From Periweissella beninensis (GTDB taxonomy: Bacteria; Bacillota; Bacilli; Lactobacillales; Lactobacillaceae), in contig NZ_JAFBDN010000008.1 in the NCBI RefSeq assembly GCF_016908275.1, positions 1 to 64,000 on the forward strand: a DNA stretch of 64,000 nucleotides, written 5' to 3'. This document shows positions 1 through 64,000 of this stretch, piece by piece. Positions within the stretch are counted from its first letter, which is position 1; each line of letters begins with the position of its first letter. A program made the position numbers and the translations under genes. Under the pieces are notes generated by a model. The model did no database searches. It was not told where the DNA came from and was given only the letters and a program-made list of their open reading frames with translations.

Positions 1-95
1 CTCTTTTTTTACACCTTTTTTTACAAAATGCAAGAAAAAAAGATACCGATTAACATGACGACGTCATGTCTATCAGTACCAAAAAGTGTAGACCC
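1..95 (-). mobile_element. Left end of an ISL3-family (IS1165-like) insertion sequence, cut by window edge
   Basis: The first 95 bases, read on the minus strand, begin GGGTCTAC and continue with TTTTTGGTACTGATAGACATGACG. They match almost base for base the + strand segment at 50970-51065, which leads into a recognisable ISL3-type transposase start. The element therefore lies to the left of the window, with its transposase reading leftwards. The outer tip is at about base 95. The family assignment rests on the 51100 ORF start and on recall of IS1165-type ends; the match between the two ends is directly visible. Confidence 0.7.
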
Positions 96-166
96 TAAAA
101 AACTTTAAATAAGATTTAATTTCCTTGGTTTAGATGTTTAGATGACTAGGTATGTTGTAATTATTT

Positions 167-175
167 TGTTATAAT
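167..175 (+). promoter_or_regulatory. Extended -10 promoter of tseB-asnS
   Basis: TGTTATAAT (TG-n-TATAAT) is a perfect extended -10 element, and no convincing -35 is seen. Transcription would start near 182, between the IS end and the tseB start codon. This favours the ATG at 210 over the upstream in-frame TTG at 186 as the real start. Confidence 0.5.
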
Positions 176-209
176 TATATGTTAGTTGAGAAATAACGAG
201 GGGCTTAAA

Positions 210-728
210 ATGGAATTACGGCAAAATATCTACCATCATCGACGTAAAATAAGACCAATAACATGGCTAATTATTGGCATTATTTTATTTATTGGATTTG
301 GTATCACATTTGTAAACACGGCACTTACGTCTGCTAAAGATGCTGAAGTAAAATATGCGACAATTGCTAAAAATAAAGGCTTAAAAAAACAAACAGACTT
401 TTTAGTATCAAAACGCGCACATACATATTATTCAGTATTTGGCAAAGATAAAAATAATGTAAAAATAGCGTTTATTATGAAGGCTAGCAAGAACGCCAAA
501 AATATTAAACCAATTAAAATATATCTGAAAAAAGGATTAAGCTATCAACAAACAGTTAATTTAGTGTGGGCTAAATATAATCCAAAAAAGGTTTATTCAT
601 TAGGATTGACAATGTATAAAGGTGTTCCTGCATGGGATATTTCTTTTAAAACAAAAAAAAATTCATTAAGTTTTGTGACGATACAATTTAGTAATGGTAA
701 GGAATTAAAATTAATCAAAAATTTGTAA
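210..728 (+). CDS. tseB: TseB/YpmB-like membrane protein (DUF5590)
   Basis: This 172-aa protein has one N-terminal membrane segment (about residues 14-38, following a basic HHRRK stretch) and an extracellular PepSY-like DUF5590 region. In Bacillus the homologue YpmB/TseB influences cell-wall elongation through PBP2A. The call rests on the architecture and on the conserved order ypmB-asnS-dnaD, which is kept here. The start is set at ATG 210 because ACGAGGGG lies 7 bases upstream; an in-frame TTG at 186 would add eight residues but has no ribosome binding site and sits almost at the predicted transcription start. An IS end lies about 115 bp upstream, so whatever usually precedes this gene (often dinG) may have been separated from it. 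Confidence 0.75.
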   Translation: MELRQNIYHHRRKIRPITWLIIGIILFIGFGITFVNTALTSAKDAEVKYATIAKNKGLKKQTDFLVSKRAHTYYSVFGKDKNNVKIAFIMKASKNAKNIKPIKIYLKKGLSYQQTVNLVWAKYNPKKVYSLGLTMYKGVPAWDISFKTKKNSLSFVTIQFSNGKELKLIKNL

Positions 729-840
729 ACAGATGTTTTACTTATAAATTTGGTGCTATATCAGAACGTCTTTATGATGTAAAATAAATATATGGTTTTT
801 AAATGAAATAATCTATTTACATAGAGATAAGGATAAAACA

Positions 841-2136
841 ATGCAAAAAATTAATATTATTGATGCCGCCAGACATGTTGAAGAAGAAGTTGAAATAGGT
901 GCATGGCTTACAAATAAACGATCAAGTGGAAAAATAGCATTTCTTCAATTAAGAGATGGCTCAGCCTTTTTTCAAGGAGTTGTGGTTAAAGCAAAAGTTG
1001 GAGAAGAAGTTTTTGAATTAGCTAAAGAGCTAAAACAAGAAGCAGCTATTAAAGTTGTCGGAATAATTCATGAAGATAAGCGTTCACATTTTGGTTATGA
1101 AATAGAAGTGACAAAAATCATAGAAATTGGATCTTCTGATGAGTATCCAATAACACCAAAAGAACATGGTACCGACTTTTTGATGGATCATCGTCATTTA
1201 TATTTACGTCATCAAAAGCCATTTGCTATTATGAAGATACGAAATGAACTTATTAGAGCAACATATGAGTTTTTTAATAAAGAAGGATTTACAAAATTAG
1301 ATGCACCAATTTTGACTGGTTCAGCGCCAGAAGGAACTACTGAATTGTTTGAAACCGATTATTTTGGACAGTCAGCTTATTTATCGCAAACTGGTCAGTT
1401 ATATGCTGAAGCAGGCGCTATGGCGTATGGTAAAGTATTTACTTTTGGACCAACTTTTCGAGCTGAAAAATCAAAAACACGACGTCACTTGACTGAGTTT
1501 TGGATGATTGAACCTGAAATGGCGTGGACAACGCAGGAAGAAAGTTTAGTAATTCAAGAAAAATATATTGCCTTTTTAGTCCAAAATGTAATTGATCATA
1601 ATGCCTACGAATTAAAACTTTTAGATCGAGATATTGATATTCTTCGAAAGTATACACAGTTACCTTTTCCTAGATTATCATATGATGATGCAGTTACCTT
1701 ACTCAAAGATAATGGCTTCGATGTCGAATGGGGAGTCGATTTTGGTTCACCTGAGGAAACATTTTTAGCTAATCATTTTGAAAAACCTGTGTTTATTATT
1801 AATTTTCCAAAAGCAATTAAAGCTTTTTATATGAAACGTCATCCATCACGAGATGATGTTGTTGTTTCTGCTGATCTATTAGCACCAGAAGGATATGGAG
1901 AAATAATTGGCGGATCTGAGCGTGATACTGATTATGAATATCTAAAAGAACGAATTGAAGAACAAGGATTGAGTTTGGCTGAATACCAGTGGTATTTAGA
2001 TTTACGGCAATATGGATCAGTTCCGCACAGTGGCTTTGGCCTTGGCCTAGAGCGAGCAGTTACCTGGATTACAGGAACTGAACATATTCGTGAGGCTATT
2101 CCATTTCCACGTACGTTAAATAGATTACGACCTTAA
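841..2136 (+). CDS. asnS: Asparaginyl-tRNA synthetase
   Basis: This 431-aa class IIb synthetase charges tRNA-Asn with asparagine using ATP. The N-terminal OB-fold anticodon-binding domain covers about residues 1-105. The catalytic domain shows motif 2 ([20 protein letters not shown]) and motif 3 ([15 protein letters not shown] near the C terminus). The length is normal for AsnRS. It has a GGATAAAACA-type ribosome binding site and lies 112 bp after tseB; no separate strong promoter or T-box is seen, so it is probably co-transcribed with tseB. A hairpin terminator follows at 2157. Confidence 0.97.
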
Positions 2137-2156
2137 AAATAAAAATAAATGGAAAG

Positions 2157-2185
2157 CGAACTATAATTAGTATGGTTCGTTTTTT
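2157..2185 (+). terminator. Rho-independent terminator of asnS
   Basis: A 9-bp stem CGAACTATA / TATGGTTCG (one G-U pair) with loop ATTAG is followed by six T residues. Confidence 0.8.
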
Positions 2186-2238
2186 CATAGCAGTATATTA
2201 CTATAATAATAAAAACTTCTAAAAAACGAGGATTAAAT

Positions 2239-2961
2239 TTGAAGATAAATGAAAATAATTTAAATAATTATATACAATCAGGAAATACCGTATTCAGTAA
2301 TTATCTCTTGATTCATTATTTTGATATTGGAATGAGTAACGAGCAACTACTAATTTATATTCAAGCGAAAAGTGCACTTGATCAAGGTACTAAATTTCCT
2401 GATCTTGACATGATAGCTAATAATTTGCATTTTACAAAAAATCAGGTTGCTAATGAATTACAAAAAATGGTTAATGCAAAGCTTGCAGAAATTGAAACGA
2501 TGCAAATAAATCAACAACATAAAATGGATGTGCTGTCATTTAATGGTTTAACAGAAAAATTATTAACGATGCAAATTAAAAATGATAATGACCAAGCAAT
2601 ACCTAAACCAATCAATACAGCAACTAGTCGTAGTGAAATATTTGCAAATATTGAAAGCGAGTTCAGAAGACCTCTTTCTAGTATAGAATTACAAAAAATT
2701 AGTGAATGGTTAGATAGTTATAGTTTTAAACCAGAAATGATTTTATTAGCACTTAAAGAAGCTGTGCTAAATAATGTTTATAATCTTAGATATATTGAGC
2801 AGATTTTAATTAATTGGCAACAAAAGAATATTAATACGGCCCATGAAGTAGAAGTAAATCGGCAGGCACGCCAACAATCTATTAATCGTGAAGGTAATTC
2901 TAAGCAAAATGTTAGTAATCAAAAATATATCGATATTCCATTTGATAATATTTTTGATTAG
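2239..2961 (+). CDS. dnaD: DnaD-family replication protein
   Basis: This 240-aa protein has an N-terminal winged-helix DnaD domain (about residues 10-100) and a C-terminal DnaB_2/DnaD domain (about 130-195) with the hallmark YIEQILINW. DnaD helps load the replicative helicase at PriA- and DnaA-dependent origins in Firmicutes. The start is a TTG with ACGAGGA 5 bases upstream; no better ATG is available. The low-complexity tail after residue 200 is rich in Asn and Gln. Its position directly after asnS is the normal Firmicutes arrangement; nth, often next, is absent here. Confidence 0.9.
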   Translation: MKINENNLNNYIQSGNTVFSNYLLIHYFDIGMSNEQLLIYIQAKSALDQGTKFPDLDMIANNLHFTKNQVANELQKMVNAKLAEIETMQINQQHKMDVLSFNGLTEKLLTMQIKNDNDQAIPKPINTATSRSEIFANIESEFRRPLSSIELQKISEWLDSYSFKPEMILLALKEAVLNNVYNLRYIEQILINWQQKNINTAHEVEVNRQARQQSINREGNSKQNVSNQKYIDIPFDNIFD

Positions 2962-3064
2962 CGATAAAAAATTTATTTTAGTAATTTTTAGTTGTTACTT
3001 ATAATAGTGGATGGTAAACTATATGAGCTACAGAATTATATAATTACCATTTGGAGGAACTATT

Positions 3065-3787
3065 ATGGATTATCCGCTTTTAACGCGTTTAATCGCAGAA
3101 TTTTTTGGTACGCTATTATTAGTTTTATTAGGAAACGGTGCGGTTGCTAATGTTGATTTAATAAAAAGTAAGGGAAATAAAGGTGGATGGATTTTAATTG
3201 CTTTAGGTTATGGGATGGGGGTAATGTTACCTGCCATGATGTTTAGTACGATTTCAGGTAATCATATTAACCCTGCGTTTACAATCGGTTTAGCAATGAT
3301 TAACTTATTTCCAATGTCGGAAGTTGTGCCATACATTTTAGCACAACTTTTAGGCGCAATTGTTGGTCAAATATTAGTGGTTGGTATTTATAAACCACAT
3401 TATGATGTCACAGATGATCATGGCGTTGTGCTAGGAACCTTCGCGACTAGTAATGTTTCAAAAAGTTGTCTGAATGGTTTTATTACAGAAGTGATTGGTA
3501 CTTTTGTGTTGATTTTTTGTGCTCTTGGAATAACATCATCTCAGTCTAATCCTAAATTAGACGCATTAGCATTAGGTTTCTTAGTGATGACCCTAGTTAT
3601 TTCATTAGGTGGTACGACGGGACCGGCATTAAACCCAGCGCGTGATTTAGGACCACGACTGGTTTATATAGTATTACCTTTAAAACATAAAGGATCGGCT
3701 GATTTAAGCTATGCATGGGTTCCAATTTTAGCACCCTTAATTGGTGGAGTAACAGCGGCAGAATGTTGGAAGTTACTATTTTATTAA
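3065..3787 (+). CDS. glpF: Glycerol uptake facilitator (aquaporin/MIP family)
   Basis: This 240-aa channel protein has six predicted membrane helices and the two half-helix motifs GNHINPAFTIG and GPALNPARDLGPR. The Asp after the second NPAR is the mark of aquaglyceroporins rather than water-only channels, so glycerol or other small neutral solutes are the likely cargo. TTTGGAGGAAC is the ribosome binding site. A TATAAT at 3000-3005 is a likely -10 box, with only a weak -35. No glpK or glpD lies nearby. A terminator-like hairpin follows at 3855. LAB homologues can also pass lactic acid, water or dihydroxyacetone, so the precise solute is inferred. Confidence 0.88.
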   Translation: MDYPLLTRLIAEFFGTLLLVLLGNGAVANVDLIKSKGNKGGWILIALGYGMGVMLPAMMFSTISGNHINPAFTIGLAMINLFPMSEVVPYILAQLLGAIVGQILVVGIYKPHYDVTDDHGVVLGTFATSNVSKSCLNGFITEVIGTFVLIFCALGITSSQSNPKLDALALGFLVMTLVISLGGTTGPALNPARDLGPRLVYIVLPLKHKGSADLSYAWVPILAPLIGGVTAAECWKLLFY

Positions 3788-3854
3788 ATAAATTTTCAGG
3801 TTTCAAAAATAATGGATGTTAAAGATATAAGTTGATTAATAATATTATCAAATA

Positions 3855-3897
3855 AAACCCCTCTTACAAAGTAGCAATGTCAAGGTAAGAGGGGTTT
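3855..3897 (+). terminator. Hairpin terminator after glpF
   Basis: A 13-bp perfect stem AAACCCCTCTTAC / GTAAGAGGGGTTT encloses a 17-nt loop. The T-run is short, so termination could be partial; the A-rich opposite flank would also allow action on the other strand. Confidence 0.65.
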
Positions 3898-3999
3898 AGT
3901 CTAGATTCACAATATGTTAAATTATTATCAGTAATAAAAGTATACATTTTATTACTTTAATTTAGATAAGACGCTATTGAATTAATGGAGGAAATTTGA

Positions 4000-5202
4000 T
4001 TGACAGAGATAATTTTAAAAAATATAGCACTTAATGCTGAAAATGAACAATTTAAAACAACAGCTAATAGTCTATTAGGAAATCATCTTTTAATTACAGG
4101 AACAACTGGTAGTGGAAAATCAACTTCAGCGTTAAGTATTCTGACTGCGTTAAAAAGAAATAATCAAAATACAATTATTATTGATGCAACCGGTGAATAT
4201 AAAAATATTGAAAATGCGACTGTAGCTAAATTAGGGGAGAATGCCTTTATTGATTATACTAAACTTGATAATAATACTTGGGCGAATCTGTTAACCTTAA
4301 ATAAACCGAAAGAAATTAAAGTTCTAGCTGCGGCTATTTTAAGTTTAAAAATTCAAAAAAATGTGTATAAAAAAGATGGTATTTACTCAAAAATAAATCG
4401 AAAATGGACAGATTTTAAAAAGGATAGCTATCAACTATTTAATTATCCACAACCGTTTAATATCAATTTATTAGGACAACAAATTAGTGAAGAATTAATA
4501 AAACCCAAATTAGATGAAACAATGAATTTAGAAGTTATTGGTCAAGAAAGAGATTTTAAAAAGTTAGCTAAGTGGCAGACCAGATTGCAACAAATTAATA
4601 ATACGTTATCAGATCCAATAATCGCTAACATTTTTCATTTACCTGATCATTTAGCCACGCATAATAACGTAAGGTTTGATATTATGTATCTAATTGCGCT
4701 ATTTAGTACACACAAAGTAGTGAATAAAACATTAGTTATTGATATATCAAAAGTATTACCAATCGTAAATTTAGATCAAAAAATTGTATCAATCATTGCT
4801 AATGAAGTTTTATCGGTCAAAAATAAGAACAATAAAAGACCGGTCGTTTTATTTATAGACGAAGCGCATCGTTATATACCTAATAAAAATAAAAAAATCA
4901 GTGAGAATAACGGAGTGTATAAAATATTAAGGGAAGGCCGTAAAGTTGGCACTTATCTATTGTTAACAACGCAAAGCCCATTGGATATACCAACTAAGCT
5001 CCTCGGTCAATTTGGGGCAACCTTGACACATAAAATAAAAACAAATACAGAATTAAAACGATTAAAGATTAAAATACCAACTATTATTAGCTATCAACCA
5101 GGACAAGCTTTGTTGCAAGGAGACAATTATGCAAAAGTATATGAATTACAAATGATAAAAAGCGATGAACAACATGCTACTAATTCACCTAAGTTTAGTT
5201 AA
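4000..5202 (+). CDS. HerA/VirB4-like P-loop ATPase (DUF87), stand-alone
   Basis: This 400-aa ATPase has Walker A GTTGSGKS (residues 34-41), a HerA-type DATGEY strand (62-67) and Walker B VVLFIDEAH (282-290). A conserved LREGRKVGTYLLLTTQSP segment (310-327) follows and is typical of HerA and type IV secretion ATPases that pump DNA or act on DNA ends. The N-terminal HAS barrel of true HerA is missing: only about 25 residues precede the P-loop. Start TTG has GGAGG 8 bases upstream. It is followed 18 bp later by a GNAT gene, so the two are probably one transcript. No NurA, SIR2 or other nuclease partner is adjacent. Its cellular role is not known. Confidence 0.8.
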   Translation: MTEIILKNIALNAENEQFKTTANSLLGNHLLITGTTGSGKSTSALSILTALKRNNQNTIIIDATGEYKNIENATVAKLGENAFIDYTKLDNNTWANLLTLNKPKEIKVLAAAILSLKIQKNVYKKDGIYSKINRKWTDFKKDSYQLFNYPQPFNINLLGQQISEELIKPKLDETMNLEVIGQERDFKKLAKWQTRLQQINNTLSDPIIANIFHLPDHLATHNNVRFDIMYLIALFSTHKVVNKTLVIDISKVLPIVNLDQKIVSIIANEVLSVKNKNNKRPVVLFIDEAHRYIPNKNKKISENNGVYKILREGRKVGTYLLLTTQSPLDIPTKLLGQFGATLTHKIKTNTELKRLKIKIPTIISYQPGQALLQGDNYAKVYELQMIKSDEQHATNSPKFS

Positions 5203-5220
5203 ATTAAGAAGGAAAAAATT

Positions 5221-5802
5221 ATGGAAAAATATCAAATAATGGATGCAACCTCACAAATGCAATCACAGATAATAGCACTTTTTAAACGCATTTTTGATCA
5301 AATGGAATTACCCCAACTTAAAAAATTAAACAATGATGAGCAAGAGAAGCTATTAAATGAAGCATTTAACATTGTAAAGCTACGTCAGTGGGCAGTTATT
5401 AAGGTAATCTTAACACAATCAGATAAAGTCGTAGGAGTTGCATATTCATATAACGGAGTTAACGAAAATAAACTAAAGGAATTACTTTTAGAAAGGACAG
5501 CTCCTATTGATTTACATCCTGATGTTGAAACAAAAAGTGGTGAATGGTATTTAGAAATGCTCGTAATTGACCAAGCATATCAAGGACAAGGATTGGGGAA
5601 AAAATTACTTGAAGATGTATGGCAAATTGCACAGCAAAACAAGTTAAGTTTAACTTTGAATGTGGACCATACAAATATTAAAGCCAAAAAATTGTATCAA
5701 GCACAAGGTTTTATCGATATTTCGTCAATTATGATTGGGCAACATCGATATGTCCATATGCAAAAAAATAAAAAATTGCGACAAATGTTTGACATTCTCT
5801 GA
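5221..5802 (+). CDS. GNAT-family N-acetyltransferase
   Basis: This 193-aa protein carries the acetyl-CoA binding motif A as QGQGLGKKLL (about residues 121-130), preceded by the beta strand EMLVID and followed by NIKAKKLYQAQGF, the usual GNAT C-terminal signature. The substrate cannot be read from the sequence. It has an AGAAGGA ribosome binding site and lies 18 bp after the HerA-like ATPase. The hrcA promoter overlaps its stop codon, so the heat-shock operon begins inside the end of this gene. Confidence 0.85.
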   Translation: MEKYQIMDATSQMQSQIIALFKRIFDQMELPQLKKLNNDEQEKLLNEAFNIVKLRQWAVIKVILTQSDKVVGVAYSYNGVNENKLKELLLERTAPIDLHPDVETKSGEWYLEMLVIDQAYQGQGLGKKLLEDVWQIAQQNKLSLTLNVDHTNIKAKKLYQAQGFIDISSIMIGQHRYVHMQKNKKLRQMFDIL

Positions 5803-5816
5803 CTAAGTAGTATTAT
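5789..5816 (+). promoter_or_regulatory. Sigma-A promoter of the hrcA operon
   Basis: TTGACA (5789-5794), a 16-bp spacer and TATTAT (5811-5816) form a strong housekeeping promoter. It overlaps the stop codon of the GNAT gene and sits just before the CIRCE operator. Confidence 0.8.
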
Positions 5817-5824
5817 ATTAATTG

Positions 5825-5851
5825 TTAGCACTTGAGTGTTGTGAGTGCTAA
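5825..5851 (+). promoter_or_regulatory. CIRCE operator (HrcA binding site)
   Basis: TTAGCACTT-N9-GAGTGCTAA matches the CIRCE consensus TTAGCACTC-N9-GAGTGCTAA with one mismatch in the left arm. It covers the expected transcription start, so HrcA would block this promoter until heat stress releases it. Confidence 0.95.
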
Positions 5852-5867
5852 AGTGAGGTGATAGTGA

Positions 5868-6923
5868 ATGTTAACAGATCGGCAAAAGTTGATTCTGCAA
5901 GCGATTATTCTGGCTTATACAGAAACTGGACACGCAATAGGATCAAAAGCATTAGCAGATAAACTAAGCATGACTATTAGTTCAGCAACAATTCGAAATG
6001 AGATGGCGATTTTAGAGGAAAAAGCGTTAATTCAAAAAGAACATACTAGTTCTGGAAGAATTCCATCTTTAGCAGGCTATCGATATTATGTCGATAATCT
6101 TAAAGATATTGATATGCTTGTTAAAAAACAGGATATATTAACAATTAGAGATTCCTTTAATCAAAATTATACGAAGGTTGATGAAATTATAGCACAATCA
6201 ACTAATATGTTGTCACAGCTTACATCCTATACTGCATTGGCAATTAAACCAGAAACGATAAATACTACATTGTCTGGTTTTAGGCTTGTCCCACTAGGAA
6301 GTCACCAAGTGATGGCTATTTTAGTCACTAATAATGGTGATGTTGAGAGCCAACAATTTGCAATTAACAAGGAAGTTACAAGTGAACAGTTAGAGGCCGT
6401 TGTTCGAATTGTAAACGACCAACTAATTGGTAAATCTTTAGATGTTGTGGTAAAAAAGTTAGCTAATGAAGTACCAATTTTGATTAATAAATATTTAAGT
6501 TCATCAGATGCCTTTTTAGACACATTTGACAATGTTTTAAATAAATTTGGAACAGATCAGTTTTTTGTCGGGGGCCGTTTGAATTTGTTGGATTTTAGCT
6601 CAAGTGATAATCCAGCAGCTATTAAACAACTATATGAGCTTCTTAATAGTAAGAAGGATATGCATAATATGATGAACTTTAATGATCAAGAAAATGATCA
6701 AACTACTATCTCAGTTAAAATTGGTGACGAAATTGCTAATGATTTATTAAAAGATTATTCATTGTTAACAGCAAGTTATGATGTTGGGGATCACGGGAAA
6801 GGAATTATTGCAATTTTGGGGCCAACCCGGATGCCTTATTCAAAGACCATTGGCCTTTTAGGTGCATTTAGGCAAGAACTAACTAGCAAGTTAGTAAATT
6901 ATTATCACTTTTATGATGAGTAA
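5868..6923 (+). CDS. hrcA: Heat-inducible transcription repressor HrcA
   Basis: This 351-aa repressor has an N-terminal winged helix (about residues 1-75, with the signature SSATIRNEMAILEEKALI and HTSSGRIPSLAGYRYYVD), followed by the GAF-like and dimerisation regions. HrcA binds CIRCE and is itself stabilised by GroEL in relatives, which gives feedback control of chaperone synthesis. AAGTGAGGTGA is the ribosome binding site. It is the first gene of hrcA-grpE-dnaK and is preceded by its own CIRCE box, so it is autoregulated. Confidence 0.97.
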   Translation: MLTDRQKLILQAIILAYTETGHAIGSKALADKLSMTISSATIRNEMAILEEKALIQKEHTSSGRIPSLAGYRYYVDNLKDIDMLVKKQDILTIRDSFNQNYTKVDEIIAQSTNMLSQLTSYTALAIKPETINTTLSGFRLVPLGSHQVMAILVTNNGDVESQQFAINKEVTSEQLEAVVRIVNDQLIGKSLDVVVKKLANEVPILINKYLSSSDAFLDTFDNVLNKFGTDQFFVGGRLNLLDFSSSDNPAAIKQLYELLNSKKDMHNMMNFNDQENDQTTISVKIGDEIANDLLKDYSLLTASYDVGDHGKGIIAILGPTRMPYSKTIGLLGAFRQELTSKLVNYYHFYDE

Positions 6924-6934
6924 GGAGGTGCAAA

Positions 6935-7522
6935 ATGGCAGAACAAGAAAATAAAGTAGATGATCAAAATGTTGATGAGCACCAAGCAGAAGCAGAAGCA
7001 GAAACAGTAGCCACAACCGAAGAAGCAACTATGGCTGAACAAGCTGAACAAGTAGTAGAAAATACTAGTGATAAGCAAATTGCTGATTTAGAGAATAAGG
7101 TTAGTGACATGGAAGACCGCTATTTTAGAGCGCAAGCTGAAATGGACAATATGCAAAAACGTTTTAAAAAAGAACAAGAAGCTCTTCTAAAATATGAGGG
7201 AACAAAATTAGCCAAATCAATTTTACCAGCAATCGATAATTTAGAACGTGCTTTAACTGTTGAAGCAGATGATGCGGCCGCTAAACAGTTGAAAACTGGT
7301 GTTGAAATGGTATTGAAAACATTAAAACAAGCGTTAAAAGATAACGCGATTGAAGCAGTTGGTGAAATTGGAGATGTTTTTGATCCTAACTATCATCAAG
7401 CAATTCAATCAGTTGATGCTGATGAAAAGCATGCAACAGACACGATTGTTGCGGTTATGCAAAAAGGATATGTATTAAAAGATCGTGTTATTCGCCCAGC
7501 AATGGTAAGCGTAGCACAATAA
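6935..7522 (+). CDS. grpE: Nucleotide exchange factor GrpE
   Basis: This 195-aa protein has an acidic, low-complexity N-terminal tail of about 45 residues (Glu, Ala and Thr rich), then a long coiled coil (about 46-95), then the beta-rich head with FDPNYHQAIQ and KGYVLKDRVIRPAMVSV. GrpE drives ADP release from DnaK and acts as a thermosensor. AAGGAGGTG is a near-perfect ribosome binding site, 11 bp after hrcA. It is co-transcribed with hrcA and dnaK. Confidence 0.97.
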   Translation: MAEQENKVDDQNVDEHQAEAEAETVATTEEATMAEQAEQVVENTSDKQIADLENKVSDMEDRYFRAQAEMDNMQKRFKKEQEALLKYEGTKLAKSILPAIDNLERALTVEADDAAAKQLKTGVEMVLKTLKQALKDNAIEAVGEIGDVFDPNYHQAIQSVDADEKHATDTIVAVMQKGYVLKDRVIRPAMVSVAQ

Positions 7523-7543
7523 AAGAAAGAGGTAAATTTAACA

Positions 7544-9370
7544 ATGGCAAAGATTATTGGAATTGACTTAGGAACAACAAACTCAGCAGTTGCTGTCTTA
7601 GAAGGTAATGAACCTAAAATTATTACCAATCCAGATGGTGATCGTACGACTCCTTCAGTTGTTTCATTTAAAAATGGCGAGACAATGGTTGGTAAAACAG
7701 CTAAACGTCAAGCAATCACAAACAAAGATACAATTTCTTCAATTAAACGGCATATTGGGGAAGCAGGCTATAAAGTCGATGTTGAAGGTAAGCAATATAC
7801 GCCTCAAGAAATTTCAGCAATGATTTTACAATACATTAAAAAATACGCAGAGGACTATCTAGGTGAAGAAGTTACCCAAGCGGTTATAACAGTACCGGCT
7901 TATTTCAATGATGCACAACGTCAAGCTACAAAAGATGCTGGTAAAATTGCTGGCTTAAAAGTTGAAAGAATTATCAATGAACCAACAGCTGCCGCATTAG
8001 CCTATGGTCTAGATAAATTAGATCGTGATGAAAAAATACTGGTTTATGATTTAGGTGGTGGGACTTTTGACGTGTCAGTCTTAGAATTAGGTGATGGGGT
8101 ATTTGATGTTCTTTCAACTAATGGAGATACACGTCTAGGTGGAGATGATTTTGATCAAAAAATTATTGATTGGCTAGTAGCTGAATTTAAAGCTAATAAT
8201 GGTGTTGACTTATCAGATGATACATTGGCATTACAACGTTTAAAAGATGCTGCTGAAACTGCGAAAAAGACGCTTTCATCATCAACTGAAGCTCAAATTG
8301 ATTTACCATTTATTGCCTCAGGTGCGCAAGGCCCATTGCATATTCAAACATCGCTTTCAAGAGCTAAATTTAATCAGTTAACAGTGGATTTAGTTGAACG
8401 CGCGAAAGTTCCTGTACAAAATGCCCTTAAAGACGCTGGGTTAACAATGGATGACATTGATCAAGTTATCCTAAATGGTGGTTCAACTCGTATTCCTGCT
8501 GTGCAAGAGTCAGTACGTGAAATGACAGGTAAAGAACCATCACATTCAATCAACCCGGATGAAGCTGTTGCTCTTGGTGCAGCTGTTCAAGGTGGTGTGA
8601 TTACTGGTGATGTTAAAGATGTTGTCTTGCTTGATGTTACACCATTATCATTAGGAATTGAAACAATGGGTGGTGTATTTACTAAGCTAATTGACCGGAA
8701 TACTACAATTCCAACATCTAAGTCACAAGTTTTTTCAACTGCTGCTGATAATCAACCAGCTGTTGACATTCATGTTCTTCAAGGTGAACGACCAATGGCT
8801 GCTGATAATAAAACATTAGGTCGTTTCCAACTAACTGATATTCCAGCAGCACCACGTGGAATTCCACAAATTGAGGTTAAATTTGATATTGATAAAAATG
8901 GTATCGTAAATGTTTCTGCGAAGGACTTAGGAACTAATAAGGAACAAAAAATCACCATTAAATCAAATTCTGGTTTATCAGATGAAGAAATTGAACGTAT
9001 GATGAATGATGCTAAAGCTAATGAAGAAGCAGATTCTAAGCGTAAAGAAGAAGTTGAAGTTCGTAATGAGGTAGACCAATTAATCTTCCAAACTGAAAAG
9101 ACGATTAAAGAAGTCGGAGATAAGGTTCCTGAAAATGAAGTACAACCAACTAAAGATGCTTTAGAAGAATTGAAAAAAGCACAATCAGATGATAATCTTG
9201 AAGAAATGAAAGCTAAAAAGGATGCTTTAAGTGAAAAAGCACAAGAGTTAGCTGTCAAGTTGTATCAACAAGCTCAAGATACTCAAACGACTGATGAAGA
9301 TTCAAATAAGGGTACTGATGATAACACTGTTGATGGTGATTTTGAAGAAGTTGACCCAAATAAAAAATAA
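7544..9370 (+). CDS. dnaK: Chaperone protein DnaK (Hsp70)
   Basis: This 608-aa Hsp70 has the ATPase domain (about 1-360; [12 protein letters not shown] phosphate loop, [19 protein letters not shown] and [14 protein letters not shown]), a linker [15 protein letters not shown], the substrate-binding beta domain and an alpha lid. It has the shorter Gram-positive form of the ATPase domain. The C terminus is acidic and ends EEVDPNKK, similar to other Firmicutes DnaK tails. It lies 21 bp after grpE. A hairpin without a long T-run separates it from dnaJ. Confidence 0.98.
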
Positions 9371-9392
9371 TTAGACAATTTAATTATTATTA

Positions 9393-9420
9393 GTGGGTTT
9401 GGGATTTTTCCCAAGCCCGC
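9393..9420 (+). terminator. Intercistronic hairpin between dnaK and dnaJ
   Basis: A 12-bp stem GTGGGTTTGGGA / TCCCAAGCCCGC (two G-U pairs) has a TTTT loop and is followed by only three T residues. It could be a partial terminator or an mRNA processing and stabilising hairpin that sets DnaK above DnaJ. A TATAAT at 9426-9431 just downstream may give dnaJ a secondary promoter. Confidence 0.55.
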
Positions 9421-9467
9421 TTTGTTATAATATTATAATTGCAAGTAAAAATAAATTAAGAGGTAGT

Positions 9468-10568
9468 ATGACAATGGCACAAAATCCATATGAAACACTT
9501 GGAGTAGGTCAAGATGCTTCACAAGATGAGATTAAAAAAGCTTATCGTAAGTTATCAAAAAAATATCATCCTGATATTAACCATGAAGCTGGAGCTGAAC
9601 AAAAGTATAAAGATGTTCAAGACGCTTATGAAACAGTAGGTGATGAACAAAAAAGGCAAAATTATGATCAATATGGTTCTGCTGATGGTGCTCAAGGTTT
9701 TGGCGGTTTTGGTGGGCAAGGCTTTGGTGGTTTTGGTGGCCAAGATTTTGGTGATATTTTTAGTCAAATGTTTGGTGGTGGCAGTAGTCGTCGGAATCCA
9801 AATGGACCACAACAAGGTAGTGATTTGCAATATCGGATGGACTTAAAATTTGAGGAAGCCATTTTTGGTAAAAAGACAACGATTAAGTATAAACGTGATG
9901 CTAATTGTAAAACTTGTGATGGGACGGGTGCTAAGCCAGGAACTAGTCCAATAACATGTCGTAAATGTGGTGGAGCAGGCTATGTTAATGTTGTTCAAAA
10001 TACACCATTGGGGCGAATGCAAACACAAGCAATGTGTGATGTTTGTCATGGAACTGGAAAAGAAATAACTGATAAGTGTGCGACTTGCGGTGGTAGTGGT
10101 CACACACAACAAGATCACGAGGTTAAGGTGACGGTTCCAGCAGGGGTTGAAGATGGCCAACAAATGCGTTTAAATGGCCAAGGTGAAGCTGGTAAAAATG
10201 GTGGCCCTTACGGTGATTTATATGTTGTCTTCAGTGTTGCTAGTTCTTCTGATTTTGAACGTGATGGATCAGAAATCTATTACAAATTGCCAATTAGTTT
10301 TGTGCAAGCAGCATTAGGTGATGAGGTTTTAGTTAAAACGGTACATGGTGATGTTAATATGAAAATACCGGCTGGAACGCAAACTGGAACTAATTTCCGG
10401 TTACGTGGTAAGGGAGCACCTAAACTACGTGGAAATTCAAATGGTGACCAACATGTAACTGTAATTGTACAAGTACCTAAAAATCTAAATAAAGGTCAAA
10501 AAGAAGCATTAAAATCATTTGCAAAAGCTAGTGGTGAAAAAAAACATAAAACAGGTTTTTTTAAATAA
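9468..10568 (+). CDS. dnaJ: Chaperone protein DnaJ (Hsp40)
   Basis: This 366-aa class A J protein has a J domain (about residues 4-68, with HPD in KKYHPDINH), a Gly/Phe-rich linker, and a zinc domain with all four CxxCxGxG repeats intact ([32 protein letters not shown]). The C-terminal substrate-binding domains follow. The start is ATG 9468, 5 bases after AAGAGG; ATG 9474 is a possible alternative. A longer in-frame reading beginning upstream would run through the dnaK hairpin and is rejected. DnaJ delivers clients to DnaK and stimulates its ATPase. Confidence 0.97.
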
Positions 10569-10620
10569 TTAAAAACTTTATTGGTAGTACTAAAAAAGTA
10601 AATATTGGTTGAAATAAAAA

Positions 10621-10655
10621 GCAATTAATTCAAAATATGAGTTAGTTGCTTTTTA
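10621..10655 (+). terminator. Terminator of dnaJ, member of a 29-nt hairpin family
   Basis: The stem GCAATTAATTC / GAGTTAGTTGC (two G-U pairs) with a 7-nt loop is followed by TTTTTATT. The same 11+7+11 hairpin recurs at 37532, 42731, 50772, 50931 and 51213, three of them inside or next to ISL3 end sequences. Confidence 0.8.
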
Positions 10656-10878
10656 TTATACATTTGAAAAATAACGGAGCTTATTTTAAGGATAAATTAC
10701 ATAAGTAGGCATGCGTTTAATTTTATTTAAGAGGAAAATTTTAAGAAAGATATTTTTTAATTGAGGGTATCAATGTGTTAGATGAATTAAACTAATGTAA
10801 ATAATGAATTATAATCTTTTGATTCATGTTAGTTTTTCTACTATACTAATATAGTATGAAAAAGAGAGTAGGTAAGGT
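10656..10878 (+). other. AT-rich intergenic region upstream of the permease
   Basis: No gene is seen. A TATAAT lies at 10810-10815, and a perfect dyad TACTATA-CTAA-TATAGTA at 10839-10856 sits 22 bp before the permease start, placed like an operator or leader hairpin. No -35 of quality is visible. The rest looks unstructured. Confidence 0.4.
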
Positions 10879-12210
10879 ATGACTGAAAAAACAGAAATGG
10901 CACGAGATTTAAAGAACCGCCATGTCCAGTTGATTGCATTAGGTGGAACAATTGGAACAGGATTATTTATGGGAGCTGGCTCATCAATTAAATTAGCTGG
11001 TCCTGGAATTATATTTGTTTATCTAATAACGGGCATATTCGCATTTTTGATTATGCGTGCGTTAGGGGAATTACTAGTTTCTGACACAAGCCAACATAGT
11101 TTTGTAAATTTCATCACCAAGTATATAGGACCTAGAGCTGGCTTTATTGTTGGTTGGACTTATTGGATTAGTTGGATAACTATTGCAATGGGGGACTTAA
11201 CGGCAGTAGGGGTATATATGCAATATTGGTTACCAAATGTACCACAGTGGTTAACGGACTTAATTGTATTATTGCTTTTGTGGGGACTAAATTCAATCAC
11301 GGTTAAAGCATTTGGGGAAACAGAGTTTTGGTTTTCATTAATTAAGATTGTGGCGATTATTGGGCTAATTTTATTAGGTGCAATTTTAATTGCTATTAAA
11401 TTTAAAACACCCATGGGGCATGCTAGTTTGGCTAATTTAGTAAATTATGGTGGCTTATTTCCAACGGGCATGAAAAATTTTATCTTAGCTTTTCAAATGG
11501 TATTTTTTGCCTTTTTAGGAATTGAAATGGTTGGAGTAACGGCATCAGAAACTAAAAATCCTAAAAAAATTATCCCTAAAGCAATTAATGAGATTCCTAC
11601 GAGAATTTTACTATTTTATGTTGGTTCTTTAATTGCTATCATGTCAATTTATCCGTGGACCCAATATTCAGGAGCAGCATCACCTTTTGTAAAGGTATTT
11701 AGTTCTGCTGGGATTAATTCTGCTGCAAGTATTATAAATTTTGTGGTTTTAACTGCATCATTATCAGCCTTAAACAGTTGCATTTTTACCACTGGCCGCA
11801 TGATGTATGCCCTAACAGATAATACAAATCCGTTGCATAAATTATCAAGAGCACAAGTTCCTAATCGTGCAATTAACTTGTCTGTGGCTATTATTAGTAT
11901 CGCAGTCGTTTTAAATGGATTTATGCAAGGTGAAGTATTTGGTTTTATAACAAGTATTGCAACAACAACATTTTTATTTATTTATGGAATGGTAGTTTTA
12001 GCACACTTAAGATATAAGCAACAAACTAAAGGTTTAGCTAAAAATGTTTTCCTTATGCCAGGCGCACCATATACTGATTATTTAACGTTGGGTTTCATTA
12101 TGTTTGTTTTTGTTGTTTTGTTCTTTAGTACAACTACTTTGTATGCGGCGTTGGGTGCTGTCATATGGCTACTTATATTATTTTTTTGGTCGAAGTGGCG
12201 AGTTGTATAA
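10879..12210 (+). CDS. Amino acid permease (APC superfamily, AAT family)
   Basis: This 443-aa transporter has twelve predicted membrane helices. It begins with the family signature NRHVQLIALGGTIGTGLFMG in helix 1, and carries the conserved EMVGVTASETKNPKKIIPKA loop and SALNSCIFTTGRMMYALT. These place it in the AAT group of proton-coupled amino acid importers, which includes CycA (D-Ala, D-Ser, Gly), AnsP and RocE-like proteins. The substrate cannot be fixed from sequence; a CycA-like role is one guess. GAGAGTAGGTAAGGT precedes the start. It is a single gene with its own regulatory region. Confidence 0.85.
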   Translation: MTEKTEMARDLKNRHVQLIALGGTIGTGLFMGAGSSIKLAGPGIIFVYLITGIFAFLIMRALGELLVSDTSQHSFVNFITKYIGPRAGFIVGWTYWISWITIAMGDLTAVGVYMQYWLPNVPQWLTDLIVLLLLWGLNSITVKAFGETEFWFSLIKIVAIIGLILLGAILIAIKFKTPMGHASLANLVNYGGLFPTGMKNFILAFQMVFFAFLGIEMVGVTASETKNPKKIIPKAINEIPTRILLFYVGSLIAIMSIYPWTQYSGAASPFVKVFSSAGINSAASIINFVVLTASLSALNSCIFTTGRMMYALTDNTNPLHKLSRAQVPNRAINLSVAIISIAVVLNGFMQGEVFGFITSIATTTFLFIYGMVVLAHLRYKQQTKGLAKNVFLMPGAPYTDYLTLGFIMFVFVVLFFSTTTLYAALGAVIWLLILFFWSKWRVV

Positions 12211-12218
12211 AAAGTTTG

Positions 12219-12248
12219 TTTACAAGATTAACTATCTAAGCTTACAAT
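12219..12248 (+). promoter_or_regulatory. Sigma-A promoter of the glutamate symporter gene
   Basis: TTTACA (12219-12224), an 18-bp spacer and TACAAT (12243-12248) start just after the permease stop and give a leader of about 45 nt. Confidence 0.55.
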
Positions 12249-12299
12249 AGAAAGAGTGATTATTTATTAAATCTTAATATAGTAAGTGAGGAAAAGGTA

Positions 12300-13577
12300 A
12301 TGATTCGAACAAAATTACTGCGACTATCATTAGGATGGCGAATTTTATTAGGACTAATCTGTGGAATTATTTTAGGAGTCATTTTTTACAAAAATACGCC
12401 TTTTATTAATTTTGCACAAGGGATTGGAACACTATTTATTAACATGATATCAATGATCGTGTTACCGATTGTTGTTTCTAGTTTGACTGTTGGAATTGCT
12501 AATATTGGTGATTTAAAGAAATTGGGGCGTGTTGGGGGTAAAACATTAATTTACTTTGAACTTATGTCAACAGTTGCTTTGATATTAGGATTAATTGTTG
12601 CTAATCTAACTGACTTGGGTTCTCTAGTTAATTTACATAATTTAAAAGCAACTGACATTTCACAATATGTTGCAACCGCAAAACAAACTGCTAACCATGG
12701 AATAGGTGATATATTATTAACAATTGTACCAACAAACATTTTTGCAGCCTTGAGTAGTGGTGATATGCTACCAATTATATTTTTCTCAGTATTTTTTGGC
12801 TTAGGCATATCAGCTATTGGTGAACCAGCTAAGATAGTTGTTGACTTTTTACAAGCAGTTGCTGAGGTTATGTTTAAGGTTACTGGTTGGGTAATGCAGT
12901 TTGCACCATTTGGGGTGGCTGGCTTAATCGGTGTGACAGTAGCACAATTAGGTTTAGCTTCTTTGAAACCACTGGGATTATTTATTTTAACAGCATATAT
13001 GACAATGTTAATATTCATAATTGTTATTATGGGTATCGTTGCCAAGTTATATAGATTAAATATTTTCGATATTTTACTGGTACTTAAAGATGAACTAGTT
13101 TTAGCATTTTCAACAGCTAGTTCTGAAGTAACGTTACCACGATTAATTGAAAAAACACAAAAAATGGGTGTTTCAAAAGGTGTAGTATCTTTTGTAATTC
13201 CAACTGGTTATACTTTTAATTTGGACGGATCGGCAATTTATCAAGCCTTGGCGGCAATATTCTTAGCACAGGCCTATCACATTCATTTAACACTCGGGCA
13301 ACAATTAACATTGCTATTTGTCCTAATGGTTACTTCAAAGGGGATGGCAGGTGTTCCAGGTGCATCATTTGTGGTGCTATTAGCTACAATTTCAACAATT
13401 GGTGTTCCGGCCTCAGGGTTAGCTTTGATTGCTGGAATTGATCGTTTAGTTGACATGGGTCGAACGGTAGTTAATGTTGCCGGTAATGCCTTGGCGACAT
13501 TAATAATTGGTAAATCAGAAAATGAGTTTGATGCAACACAACACGAAAAGTATATTGCTGAAGTTAAAGCAAAATAA
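12300..13577 (+). CDS. gltP: Dicarboxylate/amino acid:cation symporter, glutamate type (DAACS)
   Basis: This 425-aa member of the glutamate transporter family has eight helices and two hairpins. HP1 carries STASSEVTLP, helix 7 carries PTGYTFNLDGSAIY, HP2 carries GMAGVPGASFVV, and helix 8 carries DMGRTVVNVAGNALA with the Arg that binds the acidic side chain. The residue that is Asp and holds sodium in archaeal GltPh (NVxGD) is Asn here (NVAGN). As I recall, this is usual in the proton-coupled GltP group, so glutamate/aspartate:H+ symport is the likely reaction. It has its own promoter and is followed by a terminator at 13624. Confidence 0.88.
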   Translation: MIRTKLLRLSLGWRILLGLICGIILGVIFYKNTPFINFAQGIGTLFINMISMIVLPIVVSSLTVGIANIGDLKKLGRVGGKTLIYFELMSTVALILGLIVANLTDLGSLVNLHNLKATDISQYVATAKQTANHGIGDILLTIVPTNIFAALSSGDMLPIIFFSVFFGLGISAIGEPAKIVVDFLQAVAEVMFKVTGWVMQFAPFGVAGLIGVTVAQLGLASLKPLGLFILTAYMTMLIFIIVIMGIVAKLYRLNIFDILLVLKDELVLAFSTASSEVTLPRLIEKTQKMGVSKGVVSFVIPTGYTFNLDGSAIYQALAAIFLAQAYHIHLTLGQQLTLLFVLMVTSKGMAGVPGASFVVLLATISTIGVPASGLALIAGIDRLVDMGRTVVNVAGNALATLIIGKSENEFDATQHEKYIAEVKAK

Positions 13578-13623
13578 CAAAATTTATTTTTAACGAATAA
13601 ATAATGTATATAAATAGATAAAG

Positions 13624-13662
13624 GCAGTGGTTAATTTTTTAATAATTAAACATTGCTTTTAT
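13624..13662 (+). terminator. Terminator of the glutamate symporter gene
   Basis: A 13-bp stem GCAGTGGTTAATT / AATTAAACATTGC (one mismatch, one G-U pair) is followed by TTTTATTTT. Confidence 0.7.
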
Positions 13663-13734
13663 TTTATAATAATTTAGAGTAAATTTAGTTAATATGGATG
13701 AATTGAATAAAGAAACCTAACAAAGGATAATAAA

Positions 13735-14292
13735 ATGGAGAAAGAGCAGCAACGAATATTAGCCAAAAGATATCTAATGTCACTCAGCAATGACCAAAGA
13801 CTAAAGATAGCTTATCAGTTTAAAGAGATGTTAGTTAAGTTACCAACTTGGCAACAAGCTAAGACAATTGCAATAACGAAAGCAATGGCACATGAAATAC
13901 CAACAGATTTACTTATTGAAGCTGCTTGGCACGCAAACAAGCAAGTTGTAATTCCAAAAACGTTTAAGTCAAATAAAATGTCATTTTATGAATATCAACC
14001 AAATGATAACTTAGTAAAAACAAATTTTGGTGTTTTAGAACCGGAGAAAACTGCTAAAATGATACCAAAGTCAGCAATTGATTTAGTTATTGTTCCCGGA
14101 TTAAAATTTGAGATAGCTACAAATTATCGCATTGGTTATGGTGGTGGATTTTATGATAATTATCTGCGTAATTATCAAGGGATGACAATCAGTTTAGCTA
14201 CAAGCCAAATGATCACTAGTGCTCCCTGTTGGCCAATAGAAGAATTTGATCAACCAGTGAAAAAAATATTAATTGTAAAGATGGAGGGATAA
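13735..14292 (+). CDS. 5-formyltetrahydrofolate cyclo-ligase
   Basis: This 185-aa enzyme converts 5-formyl-THF to 5,10-methenyl-THF with ATP, recycling folate. The family signature RIGYGGGFYDNYL is present at about residues 130-145, and VIVPGLKFE precedes it. It is in the order 5-FCL, rhomboid, yqgQ common in Firmicutes, with only 2 bases between this gene and the next, so the set is probably one operon. AAAGGATAATAAA precedes the ATG. Confidence 0.93.
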   Translation: MEKEQQRILAKRYLMSLSNDQRLKIAYQFKEMLVKLPTWQQAKTIAITKAMAHEIPTDLLIEAAWHANKQVVIPKTFKSNKMSFYEYQPNDNLVKTNFGVLEPEKTAKMIPKSAIDLVIVPGLKFEIATNYRIGYGGGFYDNYLRNYQGMTISLATSQMITSAPCWPIEEFDQPVKKILIVKMEG

Positions 14293-14294
14293 TA

Positions 14295-14969
14295 TTGAAT
14301 AATTTAAAAAATAGAAATTGGGCTACTGAAGGTTTAATTATTATTTGTGTAATTATTTTTAGTTTAATGACACTAGCTGGGGGTACTGAAAATGGTGAAG
14401 TACTCATAAACTGGGGTGCAATGACAGGTAGTTTGTTACAAGCAGGTCAGTATTACCGCTTAATTACACCAATGTTTATTCATATTGGATTTGAACATTT
14501 ATTGATGAATATGTTAACACTATACTTTGTAGGAATATATGTTGAAAAAATTTTTGGTCATACTAAGTTTTTAATAATTTATTTTATAGCAGGATTTGGT
14601 GGTAATTTAGCAAGTGCAACATGGCTTAGCAATTCAATTTCAGCAGGAGCTTCAGGTGCAATTTTTGGCCTTTTTGGTGCTTTTTTAATGTTGGGTGAAA
14701 ATTATCGAAAGGTTCCTTTTTTTAAAGACCAAGCAAGAACTTTTTTAATTTTTATTGGCTTAAATTTAGTATTTGATTTTTTGCCAAACTCTGGAATTGA
14801 TGTTTTTGGTCATTTAGGTGGTCTACTTTTTGGTTTTTTAAGTGCGTATATTATTGGCGTCAATAGATCTTTAGATTTACCAAAGGTTAGGTTTTTTAAA
14901 AAAATAGGAGCTATATTATTGTTACTAACAAGTGTTATCGTAATGTGGTTCATGAGTGGGATGGCTTAA
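14295..14969 (+). CDS. Rhomboid-family intramembrane serine protease
   Basis: This 224-aa protein has six or more membrane helices. The catalytic dyad is visible as Ser120 in GASGAIFG and His173 in FGHLGGLLFG, and the HLLMN motif at 68-72 is intact. The start is TTG, 6 bases after GGAGG, overlapping the regulatory region at the end of 5-FCL. The homologue in Bacillus is GluP (YqgP), which has extra TPR domains; this one is the short form lacking them. Substrates are unknown. Confidence 0.92.
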   Translation: MNNLKNRNWATEGLIIICVIIFSLMTLAGGTENGEVLINWGAMTGSLLQAGQYYRLITPMFIHIGFEHLLMNMLTLYFVGIYVEKIFGHTKFLIIYFIAGFGGNLASATWLSNSISAGASGAIFGLFGAFLMLGENYRKVPFFKDQARTFLIFIGLNLVFDFLPNSGIDVFGHLGGLLFGFLSAYIIGVNRSLDLPKVRFFKKIGAILLLLTSVIVMWFMSGMA

Positions 14970-14970
14970 G

Positions 14971-15174
14971 ATGGATAAATTTTATGATGTATTACAAGAA
15001 TTAAAAAAATATGATATCTATATTCATTTAGGGAAACGATTGTGGGATATCGAATTAGCAGCATTAGAAATTGATAATTTATATAAAGCGGGTTTATTAA
15101 CACCACAAAAATATAGTAAATTTAAGTTGATTTTAGCTCATGAGCATCGATTAGAAAGTAAACTGATTAGATAA
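14971..15174 (+). CDS. yqgQ: YqgQ-family small protein
   Basis: This 67-aa protein starts at the ATG one base after the rhomboid stop codon. It matches the YqgQ family by size, by the YDVLQELKKYDIYIHLGKR start and by its position after the rhomboid gene as in Bacillus yqgP-yqgQ. An in-frame GTG at 14956 inside the rhomboid gene would add five residues but is less likely. The family is a small three-helix bundle of unknown function, proposed to bind nucleic acid. Confidence 0.8.
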   Translation: MDKFYDVLQELKKYDIYIHLGKRLWDIELAALEIDNLYKAGLLTPQKYSKFKLILAHEHRLESKLIR

Positions 15175-15188
15175 TTGGGAGAAAAAGT

Positions 15189-16211
15189 ATGCAAAATGAA
15201 ACTTACAATGTTATTGGAACGTACGGTGGAACAAATAATAATATGTTGGAATATGGTCAAAGAGTCCTAGTTAAACCAACTGGTCAAGACGTTTTAGTTA
15301 AAATTAAAGCAATTTCTGTTAATCCCATTGATACAAAATTACGACAAGCATTACCAAAGCAAAATACGTTAAAAGTATTCGGTTATGATGGTGTTGGTGA
15401 AATTATTGAAATGGGCCCAGCGGTAGTTGGCTTTGAAATAGGTGATAATATATTTTATGCTGGTACAACAAGGAGAGATGGGAGTAATGGTGAATATCAA
15501 CTAGTTAATGCTAAACTAGTGGCTAAAAAGCCAAACACTTTAACGCTTGCACAAAGTGTAGCAATGCCATTGACAAGTTTAACTGCTTACGAATTATTAT
15601 TTGAAAAATTAGGATTAATACCACGTGCCAATGCTCATAAAGGGCAAACATTACTAATAATTAATGGGGCAGGGGGTGTTGGAGCAATTGCAACACAGCT
15701 AGGAAAGTGGATAGGGATGACAGTAATTAGTACCGCTGGAAATGAAACTAGTCGTGATTTTTGTTTTGCAATGGGGGCTGACTTTGTGGTCAATCACTAT
15801 CAAAATTATCAACGTAAACTTACAGAGTTAGGGTTTAACAATGTTGATTATGTGATTGTTTTGAATGCTTTGGAACAACATTTTAGGAGTGCGGCGGCTT
15901 TAATTGCACCATTTGGGCATATTGGATCAATTATTGCAACACCTAAGGATTTACCGCTAACATTATTAAAAAACAAAAGTGCTAGTTTTGATTGGGAGTA
16001 TATGTTTGCCAAAACTGATTATAATTATCAAATAGATTCGCAAGGAAAATATCTTAACACAATTGCAAAACTATTGGATGAAAAGATATTAAAGACAACA
16101 GTAAAAATTGAATTAAAAGGTATTAATTTGCATAATTTAAATAAGGCGCATGCAATGATTGAAAACGGTCATATGATTGGTAAAATTGTGTTAGTGGGTA
16201 AGTTTGAATAA
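15189..16211 (+). CDS. Zinc-type alcohol dehydrogenase-like oxidoreductase (MDR family)
   Basis: This 340-aa medium-chain dehydrogenase/reductase has a GroES-like N-terminal domain (ISVNPIDTKLR, FGYDGVGEI) and a Rossmann domain with the nucleotide motif NGAGGVGAIATQL (about residues 158-170). The catalytic-zinc Cys and His of true alcohol dehydrogenases are not evident, so it belongs with the quinone oxidoreductase-like members and probably uses NADPH. GGGAGAAAAAGT is the ribosome binding site, 14 bp after yqgQ. Substrate unknown. Confidence 0.8.
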   Translation: MQNETYNVIGTYGGTNNNMLEYGQRVLVKPTGQDVLVKIKAISVNPIDTKLRQALPKQNTLKVFGYDGVGEIIEMGPAVVGFEIGDNIFYAGTTRRDGSNGEYQLVNAKLVAKKPNTLTLAQSVAMPLTSLTAYELLFEKLGLIPRANAHKGQTLLIINGAGGVGAIATQLGKWIGMTVISTAGNETSRDFCFAMGADFVVNHYQNYQRKLTELGFNNVDYVIVLNALEQHFRSAAALIAPFGHIGSIIATPKDLPLTLLKNKSASFDWEYMFAKTDYNYQIDSQGKYLNTIAKLLDEKILKTTVKIELKGINLHNLNKAHAMIENGHMIGKIVLVGKFE

Positions 16212-16233
16212 ACAATGAACGGGGTATTAGTGA

Positions 16234-16620
16234 ATGGTACAGTCAATTAACACGAAGGTTGATTTAGTTATTAGCGCAAATTCCTATATGGGAATGACTG
16301 ATTACGGTAAAATTATGATTGGTGATAAAGGTTTTGAATTTTATAATGAACGTGATACAAGAAAATTTGTACAAATTCCATGGGATGAGGTCGATGTAGT
16401 AATTGCCTCTATTCTATTTAAGGGGAAATGGATTCCACGATATGCTATTAAAACTAAGAAGAATGGGGTATATACATTTTCATCACGGGATGCTAAAAAA
16501 GTATTGCGGACGATCCGGATATATGTTGATGAAAATAAAATTGTCCAGTCATTAAGCTTTTTTGATGTTATGAAAAGAGGAATAAAAAATTTGTCAAAAA
16601 GAAAAAATAACAAGAAATAA
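16234..16620 (+). CDS. DUF956 family protein (ManO-like)
   Basis: This 128-aa protein begins with the DUF956 pattern VDLVISANSYMGMTDYGKIMIGDKGFEF in shortened form (NSYMGMTDYGKIMIGDKGFE) and has a basic tail (RGIKNLSKRKNNKK). DUF956 proteins are nearly always encoded beside mannose-family PTS operons, usually after manN; here it lies just upstream, on the same strand. CGGGGT precedes the ATG by 8 bases; GTG at 16230 is possible. It may act as an accessory or regulator of the PTS; this is inferred from neighbourhood only. It may be transcribed with the upstream oxidoreductase gene, separately from the PTS promoter at 16698. Confidence 0.85.
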   Translation: MVQSINTKVDLVISANSYMGMTDYGKIMIGDKGFEFYNERDTRKFVQIPWDEVDVVIASILFKGKWIPRYAIKTKKNGVYTFSSRDAKKVLRTIRIYVDENKIVQSLSFFDVMKRGIKNLSKRKNNKK

Positions 16621-16675
16621 ATCGACTAGGCATTGATATACCTTCATTAGTTAGTAAATCATTTATTAAATTTAA

Positions 16676-16688
16676 GTAAGCGCTTTAC
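16676..16688 (+). promoter_or_regulatory. cre box 1 (CcpA operator) upstream of manLMN
   Basis: GTAAGCGCTTTAC fits the catabolite-responsive element pattern (TGWAARCGYTWNCA-type). It ends 9 bp before the -35 box of the PTS promoter. Together with cre box 2 it forms a pair with the shared core TTTAAGTAAGCGCTT. Confidence 0.75.
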
Positions 16689-16697
16689 TAAAATGTA

Positions 16698-16726
16698 TTG
16701 ACTATAAGTGAATATTTGCGTATGAT
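16698..16726 (+). promoter_or_regulatory. Sigma-A promoter of the mannose PTS operon
   Basis: TTGACT (16698-16703), a 17-bp spacer and TATGAT (16721-16726) make a strong promoter. Transcription would begin near 16733, giving a leader of about 135 nt that contains cre box 2. I see no sigma-54 -24/-12 element, unlike some Listeria and Lactobacillus man operons. Confidence 0.75.
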
Positions 16727-16810
16727 AAATTCGAACATATTGGTTAGGTATTTATTTATTATTTTGTAAGTTTAAGTTTTTTTAATTATTTAATTTTTTT
16801 TATCCTTTAA

Positions 16811-16822
16811 GTAAGCGCTTAC
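16811..16822 (+). promoter_or_regulatory. cre box 2 in the manL leader
   Basis: GTAAGCGCTTAC is a perfect 12-bp palindrome with the cre core. Lying about 80 bases after the transcription start, CcpA bound here would act as a roadblock, or loop with box 1. Confidence 0.75.
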
Positions 16823-16868
16823 AAAAAATAAATTCCTTTCAATTTGAAAAAAGAAAAGGAGGCAAGAC

Positions 16869-17840
16869 ATGGTAGGAATTATAATTGCTAGTCATGGAGA
16901 ATTTGCTGACGGAATTAAGCAGTCTGGATCAATGATTTTTGGAGAACAAGAAAACGTTCAAGCTGTAACTTTGATGCCTAGTGAAGGACCCGATGATGTT
17001 AAACAAAAAATGTTAGCAGCTGTGGCATCTTTTGATAATCAAGATGAAGTACTATTTTTAGTTGACTTATGGGGTGGAACACCATTTAATCAGGCAAATG
17101 GATTGTTTGAACAACATCAAGATAAGTGGGCAATTGTTGCTGGGTTGAATTTACCAATGTTAATTGAGGCATATGCTTCACGTCTTTCAATGGAAAGTGC
17201 GCAAGAAATTGCGGCACATATTATTGAAACTGCAAAAGATGGTGTCAAGGTTAAGCCGGAATCATTACAGCCAGTTGAAAGTAAAACAAGTGATTCTAAG
17301 CAACCGGGCAACGCTGGTACACCAGGTAAATTTAAATATGTATTAACGCGAATTGATTCACGGTTATTGCATGGGCAAGTTGCAACTGCATGGACGAAAA
17401 CAACGAATCCAACACGAATCATTGTTGTATCGGATGCTGTTTCTAAAGATGAATTACGGAAGAAATTAATTCAACAAGCAGCTCCAATTGGTGTTAAAGC
17501 GCATGTTGTTCCAATCGATAAGATGATTGAATTGGCTAAAGATGATCAACATTTTGGTGGGCAACGAGTACTATTGCTATTTGAAAACCCTGAAGATGTT
17601 TTACGAGTGGTTGAAGGTGGTGTACCCCTTGAAACAATTAATGTTGGATCAATGGCGCACTCAGTGGGTAAAGTGCAACCTAATAAGGTTTTAGCATTTA
17701 ATCAAGAAGATATTGATACTTTCAATAAATTAAAAGCAGCTGGTTTAAGTTTTGATGTGCGTAAGGTTCCTGCAGATTCAAAGGGAAATATGGCTGAAAT
17801 TTTAACAAAAGCGCAAGAAGAATTAAACAAACAAAAATAA
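16869..17840 (+). CDS. manL: PTS mannose-family EIIAB component
   Basis: This 323-aa cytoplasmic protein has two domains. EIIA (about 1-130) carries the phosphoacceptor His9 in IIASHGEF. A Pro/Ser/Gly-rich linker (about 131-153) follows. EIIB (about 155-320) carries His168 in [12 protein letters not shown]. Phosphate passes from HPr to His9, then His168, then sugar. The ribosome binding site is AAAGGAGGCAAG. It is the first gene of manLMN, controlled by the promoter at 16698 with two cre boxes. The likely sugars are mannose, glucose and glucosamine, from the closeness to ManL-type systems. Confidence 0.95.
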
Positions 17841-17870
17841 TTTAGTAATTAGAACGGAGGATTAATCATC

Positions 17871-18677
17871 ATGGATTTAAACTTTATTCAAGTGATATTA
17901 GTCATTATCGTGGCATTCCTTGCTGGTGTTGAAGGAATTTTAGATGAATTTCATTTTCACCAACCAGTTGTGGCATGTACTTTAATTGGTTTAGTAACTG
18001 GTAATTTGGCAGCATGTTTGATTTTAGGTGGTAGTTTGCAAATGATTGCTCTTGGTTGGGCAAATATTGGAGCAGCTGTGGCACCAGATGCAGCCTTGGC
18101 ATCAGTAGCTTCGGCAATTATTTTGGTATTAGGTGGTCAAGGTAAAGCTGGAGTTTCTTCAGCGATTGCAATTGCTGTTCCTCTGGCAGTAGCTGGGTTA
18201 CTTTTAACCATCATTTGTCGGACTTTAGCAACTGCTTTAGTTCACTTAATGGATGCTGCTGCTAAGGATGGTAATATTCGTAAGATGGAATTTTGGCATC
18301 TTTTGGCAATTTGTATGCAAGGACTACGAATTGCGATTCCCGCTGGGCTAATTTTAGCGATTGGTGCTGGACCTGTGCGTAGTCTTTTACATGCAATGCC
18401 TGCTTGGTTAACTGATGGCCTTGCAATTGGTGGTGGTATGGTTGTGGCTGTTGGTTATGCAATGGTTATTAATATGATGGCAACACGTGAAGTTTGGCCA
18501 TTCTTTGCTCTTGGATTTGTGCTAGCAACGGTTTCTGAAATCACATTAATTGGTTTAGGTGCAATTGGTTGTGCAATCGCATTGATTTACTTAGCACTTT
18601 CAAAACAAGGTGGTTCCGGTAATGGTGGTGGATCAAATACTGGTGATCCAGTTGGCGATATCATCGATAACTACTAA
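17871..18677 (+). CDS. manM: PTS mannose-family EIIC component
   Basis: This 268-aa membrane protein begins with the typical AGVEGILDEFHFHQPVVACT segment (about 18-37). It contains GGQGKAG (residues 88-94), followed by SSAIAIAVPLAVAG; as I recall, this GGQGxxG loop marks the group of Man-PTS systems that serve as receptors for class IIa bacteriocins. The C terminus is a Gly/Ser/Asn-rich tail. With EIID it forms the sugar channel. CGGAGGATT is the ribosome binding site, 30 bp after manL. Confidence 0.95.
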   Translation: MDLNFIQVILVIIVAFLAGVEGILDEFHFHQPVVACTLIGLVTGNLAACLILGGSLQMIALGWANIGAAVAPDAALASVASAIILVLGGQGKAGVSSAIAIAVPLAVAGLLLTIICRTLATALVHLMDAAAKDGNIRKMEFWHLLAICMQGLRIAIPAGLILAIGAGPVRSLLHAMPAWLTDGLAIGGGMVVAVGYAMVINMMATREVWPFFALGFVLATVSEITLIGLGAIGCAIALIYLALSKQGGSGNGGGSNTGDPVGDIIDNY

Positions 18678-18695
18678 AAGAGGAGGATAACTATA

Positions 18696-19607
18696 ATGGC
18701 AGAAAGAATTTCACTATCTAAAAAAGATCGGTTATCTGTTTGGTGGCGTTCAACTTTTCTACAAGGTTCATGGAATTATGAACGGATGCAAAATGGTGGT
18801 TGGGCTTTCTCTTTAGTACCAGCGATTAAGCGGTTATATAAAACAAAAGAGGATCGAGCAGCGGCATTAAAACGGCACCTTGAATTTTTTAACACACATC
18901 CGTATATTGCCTCACCAATTATTGGGGTAACTCTAGCCTTAGAAGAAGAACGAGCTAACGGAGCTCCAGTTGATGACGTTGCTATTCAAGGGGTTAAGGT
19001 TGGGATGATGGGACCTTTAGCGGGGATTGGTGATCCAGTCTTTTGGTTTACAGTAAAGCCAATCTTAGGAGCGCTAGCTGCCTCTCTTGCGATGAGCGGT
19101 AATATTTTAGGCCCAATCATTTATTTTGTGGGTTGGAATGTAATTCGCATGGGGTTCATGTGGTATACTCAAGAATTTGGTTATAAGGCTGGTTCAAAAA
19201 TTACAGAAGATTTATCAGGTGGTGTTTTACAAGATATTACAAAGGGTGCTTCCATCTTAGGAATGTTTATTCTAGGAGCATTAGTAAATCGATGGGTTTC
19301 CGTTAAGTTCACACCAACCGTTTCATCAGTAAAATTGGACAAGGGTGCTTATATTGACTGGAGTAATCTCCCTGCTGGTGCTAAGGGTATTCAAGCGGCC
19401 TTACAACAACAAGCTGCTGGATTATCATTGACATCACATAAAGTAACAACCCTGCAAAATAATTTAGACAGTTTGATACCTGGTTTAGCAGGCTTGGCTA
19501 TTACGTTATTATGTATGTGGTTGCTTAAGAAAAAGGTTTCACCAATTATTATTATTTTAGGACTCTTTGCAGTTGGTATTATTTTCCACCTAATTAATTT
19601 AATGTAA
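18696..19607 (+). CDS. manN: PTS mannose-family EIID component
   Basis: This 303-aa protein opens with the EIID signature (WWRSTFLQGSWNYERMQNGG, about 16-35) and has the conserved HPYIASPIIGVTLALEE and GPLAGIGDPVFWFT segments. The C-terminal third includes an extracytoplasmic insertion (about 205-255) and ends in two or three membrane helices. It lies 18 bp after manM with AGAGGAGGATAAC as ribosome binding site. A very strong hairpin terminator follows at 19676. Confidence 0.95.
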   Translation: MAERISLSKKDRLSVWWRSTFLQGSWNYERMQNGGWAFSLVPAIKRLYKTKEDRAAALKRHLEFFNTHPYIASPIIGVTLALEEERANGAPVDDVAIQGVKVGMMGPLAGIGDPVFWFTVKPILGALAASLAMSGNILGPIIYFVGWNVIRMGFMWYTQEFGYKAGSKITEDLSGGVLQDITKGASILGMFILGALVNRWVSVKFTPTVSSVKLDKGAYIDWSNLPAGAKGIQAALQQQAAGLSLTSHKVTTLQNNLDSLIPGLAGLAITLLCMWLLKKKVSPIIIILGLFAVGIIFHLINLM

Positions 19608-19675
19608 TTAACTTATATACAATGTTGGTAGGAAAATAGTTACTGAGAACTATCATTGGTTATCATAGATTATAA

Positions 19676-19727
19676 AAAACCACCAGTATGCTAATGAAAT
19701 TAGTTTCATTAGCATACTGGTGGTTTT
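19676..19727 (+). terminator. Long perfect hairpin terminator of manLMN
   Basis: A 24-bp stem with no mismatch (left arm 19676-19699, right arm 19704-19727) encloses the 4-nt loop TTAG. It is flanked by A residues on the left and TTTT on the right, so it can act in both directions. Confidence 0.85.
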
Positions 19728-19850
19728 ACATATAATTACAGAGGTTTAATGCACAAAATTGTTAATTCTTAATGTGTGATATTATATGCTATGATATAAA
19801 TACAAAAATTAATTCCTGTAATTTTAAATTATTAAATAAAGAGGTAAAAA

Positions 19851-20942
19851 ATGGCAGAACTTGATGAATATAATCGGACTAATAAATTTAAAAAAATATT
19901 AAAAATGAGTCAAATTGATGCACTAATTATTACTAATGGCAATAACATGCGGTATTTAACAACCTTTACTGGTGGAACGGGTGATGGTGTTGTTGTAGGG
20001 ACACAAGGCAAAATCTATTTAATTACTGATAGCCGCTATGAAGAAGAATTGAAGGCATTAAATCATAAATTATTTGAATTAGTAATCACGCGAGATTACT
20101 ACCAAACGGCAGCAAATATTATCAAAAAAAATAAATTAAAAACAGTTAGTTTTGAAGATGATATGCAGTTTAAAGTATTTGATTTATTAGATGAAATTGT
20201 AATTGCTAATGAATTTATGCCATTGCCAGGACTGATAGAAACGATGCGGGAAATAAAAACGGCTGAGGAATTAACAAAAATTAAAAAAGCATGTGATATT
20301 TCAATTGAAGCCTTTAAGCAACTACTTCTAAAAGTGCATGTAGGGATGACAGAAATTGAAGTAGCTAATGAATTGGATTATTTAGCTAGAAAATTGGGTG
20401 CTCAAAAGGCATCATTTGATACAATTGTAGCTAGTGGTTATCGAAGTGCGTTACCACATGGGGCAGCTAGTGATAAAAAAATTGAAAAAGGTGATCTAGT
20501 AACCATTGATTATGGGTATTATGTTGATGGCTATACGTCTGATATTACACGAACAATTGCATTTGGTGAGATAGATGCTGAGTTACTAAAAATTTACGAT
20601 ATTGTTAAAGTGGCGCAAGCCAAAGTGCTTGAAAAAGTAGCACATGAAAGGCCCTTAGCTATTTTAGATCAAACCGGTCGTGATTATATAACTGCAATGG
20701 GATATGGAAAACAATTTAATCATGGCATGGGCCATGGAATAGGTCTAGATATTCATGAAGGACCTAATATTGGCCGACAAAGTGATGATGAAATGTTGGC
20801 AAATAATTTATTAACAATCGAACCTGGAATTTATTTACCTACAAAGGGAGGCGTTAGAATTGAAGATGATATTGTTGTTACAAAAGAAGGGTATCTTAAT
20901 TTAACTGCGGCATTAACAACTGATTTAATTGTTATTAATTAA
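19851..20942 (+). CDS. M24B family Xaa-Pro aminopeptidase/dipeptidase
   Basis: This 363-aa metallopeptidase has a creatinase-like N-terminal domain (about 1-130) and a pita-bread catalytic domain. All five metal ligands can be seen: Asp in DYGYYVDGY, Asp in TSDITRTIAFG, His in HGMGHGIGLDIHEGP, Glu in LTIEPGIYLP and Glu in GGVRIEDDIVV. It cleaves peptides next to proline. Size and layout resemble YqhT/PepP- and PepQ-type proteins; which of the two activities it has is not settled. AAAGAGGTAAAAA precedes the ATG. Confidence 0.92.
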   Translation: MAELDEYNRTNKFKKILKMSQIDALIITNGNNMRYLTTFTGGTGDGVVVGTQGKIYLITDSRYEEELKALNHKLFELVITRDYYQTAANIIKKNKLKTVSFEDDMQFKVFDLLDEIVIANEFMPLPGLIETMREIKTAEELTKIKKACDISIEAFKQLLLKVHVGMTEIEVANELDYLARKLGAQKASFDTIVASGYRSALPHGAASDKKIEKGDLVTIDYGYYVDGYTSDITRTIAFGEIDAELLKIYDIVKVAQAKVLEKVAHERPLAILDQTGRDYITAMGYGKQFNHGMGHGIGLDIHEGPNIGRQSDDEMLANNLLTIEPGIYLPTKGGVRIEDDIVVTKEGYLNLTAALTTDLIVIN

Positions 20943-20986
20943 TAAATTTAGTACGGTTATTGATGCACTTTAATCGTAATATACGA

Positions 20987-21060
20987 TATAATTAAAATTA
21001 ACTCAATATTAAGGTAGTTACCTGCTGATTCGGGAAACTATCTTGCCGAAAGTCAGGTGA
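20987..21060 (+). promoter_or_regulatory. relA leader with two mutually exclusive folds
   Basis: A TATAAT at 20987-20992 would start a leader of about 65 nt. Fold A pairs AAGGTAGTT (21011-21019) with AACTATCTT (21036-21044); in this fold TTCGG (21029-21033) can still pair with CCGAA (21046-21050) as an H-type pseudoknot. Fold B pairs TTACCTG (21018-21024) with CAGGTGA (21054-21060), which covers the whole ribosome binding site, and encloses the same TTCGG/CCGAA helix. A and B cannot coexist because bases 21018-21019 are shared. There is no T-run, so control would be translational. The pairings are seen in the sequence; the regulation is inferred. Confidence 0.4.
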
Positions 21061-21065
21061 AAGTA

Positions 21066-23297
21066 ATGCCAAAACAAAAAAATTTAACAGCCCAAGATGT
21101 TCATGCTGCTGTCAGTCAATATATGAATCCAGAACATGTAGCATTTGTCGATAAGGCATATGCATTTGCAGCCCGGTTGCATAAGGAACAAATTCGTAAA
21201 TCAGGGGAGCCATATATTATCCATCCAATTCAAGTAGCAGGGATTTTAGCACAGTTACATATGGATCCAGAAACAATTGTGGCAGGTTATTTACATGATG
21301 TAGTTGAAGACACTGTTGCAACTTTAGATGATCTACAAGAATTATTTGGAGCTAATGTTGCCTTAATTGTCGATGGTGTTACTAAGTTAGGGAAAATTGA
21401 ATATAAGAGTAGTCAAGAACAATTAGCAGAAAATCATCGTAAATTATTATTGGCAATGTCTAAAGATATTCGTGTAATTATTGTTAAACTAGCAGATCGT
21501 TTACATAATATGCGCACCTTACAACATCTCAGACCAGAGAAACAACGAAGAATTGCTTCAGAAACATTAGAAATTTATGCACCGCTTGCTGATCGCTTGG
21601 GAATTAGCACAATTAAGTGGGAGTTAGAGGATTCATCGTTACGTTATTTAAATCCAGAGCAATATCATCGAATTGCTCACCTTATGGATAGTCGCCGTGA
21701 GGAGCGTATGGCGTATATTAATTCAGCAATCGCTGCCATTCAAAGTGCCGTTGATGATTTAGGTTATACAAACGTAAAAATTTATGGTCGACCTAAACAT
21801 ATTTATTCTGTTTACCGAAAAATGGTTGATAAAAAAAAGCAATTTGACGAAATTTATGATTTATTAGCAATTAGAATCGAAGTTAACACGATTCCAGAAA
21901 CGTATGCAGTTCTTGGCATTATTCATTCACAGTGGACACCGATTCCAGGAAGGTTTAAAGATTATATTGCTTTACCTAAGGCTAATGGATATCAAAGTTT
22001 GCATACTACGGTTGTTGGACCAATGGGGAAACGCGTTGAAATTCAGATTAGAACTCATGAAATGCACCGAATTGCTGAGTATGGGGTAGCTGCTCATTGG
22101 GCATATAAAGAAGGTAATTTCAATGGGGCAGATGTACAAAATCAAGATCAAAAGAAGCTTAATATGATCCAAGGAATTATTGAACTACAACATGAAACTA
22201 AAGATGCCGATGATTTTATGGACGCTGTTAAAGGAGACTTATTTTCAGATCGAGTATATGCATTTACACCCAAAGGGGATGTCTATGAGTTACCAAAGGG
22301 GGCTGGTCCCCTTGATATGGCGTATATCATTCATACTGAAGTTGGCCATAAAACTACTGGAGCACGTGTTAATGGCAAGATGGTGCCTTTAAATTCAGAA
22401 TTAAAAACAGGTGATATTGTAGAAATAATAACTAGTAATACTGCTCGGCCAAGTAGGGATTGGTTTAATTTGGTTTCAACAAGACGGGCCCGTAATAAAA
22501 TAAAGCAATATTTTCGTAAACAAAATCGAGAAGAAAATATTGAGGCAGGGAAAACATTAATTATTAATTTCTTACAAGAAGAGGGTTTTGATCCAGATGA
22601 AATTTTAACTGAAGAAAATGAAAAACATGCAGTTGGTAAACTACATGTTATGGGAATTGATGATATGTTTGCTTCACTGGGCTATGGTGACTTAGCACCA
22701 CAAGGAGTTGCTAATAAGTTAACAGAAGCAAAACGGGAGCAACAAGAAAAGGATCGACTAAAGCGACAAGAAAAAGAGTTGCTTGAAGAACATAAAATAA
22801 TGGACGTTGCTAGTACATTGTCTCAAAGGAAAAAGCATACAGCTTCAGATGGAGTTATAATCGAAGGTGTTGATGGCTTACTGGTTAGATTAAGTCATTG
22901 TTGTACACCGATTCCAGGAGATAACATTGTTGGGTATATAACCAAAGGTCGTGGTGTTTCCATTCATCGGGCTGATTGTCCCAATGTACGGGATGCTGAA
23001 CGACAAGGACAACGATTAATTGATGTTGAATGGCAATTTCCAGAAGGAGAACGACCAAATTATGATGCTGATTTGACAATTAGCGGTAATAATCGGAATG
23101 GGCTACTAAATGATGTAATTAAGACCGCTAATGCTAATACTAAATATTTAATGTCCGTGAATGGGCGAGTTGATCATAATGGTTTGGTATTAATTTCATT
23201 ATCGGTGGGAGTCCGTAATTCAACTCATTTGGATCAATTGATGGCCAGTGTCAATAATATTCCAGATGTATATGATGTTAAACGAGCACTACACTAA
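21066..23297 (+). CDS. relA: Bifunctional (p)ppGpp synthetase/hydrolase RelA/SpoT
   Basis: This 743-aa Rel enzyme makes and degrades (p)ppGpp in the stringent response. The HD hydrolase domain (about 30-190) keeps HDVVEDT and [12 protein letters not shown]. The synthetase domain (about 230-350) has [14 protein letters not shown] and [21 protein letters not shown] (about 390-455), helical, zinc-finger-like ([11 protein letters not shown], with HRADCPN) and ACT domains follow. The start is ATG 21066, 5 bases after AGGTGA; the in-frame GTG at 21057 lies inside that binding site. The leader can fold to hide the site. dtd follows, as in many Firmicutes. Confidence 0.96.
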
Positions 23298-23311
23298 CCT
23301 TTAATCAAAAA

Positions 23312-23355
23312 CAAAAGGGCTGTGACAAATGTAATTTATTGTCGCGCCTTTTTTA
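23312..23355 (+). terminator. Terminator after relA
   Basis: An imperfect stem (AAAAGGGCTGTGACAA against TTGTCGCGCCTTTT) is followed by six T residues. It ends before the dtd ribosome binding site, so part of the transcription may read into dtd. Confidence 0.6.
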
Positions 23356-23386
23356 CTATATACAAGATAAATTAGGAGAACCTATA

Positions 23387-23830
23387 ATGCGAATTGTGAT
23401 CCAAAGAGTAAAAGCGGCAAATGTTATGGTTAATGAACAAATTATTGGGAAAATTGGTCAAGGGCTAGTATTATTAGTGGGAATTATCAATGAAGATACG
23501 CTAGCTGATATTGAGTATCTTGTACGGAAAATAACCAATATGCGTATTTTTGAAGATGAAATCGGTAAGATGAATTTATCTCTGAAGGATATCGGGGGGG
23601 AAGTATTATCAATATCACAATTTACGTTGCTAGCAGAAACACGTAAAGGGAATCGACCAAGTTTTACTGGTGCTGGTGCACCGGAATTTTCAAAAAGGAT
23701 GTATGATCAATTTAATAACTATTTAAGAAAGGAAGTACCGATGACTACAGGTCAGTTTGGTGCAGATATGCAAGTAAGTCTAATTAATGATGGACCAGTG
23801 ACAATTGTGATTGACTCAAAGCAAAAATAG
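23387..23830 (+). CDS. dtd: D-aminoacyl-tRNA deacylase
   Basis: This 147-aa enzyme removes D-amino acids wrongly attached to tRNA. It has the family motifs [20 protein letters not shown] (about 78-97) and NDGPVTIV near the C terminus. The start is the ATG preceded by GGAGAACC; a longer in-frame reading beginning at 23339 would lie in the relA terminator and is rejected. It lies next to relA, the usual arrangement. The reading frame stops 13 bp before the uvrC start. Confidence 0.95.
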
Positions 23831-23843
23831 TGGAGAAAAATTA

Positions 23844-25640
23844 GTGACATCAGAATTAATCGAAAAAAAATTAGCATTATTACCAAATGAGCCTGGTTCA
23901 TATCAGATGAAAAATGCTGATGGGAAAATAATCTATGTTGGTAAGGCAAAAAATTTAAAAAATCGAGTGCGTTCCTACTTTAAGGTAGAACATACTGGTA
24001 AAACGGCTGAATTAGTAAAGAGTATAGCGGATTTTGATTTTATTGTAACTAGTTCAGATAAAGAAGCTTTTTTACTAGAAATTACATTAATTCAAAAATG
24101 GCAACCTTACTACAATATTCGACTTAAACAAGGAACAGGTTATCCATATATAAAAATAACTGCTGAAAAAGATCCACAGTTAGTCTTGGTAAGTGAAGTA
24201 AAAAAAGATAATGGTATATACTTCGGCCCATATCCGAATGTTTATGCTGCACAGGAAACATTACATTTATTACAAAAAGTATATCCGTTACGACGGTGTA
24301 ATGGTTTTCAAGGGCGCCCATGTCTTTATTATCACATGGGGCAGTGTTTAGGCGCGTGTTTTAAAGAAGTCTCTAACGAAAAATATCAAAAACAAATTAA
24401 TAAAATTCGTTCATTTTTAAATGGTAACACTCAGCAGATCACTAAGAAATTAACCGCAGATATGTACATTGCGGCCAATGAGATGGAATATGAAAGAGCA
24501 GGTGAAATACGAGATCAGCTAAAATTTATTGATACAACCGTTGAAAAACAAAAAATAATTATGCATGATAATATTGATCGCGATATTATTAATTTTACTG
24601 AGGATCAAGGATGGTTATCAGTACAAATATTTTTTATTCGACAAGCACGGTTAATGAAACGGGAGAAACAAATTTTTACGTATGTTGATAGTGCCATTGA
24701 TACGATGAATAACTTTATTATTCAATTTTATCGACGAAAAAATCTGACACTACCAAAAGAAATTTTGATTACGAACAAATTAGACAAAGAATTGTTAAGC
24801 ACGGTATTGCAACTGAACTTTAAGACACCGCAAAAGGGGATAAAGAAGCAATTATTAGATTTAGCAGCCAAAAACGCACAAATAGCCTTAGCGGAAAAGT
24901 TAAAATTAATGCTTGATGACTCTAAAAAAACAACAGGTGCGGTTCAGAGCCTAAGTGACTTACTGGCAATACCTTATGCCCAAAATATTGAAATCTTTGA
25001 TCATTCACACATTCAAGGTTCGGATTTAGTGTCCGCAATGGTTACATTTGTTGATGGTAAAGCGGCTAATAATTTATATCGTAAGTATAAATTAAAAACG
25101 GTTAATCATGCAGATGAATATCAAGCCACGCAAGAAGTGGTACGGAGAAGGTATACACGGTTGTTAAAGGAACATAAAAAGATGCCGGACTTAATTCTAC
25201 TCGATGGTGGGACAATTCAATTGACAGCAGCCAAGGACGTTTTAGAAAATGAACTAAATCTTAAAATACCAATAGCCGCCATGGTTAAAAATGACCAACA
25301 TAAAACAGCAGGCTTGATTCAAAATACTCAGGTAAAAGAACTCGATAAGCATTCAGGGGTTTTTCACTTATTAGAACGCATGCAAGAAGAGGTTCATCGT
25401 TTTGCAATCAGTTTTCATCGACAAGTGCATAGTAAAAAAGCTTTAGCATCACGGCTTGATGAAATTCGTGGTGTTGGGCCAAAAACACGTCAAAAGTTAT
25501 TAGTAAAGTTTGGTTCGATTAATAAAATTGCACAAGCATCACTTACAGAGATAAAGGCATTAGGTATCTCAGAAACTACGGCACAACAAATAAAACTATC
25601 GCTAGAGGCTATTATGAAAGCGGAAAAACTTAAAAAGTAA
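23844..25640 (+). CDS. uvrC: Excinuclease ABC subunit C
   Basis: This 598-aa protein makes both incisions in nucleotide excision repair. The GIY-YIG nuclease domain is N-terminal (PGSYQMK ... KIIYVGKAKNLKNRVRSYF, about 14-50). A UVR motif binds UvrB (about 195-230), the RNase H-like C-terminal nuclease holds FDHSHIQGSDLVSAMV, and paired HhH motifs end the protein. The start is GTG 23844 after TGGAGAAA; an upstream in-frame reading from 23811 overlaps dtd and lacks a binding site. Confidence 0.96.
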   Translation: MTSELIEKKLALLPNEPGSYQMKNADGKIIYVGKAKNLKNRVRSYFKVEHTGKTAELVKSIADFDFIVTSSDKEAFLLEITLIQKWQPYYNIRLKQGTGYPYIKITAEKDPQLVLVSEVKKDNGIYFGPYPNVYAAQETLHLLQKVYPLRRCNGFQGRPCLYYHMGQCLGACFKEVSNEKYQKQINKIRSFLNGNTQQITKKLTADMYIAANEMEYERAGEIRDQLKFIDTTVEKQKIIMHDNIDRDIINFTEDQGWLSVQIFFIRQARLMKREKQIFTYVDSAIDTMNNFIIQFYRRKNLTLPKEILITNKLDKELLSTVLQLNFKTPQKGIKKQLLDLAAKNAQIALAEKLKLMLDDSKKTTGAVQSLSDLLAIPYAQNIEIFDHSHIQGSDLVSAMVTFVDGKAANNLYRKYKLKTVNHADEYQATQEVVRRRYTRLLKEHKKMPDLILLDGGTIQLTAAKDVLENELNLKIPIAAMVKNDQHKTAGLIQNTQVKELDKHSGVFHLLERMQEEVHRFAISFHRQVHSKKALASRLDEIRGVGPKTRQKLLVKFGSINKIAQASLTEIKALGISETTAQQIKLSLEAIMKAEKLKK

Positions 25641-25722
25641 ACTTTGCTTAGGGGTTACTATATTTGTATTAAAAGATGCGGTAGAATTAATTAATATCGC
25701 AAAAAAGAAGTGGTGGAAGTTG

Positions 25723-26901
25723 ATGAGTAATAAACGCGTAAAAAATTTGGATTACTATATTTTAGTACCGGCAATAATGTTAATGCTTTTTGGCATAGTT
25801 AATGTCTTTTCAGCAAGTTCTAATATGGCATCGGGGTCGCCGTTTACATACTTATTGAAGCAGTGCGTATATGTAACAATTACTTTAGGTGTCAGTATTT
25901 TCGTGTATCATGTAAAGTTATCCAAAATATTAAGTGAAAAATTTGCTAAACATTATTTAATGATAGTTGTAATTGGATTAATTATTGCTAGATTATTTAT
26001 GCCAGCAGTAAATGGTGCACATGGTTGGATTATTTTAGGTGTTGTGAGTATTCAACCGGCAGAATTTGCTAAATTGGGATTAATTATTTATTTTGCAAAA
26101 TATTTTAGTCAGTATTCTTTTAAGCCAAAACATCTACAGGAAACCATTTTCGTTCCTAATAAATGGATTTTACCAGCGATTATCTTATTTTTAATAGCAA
26201 TTATGCCTGACATAGGTAATTTGGCAATTAATTTGTTTATCATATTAGTGATGATTTTGGCAAGTGAAATTAGTTGGAAATGGGCTGCGCTAGCTTTTAG
26301 TTCGATTGGAACACTGTGGATAGCTTTGCCATTAGTTATTACACAATTAAATATTGGTGCTAGTAATTATGGATTGAAAAGGTTAGTTGCTTTTGTTAAT
26401 CCTTGGAAATATGAAAAAGGTTCAGGGACCCAATTAATTAATTCATATTATGCTATTAGTAATGGTGGTCTATTTGGGGTTGGATTAGGTAATTCAATTC
26501 AAAAAACTGGATACTTACCAGAACCAAATACTGACTTTATTATGGCAGTAGTAGCAGAAGAATGGGGGGCTATTGGAATTTTAGTGGTACTAACCTTATT
26601 ATTGATCATTATTTACAGAATTATCGTAATCGGTGTTCAGGCGACAAGAACGGATATTCGTATTATGATGTATGGACTAGCAGCATACTTAACAATTCAA
26701 ATTTTGGTTAACATTGGTGGAGTTTCAGGTGTATTACCAATTACTGGAGTTACTTTTCCATTTATTTCATATGGTGGATCTTCAACGCTCATGATCGGTT
26801 TATCGATGGGTATGGCATTAAATGCTAGTTCAGTAGTACAACAAGAAAAATTTAAGAGACAACAAAAAAACTATAAGCGAGGTAATAATGGCAGAATTTA
26901 G
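25723..26901 (+). CDS. ftsW: FtsW-type SEDS peptidoglycan polymerase
   Basis: This 392-aa membrane protein has about ten helices. The FtsW rather than RodA subtype is indicated by SNGGLFGVGLGNSIQKTGYL followed by PEPNTDFIMAVVAEEWG and FPFISYGGSSTL. FtsW polymerises lipid II at the septum with its class B PBP partner. GGTGGAAG precedes TTG 25720 and ATG 25723; ATG is chosen. It overlaps ylbG by 14 bp and starts a run ftsW-ylbG-rsmD-coaD-sepM. Confidence 0.9.
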   Translation: MSNKRVKNLDYYILVPAIMLMLFGIVNVFSASSNMASGSPFTYLLKQCVYVTITLGVSIFVYHVKLSKILSEKFAKHYLMIVVIGLIIARLFMPAVNGAHGWIILGVVSIQPAEFAKLGLIIYFAKYFSQYSFKPKHLQETIFVPNKWILPAIILFLIAIMPDIGNLAINLFIILVMILASEISWKWAALAFSSIGTLWIALPLVITQLNIGASNYGLKRLVAFVNPWKYEKGSGTQLINSYYAISNGGLFGVGLGNSIQKTGYLPEPNTDFIMAVVAEEWGAIGILVVLTLLLIIIYRIIVIGVQATRTDIRIMMYGLAAYLTIQILVNIGGVSGVLPITGVTFPFISYGGSSTLMIGLSMGMALNASSVVQQEKFKRQQKNYKRGNNGRI

Positions 26902-27202
26902 TATTGAAAAACGCCGAGCAATTTATGTTTACTTACGTAGCTTGCGACAAGTTAAACAGCTTAGAAAATATGGGCAAGTTGAATTTACTTCAAGAAAAAT
27001 GCACTATATTTTACTATATATGGATGCTGATTTAATTGAGGAAACAAAGGATAAATTGATCAAATTAGGATTTGTAATACGAATTAAGGACGCTATTCGA
27101 TCAAATTTAAATGCAAATCTTAATGAAAAAAATGAAGATAATGGATTTACAATGGCAAATGATGAGGTAAATGATTTGCTAGATGAAGGAGTAGAGTTAT
27201 AA
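26888..27202 (+). CDS. ylbG: YlbG-like protein (DUF2129)
   Basis: This 104-aa cytoplasmic protein has the DUF2129 pattern of a short basic protein beginning RRAIYVYLRSLRQVKQLRKYG and containing SRKMHYILLYMD. The start codon lies inside ftsW, 14 bp before its stop, with AGCGAGG upstream. The stop overlaps the rsmD start as TAATG. YlbG sits before rsmD and coaD in Bacillus as here. Function is unknown; the tail after residue 80 is acidic and poorly conserved. Confidence 0.85.
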   Translation: MAEFSIEKRRAIYVYLRSLRQVKQLRKYGQVEFTSRKMHYILLYMDADLIEETKDKLIKLGFVIRIKDAIRSNLNANLNEKNEDNGFTMANDEVNDLLDEGVEL

Positions 27203-27765
27203 TGCGAATCGTTGCAGGAGAATTTGGTGGCCGTCCTTTAAAAGCAGTGCCTGGAACAGCGACACGACCAACAACTGATAAAGTTAAAGAAGCAATTTTT
27301 AGTATGATTGGCCCATATTTTGATGGTGGTATTAGCTTGGATTTATTCGCTGGCTCAGGTGGTTTATCAATCGAAGGGGTATCGCGAGGAATTGATAAGG
27401 CGTATTTAGTTGATAAACAATTTGCGGCAATTAAAACAATCAAAGCTAATATTGAGGTTACAAAGGCAGCTGATAAATTTAGTGTTTCTAAGCAAGATGC
27501 TACTGTAGCGTTGGACAATTTTGCTAATGAAAAAATAAAGTTTGATGTTATTTACTTAGATCCACCATATGCTAAACAACAAATTTTGAAAGATTTAGCA
27601 ATTATGCAAAAGAACAATTTATTGAATGAAGATGCGATTATTGTCACTGAAACAGACCAATCAGCTCAGTTACCTGTTGATATACCAAATTTTGTGCAAA
27701 CTAATCACAAAAATTATGGAATCACGGTAATAAGTGTGTATAAATATTTGGGGGCAGTTAAATGA
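27202..27765 (+). CDS. rsmD: 16S rRNA (guanine(966)-N(2))-methyltransferase RsmD
   Basis: This 187-aa SAM-dependent methyltransferase has the N-terminal RIVAGEFGGRPLKAVPG, SAM-binding LDLFAGSGGLSIEGVSRG (about 47-64) and the catalytic DPPY motif (YLDPPYAKQ). It methylates G966 of 16S rRNA. Start and stop overlap both neighbours (TAATG with ylbG, ATGA with coaD), which points to translational coupling. Confidence 0.95.
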   Translation: MRIVAGEFGGRPLKAVPGTATRPTTDKVKEAIFSMIGPYFDGGISLDLFAGSGGLSIEGVSRGIDKAYLVDKQFAAIKTIKANIEVTKAADKFSVSKQDATVALDNFANEKIKFDVIYLDPPYAKQQILKDLAIMQKNNLLNEDAIIVTETDQSAQLPVDIPNFVQTNHKNYGITVISVYKYLGAVK

Positions 27766-28247
27766 AAATAGCATTATTCCCAGGAAGTTTTGATCCCATG
27801 ACAAATGGTCATTTAGATATTATTAAGCGTGCAAGTGGTTTGTTTGATCATTTGATTGTTGGGGTGGGTACTAATACTAGTAAACAGCCTTTATTTACGA
27901 TGACTGAAAAAATTAGCCTTATCAAGGCAGCAACAGGCGGGTTTGCGAATATTGATGTTATTCAAATTGATGGTTTAACAGTCGATGTTATGAATAAAAT
28001 TGGTGCTAAGTATATTATACGTGGTTTGCGAAACGAAAGTGATTATTTATATGAAAGAGATATCGCTGAGATGAATCGCTATTTACGTGATGATATAGAA
28101 ACTGTCATTTTATTAGCACATCATGAAAATCAAAATGTAGCATCAAGTATGATTAAAGAGCTAGCGTACTTTGGTGGTGATGTTTCAAAACTAGTACCAG
28201 CAGTTGTAAATCAAGCATTACAAGCTAAAAAATCATTAGGAAAGTAA
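27762..28247 (+). CDS. coaD: Phosphopantetheine adenylyltransferase
   Basis: This 161-aa enzyme transfers AMP to 4'-phosphopantetheine in coenzyme A synthesis. The nucleotidyltransferase motif FPGSFDPMTNGHLDII (about 6-21, with the catalytic His) and the IIRGLRNESDYLYE segment are intact. It overlaps rsmD by 4 bp (ATGA). Length is standard. Confidence 0.97.
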   Translation: MKIALFPGSFDPMTNGHLDIIKRASGLFDHLIVGVGTNTSKQPLFTMTEKISLIKAATGGFANIDVIQIDGLTVDVMNKIGAKYIIRGLRNESDYLYERDIAEMNRYLRDDIETVILLAHHENQNVASSMIKELAYFGGDVSKLVPAVVNQALQAKKSLGK

Positions 28248-28256
28248 GGACGCTTT

Positions 28257-29294
28257 ATGGTGAAAAAACACAAACTTTTAAGATGGGCAGCCTTTTTTTT
28301 AGGAATGATGTTCCTAATCATTATTTGTTTTAAACCATTAAATTACTATATTGAATCGCCAGGAGGGGCAACAAATATTACCCCGTTTGTTAAAATTAAC
28401 CAACAAAAAAAGCATAAAAAGGGTCAATTTATGATTACTTATGTTCAACTTGCACAAGCAACGCCATTATCGTTGATATTAGCAAAGTTCAAGCAGCAAG
28501 ATACCATTTATACTACAATGCAAATAACAGGTGGGGCTAATAGTAAAACGTATAATCGAGTGCAAAATTTTTATATGCAAAATGCAATTGACGAAGCGAT
28601 TGCAGTTGCTTATAAAGCTGCTAATAAGCAAGTTTCTGCTAAATATGTTGGTATATTTATTACATCAATTGCTAAAAAATCATATTTCAGTAAACAGTTA
28701 AGGGTAGGTGATACAGTAACTAAAATAAATGGGCATCACTTTAAAAATGCACGTGGGTACCAACAATATTTAGCTAAAAAAACGGTTAATAGTAAAGTAA
28801 CGGTAACCTACATCAGAAATAATGTTACCAAAGTAGTTACTAATAAATTAATTAATTTAGGTAATAGCCGAGCGGGGCTAGGAATTAGTTTAGCTGATAA
28901 CGTTAAGGTGACTACTACTCCTAAAATTAGTGTCAATCCAGGCCAAATTGGTGGTCCATCTGGTGGCTTGATGTTTTCTTTAGAAATTTACAACCAGTTG
29001 ATTAACAATAATCTCAAACATAATCAAAAAATTGCCGGAACAGGAACGATTGATTTAGCAGGTAATGTTGGCGAAATTGGCGGTATTGATAAAAAAGTAA
29101 TTGCTGCTAATAAAGCGGGAGCCGCAATTTTCTTTGCACCATATGTAAAACCTACTAAATTAAATAAAATGATTGATGGTGGGGCTACAAATTATCAGGT
29201 AGCTAAAAAAACCATTAAAAAGTATCATTTAAAGTTAAAATTAGTACCGGTGGAAACATTTAATGATGGAATAAATTATTTAGCAAAACATTAG
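28257..29294 (+). CDS. sepM: SepM/YlbL-type PDZ-containing S16 protease
   Basis: This 345-aa membrane-anchored protease has one N-terminal helix (about 10-27), a PDZ domain (about 120-200) and a Lon-type protease domain. The Ser-Lys dyad is Ser235 in GGPSGGLMF and Lys279 or Lys280 in GEIGGIDKK. In streptococci SepM trims competence peptide; in Bacillus YlbL degrades a division inhibitor. Here it closes the coaD operon, next to the division genes. GTAAGGACGCTTT precedes the ATG. A strong terminator follows. Confidence 0.92.
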   Translation: MVKKHKLLRWAAFFLGMMFLIIICFKPLNYYIESPGGATNITPFVKINQQKKHKKGQFMITYVQLAQATPLSLILAKFKQQDTIYTTMQITGGANSKTYNRVQNFYMQNAIDEAIAVAYKAANKQVSAKYVGIFITSIAKKSYFSKQLRVGDTVTKINGHHFKNARGYQQYLAKKTVNSKVTVTYIRNNVTKVVTNKLINLGNSRAGLGISLADNVKVTTTPKISVNPGQIGGPSGGLMFSLEIYNQLINNNLKHNQKIAGTGTIDLAGNVGEIGGIDKKVIAANKAGAAIFFAPYVKPTKLNKMIDGGATNYQVAKKTIKKYHLKLKLVPVETFNDGINYLAKH

Positions 29295-29296
29295 AA

Positions 29297-29345
29297 AAAC
29301 AAATAAAAGGCAAATTTTTAAGAGCCTTTTATTTGTTTTATTTTA
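29297..29345 (+). terminator. Terminator of the ftsW-sepM operon
   Basis: A 15-bp perfect stem AAACAAATAAAAGGC / GCCTTTTATTTGTTT with a 12-nt loop is followed by a T-rich run. It separates sepM from ftsA, so ftsA must have its own promoter. Confidence 0.85.
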
Positions 29346-29440
29346 TTTTTTTTGAAAAGGCTATAAAAGGTGATTTATGTATGATTTTATCCCCCAATAA
29401 ACTGTAATCTATGATAAACTTATTAAGTATATAAAAATTA

Positions 29441-29461
29441 CAAGACTATCGGAAAGTCTTG
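29441..29461 (+). promoter_or_regulatory. Leader hairpin before ftsA
   Basis: CAAGACT and AGTCTTG (7-bp perfect stem, 7-nt loop) lie five bases before the AGGGGGGA ribosome binding site of ftsA. A TATGAT at 29410-29415 is a possible -10 box with no clear -35. The hairpin could affect translation or mRNA stability. Confidence 0.35.
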
Positions 29462-29483
29462 AACTCAGGGGGGATTACCTCAT

Positions 29484-30854
29484 ATGCATAACAATGAAAT
29501 TCATGTTGGTTTAGATATCGGAACATCAATGATTAAAGTTATTGTCGCAGAAACTCAAAACGGACAAACAAATGTTATCGGCATTGGTAGCGTTAAATCC
29601 AAGGGAGTTAAGCGGGGGGTAATTGTTGATATTAACGAAACAGCTAATGCGATTAAAGAAGCTGTTGATCAAGCCGCTATGAAGGCAAATATACAAATTA
29701 CAGAAGTTGTTGTTGGTTTACCTGCTAATCAATTGAAGATTGAACAAGTACATGGCTTATCCGCTATTACAAGTCAAGATAAGCGTATTTCCAATGACGA
29801 TGTTAAAGAAGTTGCACGTCAAGCATTAATTCAAAATTTACCACCAGAACGTGAGATAATTGACCTATCACCAACAGAGTTCATTGTTGATGGCTTTGAT
29901 AGCATTAAAGATCCGGTAGATATGGTCGGGGTACGATTAGAAATGCGTGGTATCGCATTTACTGGTCCAAAGACAATTATCCATAATGTCAAAATGGCAG
30001 TTGAAAAAGCCGGTTTTAATTTACGTGAATTTGTTATAATACCATTAGCAATTGGTCGAGCTATTCTCAGTGATGGTGAACAAAATTTTGGAACAGTCTT
30101 GATCGATGTTGGGGCAGGTCAAACAACTGTGGCAGTTATTCATGATTACCAATTAAAATTTGCTACGGTTGATCAAGAAGGTGGTAATTATATTACTAAG
30201 GATGTTTCTACGGTACTTAATACCTCTTACTCAAGTGCAGAAAAAATTAAGCGTGATTACGGATATGCAGATTCATTATTAGCATCTGAAAACAATGAAA
30301 TTCAAATTCCAGTTGTTGGTAAGGAACAGCCAGTTAAAATAACTGAAAAATACTTATCAGAAATAATTGAAGCTAGAGTTGATCAAATCTTTGCCAGAAT
30401 ATTTAAAATGCTACAGCCAATTGGAGCATTAGACATGCCAGGGGGGATTGTCTTAACTGGTGGAAGTGCTAATTTAGCAGAAATTAGTAAGTTTGTACAA
30501 CAAATGTTTGGAATGAATGTCAAAATTGGAATGCCTAATCAAATTGGGCTAAAAAATCCAGCAGTAACGGCGGGATATGCAATTGTAAAATTTGCGGCTG
30601 AACAAACTATGACTGAACGAGTTGTTAAAGAGGTTGTTTTTGGCACCCAAATTCAGCAAACACAACAGGATAATATATATTCGGAAAATAAAAAACGTGG
30701 CCTTGGCCGGCGAACATACGACAAATTTGATGAAACAGATACAGAAGAAATAATTGATAATTCATTCGAAGAAGATGAAGGAATCTTCAAGAATGATCCT
30801 AAAAAGAAAATTACAGACAGAGTCAAGCAAATTTTTAATAGTTTCTTTGACTAG
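29484..30854 (+). CDS. ftsA: Cell division protein FtsA
   Basis: This 456-aa actin-like ATPase begins VGLDIGTSMIKVIV and has the conserved VLIDVGAGQTTVAVI and GIVLTGGSANLAEI phosphate and nucleotide loops. An amphipathic C-terminal helix (about 440-456, KITDRVKQIFNSFFD) would bind the membrane and tether FtsZ. The acidic linker before it is longer than in Bacillus. It heads ftsA-ftsZ-sepF-yggT-ylmH-divIVA, but ftsQ and the mur genes that normally precede it are not here; sepM is instead. Confidence 0.96.
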   Translation: MHNNEIHVGLDIGTSMIKVIVAETQNGQTNVIGIGSVKSKGVKRGVIVDINETANAIKEAVDQAAMKANIQITEVVVGLPANQLKIEQVHGLSAITSQDKRISNDDVKEVARQALIQNLPPEREIIDLSPTEFIVDGFDSIKDPVDMVGVRLEMRGIAFTGPKTIIHNVKMAVEKAGFNLREFVIIPLAIGRAILSDGEQNFGTVLIDVGAGQTTVAVIHDYQLKFATVDQEGGNYITKDVSTVLNTSYSSAEKIKRDYGYADSLLASENNEIQIPVVGKEQPVKITEKYLSEIIEARVDQIFARIFKMLQPIGALDMPGGIVLTGGSANLAEISKFVQQMFGMNVKIGMPNQIGLKNPAVTAGYAIVKFAAEQTMTERVVKEVVFGTQIQQTQQDNIYSENKKRGLGRRTYDKFDETDTEEIIDNSFEEDEGIFKNDPKKKITDRVKQIFNSFFD

Positions 30855-30871
30855 TATTTGGAGGATAAACT

Positions 30872-32128
30872 ATGGACTTCATGGTAGATGAAACCGAGCA
30901 ATTCGGGGCAAAAATTAAAGTAATAGGTGTTGGTGGTGGTGGTTCAAACGCTGTCAATCGTATGATTGAAGAAGGTGTTTCAGGAGTTGAATTTATTGTT
31001 GCTAATACTGATGTACAGGCACTAGAAGCATCTAAAGCAGAAACACGAATTCAATTAGGACCTAAATTAACTAAGGGACTAGGGGCTGGATCAAATCCAG
31101 ACGTTGGGACAAAGGCAGCTCAGGAGTCAGAGCAAGATATTTCGGAAGCTTTAGCAGGTGCTGATATGGTGTTTGTTACTGCTGGAATGGGTGGCGGTAC
31201 CGGTAATGGTGCGGCGCCAGTGGTTGCCAAAATTGCTAAAGAACAAGGTGCGTTAACTGTAGGTGTTGTTACACGGCCGTTTACGTTTGAAGGTCCTCGA
31301 CGTGGCCGTTATGCAGCGGAAGGATTAGCAAATCTTAAAGAAAATGTTGATACGTTAATTGTTATTGCTAATAACCGTCTATTAGAAATTGTTGATAAAA
31401 AAGCACCAATGATGGAAGCATTTAAGGAAGCTGATAATGTTTTACGTCAAGGTGTACAAGGTATTTCTGATTTGATCATTAATCCGGGTTTTATTAACTT
31501 GGATTTTGCGGATGTTAAGACAGTGATGACTAATCAAGGAACTGCTTTAATGGGAATTGGTTCTGCAAATGGTGAAAATCGGGCATCAGAGGCAACAAAA
31601 AAGGCTATTTCATCACCATTGCTAGAAGCAGAAATCACAGGTGCTGAGCAAGTACTATTAAATATAACTGGTGGTCCTGATATGTCGTTGTTTGAAGCGC
31701 AAGCAGCTTCTGATGTTGTGGCACAAGCAGCGGGAACGGATGTTAATATTATTTTTGGAACGTCGATTGATATGGAAATGAATGAGGAAATTAGAGTGAC
31801 AGTTATTGCAACTGGAATTGAAAATGCCCATGCTAAAGCCACGCAACCTCAATCTGCCTTCAATCATCAAACTGTAATGCCCAAACAAGCAAATAATACC
31901 GTTGCAGAAACACCAAATACAAATAATATTGGAAATAACCAAGATCGTTTTCAAGGTTGGAATGATATTCAAAATGAGCAACCACGACAAACTAATTTAA
32001 ATGATAATGATCAATTTAAAGGTATTGAAAAACCCGATTTTAACGTTTTTAATACTGATAGTGATCAAAATGATGATGGGGATGATGGTGATTTAAATAC
32101 ACCAGTGTTCTTTAAACGAAGAAAGTAA
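30872..32128 (+). CDS. ftsZ: Cell division protein FtsZ
   Basis: This 418-aa tubulin homologue forms the Z ring. It has the GTP-binding loop [12 protein letters not shown] (about 108-119), the T7 loop [11 protein letters not shown] and a disordered linker rich in Asn and Gln (about 320-400). The C-terminal conserved peptide is [10 protein letters not shown], which contacts FtsA and SepF. TTTGGAGGATAAA is the ribosome binding site, 17 bp after ftsA. Confidence 0.98.
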
Positions 32129-32150
32129 TGCACGATTGGAGGTAAGGTAA

Positions 32151-32582
32151 ATGGCATTTAGTTTTAAAAATTTCTTTAATATGGATGAAGAATATTTAGA
32201 AGATGAACCTGAATATATTAATTCTATGGAGACAATTAATAACCAATCGACCAAGACACCCCGCCAAAATAATAACAATGTACTTTCAATGGCAGAACAT
32301 CGAAGTGAACCTAAAGTGAATAATAGTAAAATAAGTCTATTTGAACCTAAAAAATATGCCGACGTCAAAGAAGTAGCAAATCGTTTATTGTCTGGACAAG
32401 CAACGATTGTTAATTTTTCTTCAATCGAAGATAGTCAAGCAAAACGAATTGTTGATTTTTTAACGGGAACTGTCTATGCAATTGATGGTGAAATTGAACG
32501 AATAGGTGATGCTATTTTCTTAGTAACACCACATAATTATGAAATTAGCGGAAGTGTTTCTGCGTCAATAAGCAAGGATTAA
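32151..32582 (+). CDS. sepF: Cell division protein SepF
   Basis: This 143-aa protein has an N-terminal amphipathic helix (AFSFKNFFNMDEEY), a variable linker and a C-terminal DUF552 domain (ADVKEVANRLLSGQATIVNF to IFLVTPHNYEI). SepF forms rings that bundle FtsZ and anchor it to the membrane. It follows ftsZ directly; the ylmD and ylmE genes found between them in many Firmicutes are missing. Confidence 0.93.
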   Translation: MAFSFKNFFNMDEEYLEDEPEYINSMETINNQSTKTPRQNNNNVLSMAEHRSEPKVNNSKISLFEPKKYADVKEVANRLLSGQATIVNFSSIEDSQAKRIVDFLTGTVYAIDGEIERIGDAIFLVTPHNYEISGSVSASISKD

Positions 32583-32611
32583 ATTCCTAACTTTAAGGAG
32601 AATTACGAACA

Positions 32612-32878
32612 ATGTCAATTGTTTTATTAGTTATTGCCAAACTTATTCAATTATACATTTGGCTAATTATTGCTAATGCGTTAATGAGTTGGTTCCCGGG
32701 GGCGGGACAATCTAGTCTAGGTCGGTGGATAAGTAAAGTCGTCGATCCATATTTAAATGTTTTTAGTTTTATAAAACCAATTGGTGGTGTTGATTTTAGT
32801 CCGGTTGTAGCTGTGCTAGCACTTGAAGCAGCACAACTAGGAATTCAAAGAATTTTTATCTTTTTGGGCCTAGTTTAG
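32612..32878 (+). CDS. YggT family membrane protein
   Basis: This 88-aa protein has two membrane helices of the YggT/YlmG family: residues 3-25 including IWLIIANALMSWFPG, and about 62-86. A conserved VVDPYLNVF loop lies between. The family is linked to envelope or osmotic functions and sits with sepF and ylmH in many Firmicutes. TAAGGAGAATTA precedes the start. Confidence 0.9.
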   Translation: MSIVLLVIAKLIQLYIWLIIANALMSWFPGAGQSSLGRWISKVVDPYLNVFSFIKPIGGVDFSPVVAVLALEAAQLGIQRIFIFLGLV

Positions 32879-32885
32879 GTGAAGT

Positions 32886-33686
32886 ATGGTGATCGTGAAT
32901 AATAATAATATTGCACAACACTTTCGCCCAGATGAGCTAAAATTTATTGAGCAAGTTCAAAGTTGGTTAAAAGTAGCACTTGATGAATATCGACCGGTGT
33001 TGAGCCAATTTTTAAATCCTCGACAACAAAGAATTGCAACTACAGTAGTAAACCGTGAGGCAACAGTTAACCATCGATACTATGGCGGCCAAAATGCGGA
33101 AATGCAAAGATTGCTAATTTATCCAAGTTATTATGAACCTGAGGTTGCTGATTTTGAAATAAGTTTGTTACAAATTGATTATCCAACCAAATTTGCGATA
33201 CTTAAACATAATCAAATTTTAGGATCACTTATGGGATTGGGATTAACACGAAATACATTTGGTGATGTAGTAAATGCTGGCGATACTTGGCAATTCTTTG
33301 TAAATAAAGATATGGCATCATATGTTATTACTAATTTAACCAAGATTGATAAAATTAAAATTCACTTGCATCCGGTGGCATTAAGTTTAGCAGTCAGAAA
33401 TGAAGATGAATGGGAAAACACTACAATTACAGTTTCGTCATTACGTCTAGATGTTTTAATTTCAGAAACATTTAATTTATCAAGAAGTCGTGTTAAACAA
33501 ATGGTTGAGGCAGGAAATGTTAAATTAAATTGGGCAGAAATTTTCAAGCCTGATTATAGCATAACATTAGATGACTGGATTTCAGTTCGTCATTTTGGAC
33601 GTATACGTTTAGTTGAAGTTTTAGGAACTACCAAAAAAGAAAAATTAAGGGTTAACATTAATAAAATTGAAAATAGCAAGAAATGA
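32886..33686 (+). CDS. ylmH: YlmH-family S4-domain RNA-binding protein
   Basis: This 266-aa protein has the YlmH N-terminal region and a C-terminal S4 RNA-binding domain (about 180-235, with SSLRLDVLISETFNLSRSRV and KQMVEAGNVKLNW). Recent work in other Firmicutes links YlmH to ribosome rescue after large-subunit splitting, similar to RqcP. It is in the usual place between yggT and divIVA, 7 bp after yggT. Confidence 0.9.
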   Translation: MVIVNNNNIAQHFRPDELKFIEQVQSWLKVALDEYRPVLSQFLNPRQQRIATTVVNREATVNHRYYGGQNAEMQRLLIYPSYYEPEVADFEISLLQIDYPTKFAILKHNQILGSLMGLGLTRNTFGDVVNAGDTWQFFVNKDMASYVITNLTKIDKIKIHLHPVALSLAVRNEDEWENTTITVSSLRLDVLISETFNLSRSRVKQMVEAGNVKLNWAEIFKPDYSITLDDWISVRHFGRIRLVEVLGTTKKEKLRVNINKIENSKK

Positions 33687-33695
33687 GGAATTAAA

Positions 33696-34382
33696 ATGGC
33701 ACTTACACCAATCGATATTCAAAATAAAGAATTCACTAAAAGTGGTCGTAAAGGATATGATGCAAAGGAAGTCACCGACTATTTAAATCAAATTATTGCA
33801 GATTATGCGACCTTAATTGAAATGAATAATCAGTTAAAAACCCAAGTTGCGGACTATGAGGCTCGAGATGCGCAAATTGAAGAAATGAAGCAGTCGGTTA
33901 CACAGTCAATTTTAGTTGCACAAGAAGCTGCTGATCGTCTTAAAAAAACAGCTGATGAATCAGCTAAAAAAACATTGACACAATCACAAGAAGAAGCGCA
34001 AAAGCTACTTGGGGATGCTAAAGAACAATCAGAAACTTTAATACGTGATGCTGAAAATAAATCACAAACCATTTTAAATGATGCGGCAGCAGAAAATGAA
34101 AAATTAGTTATCGAAACGAGTATTATTAAAAAGGATACCGTTGAATTTAAAGCTAAGTTAAAAAGTTTATTATTAGCGCAACTAGATTTAGTTGATAGTA
34201 ATGATTGGGAAAAGGTTTTAAGTGACCGAGGCTTTGAAATCGTGCCTAAAACTAAAGAGTATATACAAAAAAACTCTACCACAGAGGTTGACAATGACAC
34301 CGAAAATAGCGTAAACTCAGATACATCAACCGAACCAGTAAAGACGTATATTCTTTTACCTGATGAGGAAGGTAAAGCATAA
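33696..34382 (+). CDS. divIVA: Cell division initiation protein DivIVA
   Basis: This 228-aa coiled-coil protein starts with the lipid-binding LTPIDIQNKEFTKSGRKGYD and continues with DAKEVTDYLNQI. A long coiled coil spans about 30-160 with an Ala/Gln/Lys-rich stretch. DivIVA recognises curved membrane at poles and septa. The last 40 residues are acidic, Thr/Ser-rich and variable. It is the last gene of the division operon; no terminator is visible before the ileS T-box. Confidence 0.94.
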   Translation: MALTPIDIQNKEFTKSGRKGYDAKEVTDYLNQIIADYATLIEMNNQLKTQVADYEARDAQIEEMKQSVTQSILVAQEAADRLKKTADESAKKTLTQSQEEAQKLLGDAKEQSETLIRDAENKSQTILNDAAAENEKLVIETSIIKKDTVEFKAKLKSLLLAQLDLVDSNDWEKVLSDRGFEIVPKTKEYIQKNSTTEVDNDTENSVNSDTSTEPVKTYILLPDEEGKA

Positions 34383-34429
34383 TTTTTTAAATAGAGCTTT
34401 TAAGCACATAGCAAATTAAAACTCTGTAA

Positions 34430-34592
34430 AGTGAACTAAGGATAGTGGGAACTTAGGCGGTTATTTGATTTGTTATGATCAATCTATTTGTTTTTACAAC
34501 TTAATACTTTAATGAGGGCAAATGCCAAATTAGGGTGGTACCACGATATTAAGTCGTCCCTAGCGTTATCTAATAACGCTAGGGGCTTTTTT
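34430..34592 (+). promoter_or_regulatory. T-box riboswitch of ileS
   Basis: The T-box sequence AGGGTGGTACCACG (34532-34545) is followed by a terminator with 12-bp arms CCCTAGCGTTAT (34558-34569) and ATAACGCTAGGG (34573-34584) and a T-run. Uncharged tRNA-Ile would stabilise the antiterminator and let ileS be read. Upstream I see hairpins CTAAG..CTTAG and TTGAT..ATCAA, but no standard Stem I with a GAA-specifier-A motif, so the Ile specifier is not located. The left boundary is approximate. Confidence 0.85.
34558..34592 (+). terminator. Regulated terminator of the ileS T-box
   Basis: A 12-bp perfect stem with a 3-nt loop (CTA) is followed by GGCTTTTTT. The left arm overlaps the region that pairs with the T-box bulge in the antiterminator. 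Confidence 0.9.
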
Positions 34593-34625
34593 AATTTAAT
34601 TTTATTATGATAGGAGAGTAGCAAT

Positions 34626-37421
34626 ATGAAAGTTAAAGATACTTTAAATCTTGGAAAAACTAAATTTCCCATGCGTGGTAATTTACCTATAAAAGAACTT
34701 GAACGCGAAAATGTTTGGTTTGAAAATAAAGTTTATGAACAACGACTAAAATTAAATGAAGGGAAACCAAGCTTTATTTTACATGATGGGCCTCCATATG
34801 CAAATGGTAATATTCATATTGGCCATGCACTGAATAAAATAACGAAAGATATGATTGTTCGTTTTAAATCAATGAGTGGTTTTTATGCACCATATGTTCC
34901 CGGATGGGATACTCATGGCCTACCAATTGAACAACAATTGACTAAGGCTGGTCATGACCGTAAAAAGCTTTCAAAAGTGGAATGGCGCAAGCTTGCTGAA
35001 AACTTTGCTAAAAAGCAAGTGGATAAGCAACGTGCGGATTTCAAACGATTAGGGGTTAGCGCCGAATGGGATAATCCATACCTAACGTTAAACCCAGATT
35101 TCGAGGCAGCTCAGGTACGTACCTTTGGTGAAATGGCTAAAAAGGGGTATATTTATAAAGGTAAAAAACCTGTTTATTGGTCATGGTCGTCAGAGTCAGC
35201 ATTAGCTGAAGCTGAAATTGAATATCATGATGTGGTATCACCAACTGCTTTTTATGGTGAACAAGTTATTGATGGACTTGGTATCTTAGATAACGATACA
35301 TATATGGTAGTTTGGACAACGACACCGTGGACTATTCCTGGTTCTCGTGGAATAACAATTGGTGAAAATTTTGAATATTCAGTTGTTAAACCAGTTGGTT
35401 CAGATAAAAAATATGTGATAGCAACCGATTTGTTGACTAAGGATGCAGAAAAATTTGGCTGGGTAGACTATACTGTTGAAAAAACAGTACGTGGTGTTGA
35501 ATTAGAAAACATTTTAGTACAACATCCATTTTATAATGATATTAAGCTGGTTACTATGCTCGGTGATTTTGTTACTCTTGATGCTGGGACCGGGCTTGTT
35601 CATACGGCCCCTGGTTTTGGGGAAGATGATTTCTGGGTTGGTCAAAAATATAACTTAGAAGTTGCTGTGCCAGTTAATGATCAAGGGCTTATGACAAAAG
35701 AAGCAGGTAGTGATTTTGAAGGTGTCTTTTACGAAGATGCAAACGCTATCTCATTAAAAAAATTAGCTGATTTAGGTTTATTATTAAAGCAAGAAGATAT
35801 TGAGCATAGCTATCCATTTGATTGGCGCACTAAAAAGCCAATAATTTTTAGAGCTGTACCGCAATGGTTTGCTTCTGTTGAAGCATTCCGGCAACAAATT
35901 TTGGATGCGCTTGATGAAGTTACCTTTTTACCAGAATGGGGTAAGGTTCGTTTATATAATATGATTCGAGATCGTGGAGATTGGGTCATTTCACGACAAC
36001 GTGTTTGGGGTGTTCCACTACCAATTTTTTATGCCGAAGATAAAACACCTATTTTAAATGAAGAAACAATTAATCACGTCGCAGAATTATTTGAAAAATA
36101 TGGATCAAATGTCTGGTTTGAAAGAGAAGCCAAAGATTTATTACCTGAAGGATACACTTCTGAACACTCACCTAATGGTGAGTTTACTAAAGAAGAAGAT
36201 ATCATGGATGTCTGGTTTGACTCGGGATCTTCTCACCAAGGTGTGTTGGCCACACGGAATTATTTGAGTAATCAAGCTGATTTGTATTTAGAAGGCTCAG
36301 ATCAGTATCGTGGCTGGTTTAATTCATCATTAATTACATCTGTGGCAGTTACTGGGCGTGCCCCATATAAAAGTATCTTATCACAAGGTTTTGTTTTAGA
36401 TGGACAAGGACGCAAGATGTCTAAATCTGAGGGAAATTCAATTGTCCCCAATGATGTTATTAAACAAATGGGGGCGGAAATTATTCGCTTATGGGTTGCC
36501 TCTGTTGATACGGATAGTGATGTACGAGTTTCAATGGAAATTTTGAAACAAAGTTCAGAAACATATCGGAAAATTAGAAATACAATGCGTTTCTTATTGG
36601 CAAATACTTCTGATTATAATGCTAAAACTGATGCAATAGCCTTTAATGATATGCCGCAATCAGATCAATACTTTTATGTGTTAGTTAATGAGTTGACACG
36701 TGATATTCTTGACATGTACGATAAATATGATTTTGTTGATTTATTTAAACGAATTGTAAACTTTATTAATGTCGATTTATCAGCATATTATTTAGACTAT
36801 GCTAAAGATGTTGTGTATGTTGAAGCACCAGATAGTTTAGAACGTCGTTCTATGCAAACAGTTTTCTATAAAACAGTTCTGAATCTAACCAAACTATTAT
36901 TACCAATACTTCCACATACTAGTGAAGAAATTTGGGAATACTTGCAAGAAGGTGAAGCGTTTGCGTATTTATCAGAAATGCCACAAGTAGAAGAATTAGC
37001 AAATAGCAAAGTGTTAGTAGCCAAGTGGCATGAATTTAGAAGTATGCGTGATAGTATTAACAAGGCATTGGAAGAAGCACGTGATGATAAATTAATCGGT
37101 AAACCAGCTGAAGCAGCTGTTACACTTTATCTGACAGAAGCACAAACTGAGCTAGTAGCTTCTTTAAATGTGGATATCAGAGTGATGCTTTTAGTATCAC
37201 AATTACATTTAGCAAACCGTGATGATGCTCCTACTGAAGCACTTGAAATAGATGGTTTGCAGCTAGTGGTTAAGCATGCTGAAGGTGAAGTAAGTCAACG
37301 CGATCGTCTTTATCATACAGATTTAGGAGCAGATAGTACTTTCCCAACTTTAAGTAAGCATGAAGCTGCTATTGTAAGAAAGTATTATCCAGAAGCAGTT
37401 ACAGCAGGTTTTGAAGATTAG
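34626..37421 (+). CDS. ileS: Isoleucyl-tRNA synthetase with degenerate C-terminal zinc finger
   Basis: This 931-aa class Ia synthetase has HIGH at 64-67 and KMSKS at 597-601, with the editing domain between them. The C-terminal region normally carries CxxC...CxxC that binds zinc. Here the flanking sequence is retained ([24 protein letters not shown]), but the four cysteine positions read Ser890, Asp893, Ser910 and Glu913. The enzyme therefore probably folds this module without zinc. It is controlled by the T-box at 34430. TAGGAGAGTAGCA is the ribosome binding site. Confidence 0.97.
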
Positions 37422-37479
37422 CTATAAATAGTTTGTACAATGAAGGCTGATATCTTAAATACTTAAATGAGTAAGTTTC

Positions 37480-37566
37480 GGCTCTTTGGTAAATGACACT
37501 GATAGACTAAATAATTAAATTAATTTATTAAGCAACTAATTCGAAATTTTAATTAGTTGCTTTTTT
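37480..37566 (+). mobile_element. Solo right end of an ISL3-family element
   Basis: GGCTCTTTGGTAAATGACAC is followed by TGATAGACTAAATAATTAAA and a 29-nt hairpin. It matches the right end of the deleted IS at 51293-51213 read on the minus strand, with most bases identical. No transposase frame adjoins it. Confidence 0.6.
37532..37566 (+). terminator. 29-nt family hairpin, probable ileS terminator
   Basis: GCAACTAATTC and AATTAGTTGC form the stem, followed by TTTTTT. It lies 110 bp after the ileS stop codon inside the IS-end relic, so the relic probably supplies the ileS terminator. Confidence 0.65.
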
Positions 37567-37730
37567 ATTTATGGTAAAACTAAAAGTTTAACAAAAGTTA
37601 AATTGTGTAGACTAAGATTTTAAATGTTTCAATTTACGGTCTATAACATGCGTACTACGCTTTCATAATCTGTGTTTGGTAAAAAATTAGCTGTTCTACG
37701 CTATATGGGGGTAATTAATAAAAAAAGAAT

Positions 37731-37793
37731 ATATATACAAAAGAACACAATTAAAGCGACGATAGTAGCTTTAATGTGTTCTTTTGTATATAT
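37731..37793 (-). terminator. Long hairpin terminator of tRNA-Arg (minus strand)
   Basis: A 26-bp stem with one bulged A (left arm 37731-37757, right arm 37768-37793) is followed on the minus strand by ATTCTTTTTTT. It lies about 65 bp after the 3' end of the tRNA gene, in the correct direction. Confidence 0.65.
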
Positions 37794-37856
37794 AAGGATA
37801 GGGTTCAATTATTTTTAATAAAGGGAAGATATAACGCTAAAACTGAAACACTAAAA

Positions 37857-37930
37857 TGTCAAGCATGAGATTCGAACTCATGACCTACGGTTTAGAAGAC
37901 CGTTGCTCTATCCAACTGAGCTAGCCTGAC
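37857..37930 (-). tRNA. tRNA-Arg (anticodon TCT)
   Basis: The minus strand folds as a full cloverleaf: acceptor stem GTCAGGC / GCTTGAC, D arm GCTC..GAGC, anticodon arm ACGGT-CTTCTAA-ACCGT with anticodon TCT (codon AGA), and T arm ATGAG-TTCGAAT-CTCAT. The 3' CCA is not encoded. It is a lone tRNA gene with its own promoter at 37942-37970. Confidence 0.96.
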
Positions 37931-37941
37931 ACAATACTAAA

Positions 37942-37970
37942 ATTATAACTATTTTATTCAAAATAGTCAA
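37942..37970 (-). promoter_or_regulatory. Promoter of tRNA-Arg, with a dyad in the spacer
   Basis: On the minus strand TTGACT, 17 bp, TATAAT give a near-consensus promoter 11 bp before the tRNA. The spacer contains a perfect dyad ACTATTTT-GAAT-AAAATAGT type (37948-37967), unusual for a tRNA promoter. Confidence 0.75.
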
Positions 37971-38015
37971 TAAAGGTTTTTGATAATAATAATGTTAATT
38001 GCAGTTAAACAATAA

Positions 38016-38044
38016 TTGCACCAAGTAGAGCATTCTTGTATCAT
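38016..38044 (+). promoter_or_regulatory. Promoter of the lipoprotein gene
   Basis: TTGCAC (38016-38021), a 17-bp spacer and TATCAT (38039-38044) lie about 44 bp before the ATG. Confidence 0.6.
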
Positions 38045-38087
38045 TAATATAAGTAGGGGAACAGTGTTAAGTAAGGAGATGTGAAAT

Positions 38088-38597
38088 ATGAAGAGAATAG
38101 GGTTAGTGCTAAGTATTATAACTTTAGGAGTAATCTTAGTAGCTTGTGGACAAAAAACATATGCCGGAATTCAAATAAGTGGCGATAAATATACCCAACT
38201 AAATGAGGCTAAGGTAAATATAAAAAAATTATTAAGTGATTTGGATGATTTTGATTACCGCAATACTAAAACAGCAGATAAAATATATCGTGATGCTGAT
38301 GAAATAATGCTAAAGAATGCCAAAGGGTTATCAACTAGCGAGAAAGAAAAATTGGATGTGGCTTTGGATAATTCACAACATGGTGTTAAAGGGATTATAA
38401 AAGATGCACAACGTAAAAAATATAATATTGATGGTAGTGTTGCTTCTCAGTTTCATCATAACTTCAAGGTAATTGTTAATATTTCTGCAAAAGCTGTAAC
38501 TAATTCACAAGTTCAAGCTGATAAAGTTGCAAATAAACTAAATAAAGATTTAAAAATAGAAAAGCAATTATATAACTTAGGATCTAAGCATGAATAG
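38088..38597 (+). CDS. Putative lipoprotein of unknown function
   Basis: This 169-aa protein has a lipoprotein signal peptide ending in the lipobox LVACG (Cys20), so it should be acylated and anchored on the outer face of the membrane. The mature part is mostly helical and lysine-rich, with no motif I recognise. The pattern of spaced helices (about 40-60 and 70-110) is compatible with a small helical bundle. GTAAGGAGATGTG is a good ribosome binding site, and it has its own promoter. No neighbour suggests a role. Confidence 0.75.
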   Translation: MKRIGLVLSIITLGVILVACGQKTYAGIQISGDKYTQLNEAKVNIKKLLSDLDDFDYRNTKTADKIYRDADEIMLKNAKGLSTSEKEKLDVALDNSQHGVKGIIKDAQRKKYNIDGSVASQFHHNFKVIVNISAKAVTNSQVQADKVANKLNKDLKIEKQLYNLGSKHE

Positions 38598-38640
38598 TTA
38601 AATTGGGAAAGTGTGTTTACTAAAATTAAAATAAATATGT

Positions 38641-38685
38641 TATGATAGGGCATAGCAATAATAATTTTATAGTAATTTACTATAA
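38641..38685 (+). promoter_or_regulatory. Promoter and perfect dyad before the small membrane peptide
   Basis: TATGAT at 38641-38646 with a TTACTA 18 bp upstream is a possible promoter. Just downstream, TTATAGTAA-T-TTACTATAA (38667-38685) is a perfect 19-bp dyad that touches the AAGGGGG ribosome binding site. It could be an operator or an RNA hairpin next to the start site. Confidence 0.4.
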
Positions 38686-38696
38686 GGGGGATTATT

Positions 38697-38801
38697 ATGA
38701 TTTCACTAGGTGTAATTATATTGACTTTAGTAATTACCATGATTGTCGAGTTTACATCAAAAGATGACAATACACCTAATAAGCATCAAAGTAATTATTA
38801 G
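38697..38801 (+). CDS. Small single-helix membrane peptide (34 aa)
   Basis: A 34-aa frame starts at ATG after a strong TATAAGGGGGATT ribosome binding site. It encodes a hydrophobic helix (SLGVIILTLVITMIVEF, residues 3-19) and a polar tail TSKDDNTPNKHQSNY. Size and layout resemble small stress or type I toxin-like peptides (short N terminus, one helix, charged tail), but the Pro-containing IAPI core of Fst/Ldr toxins is absent. A terminator follows at 38816 and a promoter with a dyad precedes. I do not recognise a family. Confidence 0.5.
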   Translation: MISLGVIILTLVITMIVEFTSKDDNTPNKHQSNY

Positions 38802-38815
38802 GATGTAAATGCAAT

Positions 38816-38862
38816 AAAATACCTAGAAACGTAGCCAGATACATACGTCCTAGGTATTTTTT
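38816..38862 (+). terminator. Bidirectional terminator between the small peptide and DUF3042 genes
   Basis: Outer stem AAAATACCTAG / CTAGGTATTTT (11 bp) and inner stem ACGTA / TACGT are followed by TTTTTT on the + strand. On the minus strand the T-rich flank is weaker. It lies between convergent genes. Confidence 0.8.
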
Positions 38863-38867
38863 AATAA

Positions 38868-39050
38868 TTAATATTTTGAACTATGCGCAAAACTTGATTT
38901 ACGAGCTTTGCGGACATCAGCTTCTTCAAACTTCTTTTCTTCGTCCTTAATTGGTTTGATGACTTTATGATGGAAATGTGCTAAAGCGCTAGCTGAAGCG
39001 AGAACTGTACTAGTAACTCCTACTAAGATACCGATGGTAAATTTTTTCAT
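38868..39050 (-). CDS. DUF3042 family protein
   Basis: This 60-aa protein begins MKKFTIGILVGVTSTVLA, has one membrane segment or uncleaved signal (about 5-27), then VIKPIKDEEKKFEEADVRKARKSS, the conserved DUF3042 core. The family is confined largely to Lactobacillales; function unknown. The start is the ATG 6 bases after GGAGGG; an in-frame ATG five codons earlier overlaps that site and is rejected. It is divergent from the GDPD gene. Confidence 0.85.
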   Translation of the reverse strand: MKKFTIGILVGVTSTVLASASALAHFHHKVIKPIKDEEKKFEEADVRKARKSSFAHSSKY

Positions 39051-39142
39051 AACAAATCCCTCCATATAAAATATATTTTATAATACTAATACTAACTAAA
39101 AAAAGGATATTTTACTAGTAAATAGGTAAAAAAGGTAATGAG

Positions 39143-39880
39143 ATGTTAACAGAAATTGTAGCACATCGTGGTTATCCAAAAAAAGCACCTGAAAACACTT
39201 TAGCTTCTTTTAAAAAAGCATTAGCTTTTAGCATTGATATTTTGGAAATCGATGTTCATCTGACTAAGGATCAACAGTTAGTTATTATTCATGACGAAGC
39301 AGTAGATAGAACTAGTAATGGACATGGATTTGTTAAAGATAAAACTTTAGAAGAACTTTTAAAGTTAGATTTTGGTTCTTGGTTTTCACCAAAATATAAC
39401 GATGAAAAAATAATGTGCTTATCTGAACTATTAGTACTACTAAAGAAAATAAATTTCAGTAAAAAACTATTGATTGAAGTAAAAACGGATCATTTTGCTT
39501 ATCCAGGAATAGAAGCATTGTTAGTTAAAACGATAGCTCAATTTGATACACATAAGTATCAAATAATTTATCAAAGTTTTAATATTGCAACACTTTTAAA
39601 AATAGCTAAATTGGATAAAAGTGCCAATTTAGCGGCCCTATTCTTTTATCCAACCTGGCAAATACTATGCTTAAGTAAAAAAAATTTAATTACAGCCATT
39701 CATCCCGACAATCGATGGCTAATCAATCGAATTTTTTGGTTAAAACCATCAATGATTCGCCCTTGGAAAGTTAATGATCCTCAAAAAATAAGAAAAATAT
39801 TAAAATGTCAATTAGCAGGGGTGATTACTGATGAAATTGAACTGGCTCTTGATTTAAGAAAGGAAATTCAAGGTGGATAA
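39143..39880 (+). CDS. Glycerophosphodiester phosphodiesterase
   Basis: This 245-aa GDPD-family TIM-barrel enzyme has the catalytic AHRGYPKKAPENT (about 7-19), metal-binding EIDVHLTKD and HDE (IIHDEAVDRTS), and LLIEVKTD. It hydrolyses glycerophosphodiesters or related phospholipid products to glycerol-3-phosphate. There is no signal peptide, so it is the cytoplasmic UgpQ-like form. AAAAAGGTAATGAG precedes the ATG. It overlaps miaA by 8 bp. Confidence 0.92.
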   Translation: MLTEIVAHRGYPKKAPENTLASFKKALAFSIDILEIDVHLTKDQQLVIIHDEAVDRTSNGHGFVKDKTLEELLKLDFGSWFSPKYNDEKIMCLSELLVLLKKINFSKKLLIEVKTDHFAYPGIEALLVKTIAQFDTHKYQIIYQSFNIATLLKIAKLDKSANLAALFFYPTWQILCLSKKNLITAIHPDNRWLINRIFWLKPSMIRPWKVNDPQKIRKILKCQLAGVITDEIELALDLRKEIQGG

Positions 39881-40799
39881 AATAATTGTTATTGTAGGTC
39901 CAACAGCTGTTGGAAAAACAGCATTGTCTTTAAAACTAGCTAAAAAGTTAAATGGTGAAATCATTTCAGGTGATTCAATGCAGGTTTTTAAAGGATTGGA
40001 TATAGGAACTGCCAAAGTTTCTAAAGAAGAACAAAATCAAGTACCGCATTTTTTAATCGATACTAAAGAAATAGATGAGGAAATAACAGTTATACAATGG
40101 GTTGCGGCTGCTCGCTTGAAGATCGATGAAATTGTTAAGCGAGGGCATATTCCAATTATTGTTGGGGGTACCGGGTTCTACATTGGGGCATTATTGGGTG
40201 ATGTCGTGTTAGCTAAAAATAATGCGGCGAAGGATCCAAAAATTCGGGCTAAGTGGCAAGAATATGCTAATTTAAATGGAGAAGAAGCATTACATCAACA
40301 ATTAGCTCAAATAGATTTGGAAGCTGCTAAGGTCATTCCAAAAGGCAATGTACGAAGAGTCATCAGAGCATTAGAGGTATTTGAATTAACAAAGCAACCA
40401 TTTTCAAAGCAAACAATGCCAGAAGCAAAACGGTACTATGATGCACAAATAGTTGGCCTAAGAACAGAACGACAGCGTTTGTATCAACGAATTAATGCAC
40501 GTGTTGATGAAATGATTGAGCTTGGCTTGGAAAAAGAAGCGTTTCAATTATATCAAGCGACAAACCTAAAATTACAAAGTGGTCAAGGAATTGGGTATAA
40601 AGAATGGCTTGATTATTTTGAACAAAGGAATGATAAATTAGCAATGATAGAATTAATTAAACGTAACTCAAGACGATTTGCCAAACGTCAATTAACTTGG
40701 TTTCGTCATCAATTAAAAGGTATTATTTGGTATGATTTGGTTACTAATGAAAATTCAATCGATGAAATTATAAGGGATATTGAGAATAAAAAATGTTAA
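39873..40799 (+). CDS. miaA: tRNA dimethylallyltransferase
   Basis: This 308-aa enzyme adds an isopentenyl group to A37 of tRNAs reading UNN codons. It has the P-loop VGPTAVGKTALS (about 7-18), DSMQVFKGLDIGTAKV and the RxxxxYxRINxRVDEM region. Start GTG with AAGGA 8 bases upstream, inside the end of the GDPD gene. It sits upstream of glnRA as in Bacillus (miaA-hfq-...-glnRA) but without hfq. Confidence 0.95.
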   Translation: MDKIIVIVGPTAVGKTALSLKLAKKLNGEIISGDSMQVFKGLDIGTAKVSKEEQNQVPHFLIDTKEIDEEITVIQWVAAARLKIDEIVKRGHIPIIVGGTGFYIGALLGDVVLAKNNAAKDPKIRAKWQEYANLNGEEALHQQLAQIDLEAAKVIPKGNVRRVIRALEVFELTKQPFSKQTMPEAKRYYDAQIVGLRTERQRLYQRINARVDEMIELGLEKEAFQLYQATNLKLQSGQGIGYKEWLDYFEQRNDKLAMIELIKRNSRRFAKRQLTWFRHQLKGIIWYDLVTNENSIDEIIRDIENKKC

Positions 40800-40816
40800 T
40801 GTTAGATTATGTGACA
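40800..40816 (+). promoter_or_regulatory. GlnR operator candidate before glnR
   Basis: TGTTA-GATTATG-TGACA differs by one base from the GlnR/TnrA consensus TGTNA-N7-TNACA-type (TGTTA-N7-TAACA). It lies about 70 bp before glnR, right after the miaA stop codon. No clear -35/-10 pair is seen in the remaining space. Confidence 0.55.
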
Positions 40817-40884
40817 TAAATCGTTGTATTTAACCATGCTTCTGTTAAACTATGGTTATCTTAAGGAACACGGGAGATTGAAAC

Positions 40885-41241
40885 ATGGCTGAAAAAGAAT
40901 TTAGACGTACCATGTCAATTTTACCGATTGGAACAATACGTGAACTAACAGGATTAAGTGACCGGCAAATAAGATATTATGAAGCCCAAGGATTAATTTT
41001 ACCAAAGCGTACTGAAACCAATCGACGAATGTATTCGCTAAATGATGTCGACCGATTACTTGAGATTAAGGACTATTTAGAAGTAGGTGATTCAATTGCA
41101 AATATTAAACGGATATATGCGAGGGAAGCAGCTAAGGCTAAAGAAGCCGATATATCAGCGCACCAAATGCGTAAAGCACTTCAATCAGAATTTATTAACC
41201 TTGCCGGTTTTGCGGTAAATAAAAATAGAAAGGGCTTTTAA
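40885..41241 (+). CDS. glnR: MerR-family nitrogen repressor GlnR
   Basis: This 118-aa regulator has the MerR winged helix ([53 protein letters not shown]) and a short C-terminal tail, which in Bacillus mediates response to feedback-inhibited glutamine synthetase. It represses glnRA when glutamine is plentiful. GGAACACGGGAGATTG holds the ribosome binding site. It lies 2 bp before glnA. Confidence 0.95.
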
Positions 41242-41243
41242 AG

Positions 41244-42590
41244 ATGCCAAAGCATGACTATACTAAAGATGATATTCGTAACCTTGTAAAATCAGAAAAT
41301 GTTGAATTTTTACGTTTGACTTTTACTGATATGTATGGAATTATTAAGAATGTGGAGGTTCCAGTTTCTCAACTTGAAAAGGTTCTTGAGAATAATTTAA
41401 TGTTTGATGGCTCTTCAATTGATGGGTTTGTCCGCATTGAAGAATCAGATATGTATTTATATCCTGATTTATCAACATTTATGATTTTTCCTTGGGCAAC
41501 TGATTCACACGGAGGGAAAGTAGCCCGAATAATTGCTAGTGTGTACACTGCTGATCGTAAGCCGTTTGTTGGTGATCCACGTAATGTTTTGATTGCTAAT
41601 CTAGACAAAATGAAACAGCAAGGATTTGATTCTTTCAATATTGGAACGGAACCAGAATTTTTCTTATTTAAATTAGATGAAAACGGTAAGCCAACTACTA
41701 AATTAAATGATTCTGGATCATATTTTGATTTAGAGCCACTTGATATGGGTGAAAATGTTCGTCGGGAAATTGTGTTAACCTTAGAGGAAATGGGCTTTGA
41801 GGTTGAAGCTGCCCATCATGAGGTTGCTCCAGGGCAACATGAAGTTGACTTTAAATATGCATCAGCCCTTGAAGCAGCTGATAATATTCAAACGTTTAAG
41901 TTGATTGTTAAAACAATTGCACGGAAGTATAATTTATATGCTACTTTTTTACCAAAACCAGTTTCCGGTATTAACGGAAATGGGATGCATACTAATATGT
42001 CATTATTTACTGCTGGAAAGAATCAGTTTTTTGCTGAGGATGATGAATTACAACTATCAACGACGGCTTATAATTTCTTAGGTGGAATTTTGAAACACGC
42101 AACTAATTTTACCGCAATTACTAACCCCACTGTTAATTCATATAAACGTTTAGTACCAGGATTTGAAGCACCTGTATATGTTGCTTGGTCTGGTTCTAAT
42201 CGATCTCCAATGGTTCGTGTACCAGCATCGCGGGGACAGTCAACACGCTTGGAATTAAGGTCAGTTGATCCAACTGCCAATCCATATCTTGCACTTGCTG
42301 GTATTTTAGCAGCTGGTCTAGATGGTATCAAAGATAAAATTGAACCAGCTGAATCAGTTGATCGTAACATTTATTTAATGGATGAGGCAGAACGTATCAA
42401 GGCTGGAATTCATGACTTACCAGATACATTGCTAGCAGCAGTTAGAAATCTTGAAGGTGATCGCATTATTCGAGAAGCAATTGGTATTAATCTATCACAA
42501 CAGTTTATTGATGCTAAGCTATTAGAATATCGAGCATATCGGCAAGAAGTTTCACAATGGGAATTAGATAGTTATCTAGATATTTATTAA
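41244..42590 (+). CDS. glnA: Glutamine synthetase, type I
   Basis: This 448-aa GSI-alpha type enzyme makes glutamine from glutamate, ammonia and ATP. It has the beta-grasp domain ([19 protein letters not shown]), [17 protein letters not shown], the metal-binding [24 protein letters not shown] and HTNMSLF, and the [23 protein letters not shown]/glutamate loop. The length and the absence of the adenylylation insert match the Gram-positive form regulated by GlnR. It is the second gene of glnRA. Confidence 0.98.
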
Positions 42591-42688
42591 ATACTATTGC
42601 TAGATTTAAACTTTGAAGATCTTAATTCATGTTATTAATGTTTAGGTGCCAAAAGAAAGTTAAGATTGAAACAAAGTTAGTCATAAAA

Positions 42689-42766
42689 TTTTTTGTCAAT
42701 TGATATTGATAACTTAAATAATCAAATTAAGCAACTAATTCGCAATGTGAGCTAGTTGCTTTTTTG
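42689..42766 (+). mobile_element. Decayed right end of an ISL3-family element
   Basis: TTTTTGTCAATTGATATTGATAAC type sequence followed by TTAAATAATCAAATTAAG and the hairpin aligns with the ends at 37480 and 51293 with several substitutions. No terminal GG and no transposase remain. Confidence 0.4.
42731..42765 (+). terminator. 29-nt family hairpin, probable glnA terminator
   Basis: GCAACTAATTC / GAGCTAGTTGC with one mismatched position is followed by TTTTTT, about 140 bp after the glnA stop. Confidence 0.65.
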
Positions 42767-43081
42767 GCATACATGATGAAAAGTTTAACTATTAAAGATA
42801 ATTATAAAGTACATTAGCTGAGACGAGGGCATTAGAAGTTTAGGAAAAATATTTTTATAGCGTAATTAGGCGATGACAATGAGTGGTACTTACCTTGATT
42901 AATACAATAATTATGATTAGTAACAAAAGATTACTTAATAGCATAAAAATAATTAAAGGCTTTTTATGATTATTGAGAGTCGTAGTCTTTACCTGATTGT
43001 TGGAAACTAGTATACTTATAAAAGGAATTTTGCTCGTTAAAAATTAGTAAAATAGTAAACTGATAAAAGAAAGGTAGAGTT

Positions 43082-44392
43082 ATGGCATTTGTAGATCAAG
43101 TTAAGATTGAATTAAAAGCTGGTAACGGTGGCGATGGAATTATTTCTTTTCGTCGTGAAAAATTTGTTGATATGGGAGGCCCCTTTGGCGGGGATGGAGG
43201 TCGTGGTGGTTCCATCATTTTAAGAGTTGATGAAGGATTGCGAACTTTAATGGACTTTCGCTATAAACGTCACTTTAAAGCTACGCATGGAGCTAAGGGT
43301 GGTACAAAAGGGATGACTGGTCGTTCTGCTGAAGATCTTTATATTAAAGTACCACAAGGAACGACGGTTATAGATGCAGAGTCTGGTCGTGTTCTTGGTG
43401 ATTTAACTGAAAATGGACAAGAATTAAAAGTTGTCAAGGGTGGTCGTGGAGGTCGTGGTAATATGAAATTTGCGACACCTAAGAACCCAGCACCGGAATT
43501 AGCTGAAAATGGTGAGCCTGGTGAACAAATGACGATTAAACTTGAATTAAAGGTTTTGGCTGATGTTGGTTTAGTTGGCTTCCCATCAGTTGGTAAGTCA
43601 ACGCTTTTATCTGTGGTAACTTCGGCCAAACCAAAAATCGCAGCATATCACTTTACAACATTAGTACCAAATCTTGGCATGGTTCGATTAGATGATGGTC
43701 GCGATTTTGTTATGGCGGACTTACCTGGCTTAATCGAAGGAGCATCGCAAGGTATTGGATTAGGAATTCAGTTTTTACGGCATGTTGAGCGAACTAAAGT
43801 TATTCTTCATTTAATTGACATGAGTGGACTTGATGAGACAGATGCTTATCAAAACTTTGTTAAGATTAATGAAGAGTTGAAAGAATATGATCCGCAGTTA
43901 TTAGATCGACCACAAATTATTGTGCCTACTAAGATGGATATGCCAAATTCAGCTGATAATTTAGTAGAGTTTAGAGATAAATTAAAGGCGCAACCTTACT
44001 TGTCAACGGTACCACAAATAATTCCAATTTCTGCGCTTACTAGAAGCGGAGTTACAGATCTTCTTGGAGCAACGGCTGATTTGTTAGAAGTGACACCAGA
44101 ATTCCCGATGAAGGATATACCATTTCAGGATGATTCTCACACAACTACCTATGAATTGGAAAATGATGAGCCAGCTTTTGTTATTTCTAAAGGTGAGTAT
44201 GGAGAATGGGTACTTAGTGGTGCTAAGATTGAAAAATTATTTAAGATGACTAATACTGCTCATGATGAAAGTGTATTACGTTTTGCACGACAATTACGTT
44301 CCATGGGTGTGGATGATGCTCTAAGACAAGCTGGAGCTGAAAATGGCGATGAAGTTGCCATTTTAAATTTCCGTTTTGAATTTTCAGAATAA
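43082..44392 (+). CDS. obgE: GTPase Obg/CgtA
   Basis: This 436-aa ribosome-associated GTPase has the glycine-rich Obg fold (about 1-158, e.g. [13 protein letters not shown]), the G domain with [12 protein letters not shown] (G1), [13 protein letters not shown] (G3) and PTKMDMP (G4), and a C-terminal OCT domain (about 355-430). It acts in 50S maturation and stress signalling. TAGAGTT with GAAAGG upstream precedes the ATG. Confidence 0.97.
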
Positions 44393-44756
44393 CCACAGAT
44401 GATTGTAAGTTTATTTGATACTAAATATTATTTTGGATAAAATGAAAAGTTTTAAAAACATAATATTCGTTTAAGAGGGGCCTAATTTGAAATAGACATG
44501 TAATACTATAATAAATACCATGCATCGAAAATAGCGCCTTAGGGGGATAGGTTGCAAAGGGTAATTTTTGTTATTGCCGTTTTTTAAGTTAGTATACCTG
44601 ATAATATCTGATGTATGTAAACATTAAAAAGCCGAAGATTTTCTTTCGGCTTTTTTGTTTAAATTTGATAAGAAGTTTGTTGATATTTGTAAATTAAAGA
44701 GTTAACGGCTAATTGATTGCTGTTAACACTGGAATCATTTATCAGCAGTTTTTTAG
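44393..44756 (+). other. Intergenic region between obgE and the DUF1516 gene
   Basis: No conventional gene is seen. A TATAAT at 44507-44512, an AGGGGGAT ribosome-binding-like site followed by an 11-codon TTG frame near 44558, a weak hairpin with T6 near 44566-44585, and a good terminator at 44626-44656 could together mark a short transcript. Bases 44660-44756 are featureless. Confidence 0.3.
44626..44656 (+). terminator. Hairpin terminator downstream of obgE
   Basis: AAAAGCCGAA and TTCGGCTTTT form a 10-bp stem followed by TTTT. It can act on both strands and lies between convergent obgE and DUF1516 genes. Confidence 0.8.
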
Positions 44757-45107
44757 TTAAAATTGATTATGTAAAATAAAACCAGTTACACAAACTAGCA
44801 TAAATAAGATAAATATTAGGAAGAGGAATTTTTTACTTAAATGAGTTTGTGTTTTACTAGCAGCTAAAATTTCTAAGCAAATGATTAAACCAAAAGCAAG
44901 GATGATTTTAAAAATTGTGAGTATAAAATGGTTAGCAAAGGTGTAGCGGGCTAAAAGCAAACCTGTTATTAAAAATATTAAATAAAAGAATCTATTAAAC
45001 ATTGAAAAGGCTTTTACTTTTTTATTAGTTTTCGCAAAAATAATAATTAAAGTGCTACAAAGTAATAGAGCTGAGGTAACTAAATGAAACAATAATGGTG
45101 GATACAT
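44757..45107 (-). CDS. DUF1516 family membrane protein (YisL-like)
   Basis: This 116-aa protein has four predicted membrane helices, beginning MYPPLLFHLVTSALLLCSTL, with FNRFFYLIFLITGLLL in the second. Layout and length match DUF1516. Function unknown. The ribosome binding site GAAAGGA is further than usual from the ATG (about 13 bases), so the start is less certain. It is one of three protein genes on the minus strand here. Confidence 0.75.
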   Translation of the reverse strand: MYPPLLFHLVTSALLLCSTLIIIFAKTNKKVKAFSMFNRFFYLIFLITGLLLARYTFANHFILTIFKIILAFGLIICLEILAASKTQTHLSKKFLFLIFILFMLVCVTGFILHNQF

Positions 45108-45234
45108 AGTTTATTGAAATATCCTTTCGCTTTTATGTTAAAGCCATTATAGCATAAAATAGTTGCTATTTTAGATGTAGTTTGTTAATATATACCGATG
45201 GTTTTATCAAGTATATCCTTGGAGGTACGACAAT

Positions 45235-45507
45235 ATGGCAACTGAAGAAGTAGTTAATGATTCAGGTTTTAATATAGGAGATTTTGTAGCTGCCAAAAAG
45301 TTTGCAAATTTCGAACATGATTTTAAAGGAATTGTTGAGAAAATATATGAACATTCATTACTAGTAATGGTGACTGAGTATGATGCAAAAGATCAGGCAA
45401 CGGTAAATGAGTATAATCATCGTGCTGTTGTGCGCATGAACGAAACCGAAGTTTTAATTGCAGCTGAAGTTCCTGTTGATGATTCAACAGAAGATTCTAA
45501 AGCTTAA
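45235..45507 (+). CDS. DUF2187-like small protein
   Basis: This 90-aa acidic protein has the pattern IGDFVAAKKFANFEHDFKGIVEKIYE, shortened here to the core KGIVEKIYEHSLLVMV, then TVNEYNHRAVV, resembling the SH3-like DUF2187/YkvS family. The tail after residue 75 is acidic and low complexity. CTTGGAGGTACGAC is a strong ribosome binding site. Function unknown; the family match is by eye. Confidence 0.6.
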   Translation: MATEEVVNDSGFNIGDFVAAKKFANFEHDFKGIVEKIYEHSLLVMVTEYDAKDQATVNEYNHRAVVRMNETEVLIAAEVPVDDSTEDSKA

Positions 45508-45527
45508 AACTTAGTATAAGATAGTTA

Positions 45528-45555
45528 TTGCATTTTCACAAAGATGGGCTATAAT
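45528..45555 (+). promoter_or_regulatory. Promoter of tRNA-Gly
   Basis: TTGCAT (45528-45533), a 16-bp spacer and TATAAT (45550-45555) place the transcription start about 6 bp before the tRNA. No strong terminator follows until the argS T-box, so the tRNA and argS may share a transcript. Confidence 0.75.
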
Positions 45556-45567
45556 TATTCTTGTAAT

Positions 45568-45638
45568 GCGAAGTTAGTTTAGTGGTAAAACAATAGCTTC
45601 CCAAGCTGTGGTCGCGGGTCCGATTCCCGTACTTCGCT
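45568..45638 (+). tRNA. tRNA-Gly (anticodon CCC)
   Basis: The cloverleaf shows acceptor GCGAAGT / ACTTCGC, D arm GTTT..AAAC, anticodon arm ATAGC-TTCCCAA-GCTGT with anticodon CCC (codon GGG) and T arm GCGGG-TCCGATT-CCCGT. The 3' CCA is not encoded. It reads a rare codon in an AT-rich genome. Confidence 0.95.
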
Positions 45639-45675
45639 TTTTAGACTAATGTTTATATGATTAGAGGAAAATAAT

Positions 45676-45842
45676 TAAAGTTTACTTAGCAAACCTGGGA
45701 TGATGGAAGCCAGATTAAACTTACTTATTGGCGCGCTAGTTGTAAAATTTTTATATAATTAGAGTGGAATTTTAATTCAATTAGAGTGGTACCACGGGTG
45801 TAACTCGTCTCTTACAATTTATTTGTAGAGACGAGTTTTTTA
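45676..45842 (+). promoter_or_regulatory. T-box riboswitch of argS
   Basis: The T-box AGAGTGGTACCACG lies at 45783-45796 and its terminator at 45803-45842. A possible short Stem I is formed by AAGTTTA (45678-45684) and TAAACTT (45716-45722), with CTGG / CCAG inside. I cannot find a standard GAA-specifier-A motif for Arg (CGN or AGR). AATTAGAGTGG occurs twice, at 45757 and 45779, the second being the start of the T-box. The left edge is approximate. Confidence 0.8.
45803..45842 (+). terminator. Regulated terminator of the argS T-box
   Basis: ACTCGTCTCT and AGAGACGAGT form the stem (extended by TACA/TGTA with a bulge), followed by TTTTTT. Confidence 0.85.
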
Positions 45843-45884
45843 GTCTAATAAATCCGATGAAAAATTATAAAAGGAGCAAAAGTA

Positions 45885-47579
45885 ATGGACAATAAACAGC
45901 AAATAGCAGATGTTTTAAGTCAAGCATTAGGTGACAATATTCTAAGTAATATTGATATTTTAAATAAAATTGAGGTTCCTAAGACTTCTGATTTGGGAGA
46001 TTTAGCATTTCCAACTTTTATGTTAGCCAAGGTAATGCGTAAAGCACCACAACAAATTGCAACTGATTTAGTAGAAAAAATTGACAAGAATAATTTTGAA
46101 AAAGTTGTTGCAATGGGACCATACGTTAACTTCTTTTTGAATAAGGAAAAAGTAGGAGCTCAAATTTTAACCGATATATTGACACAACAAGCAAACTATG
46201 GGACAAATAATGATGGTGAAAACGGTAATGTGACAATTGATATGTCATCACCAAATATTGCTAAACCAATGTCGATGGGTCATTTACGTTCAACGGTAAT
46301 TGGGAATGCGTTAGCAAATATTTTTAGTAAAAATGGATATAATCCAATTAAGATTAATCACTTGGGTGATTGGGGTACGCAATTTGGTAAACTAATGGTT
46401 GCTTACAAATTATGGGGATCTGAAGAAGAAGTAAAAAAAGATCCAATTAATACGTTAGTTAAATACTATATTCGTTTTCATGAAGAAGCTAAAGAAAATC
46501 TAGCTTTAGATGATGAAGGGCGTGCTTGGTTTAAAAAGCTAGAAGATGGTGATCAAGAGGCTACTAAGTTATGGAAATGGTTTAGAGATGAATCATTAAA
46601 AGAATTTTTAACAATTTATGATGAATTAGAAATTAATTTTGATTCATTCAACGGTGAGGCTTTTTACAATGATAAAATGGATCAAGTTGTTAAAATGCTA
46701 ACAGAAAAAGGATTGTTGGTTGAATCACAAGGGGCTCAAATTGTCAATTTAGAAAAATACAATTTGCCGGTTGCTATGATTAAACGAACGGATGGGGCAA
46801 CTCTTTATATGACCCGTGATTTAGCTGCCGCTATGTATCGAAAAAATGAATATAATTTTGTTAAAAATCTGTATGTTGTGGGTGGAGAACAACGTGAACA
46901 TTTTCAACAAATGAAAGCAATTTTTAAAGAAGCAAGTTATGATTGGGCTGATGATATTGAGCATATTCCATTTGGCTTGATTACAGTCAATGGTAAAAAA
47001 TTATCAACACGTTCAGGAAGGATTATTTTATTACAAGATGTTCTTGATGACGCTATTAGATTAGCCCGTGAACAAATTGAAACTAAAAATCCAGATTTAG
47101 CTAATAAAGAAAATGTTGCTAAACAAGTAGGAATTGGTGCCGTTGTTTTTCATGACTTAAAAAATGAAAGAGTTAACAGTTTTGATTTTGCCCTAGAAGA
47201 AGTTGTGCGTTTTGAAGGGGATACTGGCCCATATGTACAATACTCACATGCACGAGCACAATCAATTTTACGTAAAGCAGGAAATCCTGATTTAACTACA
47301 ACAAACTTGGTAATTAGCGATGCTAGTGCTTGGGATACAATTAAAATTTTAGGTGATTTTCCAAATATAGTTCGGCGTGCACTACGTGATCGTGAACCAT
47401 CTGTAATTGCTAAATATGCGTTGAATTTATCACGAGCATATAATAAATATTATGCAAATTCACGTATTTTAGCTGAGGATAATGAATTATTAGCAAGATT
47501 AGGATTAGTTAAAGCAGTAGCAATTGTGCTTACTGAAAGTTTGAGAATGCTTGGAGTACACGCACCAAATGAAATGTAA
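45885..47579 (+). CDS. argS: Arginyl-tRNA synthetase
   Basis: This 564-aa class Ia synthetase has the N-terminal Add1 tRNA-binding domain (about 1-110), an active site with SSPNIAKPMSMGHLRSTVIG where SMGH replaces HIGH, the degenerate KMSKS loop KLSTRSGR, and the DALR anticodon domain with CVQYSHARA-like YVQYSHARAQSI. The SPNIAKPM form is the type common in lactic acid bacteria. AAAAGGAGCAAAAGT is the ribosome binding site. It is controlled by the upstream T-box. Confidence 0.96.
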   Translation: MDNKQQIADVLSQALGDNILSNIDILNKIEVPKTSDLGDLAFPTFMLAKVMRKAPQQIATDLVEKIDKNNFEKVVAMGPYVNFFLNKEKVGAQILTDILTQQANYGTNNDGENGNVTIDMSSPNIAKPMSMGHLRSTVIGNALANIFSKNGYNPIKINHLGDWGTQFGKLMVAYKLWGSEEEVKKDPINTLVKYYIRFHEEAKENLALDDEGRAWFKKLEDGDQEATKLWKWFRDESLKEFLTIYDELEINFDSFNGEAFYNDKMDQVVKMLTEKGLLVESQGAQIVNLEKYNLPVAMIKRTDGATLYMTRDLAAAMYRKNEYNFVKNLYVVGGEQREHFQQMKAIFKEASYDWADDIEHIPFGLITVNGKKLSTRSGRIILLQDVLDDAIRLAREQIETKNPDLANKENVAKQVGIGAVVFHDLKNERVNSFDFALEEVVRFEGDTGPYVQYSHARAQSILRKAGNPDLTTTNLVISDASAWDTIKILGDFPNIVRRALRDREPSVIAKYALNLSRAYNKYYANSRILAEDNELLARLGLVKAVAIVLTESLRMLGVHAPNEM

Positions 47580-47591
47580 ATAAAGTTAAAG

Positions 47592-47625
47592 AAAAGATTG
47601 AACTTATGCAAGTTCAATCTTTTTA
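47592..47625 (+). terminator. Terminator of argS
   Basis: The stem AAAAGATTGAACTT / AAGTTCAATCTTTT (14 bp, loop ATGC) ends in a T-run. Confidence 0.85.
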
Positions 47626-47628
47626 GTA

Positions 47629-47642
47629 TATACTATAGTATA
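47629..47642 (+). promoter_or_regulatory. Palindrome before argR, candidate ARG box/promoter
   Basis: TATACTATAGTATA is a perfect 14-bp palindrome lying between the argS terminator and the argR start (48 bp upstream). It contains TATAGT and TATACT, so it may be a -10 box covered by an autoregulatory operator. The similarity to ARG boxes is by AT-rich palindromic form only. Confidence 0.35.
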
Positions 47643-47689
47643 AATTAAACTGAGAATAGTCCATAATGCGTTAATTTTAGGGAGGAATT

Positions 47690-48160
47690 ATGAATAAACA
47701 GCAACGATTAGCCGTTCTTAAAAATATATTAGAGACGCAAAATATTAGTAGTCAAAAAGACATTGTTGCCGCTTTTGCTAAAGAAGGTATTATAGTTAAA
47801 CAGTCATCAATTTCTAGAGATTTAGCCAATTTGAATTATGTTAAAACAACTTCAATTAATGGTAAGACACAATATCAAAAATTAATTGTTAATAATAACA
47901 AGGATGTATCACGTCTATACGAAATGTTGAATGAGGTTATGATTTCAATTACTCAAGTTCAATTTATGAATATTATTAAGACGTTACCGGCGAATGGGAA
48001 TTTATTAGCAGCCTTAATTGACGAAGCAGAGTTACCATCAGTTGTTGGCACATTAGCTGGGCACGATACTATTTACATGACTAGTCCAAGTGAAGATGTG
48101 GCTAAACTAGTTCATGATGAATTTATAAATTATTTAAATACCGATAATTTAATGTTATAA
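47690..48160 (+). CDS. argR: ArgR-family arginine regulator with altered effector motif
   Basis: This 156-aa protein has an N-terminal winged helix (about 1-70, with QSSISRDLANLNYVK) and a C-terminal hexamerisation domain. The arginine-binding motif is usually GTxxGDDT; here it reads GTLAGHDT, so the first of two effector-contacting Asp residues is His. In lactic acid bacteria ArgR and AhrC often work as a pair, and one partner can lack this Asp. AGGGAGGAATT is the ribosome binding site. The location after argS points to arginine homeostasis. Confidence 0.9.
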   Translation: MNKQQRLAVLKNILETQNISSQKDIVAAFAKEGIIVKQSSISRDLANLNYVKTTSINGKTQYQKLIVNNNKDVSRLYEMLNEVMISITQVQFMNIIKTLPANGNLLAALIDEAELPSVVGTLAGHDTIYMTSPSEDVAKLVHDEFINYLNTDNLML

Positions 48161-48204
48161 ATTAGATAAAATTTACAAAATAAATTAACGCAGTTTTAGC
48201 TTCA

Positions 48205-48232
48205 TTGAAAATGTTGTGATAAAATATATAGT
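48205..48232 (+). promoter_or_regulatory. Promoter of the class A PBP gene
   Basis: TTGAAA (48205-48210), a 16-bp spacer and TATAGT (48227-48232) lie about 60 bp before the PBP start. Confidence 0.5.
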
Positions 48233-48290
48233 ACTTAATTTTTGAAGAGCATGAATTGATTATAATTTATTTAAAAAATGTGGAGCTACA

Positions 48291-50348
48291 ATGAAAAAAG
48301 TGTATACAAAGATGAAGCCGATAGTTAAGTGGATAGATCTAACTATTGGGCCAGTTTGGCGTCGATTTCAAATTGGTCGTTGGTTGATTGTAATATTGTT
48401 ATCGTTGTTCTTTTGCTTGAGTGCATACCTTACATATGCTGCTAAAACAGCCAATATAGGTGATCTAAAAGCAGAACTTCAAAAAACAACCGTTGTTTAC
48501 GATAAAGATGGTGATCGCGCAGGAACTTTATATTCTCAAAAGGGAACCTATGTTAATTTAAAGAAAATCTCACCAAAGTTACAAAATGCAGTACTTTCTA
48601 CAGAGGATCGTAATTTTTATCATGAATATGGATTTTCAATTAAAGGAATTATCCGTGCGGTTGTATTGGCTATAAAAAATAAAATAATGGGTGAAAATTA
48701 TATTGCTGGTGGTGGTTCGACGATCACGCAACAATTGGTAAAAAATGCGTTACTTTCGCAGCAACAAACCTTGACGCGTAAAGTTCGTGAGTTATTTTTA
48801 GCTATTGAAGTTGAGAATGTTTATTCAAAAAAAGAAATTCTGACAATGTATTTGAATAATGCTTATTTTGGTCGTGGTATTTGGGGTGTTGAAGATGCTT
48901 CAGAACGTTATTTTGGTGTTCATGCTAGTGAACTTTCTACTAGCCAAGCTGCTATGTTAGCAGGAATGCTTAGATCCGCTGTTATTTATGATCCAATTGC
49001 TCATCACAAAAACGCTTTAGCACGACGCAACTTAGTTTTAGATTTAATGGTTGAAAATAAAAAATTAACAACAAGTCAAGCTAAAATTGCTAAAGCACAA
49101 GCAATTAAAATTGTTAACAATTATAAACGAGGAGCAACTTATCAATATCCTTGGTTTTTTGATGCAGTTATTAGTGAAGCAATTAGTCGGTATGGTTTAA
49201 CAGAGTCAGATATAATGAATCGAGGTTATAAAATTTATACAACACTTGGGCAACGAATCCAAACGGCTATGCAAACTCAATTTAATTCAACTTGGAATTA
49301 TCCGACTAGCGATGTCCAAGCAGCGTCTGTAGCAATCAATCCAAAAACTGGTGGTGTATTGGCCATAATTGGCGGTCGAGGGAAACATGTTTTCAGAGGC
49401 TTTAATCGAGCAACCCAAATGAAAAGACAACCAGGGTCAACTATGAAGCCTCTTGCGGTTTATGCACCAGCGATTGAAAATGGCATGAAATATGATGATG
49501 AACTAAGTGATAAAAAAACATCTTTTGGTTCAAATAATTACACACCAACTAATGAAAGTGGCTTTTATCAAAATAAAATGCCTATGTATCAAGCATTACA
49601 ACAAAGTATAAATGTGCCAGCAGTGTGGCTATTGAACAAAATTGGTGTGAGTGAAGGATATGATATGGCACAAAAGTTTGGGATGCAGCTAAATAAAAGT
49701 GATAAAAACTTAGCTTTAGCATTAGGTGGAACTCATACAGGGATTTCACCGCTTCAATTAGCACAAGCATACGGTGCATTTGCCAATAACGGAGTAATGA
49801 AGCATGCTTATTTTATCCGGAAAATCGTTGATGCATCTGGTAATGTTATTGTTAATAATACAAAGGCAAAGCAAACAAAAGTTATGGCAAGTAGCACAGC
49901 TAAAACGATGACTAGTATGATGCAGGGAGTCTTTAGTTATGGAACTGGGGCAACATCGAAGCCAACTGGATATACAATTGCAGGGAAAACTGGAACAACT
50001 GAGGCCACAGGTACCAAAGAAACTAGTGGTTCAAATGATAAATGGATTGCTGGCTATACACCTGATATAGTCGTTGCTACTTGGGAAGGGTATGACACAG
50101 ATAGTAATGGTAAAACTTTATCTGTGAATCCGGTTAACAACGTTGGTCCATTATTTAAAGCCGAGATGAGTGCCATGTTACCTTATACTAAAGGAACTAA
50201 ATTTAGTGTAGCAGATGCAAATGTATTAGCTGGAAAGGCAACGAATAGTGACGATAAAGATATTTTAGATTCGATAACAGATACTGGGAAATCATTACAA
50301 AAAAAAGCTACTAAGTGGTGGCATAATATTACGCAAATGTTTAAATGA
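48291..50348 (+). CDS. Class A penicillin-binding protein (PBP1A/PBP2A type)
   Basis: This 685-aa bifunctional enzyme has an N-terminal membrane helix (about 27-50), a glycosyltransferase domain (EDRNFYHEYGFS, GGGSTITQQLVKN, about 90-260) and a transpeptidase domain. The latter has SxxK at Ser383 (GSTMK), SxN as SIN and KTG at 566-568. It polymerises and cross-links peptidoglycan. The C-terminal tail after 650 is polar and Lys-rich. The N-terminal region and the adjacent YlbF/YheA-like gene resemble the pbp2A locus of lactobacilli. The ATG is preceded by TGGAGCTACA. Confidence 0.94.
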   Translation: MKKVYTKMKPIVKWIDLTIGPVWRRFQIGRWLIVILLSLFFCLSAYLTYAAKTANIGDLKAELQKTTVVYDKDGDRAGTLYSQKGTYVNLKKISPKLQNAVLSTEDRNFYHEYGFSIKGIIRAVVLAIKNKIMGENYIAGGGSTITQQLVKNALLSQQQTLTRKVRELFLAIEVENVYSKKEILTMYLNNAYFGRGIWGVEDASERYFGVHASELSTSQAAMLAGMLRSAVIYDPIAHHKNALARRNLVLDLMVENKKLTTSQAKIAKAQAIKIVNNYKRGATYQYPWFFDAVISEAISRYGLTESDIMNRGYKIYTTLGQRIQTAMQTQFNSTWNYPTSDVQAASVAINPKTGGVLAIIGGRGKHVFRGFNRATQMKRQPGSTMKPLAVYAPAIENGMKYDDELSDKKTSFGSNNYTPTNESGFYQNKMPMYQALQQSINVPAVWLLNKIGVSEGYDMAQKFGMQLNKSDKNLALALGGTHTGISPLQLAQAYGAFANNGVMKHAYFIRKIVDASGNVIVNNTKAKQTKVMASSTAKTMTSMMQGVFSYGTGATSKPTGYTIAGKTGTTEATGTKETSGSNDKWIAGYTPDIVVATWEGYDTDSNGKTLSVNPVNNVGPLFKAEMSAMLPYTKGTKFSVADANVLAGKATNSDDKDILDSITDTGKSLQKKATKWWHNITQMFK

Positions 50349-50420
50349 GTTCATAAAATTAATTTCCCTTATGTTAATTTCATGTTAGTATATAAGATAT
50401 AAAGGAAAAAGGAAGAAAAA

Positions 50421-50762
50421 ATGGCTAATATTTACGATACAGCAAATCAATTAGAACGTGATTTACGTGAAACTGAACAATATATGACGCTTGTGAGTGC
50501 TTTTGAAAGTATGAAGGCTGATGAAAGTTCATATCAAGTCTTTAAAGAATTTCAAAATGCACAGTTAGAAATTCAAAATTTAATGGGCCAAGGCCAAGCA
50601 CCTGATGAAACTAAGATGCAAGAATGGCAGACAATAGCTAAGAAATTAGATGATTATCCATTAGTAAAAACGTTAATGGAACACGAACAAGCTATGGATC
50701 TTTTAATGCGCGATATCAATGGCATTGTGACTAAACCAATGGCCGATCTATATAAAAATTAA
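50421..50762 (+). CDS. YlbF/YmcA family protein (UPF0342, YheA-like)
   Basis: This 113-aa all-helical protein has the UPF0342 pattern NIYDTANQLERDLRETEQYM at the N terminus and VFKEFQNAQLEIQNL in the middle. The related YlbF and YmcA form a complex with YaaT that affects RNase Y and competence; UPF0342 members are less studied. AAAGGAAAAAGGAAG is the ribosome binding site, 72 bp after the PBP gene; a 29-nt family hairpin follows. Confidence 0.88.
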   Translation: MANIYDTANQLERDLRETEQYMTLVSAFESMKADESSYQVFKEFQNAQLEIQNLMGQGQAPDETKMQEWQTIAKKLDDYPLVKTLMEHEQAMDLLMRDINGIVTKPMADLYKN

Positions 50763-50771
50763 ATTTACTAC

Positions 50772-50806
50772 GCAACTAATTCAGAATGTGAGTTAGTTGT
50801 TTTTTA
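50772..50806 (+). terminator. 29-nt family hairpin after the YlbF/YheA-like gene
   Basis: GCAACTAATTC / GAGTTAGTTGT is followed by TTTTTAT. It begins 10 bp after the stop codon, so it is the natural terminator position. Confidence 0.75.
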
Positions 50807-50969
50807 TAATGTGTGGTAAAAAGATATGTTTGAAAATAAATGTAAGGTTATTGATAATTTTTTAATTGTCTAGACTGTGTTGAAAGATTTTTAAACACAT
50901 TAATGGTATTAATAGGATGGAAAACAAAAAGTAACTAATTCAAGTGCAAATTAGTTACTTAACAAACTC
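50807..50969 (+). other. Flank of the deleted IS with a second 29-nt family hairpin
   Basis: No gene. A copy of the 29-nt hairpin at 50931-50958 (GTAACTAATTC / AATTAGTTAC) points to the minus strand, where a T-rich run follows. With its flank AAGTAACTAATT it resembles the inner part of an ISL3 right end truncated exactly where the next IS begins at 50970. Confidence 0.4.
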
Positions 50970-51293
50970 GGGTCTACGCTTTTTGGTACTGATAGACATG
51001 ACGTCATCATGTTAATCGGTATCTTTTTTTTCTTGCATTTTTTAAAAAAGGTGTAAAAAAAGAGATAACCCACCACCGCCAAGCAGAAAGGAAATCTCCA
51101 TGGATAATTATCTCAAAATATCACTCACATTAAAAGACCCAAATTTAAAAATCGATAATACTTTCAAAAGCCCTAATGAAATTGTTCATATTTTGCGATA
51201 AATTACAAAAAAACAACTAATTCAAATTATGAATTAGTTGCTTAATAAATTAATTTAATTATTTAGTCTATCAGTACCATTTGACAAAAAGCC
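50970..51293 (+). mobile_element. Internally deleted ISL3-family element (about 324 bp)
   Basis: The left end GGGTCTACGCTTTTTGGTAC (continuing TGATAGACATGACG) and the right end, minus strand GGCTTTTTGTCAAATGGTAC (continuing TGATAGACTAAATAA), face each other. Between them lie the transposase 5' UTR, its first 33 codons, and the 29-nt hairpin (51213-51241) that terminates on the minus strand. The central part, including the DDE catalytic region, is missing. No 8-bp target duplication is visible (flanks ACAAACTC and TAAATTTC). The last base forms part of the NlpC gene stop codon. Confidence 0.75.
51100..51201 (+). pseudogene. ISL3-type transposase, first 33 codons only
   Basis: ATG at 51100 after AGAAAGGAAATC opens a frame encoding DNYLKISLTLKDPNLKIDN and TFKSPNEIVHILR, then a stop. 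The IKISLxLKDPNL pattern is the usual N terminus of ISL3-family transposases, which are about 430 aa long. The zinc-finger, HTH and DDE parts are lost, so it is non-functional. Confidence 0.6.
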
Positions 51294-51934
51294 TAAATTT
51301 CAACACGACCAGCGAAATTTGCCTTGCTAGCCATACCATTGATAACAACGCCATGATTTTGATCAAGGGCATTTACGTAAGTACCATCACCTAAAGAGAT
51401 AGCGACGTGGTATACGCGTCCAGTACGGTTAGTCCAAAATAATAAATCACCAGCTTGTGCTTTTGATGTCGCAATTCGTGTAGTTGCAGCAGCTAATTGT
51501 CCAGACTGATGAGGAAGAGAAACGCCATATTTAGCATATGCATAAGCTACTAGTCCCGAACAATCAAAACCGGCGGGAGTACTACCACCCCAAACATAAC
51601 GATGCCCGATAAATTTTGTTGCGTATGTTGCTGCTTTACTTGCAATATCTTCAGTTAAAATGGTTGAACCCTTTGAGCTTACTTTGATTGTTTTAATTTT
51701 GTTGCTAGATGTTGTTTTTAATTTTTGGCCAACCAATAAATTATTGATATTTTTAATATTGTTAATCGATGCCAATTTTTGTAGTGAAATGTCATTTGTG
51801 CGCGCAATACTTGATAAAGTATCACCAGCTTTTACTACTATTGTATCAGCGTTTGCGACTGTTGCACCAAAACCAAATGTTGCAATTGTTGCCATTGAAC
51901 TCAATAGTAAATCTTTTATTAATTTTTTCTTCAT
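51293..51934 (-). CDS. Secreted LysM-NlpC/P60 peptidoglycan hydrolase
   Basis: This 213-aa exported protein has a signal peptide (about 1-29, ending ANA), one LysM domain (about 31-75, VKAGDTLSSIARTNDIS), a short linker and an NlpC/P60 domain. The catalytic Cys125 is in FDCSGLVAYAYAKYG and His176 in VYHVAIS. It cleaves stem peptides in the wall. Its stop codon TAG is formed at the junction with the IS right end: the first two bases are chromosomal and the third is the first base of the IS. The domain looks complete, but a few C-terminal residues could have been lost. Confidence 0.9.
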   Translation of the reverse strand: MKKKLIKDLLLSSMATIATFGFGATVANADTIVVKAGDTLSSIARTNDISLQKLASINNIKNINNLLVGQKLKTTSSNKIKTIKVSSKGSTILTEDIASKAATYATKFIGHRYVWGGSTPAGFDCSGLVAYAYAKYGVSLPHQSGQLAAATTRIATSKAQAGDLLFWTNRTGRVYHVAISLGDGTYVNALDQNHGVVINGMASKANFAGRVEI

Positions 51935-52220
51935 AGTTAATAGTGCTCCCGAAATAAAATTTTACATAAATATTATCAATAACTTTAAATAAATTTAACT
52001 TATTCTACACTATTTAATATACATCTAAAAGATAACTAAAAAAAGGTAAAAATTATTAGCGTTATGTTACATATGTTTCATTAATATTTCTCCAAAAAAT
52101 ATTTCTCCAAAAATATTTTTAAATGATTTAAGATAATAATGATTGTCAGTTATTTTGCATTTAGGTAAAATAGGGAGGGACTAGTTTTTAATGAAATGGT
52201 AATGAGGAAGAAAAGCGATA
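51935..52220 (+). other. Divergent intergenic region between NlpC/P60 and yidC
   Basis: This 286-bp region holds both upstream regions. A tandem direct repeat (ATATTTCTCCAAAAA twice at about 52086-52117) lies in the middle. The NlpC ribosome binding site on the minus strand is CGGGAGCACTATT. No strong promoter pair was identified. Confidence 0.4.
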
Positions 52221-53168
52221 ATGAAAAAAAGACAAAAGTTAAATTTAATTTTAATGATGACGGTTTTGACACTATTTTTGAGTGGATGTGTACGAACAAA
52301 AACCGTTGATGGTAAATTAGTTCCCTTTGGAATGGTTTGGCAGTATCTAGGACAACCTTTGGAACATATTATGAATATGATTGCTGGCCTTTTTGGTGGT
52401 GTACATGAAACTAATGCAGTTGGTTGGGCAATTATGATACTAACCATCATTGTACGGTTAGTATTATTACCTATGATGGTGTCGCAACAGCATAAATCAA
52501 CGATTCAACAAGAAAAAATGAGTATGTTACGACCACAGCTTGAAAAATTACAAGCAGCGGCAAAAAATGCTAAAACACCTGAAATGCAAGCTGCTGCATC
52601 ACAAGCAACTATGAAAGTATACCGTGAAAATAATGTTTCAATGACAGGTGGAATAGGGTGTTTACCATTATTAATTCAGTTACCTATTTTCTCCGGATTA
52701 TATGCGGCTATTCGCTATTCAACATCGCTAGCAAATGCTCAATTTTTTGGTATTTCATTGACTAAATCAAGTGCAGTTTTAGCAATATTGGCATTTATTG
52801 TATACTTAGTTCAAGGATATTTAATGATGCTAGGAATTCCTGAAGAACAAAAGAAAATGATGCAAACAACCATGTGGCTAAGTCCAATTATGATTCTAAT
52901 CTTTTCTTGGACAACTAGTGCTGGTTTAGGATTATATTTCTTCATTGGTGGATTATTTGCGATTATCCAGACTTTAATTATTAATATTTTAAGACCGCGA
53001 ATTAAAGATAACATTGCAAAAAACTTTGTTGTTAAAAATGTTGCTGACGATATTTTAAAAAATTTAGAGACGGAAGATTCTAAACAAACAAGTGAAAGCA
53101 AAATAGCAACAAATAAAAATAATGAAAAAAATACGAAGCGTAATGCTGGCAAACAAAATAAACATTAA
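52221..53168 (+). CDS. yidC: YidC/OxaA membrane protein insertase
   Basis: This 315-aa lipoprotein insertase has a lipobox LSGC at Cys23 and the YidC domain with GWAIMILTIIVRLVLLPMMV, the MTGGIGCLPLLIQLPIFSGL segment and ELGxGLYFF-like GLGLYFFIGGLF. The tail from about 275 is lysine- and asparagine-rich, as in YidC2-type proteins that help target ribosomes. Firmicutes generally have two copies; lacking the rnpA-rpmH neighbours, this is probably the second (YidC2). Start ATG with GAGGAAGAAAAGCG upstream. Confidence 0.92.
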   Translation: MKKRQKLNLILMMTVLTLFLSGCVRTKTVDGKLVPFGMVWQYLGQPLEHIMNMIAGLFGGVHETNAVGWAIMILTIIVRLVLLPMMVSQQHKSTIQQEKMSMLRPQLEKLQAAAKNAKTPEMQAAASQATMKVYRENNVSMTGGIGCLPLLIQLPIFSGLYAAIRYSTSLANAQFFGISLTKSSAVLAILAFIVYLVQGYLMMLGIPEEQKKMMQTTMWLSPIMILIFSWTTSAGLGLYFFIGGLFAIIQTLIINILRPRIKDNIAKNFVVKNVADDILKNLETEDSKQTSESKIATNKNNEKNTKRNAGKQNKH

Positions 53169-53185
53169 ACTAACAGAACCTAAAG

Positions 53186-53210
53186 AACTGGGAAACGTCC
53201 CAGTTTTTTT
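53186..53210 (+). terminator. Terminator of yidC
   Basis: AACTGGGA / TCCCAGTT (8 bp, loop AACG) is followed by seven T residues. Confidence 0.9.
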
Positions 53211-53413
53211 ATTTATAATTTATTTTTAAAATTAAATATAAATAAGTTTTGTAATTTTGAGAACAGTATTCGTAATTATTATATATCAGTATTTAAAAAT
53301 AAATTATCAAATCTTAGTAGTAAGATAAATAGTGGTTTTTATTGTTAAATAAGTATTAACAGTTCAGTATTAATGGTACACTAGGATGAAGAAAAAGGAC
53401 GGTAATTAAAATA

Positions 53414-54187
53414 ATGGAACAAATTGTAAGTAAAAAAAATGAACATGTTAAAGTTTGGGCTAAATTAGCAACTAAAAAGGGAAGGGAGGTTCAAGGGACA
53501 TATTTGCTTGATGGTTGGCATTTAGTCCAAGAGGCCATTAATAATAAGGCTAAAATGCATGCCATTATGGTTACTGAAGATCAACTAAAAATGCATGAAC
53601 TTGAATTTCCTGAAGGAGTACCGGTTTATTTAATTACAGCAGAAGTAGCAAAATATATTGGTGGAACTGTTTCTCCACAAGGTATTTTTGCTGAAATAAC
53701 TTTACCAACTAAAAGTCTAAAACCAAGTTATGTTCATAAAGGAGCTTGGCTACTATTGGATGGTATTCAAGATCCGGGAAATATTGGAACGATGGTTAGA
53801 ACTGCTGATGCAGCTGGTTTTAAGGGAGTGGTATTGGGCGATGGGTCGGCTGATTTATATAGCCCAAAGGTTGTTCGTGCCATGCAAGGAAGTCAATTTC
53901 ATATTGAAGTTCTTAAAGGTAACTTACTTGAGTGGACACAGGAATTAGTTAGCAATGATTTACCAGTTTATGGAAGTCAGTTGAATCCACAAGCTAAAAA
54001 CTATCAAGAAGTTAATGCTTCATTAGATTTTGCCTTGATTATGGGAAATGAAGGTCAAGGGATGGCTGAAGAATTAGCTAAAGCCACAACTGCTAATTTA
54101 TATGTTCCAATTAATGGTGAGGCAGAATCATTGAATGTTGCTGTTGCTGCTGGTATTTTAATGTTTAATTTAAAATTAGTATTATAG
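53414..54187 (+). CDS. TrmH/SpoU-family RNA 2'-O-methyltransferase
   Basis: This 257-aa SPOUT methyltransferase has an N-terminal L30e-like substrate-binding domain (about 1-100) and a knotted SAM-binding domain. The latter has motif 1 LDGIQDPGNIGTMVRTADAA, motif 2 LIMGNEGQGM and motif 3 VPINGEAESLNVAVAAGI. It likely modifies rRNA. Its position before pheST matches Bacillus ysgA. GGACGGTAATTAAAATA precedes the ATG. Confidence 0.93.
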   Translation: MEQIVSKKNEHVKVWAKLATKKGREVQGTYLLDGWHLVQEAINNKAKMHAIMVTEDQLKMHELEFPEGVPVYLITAEVAKYIGGTVSPQGIFAEITLPTKSLKPSYVHKGAWLLLDGIQDPGNIGTMVRTADAAGFKGVVLGDGSADLYSPKVVRAMQGSQFHIEVLKGNLLEWTQELVSNDLPVYGSQLNPQAKNYQEVNASLDFALIMGNEGQGMAEELAKATTANLYVPINGEAESLNVAVAAGILMFNLKLVL

Positions 54188-54229
54188 TATTTAATTAATT
54201 TAAATATTTTATAAGTTATAAACAAACGG

Positions 54230-54259
54230 TTGTTACTAAGTTAGTACATCATGTATAAT
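54230..54259 (+). promoter_or_regulatory. Promoter of the HD-domain gene
   Basis: TTGTTA (54230-54235), an 18-bp spacer and TATAAT (54254-54259) are well placed before the HD-domain gene. Confidence 0.6.
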
Positions 54260-54321
54260 GAAAATAATATGATTTATGTTGCTTAAAGTTAGTGTAGAAA
54301 TGCGAAAGATGAGGCTTTTTT

Positions 54322-54807
54322 TTGAAACTTGATAATTGGCAAAATGATTTTGAATATCGTGGTTATGTTGATGAATTATTAGCAATGCCAGAAGTTCAAT
54401 GCTTACAAAAATATGTTCAGCACCATCACTCTGACCGATTAACACATTCGATTAGAGTTTCTTACTACAGTTTTCTATGGGCAAAAAAGTTTAATTTGGA
54501 TGCTAGGGCCGTTGCTAGGGCCGGTTTGTTGCATGATTTATTTTATTATGATTGGCGTGTAACTAAATTTGAACTAGGAACACATGCATTTATTCATCCA
54601 CGAGTATCAGTAAGAAATGCTGAGAAGATAACGATATTATCACCATTAGAAAAAGATATAATCTTGAAACACATGTTTGGAGCAACATTGGAATTACCAC
54701 AATATTGGGAAAGTTATCTAGTGGATATGGTCGATAACGTTGCAGCTATTCAAGAATATTTTTTACCAAAATGGCAAGCAATCAAAGCACGGTTATTAAA
54801 AATCTAA
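54322..54807 (+). CDS. HD-domain phosphohydrolase-like protein
   Basis: This 161-aa protein has an HD domain: HHHSDRLTHSIRVS provides the first His, LLHDLFYYD is the HD pair, and DMVDNVAA is the last Asp. Such proteins hydrolyse phosphate esters, often nucleotides; the substrate is not known. The start is TTG after GATGAGG. A promoter lies at 54230. Confidence 0.82.
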   Translation: MKLDNWQNDFEYRGYVDELLAMPEVQCLQKYVQHHHSDRLTHSIRVSYYSFLWAKKFNLDARAVARAGLLHDLFYYDWRVTKFELGTHAFIHPRVSVRNAEKITILSPLEKDIILKHMFGATLELPQYWESYLVDMVDNVAAIQEYFLPKWQAIKARLLKI

Positions 54808-54842
54808 AAGCATTACTAGAAATAACCATTTAAATAAGTATG

Positions 54843-54891
54843 GGGTATTGTGAGGGGATTATTTCACAATGCCTTATCAGCGTGCTATAAT
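54843..54891 (+). promoter_or_regulatory. Dyad and extended -10 promoter of the HxlR-type gene
   Basis: TGCTATAAT (54883-54891) is an extended -10 element. A dyad GGTATTGTGA / TCACAATGCC (54844-54873, one G-U pair) covers where a -35 would be and could be an autoregulatory operator. It is also a possible weak terminator of the HD gene but has no T-run. Confidence 0.45.
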
Positions 54892-54954
54892 TTAAATTAA
54901 CAAAAAGTAAGGACTTTTATATAGTTCAGATTACATATTAAATGGAGAATTGTT

Positions 54955-55299
54955 ATGGAAAAAATTGAAGTAAAAACTAATGATAACTTGACCCTTTGTC
55001 CTAAGTTTGCAAAAACTTTTGAAATATTGGGACGAAAGTGGAACGGAATGATTATTGAAGTTTTATTAAATAATGGTGTTTCACGATTTAAAGATTTAGC
55101 TACTGCTGTTTCAACTTGCTCTGATCGTGTTTTAGTGGAACGGCTAAAAGAACTTGAAGAGGAAGGAATTGTAGAAAGAAGAACTTACGATAATTCTTCG
55201 TTAATTCAATATGCACTTACGGAACGTGGTGATGCAATGCGTGACTTGATGGTGGCTATCCATGATTGGGCTGATAATACTTACACAACTAAAGCATAA
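54955..55299 (+). CDS. HxlR-family winged-helix regulator
   Basis: This 114-aa protein has the HxlR signature: LCPKFAKTFEILGRKWNGMI, then VSRFKDLATAVSTCSDRVLV with ERLKELEEEGIVERR for the winged helix, and YALTERGDAMRDLM. A conserved N-terminal Cys (Cys15) is present, often redox- or electrophile-sensing in this family. No divergent oxidoreductase target is adjacent. AATGGAGAATTGTT is the ribosome binding site. Confidence 0.88.
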   Translation: MEKIEVKTNDNLTLCPKFAKTFEILGRKWNGMIIEVLLNNGVSRFKDLATAVSTCSDRVLVERLKELEEEGIVERRTYDNSSLIQYALTERGDAMRDLMVAIHDWADNTYTTKA

Positions 55300-55325
55300 T
55301 TGTCTGTTTCAATTATTGTTTAGTA

Positions 55326-55334
55326 TGCTATAAT
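55326..55334 (+). promoter_or_regulatory. Extended -10 promoter of pheST
   Basis: TGCTATAAT gives a transcription start near 55341, at the beginning of the T-box leader. The same 9-mer serves the HxlR gene. Confidence 0.6.
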
Positions 55335-55340
55335 CTAATT

Positions 55341-55607
55341 ACAATAATTTAATTGCTATGATAAGAAGTAGTAGTTATTAAACTAGTAATAGTTTAGGGA
55401 TTGGACAACTTGACTGAAATTGACCATAGATTACTATAATAACGAATTCACTCTTGGAGCTATTTTTGCAAAATTTTTTTAAACAAAAATCGGGTAGTTA
55501 GCGTTATATAACTTTTTAGAGAGATAAATTTAATGATTTATCCAAACATGGGTGGTACCACGTTTAAAATAACGTCCCTGTATCGATTTTCGATACAGGG
55601 ATTTTTT
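55341..55607 (+). promoter_or_regulatory. T-box riboswitch of pheST, specifier UUC
   Basis: This is a full-length T-box. Stem I begins with AGTAGTTATT near 55368 and returns with AATAACGAATTCA: the GAA-TTC-A at 55444-55450 gives specifier TTC (55447-55449), the Phe codon. The T-box proper is ATGGGTGGTACCACG (55548-55562), followed by the terminator at 55576. Uncharged tRNA-Phe would allow readthrough into pheS-pheT. Confidence 0.92.
55576..55607 (+). terminator. Regulated terminator of the pheST T-box
   Basis: The stem CCCTGTATCG / CGATACAGGG with loop ATTTT is followed by ATTTTTT. Confidence 0.9.
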
Positions 55608-55659
55608 GTTTATGTTGATGCTATTAATTAGAATATTAGAAGTAAGGAGTGATAACTAA

Positions 55660-56691
55660 ATGTCATTAAAAGACACTTTATTAGAACTAAAACAAACTGT
55701 TTTAAATAAAATCTCAGTTGTCGAAGATTTAGATAGTTTAAATCAAATTCGGATTGAAACGCTAGGGAAAAAAGGCCCGATTACTGAAGTATTACGGGGA
55801 ATGAAAGATTTAACTGCGCAAGAACGACCACAAGTAGGAGCTTTTGCTAATGAAATTCGGGATGTTTTACAAACTGCTGTTGAAGAACGTAAGCGAGTAA
55901 TTGAGGATAAGGTGTTAACAGCAAAACTATCGGCTGAAACAATTGATGTGACTTTACCGGGTAATCAAATTGCTAAAGGAAATGCCCATGTTATTCAACA
56001 AATAATTGAACAATTAGAAGATCAATTCATGGGAATGGGATATCAAATTGCAGAAGGGCCTGAGGTTGAAGAAGATCGCTATAACTTTGAAATGATGAAC
56101 TTACCAAAAGATCATCCTGCGCGTGATATGCAAGATACTTTTTATATTACAGATGAAATTTTGATGCGAACACAAACATCACCTATGCAAGCAAGGATGA
56201 TGGAAAAACATGATTTTTCAAAGGGAGCGTTAAAAATGATTTCGCCAGGACGTGTATATCGTCGAGATACTGATGATGCTACGCATTCTCATCAATTTCA
56301 TCAAGTTGAGGGATTAGTTATTGATAAAAATATAACTATGGCTGATTTAAAAGGTACACTATTAAAAATGGCGCAAGAGTTATTTGGGGAAAAACATCAA
56401 ATTAGATTACGACCATCATATTTTCCATTTACGGAACCATCTGTTGAAGTCGATGTTTCGTGGGATGAAGTAACTGATAAAACACAGCCGGAAGATATTA
56501 AATGGATTGAAGTGTTAGGAGCTGGGATGGTCCATCCCAATGTATTAGCAATGGCGGGGGTTGATCCAGAAATTTATGGTGGCTTTGCTTTTGGTCTAGG
56601 ACCAGATCGATTTGCAATGCTCAAATATGGTGTTGACGATATCCGGAATTTCTATTTAAATGATGTTCGTTTCTTGGCACAATTCGATTAA
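55660..56691 (+). CDS. pheS: Phenylalanyl-tRNA synthetase alpha subunit
   Basis: This 343-aa subunit carries the N-terminal coiled coil that binds tRNA (about 1-85) and the class IIc catalytic core. Motif 2 is [20 protein letters not shown] and motif 3 is [29 protein letters not shown] is intact. It forms an alpha2beta2 enzyme with PheT. AGTAAGGAGTGATAAC is the ribosome binding site; the T-box at 55341 controls it. Confidence 0.97.
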
Positions 56692-56708
56692 GTGTAGGAG
56701 GAAAGATT

Positions 56709-59132
56709 GTGAAAGTTTCATTGGACTGGTTAAAGGAATATATTGATATTGACCTAAAACCAAATGTATTAGCAGAAAAAATTGCTAGAACGGCAGTTGA
56801 AATTGAAGAAGTATCTCAATCAGTTGAAGATATGAGTGGCGTTGTTGTTGGAAAAGTATTATCTGTTGAACCACATCCAGACTCAGATCATATGGTAATT
56901 ACTCAAATTGATATAAATGAAGATGAGCCTGTACAAATTGTTACAGGAGCTCCAAATGTTGCGGTTAATCAATTGGTTATTTTAGCAAAACATAATGCCA
57001 AAATTGCTAATGGTAAAAAAATTAAAAAAGGTAAGCTACGGGGAGTGACCTCAAATGGAATGCTAGCGGCATTACAAGAAATTGGCTTTGATGATAAAAT
57101 TGCGCCTAAAGATTTTGAAGCTGGTATATGGGTTTTTGATGAAAATGAACAGGTTAAACCTGGGGATGATGCATTTAAGGTATTAGGAATGCGTGACTGG
57201 ATCCTAGAAACAGGAATTACACCTAACCGTGCTGATATGCTTTCAATGAATGGAACAGCGTACGAAGTTGGGGCAATGCTAAAGCAAAAGCCAAGATTGC
57301 CAAAAGTGGAAATTAATGAAACTAGTGAGTTAGAAACTAAAAATTTATTAAAAATATCTGCGGATGAAGAACTAGCACCTAAATACATGGTCCGAATTGT
57401 TGATAATGTTGAAATTAAGGATTCACCATTATGGTTACAAAAAAAGTTGTGGAATGCTGGCATGCGACCAATTAACAATGTTGTTGATGCAACGAATTAT
57501 GCAATGCTTGTTTTTGGGCAACCACTGCATGCTTTTGACTATGATCAAATAAAAAGCAATGAGTTGATAGTTCGCTTAAGTAAAGAAGCGGAAACATTAA
57601 AGACACTAGATAGTATTGAGCGAGTATTACGACCAAATCAAGATATTGTCGTTACTGATGGTGAAACACCACTAATGTTAGCAGGTGTAATGGGTGGAGC
57701 AAGTACTGAGGTAACTAGTGAGTCAACACGGATAATATTGGAGGCGGCAGTTTTTAATAGTCATTATGTTCGAGCAACTGCACGCCGCCATGATTTACAT
57801 TCAGAGGCATCACAGCGCTTTGAACGAGGTGTTAATTGGGATGATACAGAAAAAACACTTAATTTTGCTGCTCAATTAATTGCTGAAATCGCAAATGGTA
57901 ATGTTACTAAGGGGGTTTTAACCGCTAACAATGTAATTAAAAAGCCAGTTAAGGTAACGGTTAGCTTAGATAGAATTAATAAAGTGTTAGGATTAAGCTT
58001 AACCAAAGATAACGTATTGGCTATTTTTAACCAATTAGGTTTTTTAACTGAATTAAATAACAATGAGTTTGAAGTTACTATTCCAAATCGACGATGGGAT
58101 ATAAGTATTTCGGCCGATTTAATAGAGGAAGTAGCCAGAATTTATGGTTATGATAATATTCCGTCAACATTACCTAGTGGACGTCCCACGGTAGGGAAGC
58201 TTTCATATAAGCAGCGTGTGATTCGAAGCTCACGCCACTTGTTGGAAGGATTAGGATTATCACAAGCAATTTCATATGGATTAACGACTGAAGACAAGGC
58301 TAAAATGTTTTCATTCAATGCAAATGCGCATGTTACTAAATTAAATTATCCAATGACTCAAGAACGGACAACAACACGGATGAGCTTGATTACAGGCTTA
58401 TTAGATGATATTGCGTACAATAATGCTCGTAAGCAGTTTAATATTGCATTATATGAACAAGGGCGTGTGTTTTATCGCACGACAGATGATGCGCGACCAA
58501 CCGAAATTGAACATATTGCTGGAGCAATTTCAGGTAAATTAAGCAATGATAATTGGCATACTAACCAATTAAATGTTGATTTTTATGCTATTAAAGGGGT
58601 TGTTGAAACATACTTGAAGCATTTTGATTTTAAAGCAAAAATTAGTTTTAAACCAACTAAAGATTTTTTACAAATGCATCCTGGACGAACAGCAGCTATT
58701 TTTATTGGTGAACATTTTGTTGGAATTGTTGGGCAAGTACATCCTTTGGTTGCGCAACAATTTAAAATCAAAGAAACATACGTGTTTGAACTAGATTTAC
58801 AACAATTACTCACCTTAAAGAAAAAGGACCGTGAATACAAGGTTATCTCTAAGTTTCCAAGTATCACCCGTGATATTGCTATTTTAGTCGATGAAAATAT
58901 TGAACATGCAACAATTAAGCACTTAATTGATAAAAATGGTGGCAAACAACTGGTTGATATTACATTATTTGATGTGTATAGTGGAAAAAATGTTTTACCT
59001 GGGAAAAAATCGATGGCGTATACGTTGACTTATCAAGATGTTAATAAGACACTGATTGATGAAGAAGTAAATAAAGCATTTGATAAAGTCGTAAAAGTAT
59101 TGATTAATGAATTAGATGCTGAAATTCGTTAA
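56709..59132 (+). CDS. pheT: Phenylalanyl-tRNA synthetase beta subunit
   Basis: This 807-aa subunit has an EMAP-like tRNA-binding domain (about 40-155; VGKVLSVEPHPDSDHMVI, GAPNV), B1/B3-B4 editing domains, a B5 domain (about 405-475), the catalytic-like core and a C-terminal FDX-ACB domain (about 715-807; YKVISKFPSITRDIAILVD). Start GTG after GTGTAGGAGGAAAGATT. It lies 17 bp after pheS. Confidence 0.97.
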   Translation: MKVSLDWLKEYIDIDLKPNVLAEKIARTAVEIEEVSQSVEDMSGVVVGKVLSVEPHPDSDHMVITQIDINEDEPVQIVTGAPNVAVNQLVILAKHNAKIANGKKIKKGKLRGVTSNGMLAALQEIGFDDKIAPKDFEAGIWVFDENEQVKPGDDAFKVLGMRDWILETGITPNRADMLSMNGTAYEVGAMLKQKPRLPKVEINETSELETKNLLKISADEELAPKYMVRIVDNVEIKDSPLWLQKKLWNAGMRPINNVVDATNYAMLVFGQPLHAFDYDQIKSNELIVRLSKEAETLKTLDSIERVLRPNQDIVVTDGETPLMLAGVMGGASTEVTSESTRIILEAAVFNSHYVRATARRHDLHSEASQRFERGVNWDDTEKTLNFAAQLIAEIANGNVTKGVLTANNVIKKPVKVTVSLDRINKVLGLSLTKDNVLAIFNQLGFLTELNNNEFEVTIPNRRWDISISADLIEEVARIYGYDNIPSTLPSGRPTVGKLSYKQRVIRSSRHLLEGLGLSQAISYGLTTEDKAKMFSFNANAHVTKLNYPMTQERTTTRMSLITGLLDDIAYNNARKQFNIALYEQGRVFYRTTDDARPTEIEHIAGAISGKLSNDNWHTNQLNVDFYAIKGVVETYLKHFDFKAKISFKPTKDFLQMHPGRTAAIFIGEHFVGIVGQVHPLVAQQFKIKETYVFELDLQQLLTLKKKDREYKVISKFPSITRDIAILVDENIEHATIKHLIDKNGGKQLVDITLFDVYSGKNVLPGKKSMAYTLTYQDVNKTLIDEEVNKAFDKVVKVLINELDAEIR

Positions 59133-59152
59133 GAAGGATCAGAGGGATTTTT

Positions 59153-60298
59153 ATGGAAAAGGATCAATTTAATTCACGAATTAATAGACATCAGGTTAGT
59201 AATAGAAAGAATAAGTGGGTTATATTTATTAAGGTGTTCACACTATTATTAATAATAATGGGAGTTGGATTAGGGGTGCGGCATTTATATTTAAGAAATG
59301 ATACATCTGCAAAAAATCCAAATAGTACAAAGAAAATTGATTTCTACGTTGCCAGTGGAATGAGTGCTAGCCAAATTGGTACTAAATTAGAACAAAAAGG
59401 TTTAATAAAGCATAATTATGCTTTTGAAAATTATTTAACGAAGCACAACATAAATGATTTAAAAGCTGGTTATTTTAGTCTTTCAGCAAGTATGAATCTG
59501 GCTAATATCGCAAAGAAACTTGAAAAAAGTGGTAGCCTATATCCAATTAGTAAGGGTAATCCTGATAGTTTGTTAATGCGAGAAGGTGAAACCGCACAGG
59601 AATTAGCTAAAACAATTGCTAAGAAAACTAAATTTTCAGCAAAAACGTGGTTAGCAACCTTAAATGATAAGCAGTATTTAGCTAAATTAGCTAAAACATA
59701 TCCCGAGTTATTATCCTCTGCATTGAAGGCAAAAAATACCAAGTATGTACTTGAGGGATATTTATACCCAGCAACGTATAATATAAAAAATGTAAAATCG
59801 GCTAATGACATTACAACTATGATGGTTAGTCAGATGAATACAGAATTAGCACCATATTATGAGCAAATTAAGAGAAAAGGTTTGACTGTGCAAGAAATTT
59901 TAACATTGGCATCACTTGTTGAAAGAGAAGCAATTACGCAAAGTGATCGATCTAAAGTGGCAGGTGTATTTTTTAATAGAATTGATAAAAAAATGACGTT
60001 AGGTTCGGATATCGCTGTCAAATATGCTATGAAAAATCCAACTACAAATTTATCATTAAAAGATATAAAAATTAAGTCGCCATATAATCTTTATGTGCAT
60101 ACTGGTTATGGACCTGGACCTGTAAATTCGCCGTCTTTAAATTCAATAAAAGCAGTTTTGAATCCAGTTGATCGTAAGAAAAAATATTATTATTTTATTG
60201 CTGATTTAAAAACTGGCAAAATTTATTTTTCAAAGACATATGCACAACATGAAAAATTAAATAAAAAATTATCTGCTACAAATAATAAGAGTAACTAA
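59153..60298 (+). CDS. mltG: Endolytic transglycosylase MltG
   Basis: This 381-aa single-pass protein has a basic N terminus, one membrane helix (about 21-42), a LysM-like region (about 60-130) and a YceG catalytic domain. LASLVEREAITQSDRSKVAG holds the catalytic Glu (Glu257), and GYGPGPVNSPS lies near the C terminus. It cuts nascent glycan strands and sets their length. It follows pheT by 20 bp and probably shares its transcript. The long hairpin at 60391 terminates it. Confidence 0.92.
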   Translation: MEKDQFNSRINRHQVSNRKNKWVIFIKVFTLLLIIMGVGLGVRHLYLRNDTSAKNPNSTKKIDFYVASGMSASQIGTKLEQKGLIKHNYAFENYLTKHNINDLKAGYFSLSASMNLANIAKKLEKSGSLYPISKGNPDSLLMREGETAQELAKTIAKKTKFSAKTWLATLNDKQYLAKLAKTYPELLSSALKAKNTKYVLEGYLYPATYNIKNVKSANDITTMMVSQMNTELAPYYEQIKRKGLTVQEILTLASLVEREAITQSDRSKVAGVFFNRIDKKMTLGSDIAVKYAMKNPTTNLSLKDIKIKSPYNLYVHTGYGPGPVNSPSLNSIKAVLNPVDRKKKYYYFIADLKTGKIYFSKTYAQHEKLNKKLSATNNKSN

Positions 60299-60390
60299 GA
60301 AAAAATATAATCAACCTAAATACTGATTATGTAGAGAGTAAAGTAGTTATTTATTATTAAAGTGTGATCTAAAAGAAAAATCCAAGCAGA

Positions 60391-60446
60391 AAATATGTGA
60401 AAAGGACTGAATTTATAAAAATTCAGTCCTTTTCACATATTTTTTT
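60391..60446 (+). terminator. Long perfect hairpin terminator after mltG
   Basis: A 24-bp stem (60391-60414 with 60419-60442) without mismatch has loop ATAA and a T-run to 60446. Flanking A residues permit use in both directions. Confidence 0.88.
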
Positions 60447-60496
60447 ACGTAGTTAAGTATGTTCTTCACGTATTTTTTGCGATATTTTAAATTTTA

Positions 60497-60531
60497 CCTC
60501 ATAGTTTAGAAGCTATTTCTAAACTATGAGG
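60497..60531 (+). repeat. Perfect 15-bp inverted repeat between mltG and rnjB
   Basis: CCTCATAGTTTAGAA / TTCTAAACTATGAGG with loop GCTAT has no T-run on either side, so it is not a terminator of the usual kind. It lies upstream of the candidate -10 box TATGAT (60605-60610) of rnjB and may be an operator or a leader element of an upstream-initiated transcript. The rest of 60299-60684 holds nothing else recognisable. Confidence 0.6.
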
Positions 60532-60684
60532 AGTACAATTACTAGAAAAATTTGAATAAATACTTAAAAAGCATTAGATGTTTAAAGTGTAATGCTAATA
60601 AAATTATGATAAACTAGTTACTAAGAATATTGAACGAGTAAATAAAATAAAAGATTTATCTTTAAAAATGTAAGAGGTTTTTTA

Positions 60685-62547
60685 ATGAAAAGTAAGTTAT
60701 CCATTATTCCGTTTGGTGGAGTGCGCGAAAACGGAAAGAATATGTATGCAATTAATTATAATGATGAAATTTATATTTTTGATGCAGGGTTGAAGTATCC
60801 AGAAACTGATTTATTAGGCATTGATGTTGTTATCCCTGATTTTGGTTATTTAAAAGAACATGCTGATCAGGTTGTGGGTATTTTTTTAACACACGGACAT
60901 GCCGATGCCATCGGAGCTTTGCCATATTTATTAAATGATATTAATGCGCCAGTATTTGGTTCAGAAATGACACTGGCGTTAGCAAAGCTAGCGTTACAGA
61001 ATGATAAAAACGTTGAGAATTTTGAGGATTTTCATGTTGTTAATGAAAAATCAGTGATTGATTTTGGTAATGCCAAAATTTCATTTTTTAGCACAACTCA
61101 TTCTATTCCACAATCTTTAGGATTAGTTCTTGAAACTGCAAATGGTCAAATTGTTTATACTGGAGATTTCAAATTTGACCAAACAGCAAAAAATGATTAT
61201 CGAACTGATTTAGCACGACTTGGTGAAATTGGTAAACAAGGTGTCTTGGCTTTATTAAGTGATGTTGCAGGTGTGGGAAGTTATGATGAGTCTGTAAATG
61301 AATCTGCAATCGAAGAATATGTGTTAGATACATTTCAAAATCATCAAGGACGAATAATTGTTGCAGCCGTTGCATCTAATATCCAAAGAATTCAACAAGT
61401 TATCAATGCAACATATAAAACTGGTCGTAAAATTGTTTTATCTGGAAATGATTTGGAAAAGGTTGTTAGAACGGCATTAAAATTAAAAAAATTAGAATTA
61501 CCAATTCCTGAAAATGAATTATTTGTTTCATTTAAAAACATGAAAAAGTTACCGCTTGCAGAAACTGTTATTTTAGAAACAGGTAAAATGGGTGAACCAA
61601 TTAAGCATTTACAAAGAATGGCTAATGGGGATGATCGGCATATTAAAATTGGTGAAGGCGATTTAGTTTTTATTACAACTACACCATCAACGGCAATGGA
61701 AGCTTTTGTTGCTAGAACACGTGACTTGATGTTCAAGGCGGGTGCTAATGTTCGTGCTATATCACAAGATTTACGCTCATCTGGCCACGCATCCAGAAAT
61801 GATTTACAATTAATGCTTAACTTTATGCAGCCTAAATATTTTTTACCAGTTCAGGGAGAGTACCGTGTTTTAAGTGCAGGTGCTGAGTTAGCACGTCAAG
61901 TTGGTATATCAGATAAAAATATATTTATTATGCAAAATGGTGATCAATTAAACTATGATGATGGTAATTTATATTTAGCTGGATCTATTGAAGTTACAAA
62001 TACAATGATTGACGGCTCGGGTGTTGGTGACATTGGAAATATTGTGCTTCGCGATCGCAAAATTCTTTCAGAAGATGGTGTTTTTATAGCTGTTGTAACA
62101 ATTGATCGTAAAAAAAAGAAAGTTGTTTCAAAACCAAAGATCACTTCTCGGGGATTTGTTTATGTTAAGGCATCTCGTGATTTAATTCGTGAAAGTATTG
62201 AAATTGTAGAAAAAACCTTAACCAATAGTTTGGAAAATATAGAAGAATTTGATTGGTCAGTTTTAAAAACTGCTGTACGTGATAATTTAAGTCATTACTT
62301 ATATGAACAAACTCATCGTAAACCAGTCATTTTACCGGTAATTATGGAAGTTAATCAAAATGGGCTTCGAAACAAACGGCATTTAAAGAAAAATAACAAT
62401 AAAGCAACAAAAGTAGTTAAAAAGCACGTTAATAATGTAGTCAACGGGAACACTGATAAGCAAATAACCTCCAAAGAAGTAAGCACTAAAAAGATCCAGT
62501 CAACGAAGCGTAAGACCAGTACTAAAAAGGTGATAAATAAAAAATAA
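60685..62547 (+). CDS. rnjB: RNase J2-type ribonuclease with altered metal site
   Basis: This 620-aa beta-CASP metallo-beta-lactamase protein begins IIPFGGVRENGKNMYAI. The zinc motif is usually HxHxDH; here it is HGHADA (70-75), so the last His is Ala. This is the form seen in RNase J2 of Firmicutes, which is a weak nuclease that supports RNase J1. LLSDVAGVG, the SSGHASRNDLQLMLN motif and the C-terminal domain are kept. A Lys/Thr-rich tail (about 555-620) is added. AAGAGGTTTTTTA precedes the ATG. Confidence 0.88.
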   Translation: MKSKLSIIPFGGVRENGKNMYAINYNDEIYIFDAGLKYPETDLLGIDVVIPDFGYLKEHADQVVGIFLTHGHADAIGALPYLLNDINAPVFGSEMTLALAKLALQNDKNVENFEDFHVVNEKSVIDFGNAKISFFSTTHSIPQSLGLVLETANGQIVYTGDFKFDQTAKNDYRTDLARLGEIGKQGVLALLSDVAGVGSYDESVNESAIEEYVLDTFQNHQGRIIVAAVASNIQRIQQVINATYKTGRKIVLSGNDLEKVVRTALKLKKLELPIPENELFVSFKNMKKLPLAETVILETGKMGEPIKHLQRMANGDDRHIKIGEGDLVFITTTPSTAMEAFVARTRDLMFKAGANVRAISQDLRSSGHASRNDLQLMLNFMQPKYFLPVQGEYRVLSAGAELARQVGISDKNIFIMQNGDQLNYDDGNLYLAGSIEVTNTMIDGSGVGDIGNIVLRDRKILSEDGVFIAVVTIDRKKKKVVSKPKITSRGFVYVKASRDLIRESIEIVEKTLTNSLENIEEFDWSVLKTAVRDNLSHYLYEQTHRKPVILPVIMEVNQNGLRNKRHLKKNNNKATKVVKKHVNNVVNGNTDKQITSKEVSTKKIQSTKRKTSTKKVINKK

Positions 62548-62637
62548 TTGAATTGCAACAAAATATGAAATTTTTATATTTTAAATTAGATACTTTCAGT
62601 TATAAGGTTTATGCTTGATGGTGAAAAATATTTGATA

Positions 62638-62679
62638 AAAAAGAGGAATTTAGAACTTATATTCTAGATTTCTCTTTTT
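62638..62679 (+). terminator. Terminator of rnjB
   Basis: An 18-bp stem AAAAAGAGGAATTTAGAA / TTCTAGATTTCTCTTTTT (two G-U pairs) ends in a T-run. Confidence 0.85.
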
Positions 62680-62731
62680 ATTAGTAAGATTTGATTGTAG
62701 CTAAAATTGTAATCATAAAAAAGAGGTACCT

Positions 62732-63601
62732 ATGGATAATTTAGCCGAAATAAAATTAGCAATTGCAAATGACAATCCAATATTGGCATATGGCAAATTA
62801 GAAGAACAATATATTAAAGAACCTACCTTTGAAATTAATCGGATGTTATCAAAAGTAGCACTGAACCTAAATAAATATGACGTTGCTGAAGAGCTAGTTA
62901 GTGCGATGATTGATGATTATTTGAGGGAAGAAACAGATATATTATTTTTAATTAAAGTATATTGTGAAAATATGAATTATTTAGAATTGAATTTAATTTT
63001 AAGTCACATGACATTAACTAAAGAAATGCACAAAAAAATCAAAGTGCAAATTGATTATTCAATGCAGCAACATACTATGGAAATTAAAAAAAATATTAAG
63101 CGGTTTAAGTATTTAGGAATTGGGGATATGATCGAGCAAAATTTAGCATTGAAGGCAGGAAAACATATTCCAATGGCCGATTTCATAAAATTGGGTTCGC
63201 AGCATTTGATTGATGAGGATGTTCATCCGCTAGTTCGGACAACAATTTTAGAAATTTTTACGCAACTTGGTCAGCAAGAAGTTAATTTTAAATGGTTGGA
63301 TAATAAAACATATACATGTGATTTACAAATTCAAAAAGAGAAGCATCTAGCAACTGAAACCAGTATAAAAAAAGAAATTACGCAAAAATTAGCTAAAAAT
63401 ATTCAAAATGAAAAAATATTATTGGAATATGTTAGCATTTTCAGTAAAATAATTTTTCCATACTTTTCAAAAGTGATACCACAGACTGACGTATTTGTTA
63501 ATGGTCTAATTAACCGGTTAAATGGTGAAAAAGATGATTATATCAGTCAAAATTATTGGATTAAAACAATTGATGAATTGTTATTAACATTAAATTATTA
63601 A
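62732..63601 (+). CDS. Helical-repeat (TPR-like) protein upstream of tuf
   Basis: This 289-aa soluble protein consists of paired helices. Residues 1-75 (PILAYGKLEEQYIKEPTFEI, VALNLNKYDVAEELVSAMID) look like TPR units; the rest is helical with a Lys-rich segment. I do not recognise a named family. A similar protein often precedes tuf in lactic acid bacteria. AAAAAGAGGTACCT is the ribosome binding site. Confidence 0.7.
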   Translation: MDNLAEIKLAIANDNPILAYGKLEEQYIKEPTFEINRMLSKVALNLNKYDVAEELVSAMIDDYLREETDILFLIKVYCENMNYLELNLILSHMTLTKEMHKKIKVQIDYSMQQHTMEIKKNIKRFKYLGIGDMIEQNLALKAGKHIPMADFIKLGSQHLIDEDVHPLVRTTILEIFTQLGQQEVNFKWLDNKTYTCDLQIQKEKHLATETSIKKEITQKLAKNIQNEKILLEYVSIFSKIIFPYFSKVIPQTDVFVNGLINRLNGEKDDYISQNYWIKTIDELLLTLNY

Positions 63602-63628
63602 AATTATTGTATTTTTTAGTTTTTTTTG

Positions 63629-63657
63629 TTTACAAATTACTATCTGATTTATATAAT
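63629..63657 (+). promoter_or_regulatory. Promoter P1 of tuf
   Basis: TTTACA (63629-63634), a 17-bp spacer and TATAAT (63652-63657) are near consensus and would give a leader of about 135 nt. A second TATAAT at 63729-63734 may be P2 with a weak -35. Confidence 0.75.
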
Positions 63658-63800
63658 AGTTAAGGCTTTCCAATAGAATATAAAACAATGATTTTAATTT
63701 TGTTGTTTGTGTTCTTACAGGATTGTAGTATAATTGGAAGCATAGGATTGAGATGAGTAATTTATCCAATCGCTTTGCAAATATTAGGAGGAATTTCATT

Positions 63801-64000
63801 TTGGCTAAAGAACATTATGAACGCACAAAACCACACGTTAACATTGGTACTATTGGACACGTTGACCATGGTAAAACAACTTTAACTGCTGCAATTTCAA
63901 AAGTATTGGCTGACAAAGGTTTGGCTGAACAACAAGATTTTGCTGCTATCGATGCTGCTCCAGAAGAACGTGAACGTGGTATTACTATCAACACTGCTCA
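63801..64000 (+). CDS. tuf: Elongation factor Tu, N-terminal part (cut by window end)
   Basis: The visible 66 codons encode [20 protein letters not shown] followed by [19 protein letters not shown] and the switch I region ERGITINTA, which is EF-Tu. The P-loop GHVDHGKT is at 19-26. The start is TTG, 8 bases after GGAGG; no in-frame ATG is available, so this very highly expressed gene uses a non-ATG start. The rest lies beyond the window. Confidence 0.97.

Follow-up and report, generated by a model that had tools for sequence, protein, structure and literature searches.

The relA locus and its leader

The relA gene occupies positions 21066 to 23297 on the forward strand of the window, by which we mean the whole 64,000-nt stretch of DNA analysed, and the open reading frame encodes a long RelA/SpoT homologue of 743 amino acids counted from the ATG. 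The product scores 797.7 bits against TIGR00691 (cut-off 499.2) and is 85% identical to RelA of P. fabalis, the closest named record. Rel enzymes both make and degrade (p)ppGpp. Translation starts at the ATG at 21066, with an in-frame GTG at 21057, and the Shine-Dalgarno (SD) sequence AGGTGA (21055–21060) is invariant in the five Periweissella leaders compared here, the SD-to-ATG spacing in Periweissella relA being 5 nt. Upstream, a −10 element TATAAT (20987–20992) is readable, and a transcription start near 21000 would fit it and give a leader of about 65 nt between the promoter and the ATG. The −35 element belonging to this TATAAT is weak, and a promoter scan did not include the site in its list; by eye, a TATAAT lies 18–20 nt 5′ of the hairpin described below in all five Periweissella relA leaders. 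A consensus scan between 20950 and 21066 returned no terminator-like site, that is, no terminator hairpin with a U-run of the kind a transcription attenuator has. Elsewhere in the window, a 20-bp inverted repeat without mismatches (19678–19725) carries T-runs on both strands, resembles a bidirectional terminator hairpin and sits between a PTS-like and a peptidase-like gene, both named by eye.

The initial annotation had read three helices in the relA leader, and all three are present in the window sequence. Helix 1 pairs AAGGTAGTT (21011–21019) with AACTATCTT (21036–21044), helix 2 pairs TTCGG (21029–21033) with CCGAA (21046–21050), and helix 3 pairs TTACCTG (21018–21024) with CAGGTGA (21054–21060); the first and third do share positions 21018–21019, as had been claimed. 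The folding calculation proposed for 20995–21075 gave an SD-sequestering fold as the minimum-energy structure (−18.1 kcal/mol, z −2.20), an energy reached by 5 of 200 shuffles, and helix 2 is nested within the minimum-energy fold of the window.

On this single sequence, the three-helix layout is only mildly unusual. When the upstream part was shuffled 2,000 times, the switch score of the leader was reached 52 times, its longest helix was matched 57 times and its SD helix 306 times; a simple ORF caller gave 53 SD-bearing starts in the window, of which 5, 9 and 11, respectively, reach the same three measures. What makes the structure more than chance is its conservation in relatives together with compensatory changes, and this holds for the first helix only.

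The hairpin in Periweissella

Helix 1, called P1 hereafter, is lengthened inward by a second short helix, P1b, in which CCTG (21021–21024) pairs with CGGG (21031–21034), and the two form one imperfect hairpin that is conserved in all five Periweissella genomes. Two-sided changes occur at 3 of its 13 pairs, namely alignment pairs 9/39 (A-U/G-C), 11/37 (U-A/C-G) and 13/35 (U-A/C-G), the last of which lies in P1b, and 98.5% of the helix cells are paired; the window sequence alone lacks pair 12/36. Several of these strands have a second possible use. The P1 5′ strand contains AAGG, which resembles an SD sequence, and the P1 3′ strand can serve as anti-SD strand in one alternative fold; CCTG of P1b contributes to the anti-SD strand in the other, and CGGG overlaps TTCGG of helix 2. 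As long as P1 stands, the GCC next to it (21045–21047) is able to pair with GGT of the SD sequence (21056–21058) in a mini-hairpin of 3 bp. This pairing appears in the RNAalifold consensus with 15 of 15 alignment cells paired and a two-sided change in none.

The whole-structure covariation score of the Periweissella alignment was 0.225; shuffled alignments gave 0.125, with a single one of 500 scoring as high, and sliding the structure along gave no more than 0.100. Likewise, a single shuffle reached the number of changed cells, 46 reached that of two-sided pairs and all 500 that of pair types; the counts are thus not all strong, and kinship of the sequences inflates scores of this type. The five leaders represent about three lineages and not five independent samples, G056, G019 and G114 being near each other; the P. 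fabalis leader (L002) equals that of G019 and was left out. A DNA similarity search of 301 genomes of the family matched the leader in G056, G114 and G087 and missed G019 despite its conserved leader, the other matches being short and A+T-rich.

The covariation check proposed for the three helices therefore has a divided outcome. The first helix shows compensatory pairs, while the letters of helices 2 and 3 are conserved with no compensatory change. For the sequestering helix TTACCTG/CAGGTGA, the first six pairs are possible in all five genomes, but the seventh is possible in one, and all of the changes are one-sided.

A similar hairpin in genus g17 and its distribution

A second genus, g17 (probably Weissella), carries a similar leader before relA: a hairpin AAGG...UCUU, then CC, then the SD sequence GAAGGGAA. 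Hairpin and SD are found in 19 of 19 g17 genomes, and the same order of hairpin, CC and SD precedes relA in 5 of 5 Periweissella genomes. AAGG is present in 16 of the 17 distinct g17 leaders and, by eye, UCUU in 13; pooling both genera gives 22 distinct leaders, of which 21 carry AAGG at the P1 base and 18 carry UCUU. The exceptions are L173, which has AAAG/UUUU and in which UUGG replaces CC-GG, and L174–L176, which have other letters for UCUU, each losing one basal P1 pair and keeping the body of the hairpin. In the alignment of 17 leaders (duplicates L183 and L185 dropped from 19), 5 of the 10 P1 pairs show two-sided change, and 94.6% of cells are paired, as against 85.0% in shuffled and at most 60.6% in slid alignments. 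The covariation score was 0.437, as against 0.242 in shuffled alignments, with 0 of 500 as high, and no more than 0.170 in slid ones. Ten of the 500 shuffles reached the number of changed pairs; none reached the alignment in any other measure. The inner P1 pairs vary freely in g17 and the loop letters are common to most of its species; the loop letters differ between g17 and Periweissella, even though P1/P1b covaries in both. At the expected 5′ end of the g17 relA mRNA (leaders L172–L190) there is also a small hairpin, TACGC...GCGT or TACGT...ACGT, which by eye seems to covary.

The region downstream of the hairpin is arranged differently in g17, where GAAGGGAA ends 25–110 nt before the relA ATG. 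When this gap was folded alone, it formed a single stem running from 0–5 nt after the SD to 9–14 nt before the ATG in 19 of 19 cases. Scored as one stem with at most 5 and 14 unpaired nucleotides on its two sides, and with one duplicate gap dropped, all 18 distinct gaps qualify, as compared with 5.45 expected from shuffles; taken singly, some of the gaps have unexceptional folding energies (z −0.78 to −5.39), and related species are not independent. When the whole leader is folded, its minimum-energy structure keeps the gap stem in 15 of 19; the stem is partly replaced in L172, L175 and L176 and wholly in L177. The g17 SD is predicted to be mostly free or held by few pairs: the pairing probability of its letters GAA does not exceed 0.5 except in one of the 19 leaders, L190, whose G reaches 0.84, and that of GGG ranges from 0.01 to 0.98. 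In G007 (L193), the one genome of genus g8, the SD-ATG gap folds like those of g17. A leader peptide between SD and relA was considered and rejected for g17, since an ATG within 5 nt downstream of the SD occurs in only 5 of 19 leaders by eye (L172, L177, L181, L184 and L185) and such a peptide is not conserved.

A hairpin-bridged SD is known from gene 38 of phage T4. In g17, too, a long spacer can be shortened by a hairpin that lies between the SD and the AUG, whereas the genus of the window has an SD-ATG spacing of 5 nt and no bridging hairpin. Genus g17 offers a natural set of apparent hairpin-bridged start sites; the available portions of PMC4611024 and PMC4347634 contain nothing on start sites of this kind.

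Covariance models built for the two genera gave strong matches only before relA. The g17 model matched 14 of 14 g17 genomes with E ≤1.7e-10 in a search of 301 genomes from 40 genera, and the Periweissella model matched 4 of 4 Periweissella genomes with E ≤9.6e-15 among 101 genomes, always at relA in either case. Strong matches thus number one per genome and are confined to Periweissella and g17. In the many-genome searches the filters kept either model from finding the other genus, so that absence elsewhere means that the element went undetected. Once the filters were off, the g17 model placed the five Periweissella leaders at ranks 1–5 of 13 matches (E 0.008 to 1.1). The reciprocal search, which covered 11 of the 19 g17 loci plus L193, found 10 of the 11 g17 leaders, seven of them at ranks 1–7 of 15 matches (E 0.004 to 0.5) and L172, L178 and L173 only at ranks 10, 12 and 14; L174 was missed, and L193 was also unmatched. 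We take the hairpins of the two genera to be homologous because they agree in position, although the individual E-values are weak (0.004 to 6.5).

The remaining matches were discarded. A stray g17-model match in G284 (E 0.0046) lies at C1:1518827, far from relA at C1:637634, and a Periweissella-model match in G065 (E 0.002) falls inside a coding stretch that looks integrase-like by eye; g17-model matches on the reverse strand of L177, L184 and L172 and at two other places were taken as hairpin palindromes or chance. The relA leaders of other genera that were inspected contain nothing alike by eye, and a search of viral contigs with one exact pattern gave no match. In the window, Rfam 15 at gathering score found only two tRNAs, and with E up to 5 or 1 the best Rfam matches for the relA leader and seven of the 19 g17 loci were far below gathering scores. 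Among the genomes searched, G027 carries a second relA copy with an internal stop (C1:1605990-1608253), and the only relA match of G318 (C1:268635-270848) has one in-frame TAG.

The leader hairpin is a real and apparently undescribed structured element before relA in two genera. Among the literature matches listed, the available text of the open-licence papers contains neither a description of a relA leader element nor an account of Rel synthesis being controlled by its own mRNA leader.

Competing folds and possible function

The SD sequence can be sequestered in all five Periweissella genomes by two partner strands, in both cases without compensatory change. One is TTACCTG of helix 3. The other is TATCT (21039–21043), which can pair with AGGTG (21055–21059) and is exclusive with P1; its core of five pairs is kept in 5 of 5 genomes and can extend up to 10 bp in G056, G019 and G114, where folding prefers the P1 3′ strand as the partner, and it shows no covariation. 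The comparative support is therefore for the hairpin and not for a switch. Of the translational switch that the initial annotation proposed, the conserved structured leader and the competition between its hairpin and SD-sequestering pairings are borne out, but the pseudoknot is not.

For transcripts ending at the AUG, the hairpin fold was calculated at −16.3 kcal/mol in the window, as against −16.6 for the sequester fold; the corresponding values are −15.3 against −14.0 for G056, −14.9 against −13.6 for G019, −14.2 against −13.1 for G114 and −23.3 against −15.2 for G087. In four of the five genomes the two folds differ by no more than 1.8 kcal/mol. Another calculation for G087 gave −25.8 versus −18.6 kcal/mol, and its hairpin is so stable that no switch is predicted there without a strong opener. 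With coding sequence included, the favoured state is predicted to differ even between the close relatives G056 and G114, and thermodynamic prediction thus does not settle the state of the leader. When the growing chain was folded, all six outer P1 pairs stayed in the minimum-energy fold until the SD emerged in 5 of 5 genomes, after which the calculated fold of the window and of G114 switches. The barrier between the folds was estimated by findpath at about 20 kcal/mol for the window, which is an upper bound; in the relatives, the barriers are 7.0–10.1 kcal/mol from the hairpin side and 5.7, 5.7, 7.9 and 2.0 kcal/mol (the last for G087) from the sequester side.

These folds suggest how the leader might operate. 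The relA mRNA would begin about 10 nt before the hairpin of P1 and P1b, which ends 10 nt before the SD. With the hairpin standing, the SD would be held by the weak 3-bp pairing only and ribosomes could start; were the hairpin opened or unformed, TATCT from the P1 3′ strand or TTACCTG could cover the SD by pairing with AGGTG(A). Since P1 is transcribed first, it should also form first, making ON the default state. A change of state might be brought about by a protein, Rel and ribosomal proteins being examples, or by a small molecule, or there may be no trigger. Our guess is a trans-acting protein, because one copy per genome, a single target gene and genus-specific loops are unlike a metabolite aptamer.

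The hairpin probably influences the amount of RelA enzyme made, and we consider the chances evenly balanced that the leader is a cis-acting translational control element. A more specific form of this reading is a cis-acting switch in which hairpin strands mimicking SD and anti-SD sequences would gate the SD, the level of Rel feeding back on itself or on the state of the ribosome, with the same element rebuilt in the sister genus around a hairpin-bridged SD; this we regard as possible but rather unlikely. Less likely than translational control in general, though a serious rival, is a purely structural role, in which the hairpin would protect the mRNA 5′ end or keep the SD clear as an insulating or standby structure, with constant relA translation. 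The predicted hairpin state of G087 and many g17 leaders, with their SD open or weakly paired, is in keeping with such a role, as are the sequester helices devoid of covariation and the basal P1 pair that L174–L176 each lose, where a switch strand would lie, while keeping the hairpin body. A plain stem, however, would not need AAGG and UCUU to be kept at the frequencies given above while the inner pairs vary, and the loop letters shared by most g17 species suggest a reader of those letters.

A control element acting through a protein would have known counterparts. Rel, like Rmf, acts on ribosomes, and ribosomal proteins have autoregulatory leaders. According to the available part of PMC2864571, the rmf motif lies in the 5′ UTR of a gene of the stringent response. 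The relA hairpin resembles the rmf motif and the ribosomal-protein leaders in being a 5′ UTR structure that is narrow in taxa and tied to one gene; it differs from the rmf motif in that gene and clade are unrelated and its protein partner is only a candidate. The whole word relA is absent from the available parts of PMC2864571 and PMC4448216.

A riboswitch class, by comparison, looks unlikely for the relA leader, since strong model matches occur only before relA and in two genera, with no credible Rfam match. Translational riboswitches with sequester and anti-sequester folds include preQ1, SAM-II and the SMK box. The relA leader resembles them in its possible exclusive helices beside the SD and in being short and near a promoter, but unlike them it has no supported pseudoknot, and its strong matches lie before one gene. 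The particular form that the initial annotation had in mind, a small translational riboswitch in which P1 and TTCGG/CCGAA make an H-type pseudoknot, is very improbable and was rejected. Although TCGG/CCGA is invariant in 5 of 5 Periweissella genomes and an exclusive SD pairing exists, a loop of one nucleotide (21045) would have to cross the 9-bp helix, which general pseudoknot geometry disfavours on steric grounds; helix 2 shows no two-sided change, its outer pair is missing in 4 of 5 genomes, and its CGG is used by the covarying P1b. Least credible of all is an RNA thermometer whose SD would open on warming. The mostly paired SD predicted for the window at 37 °C and the predicted decrease of SD pairing in G087 (0.72 at 15 °C, 0.44 at 50 °C) would suit it, but in the window predicted SD pairing increases with temperature (0.78 at 15 °C, 0.96 at 50 °C), and in G056, G019 and G114 it is nearly flat.

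The reading of the leader as a translational control element is directly testable in food-grade bacteria, as the relA leader is only about 70 nt long and can be placed upstream of a reporter by cloning. Lastly, the relA leader of a Lactobacillaceae bacterium (L018, 2940–3000) has, by eye, CCCCTTGGAAGTAGGGG followed by the SD sequence AAGGGG, and its first strand could pair with either copy.
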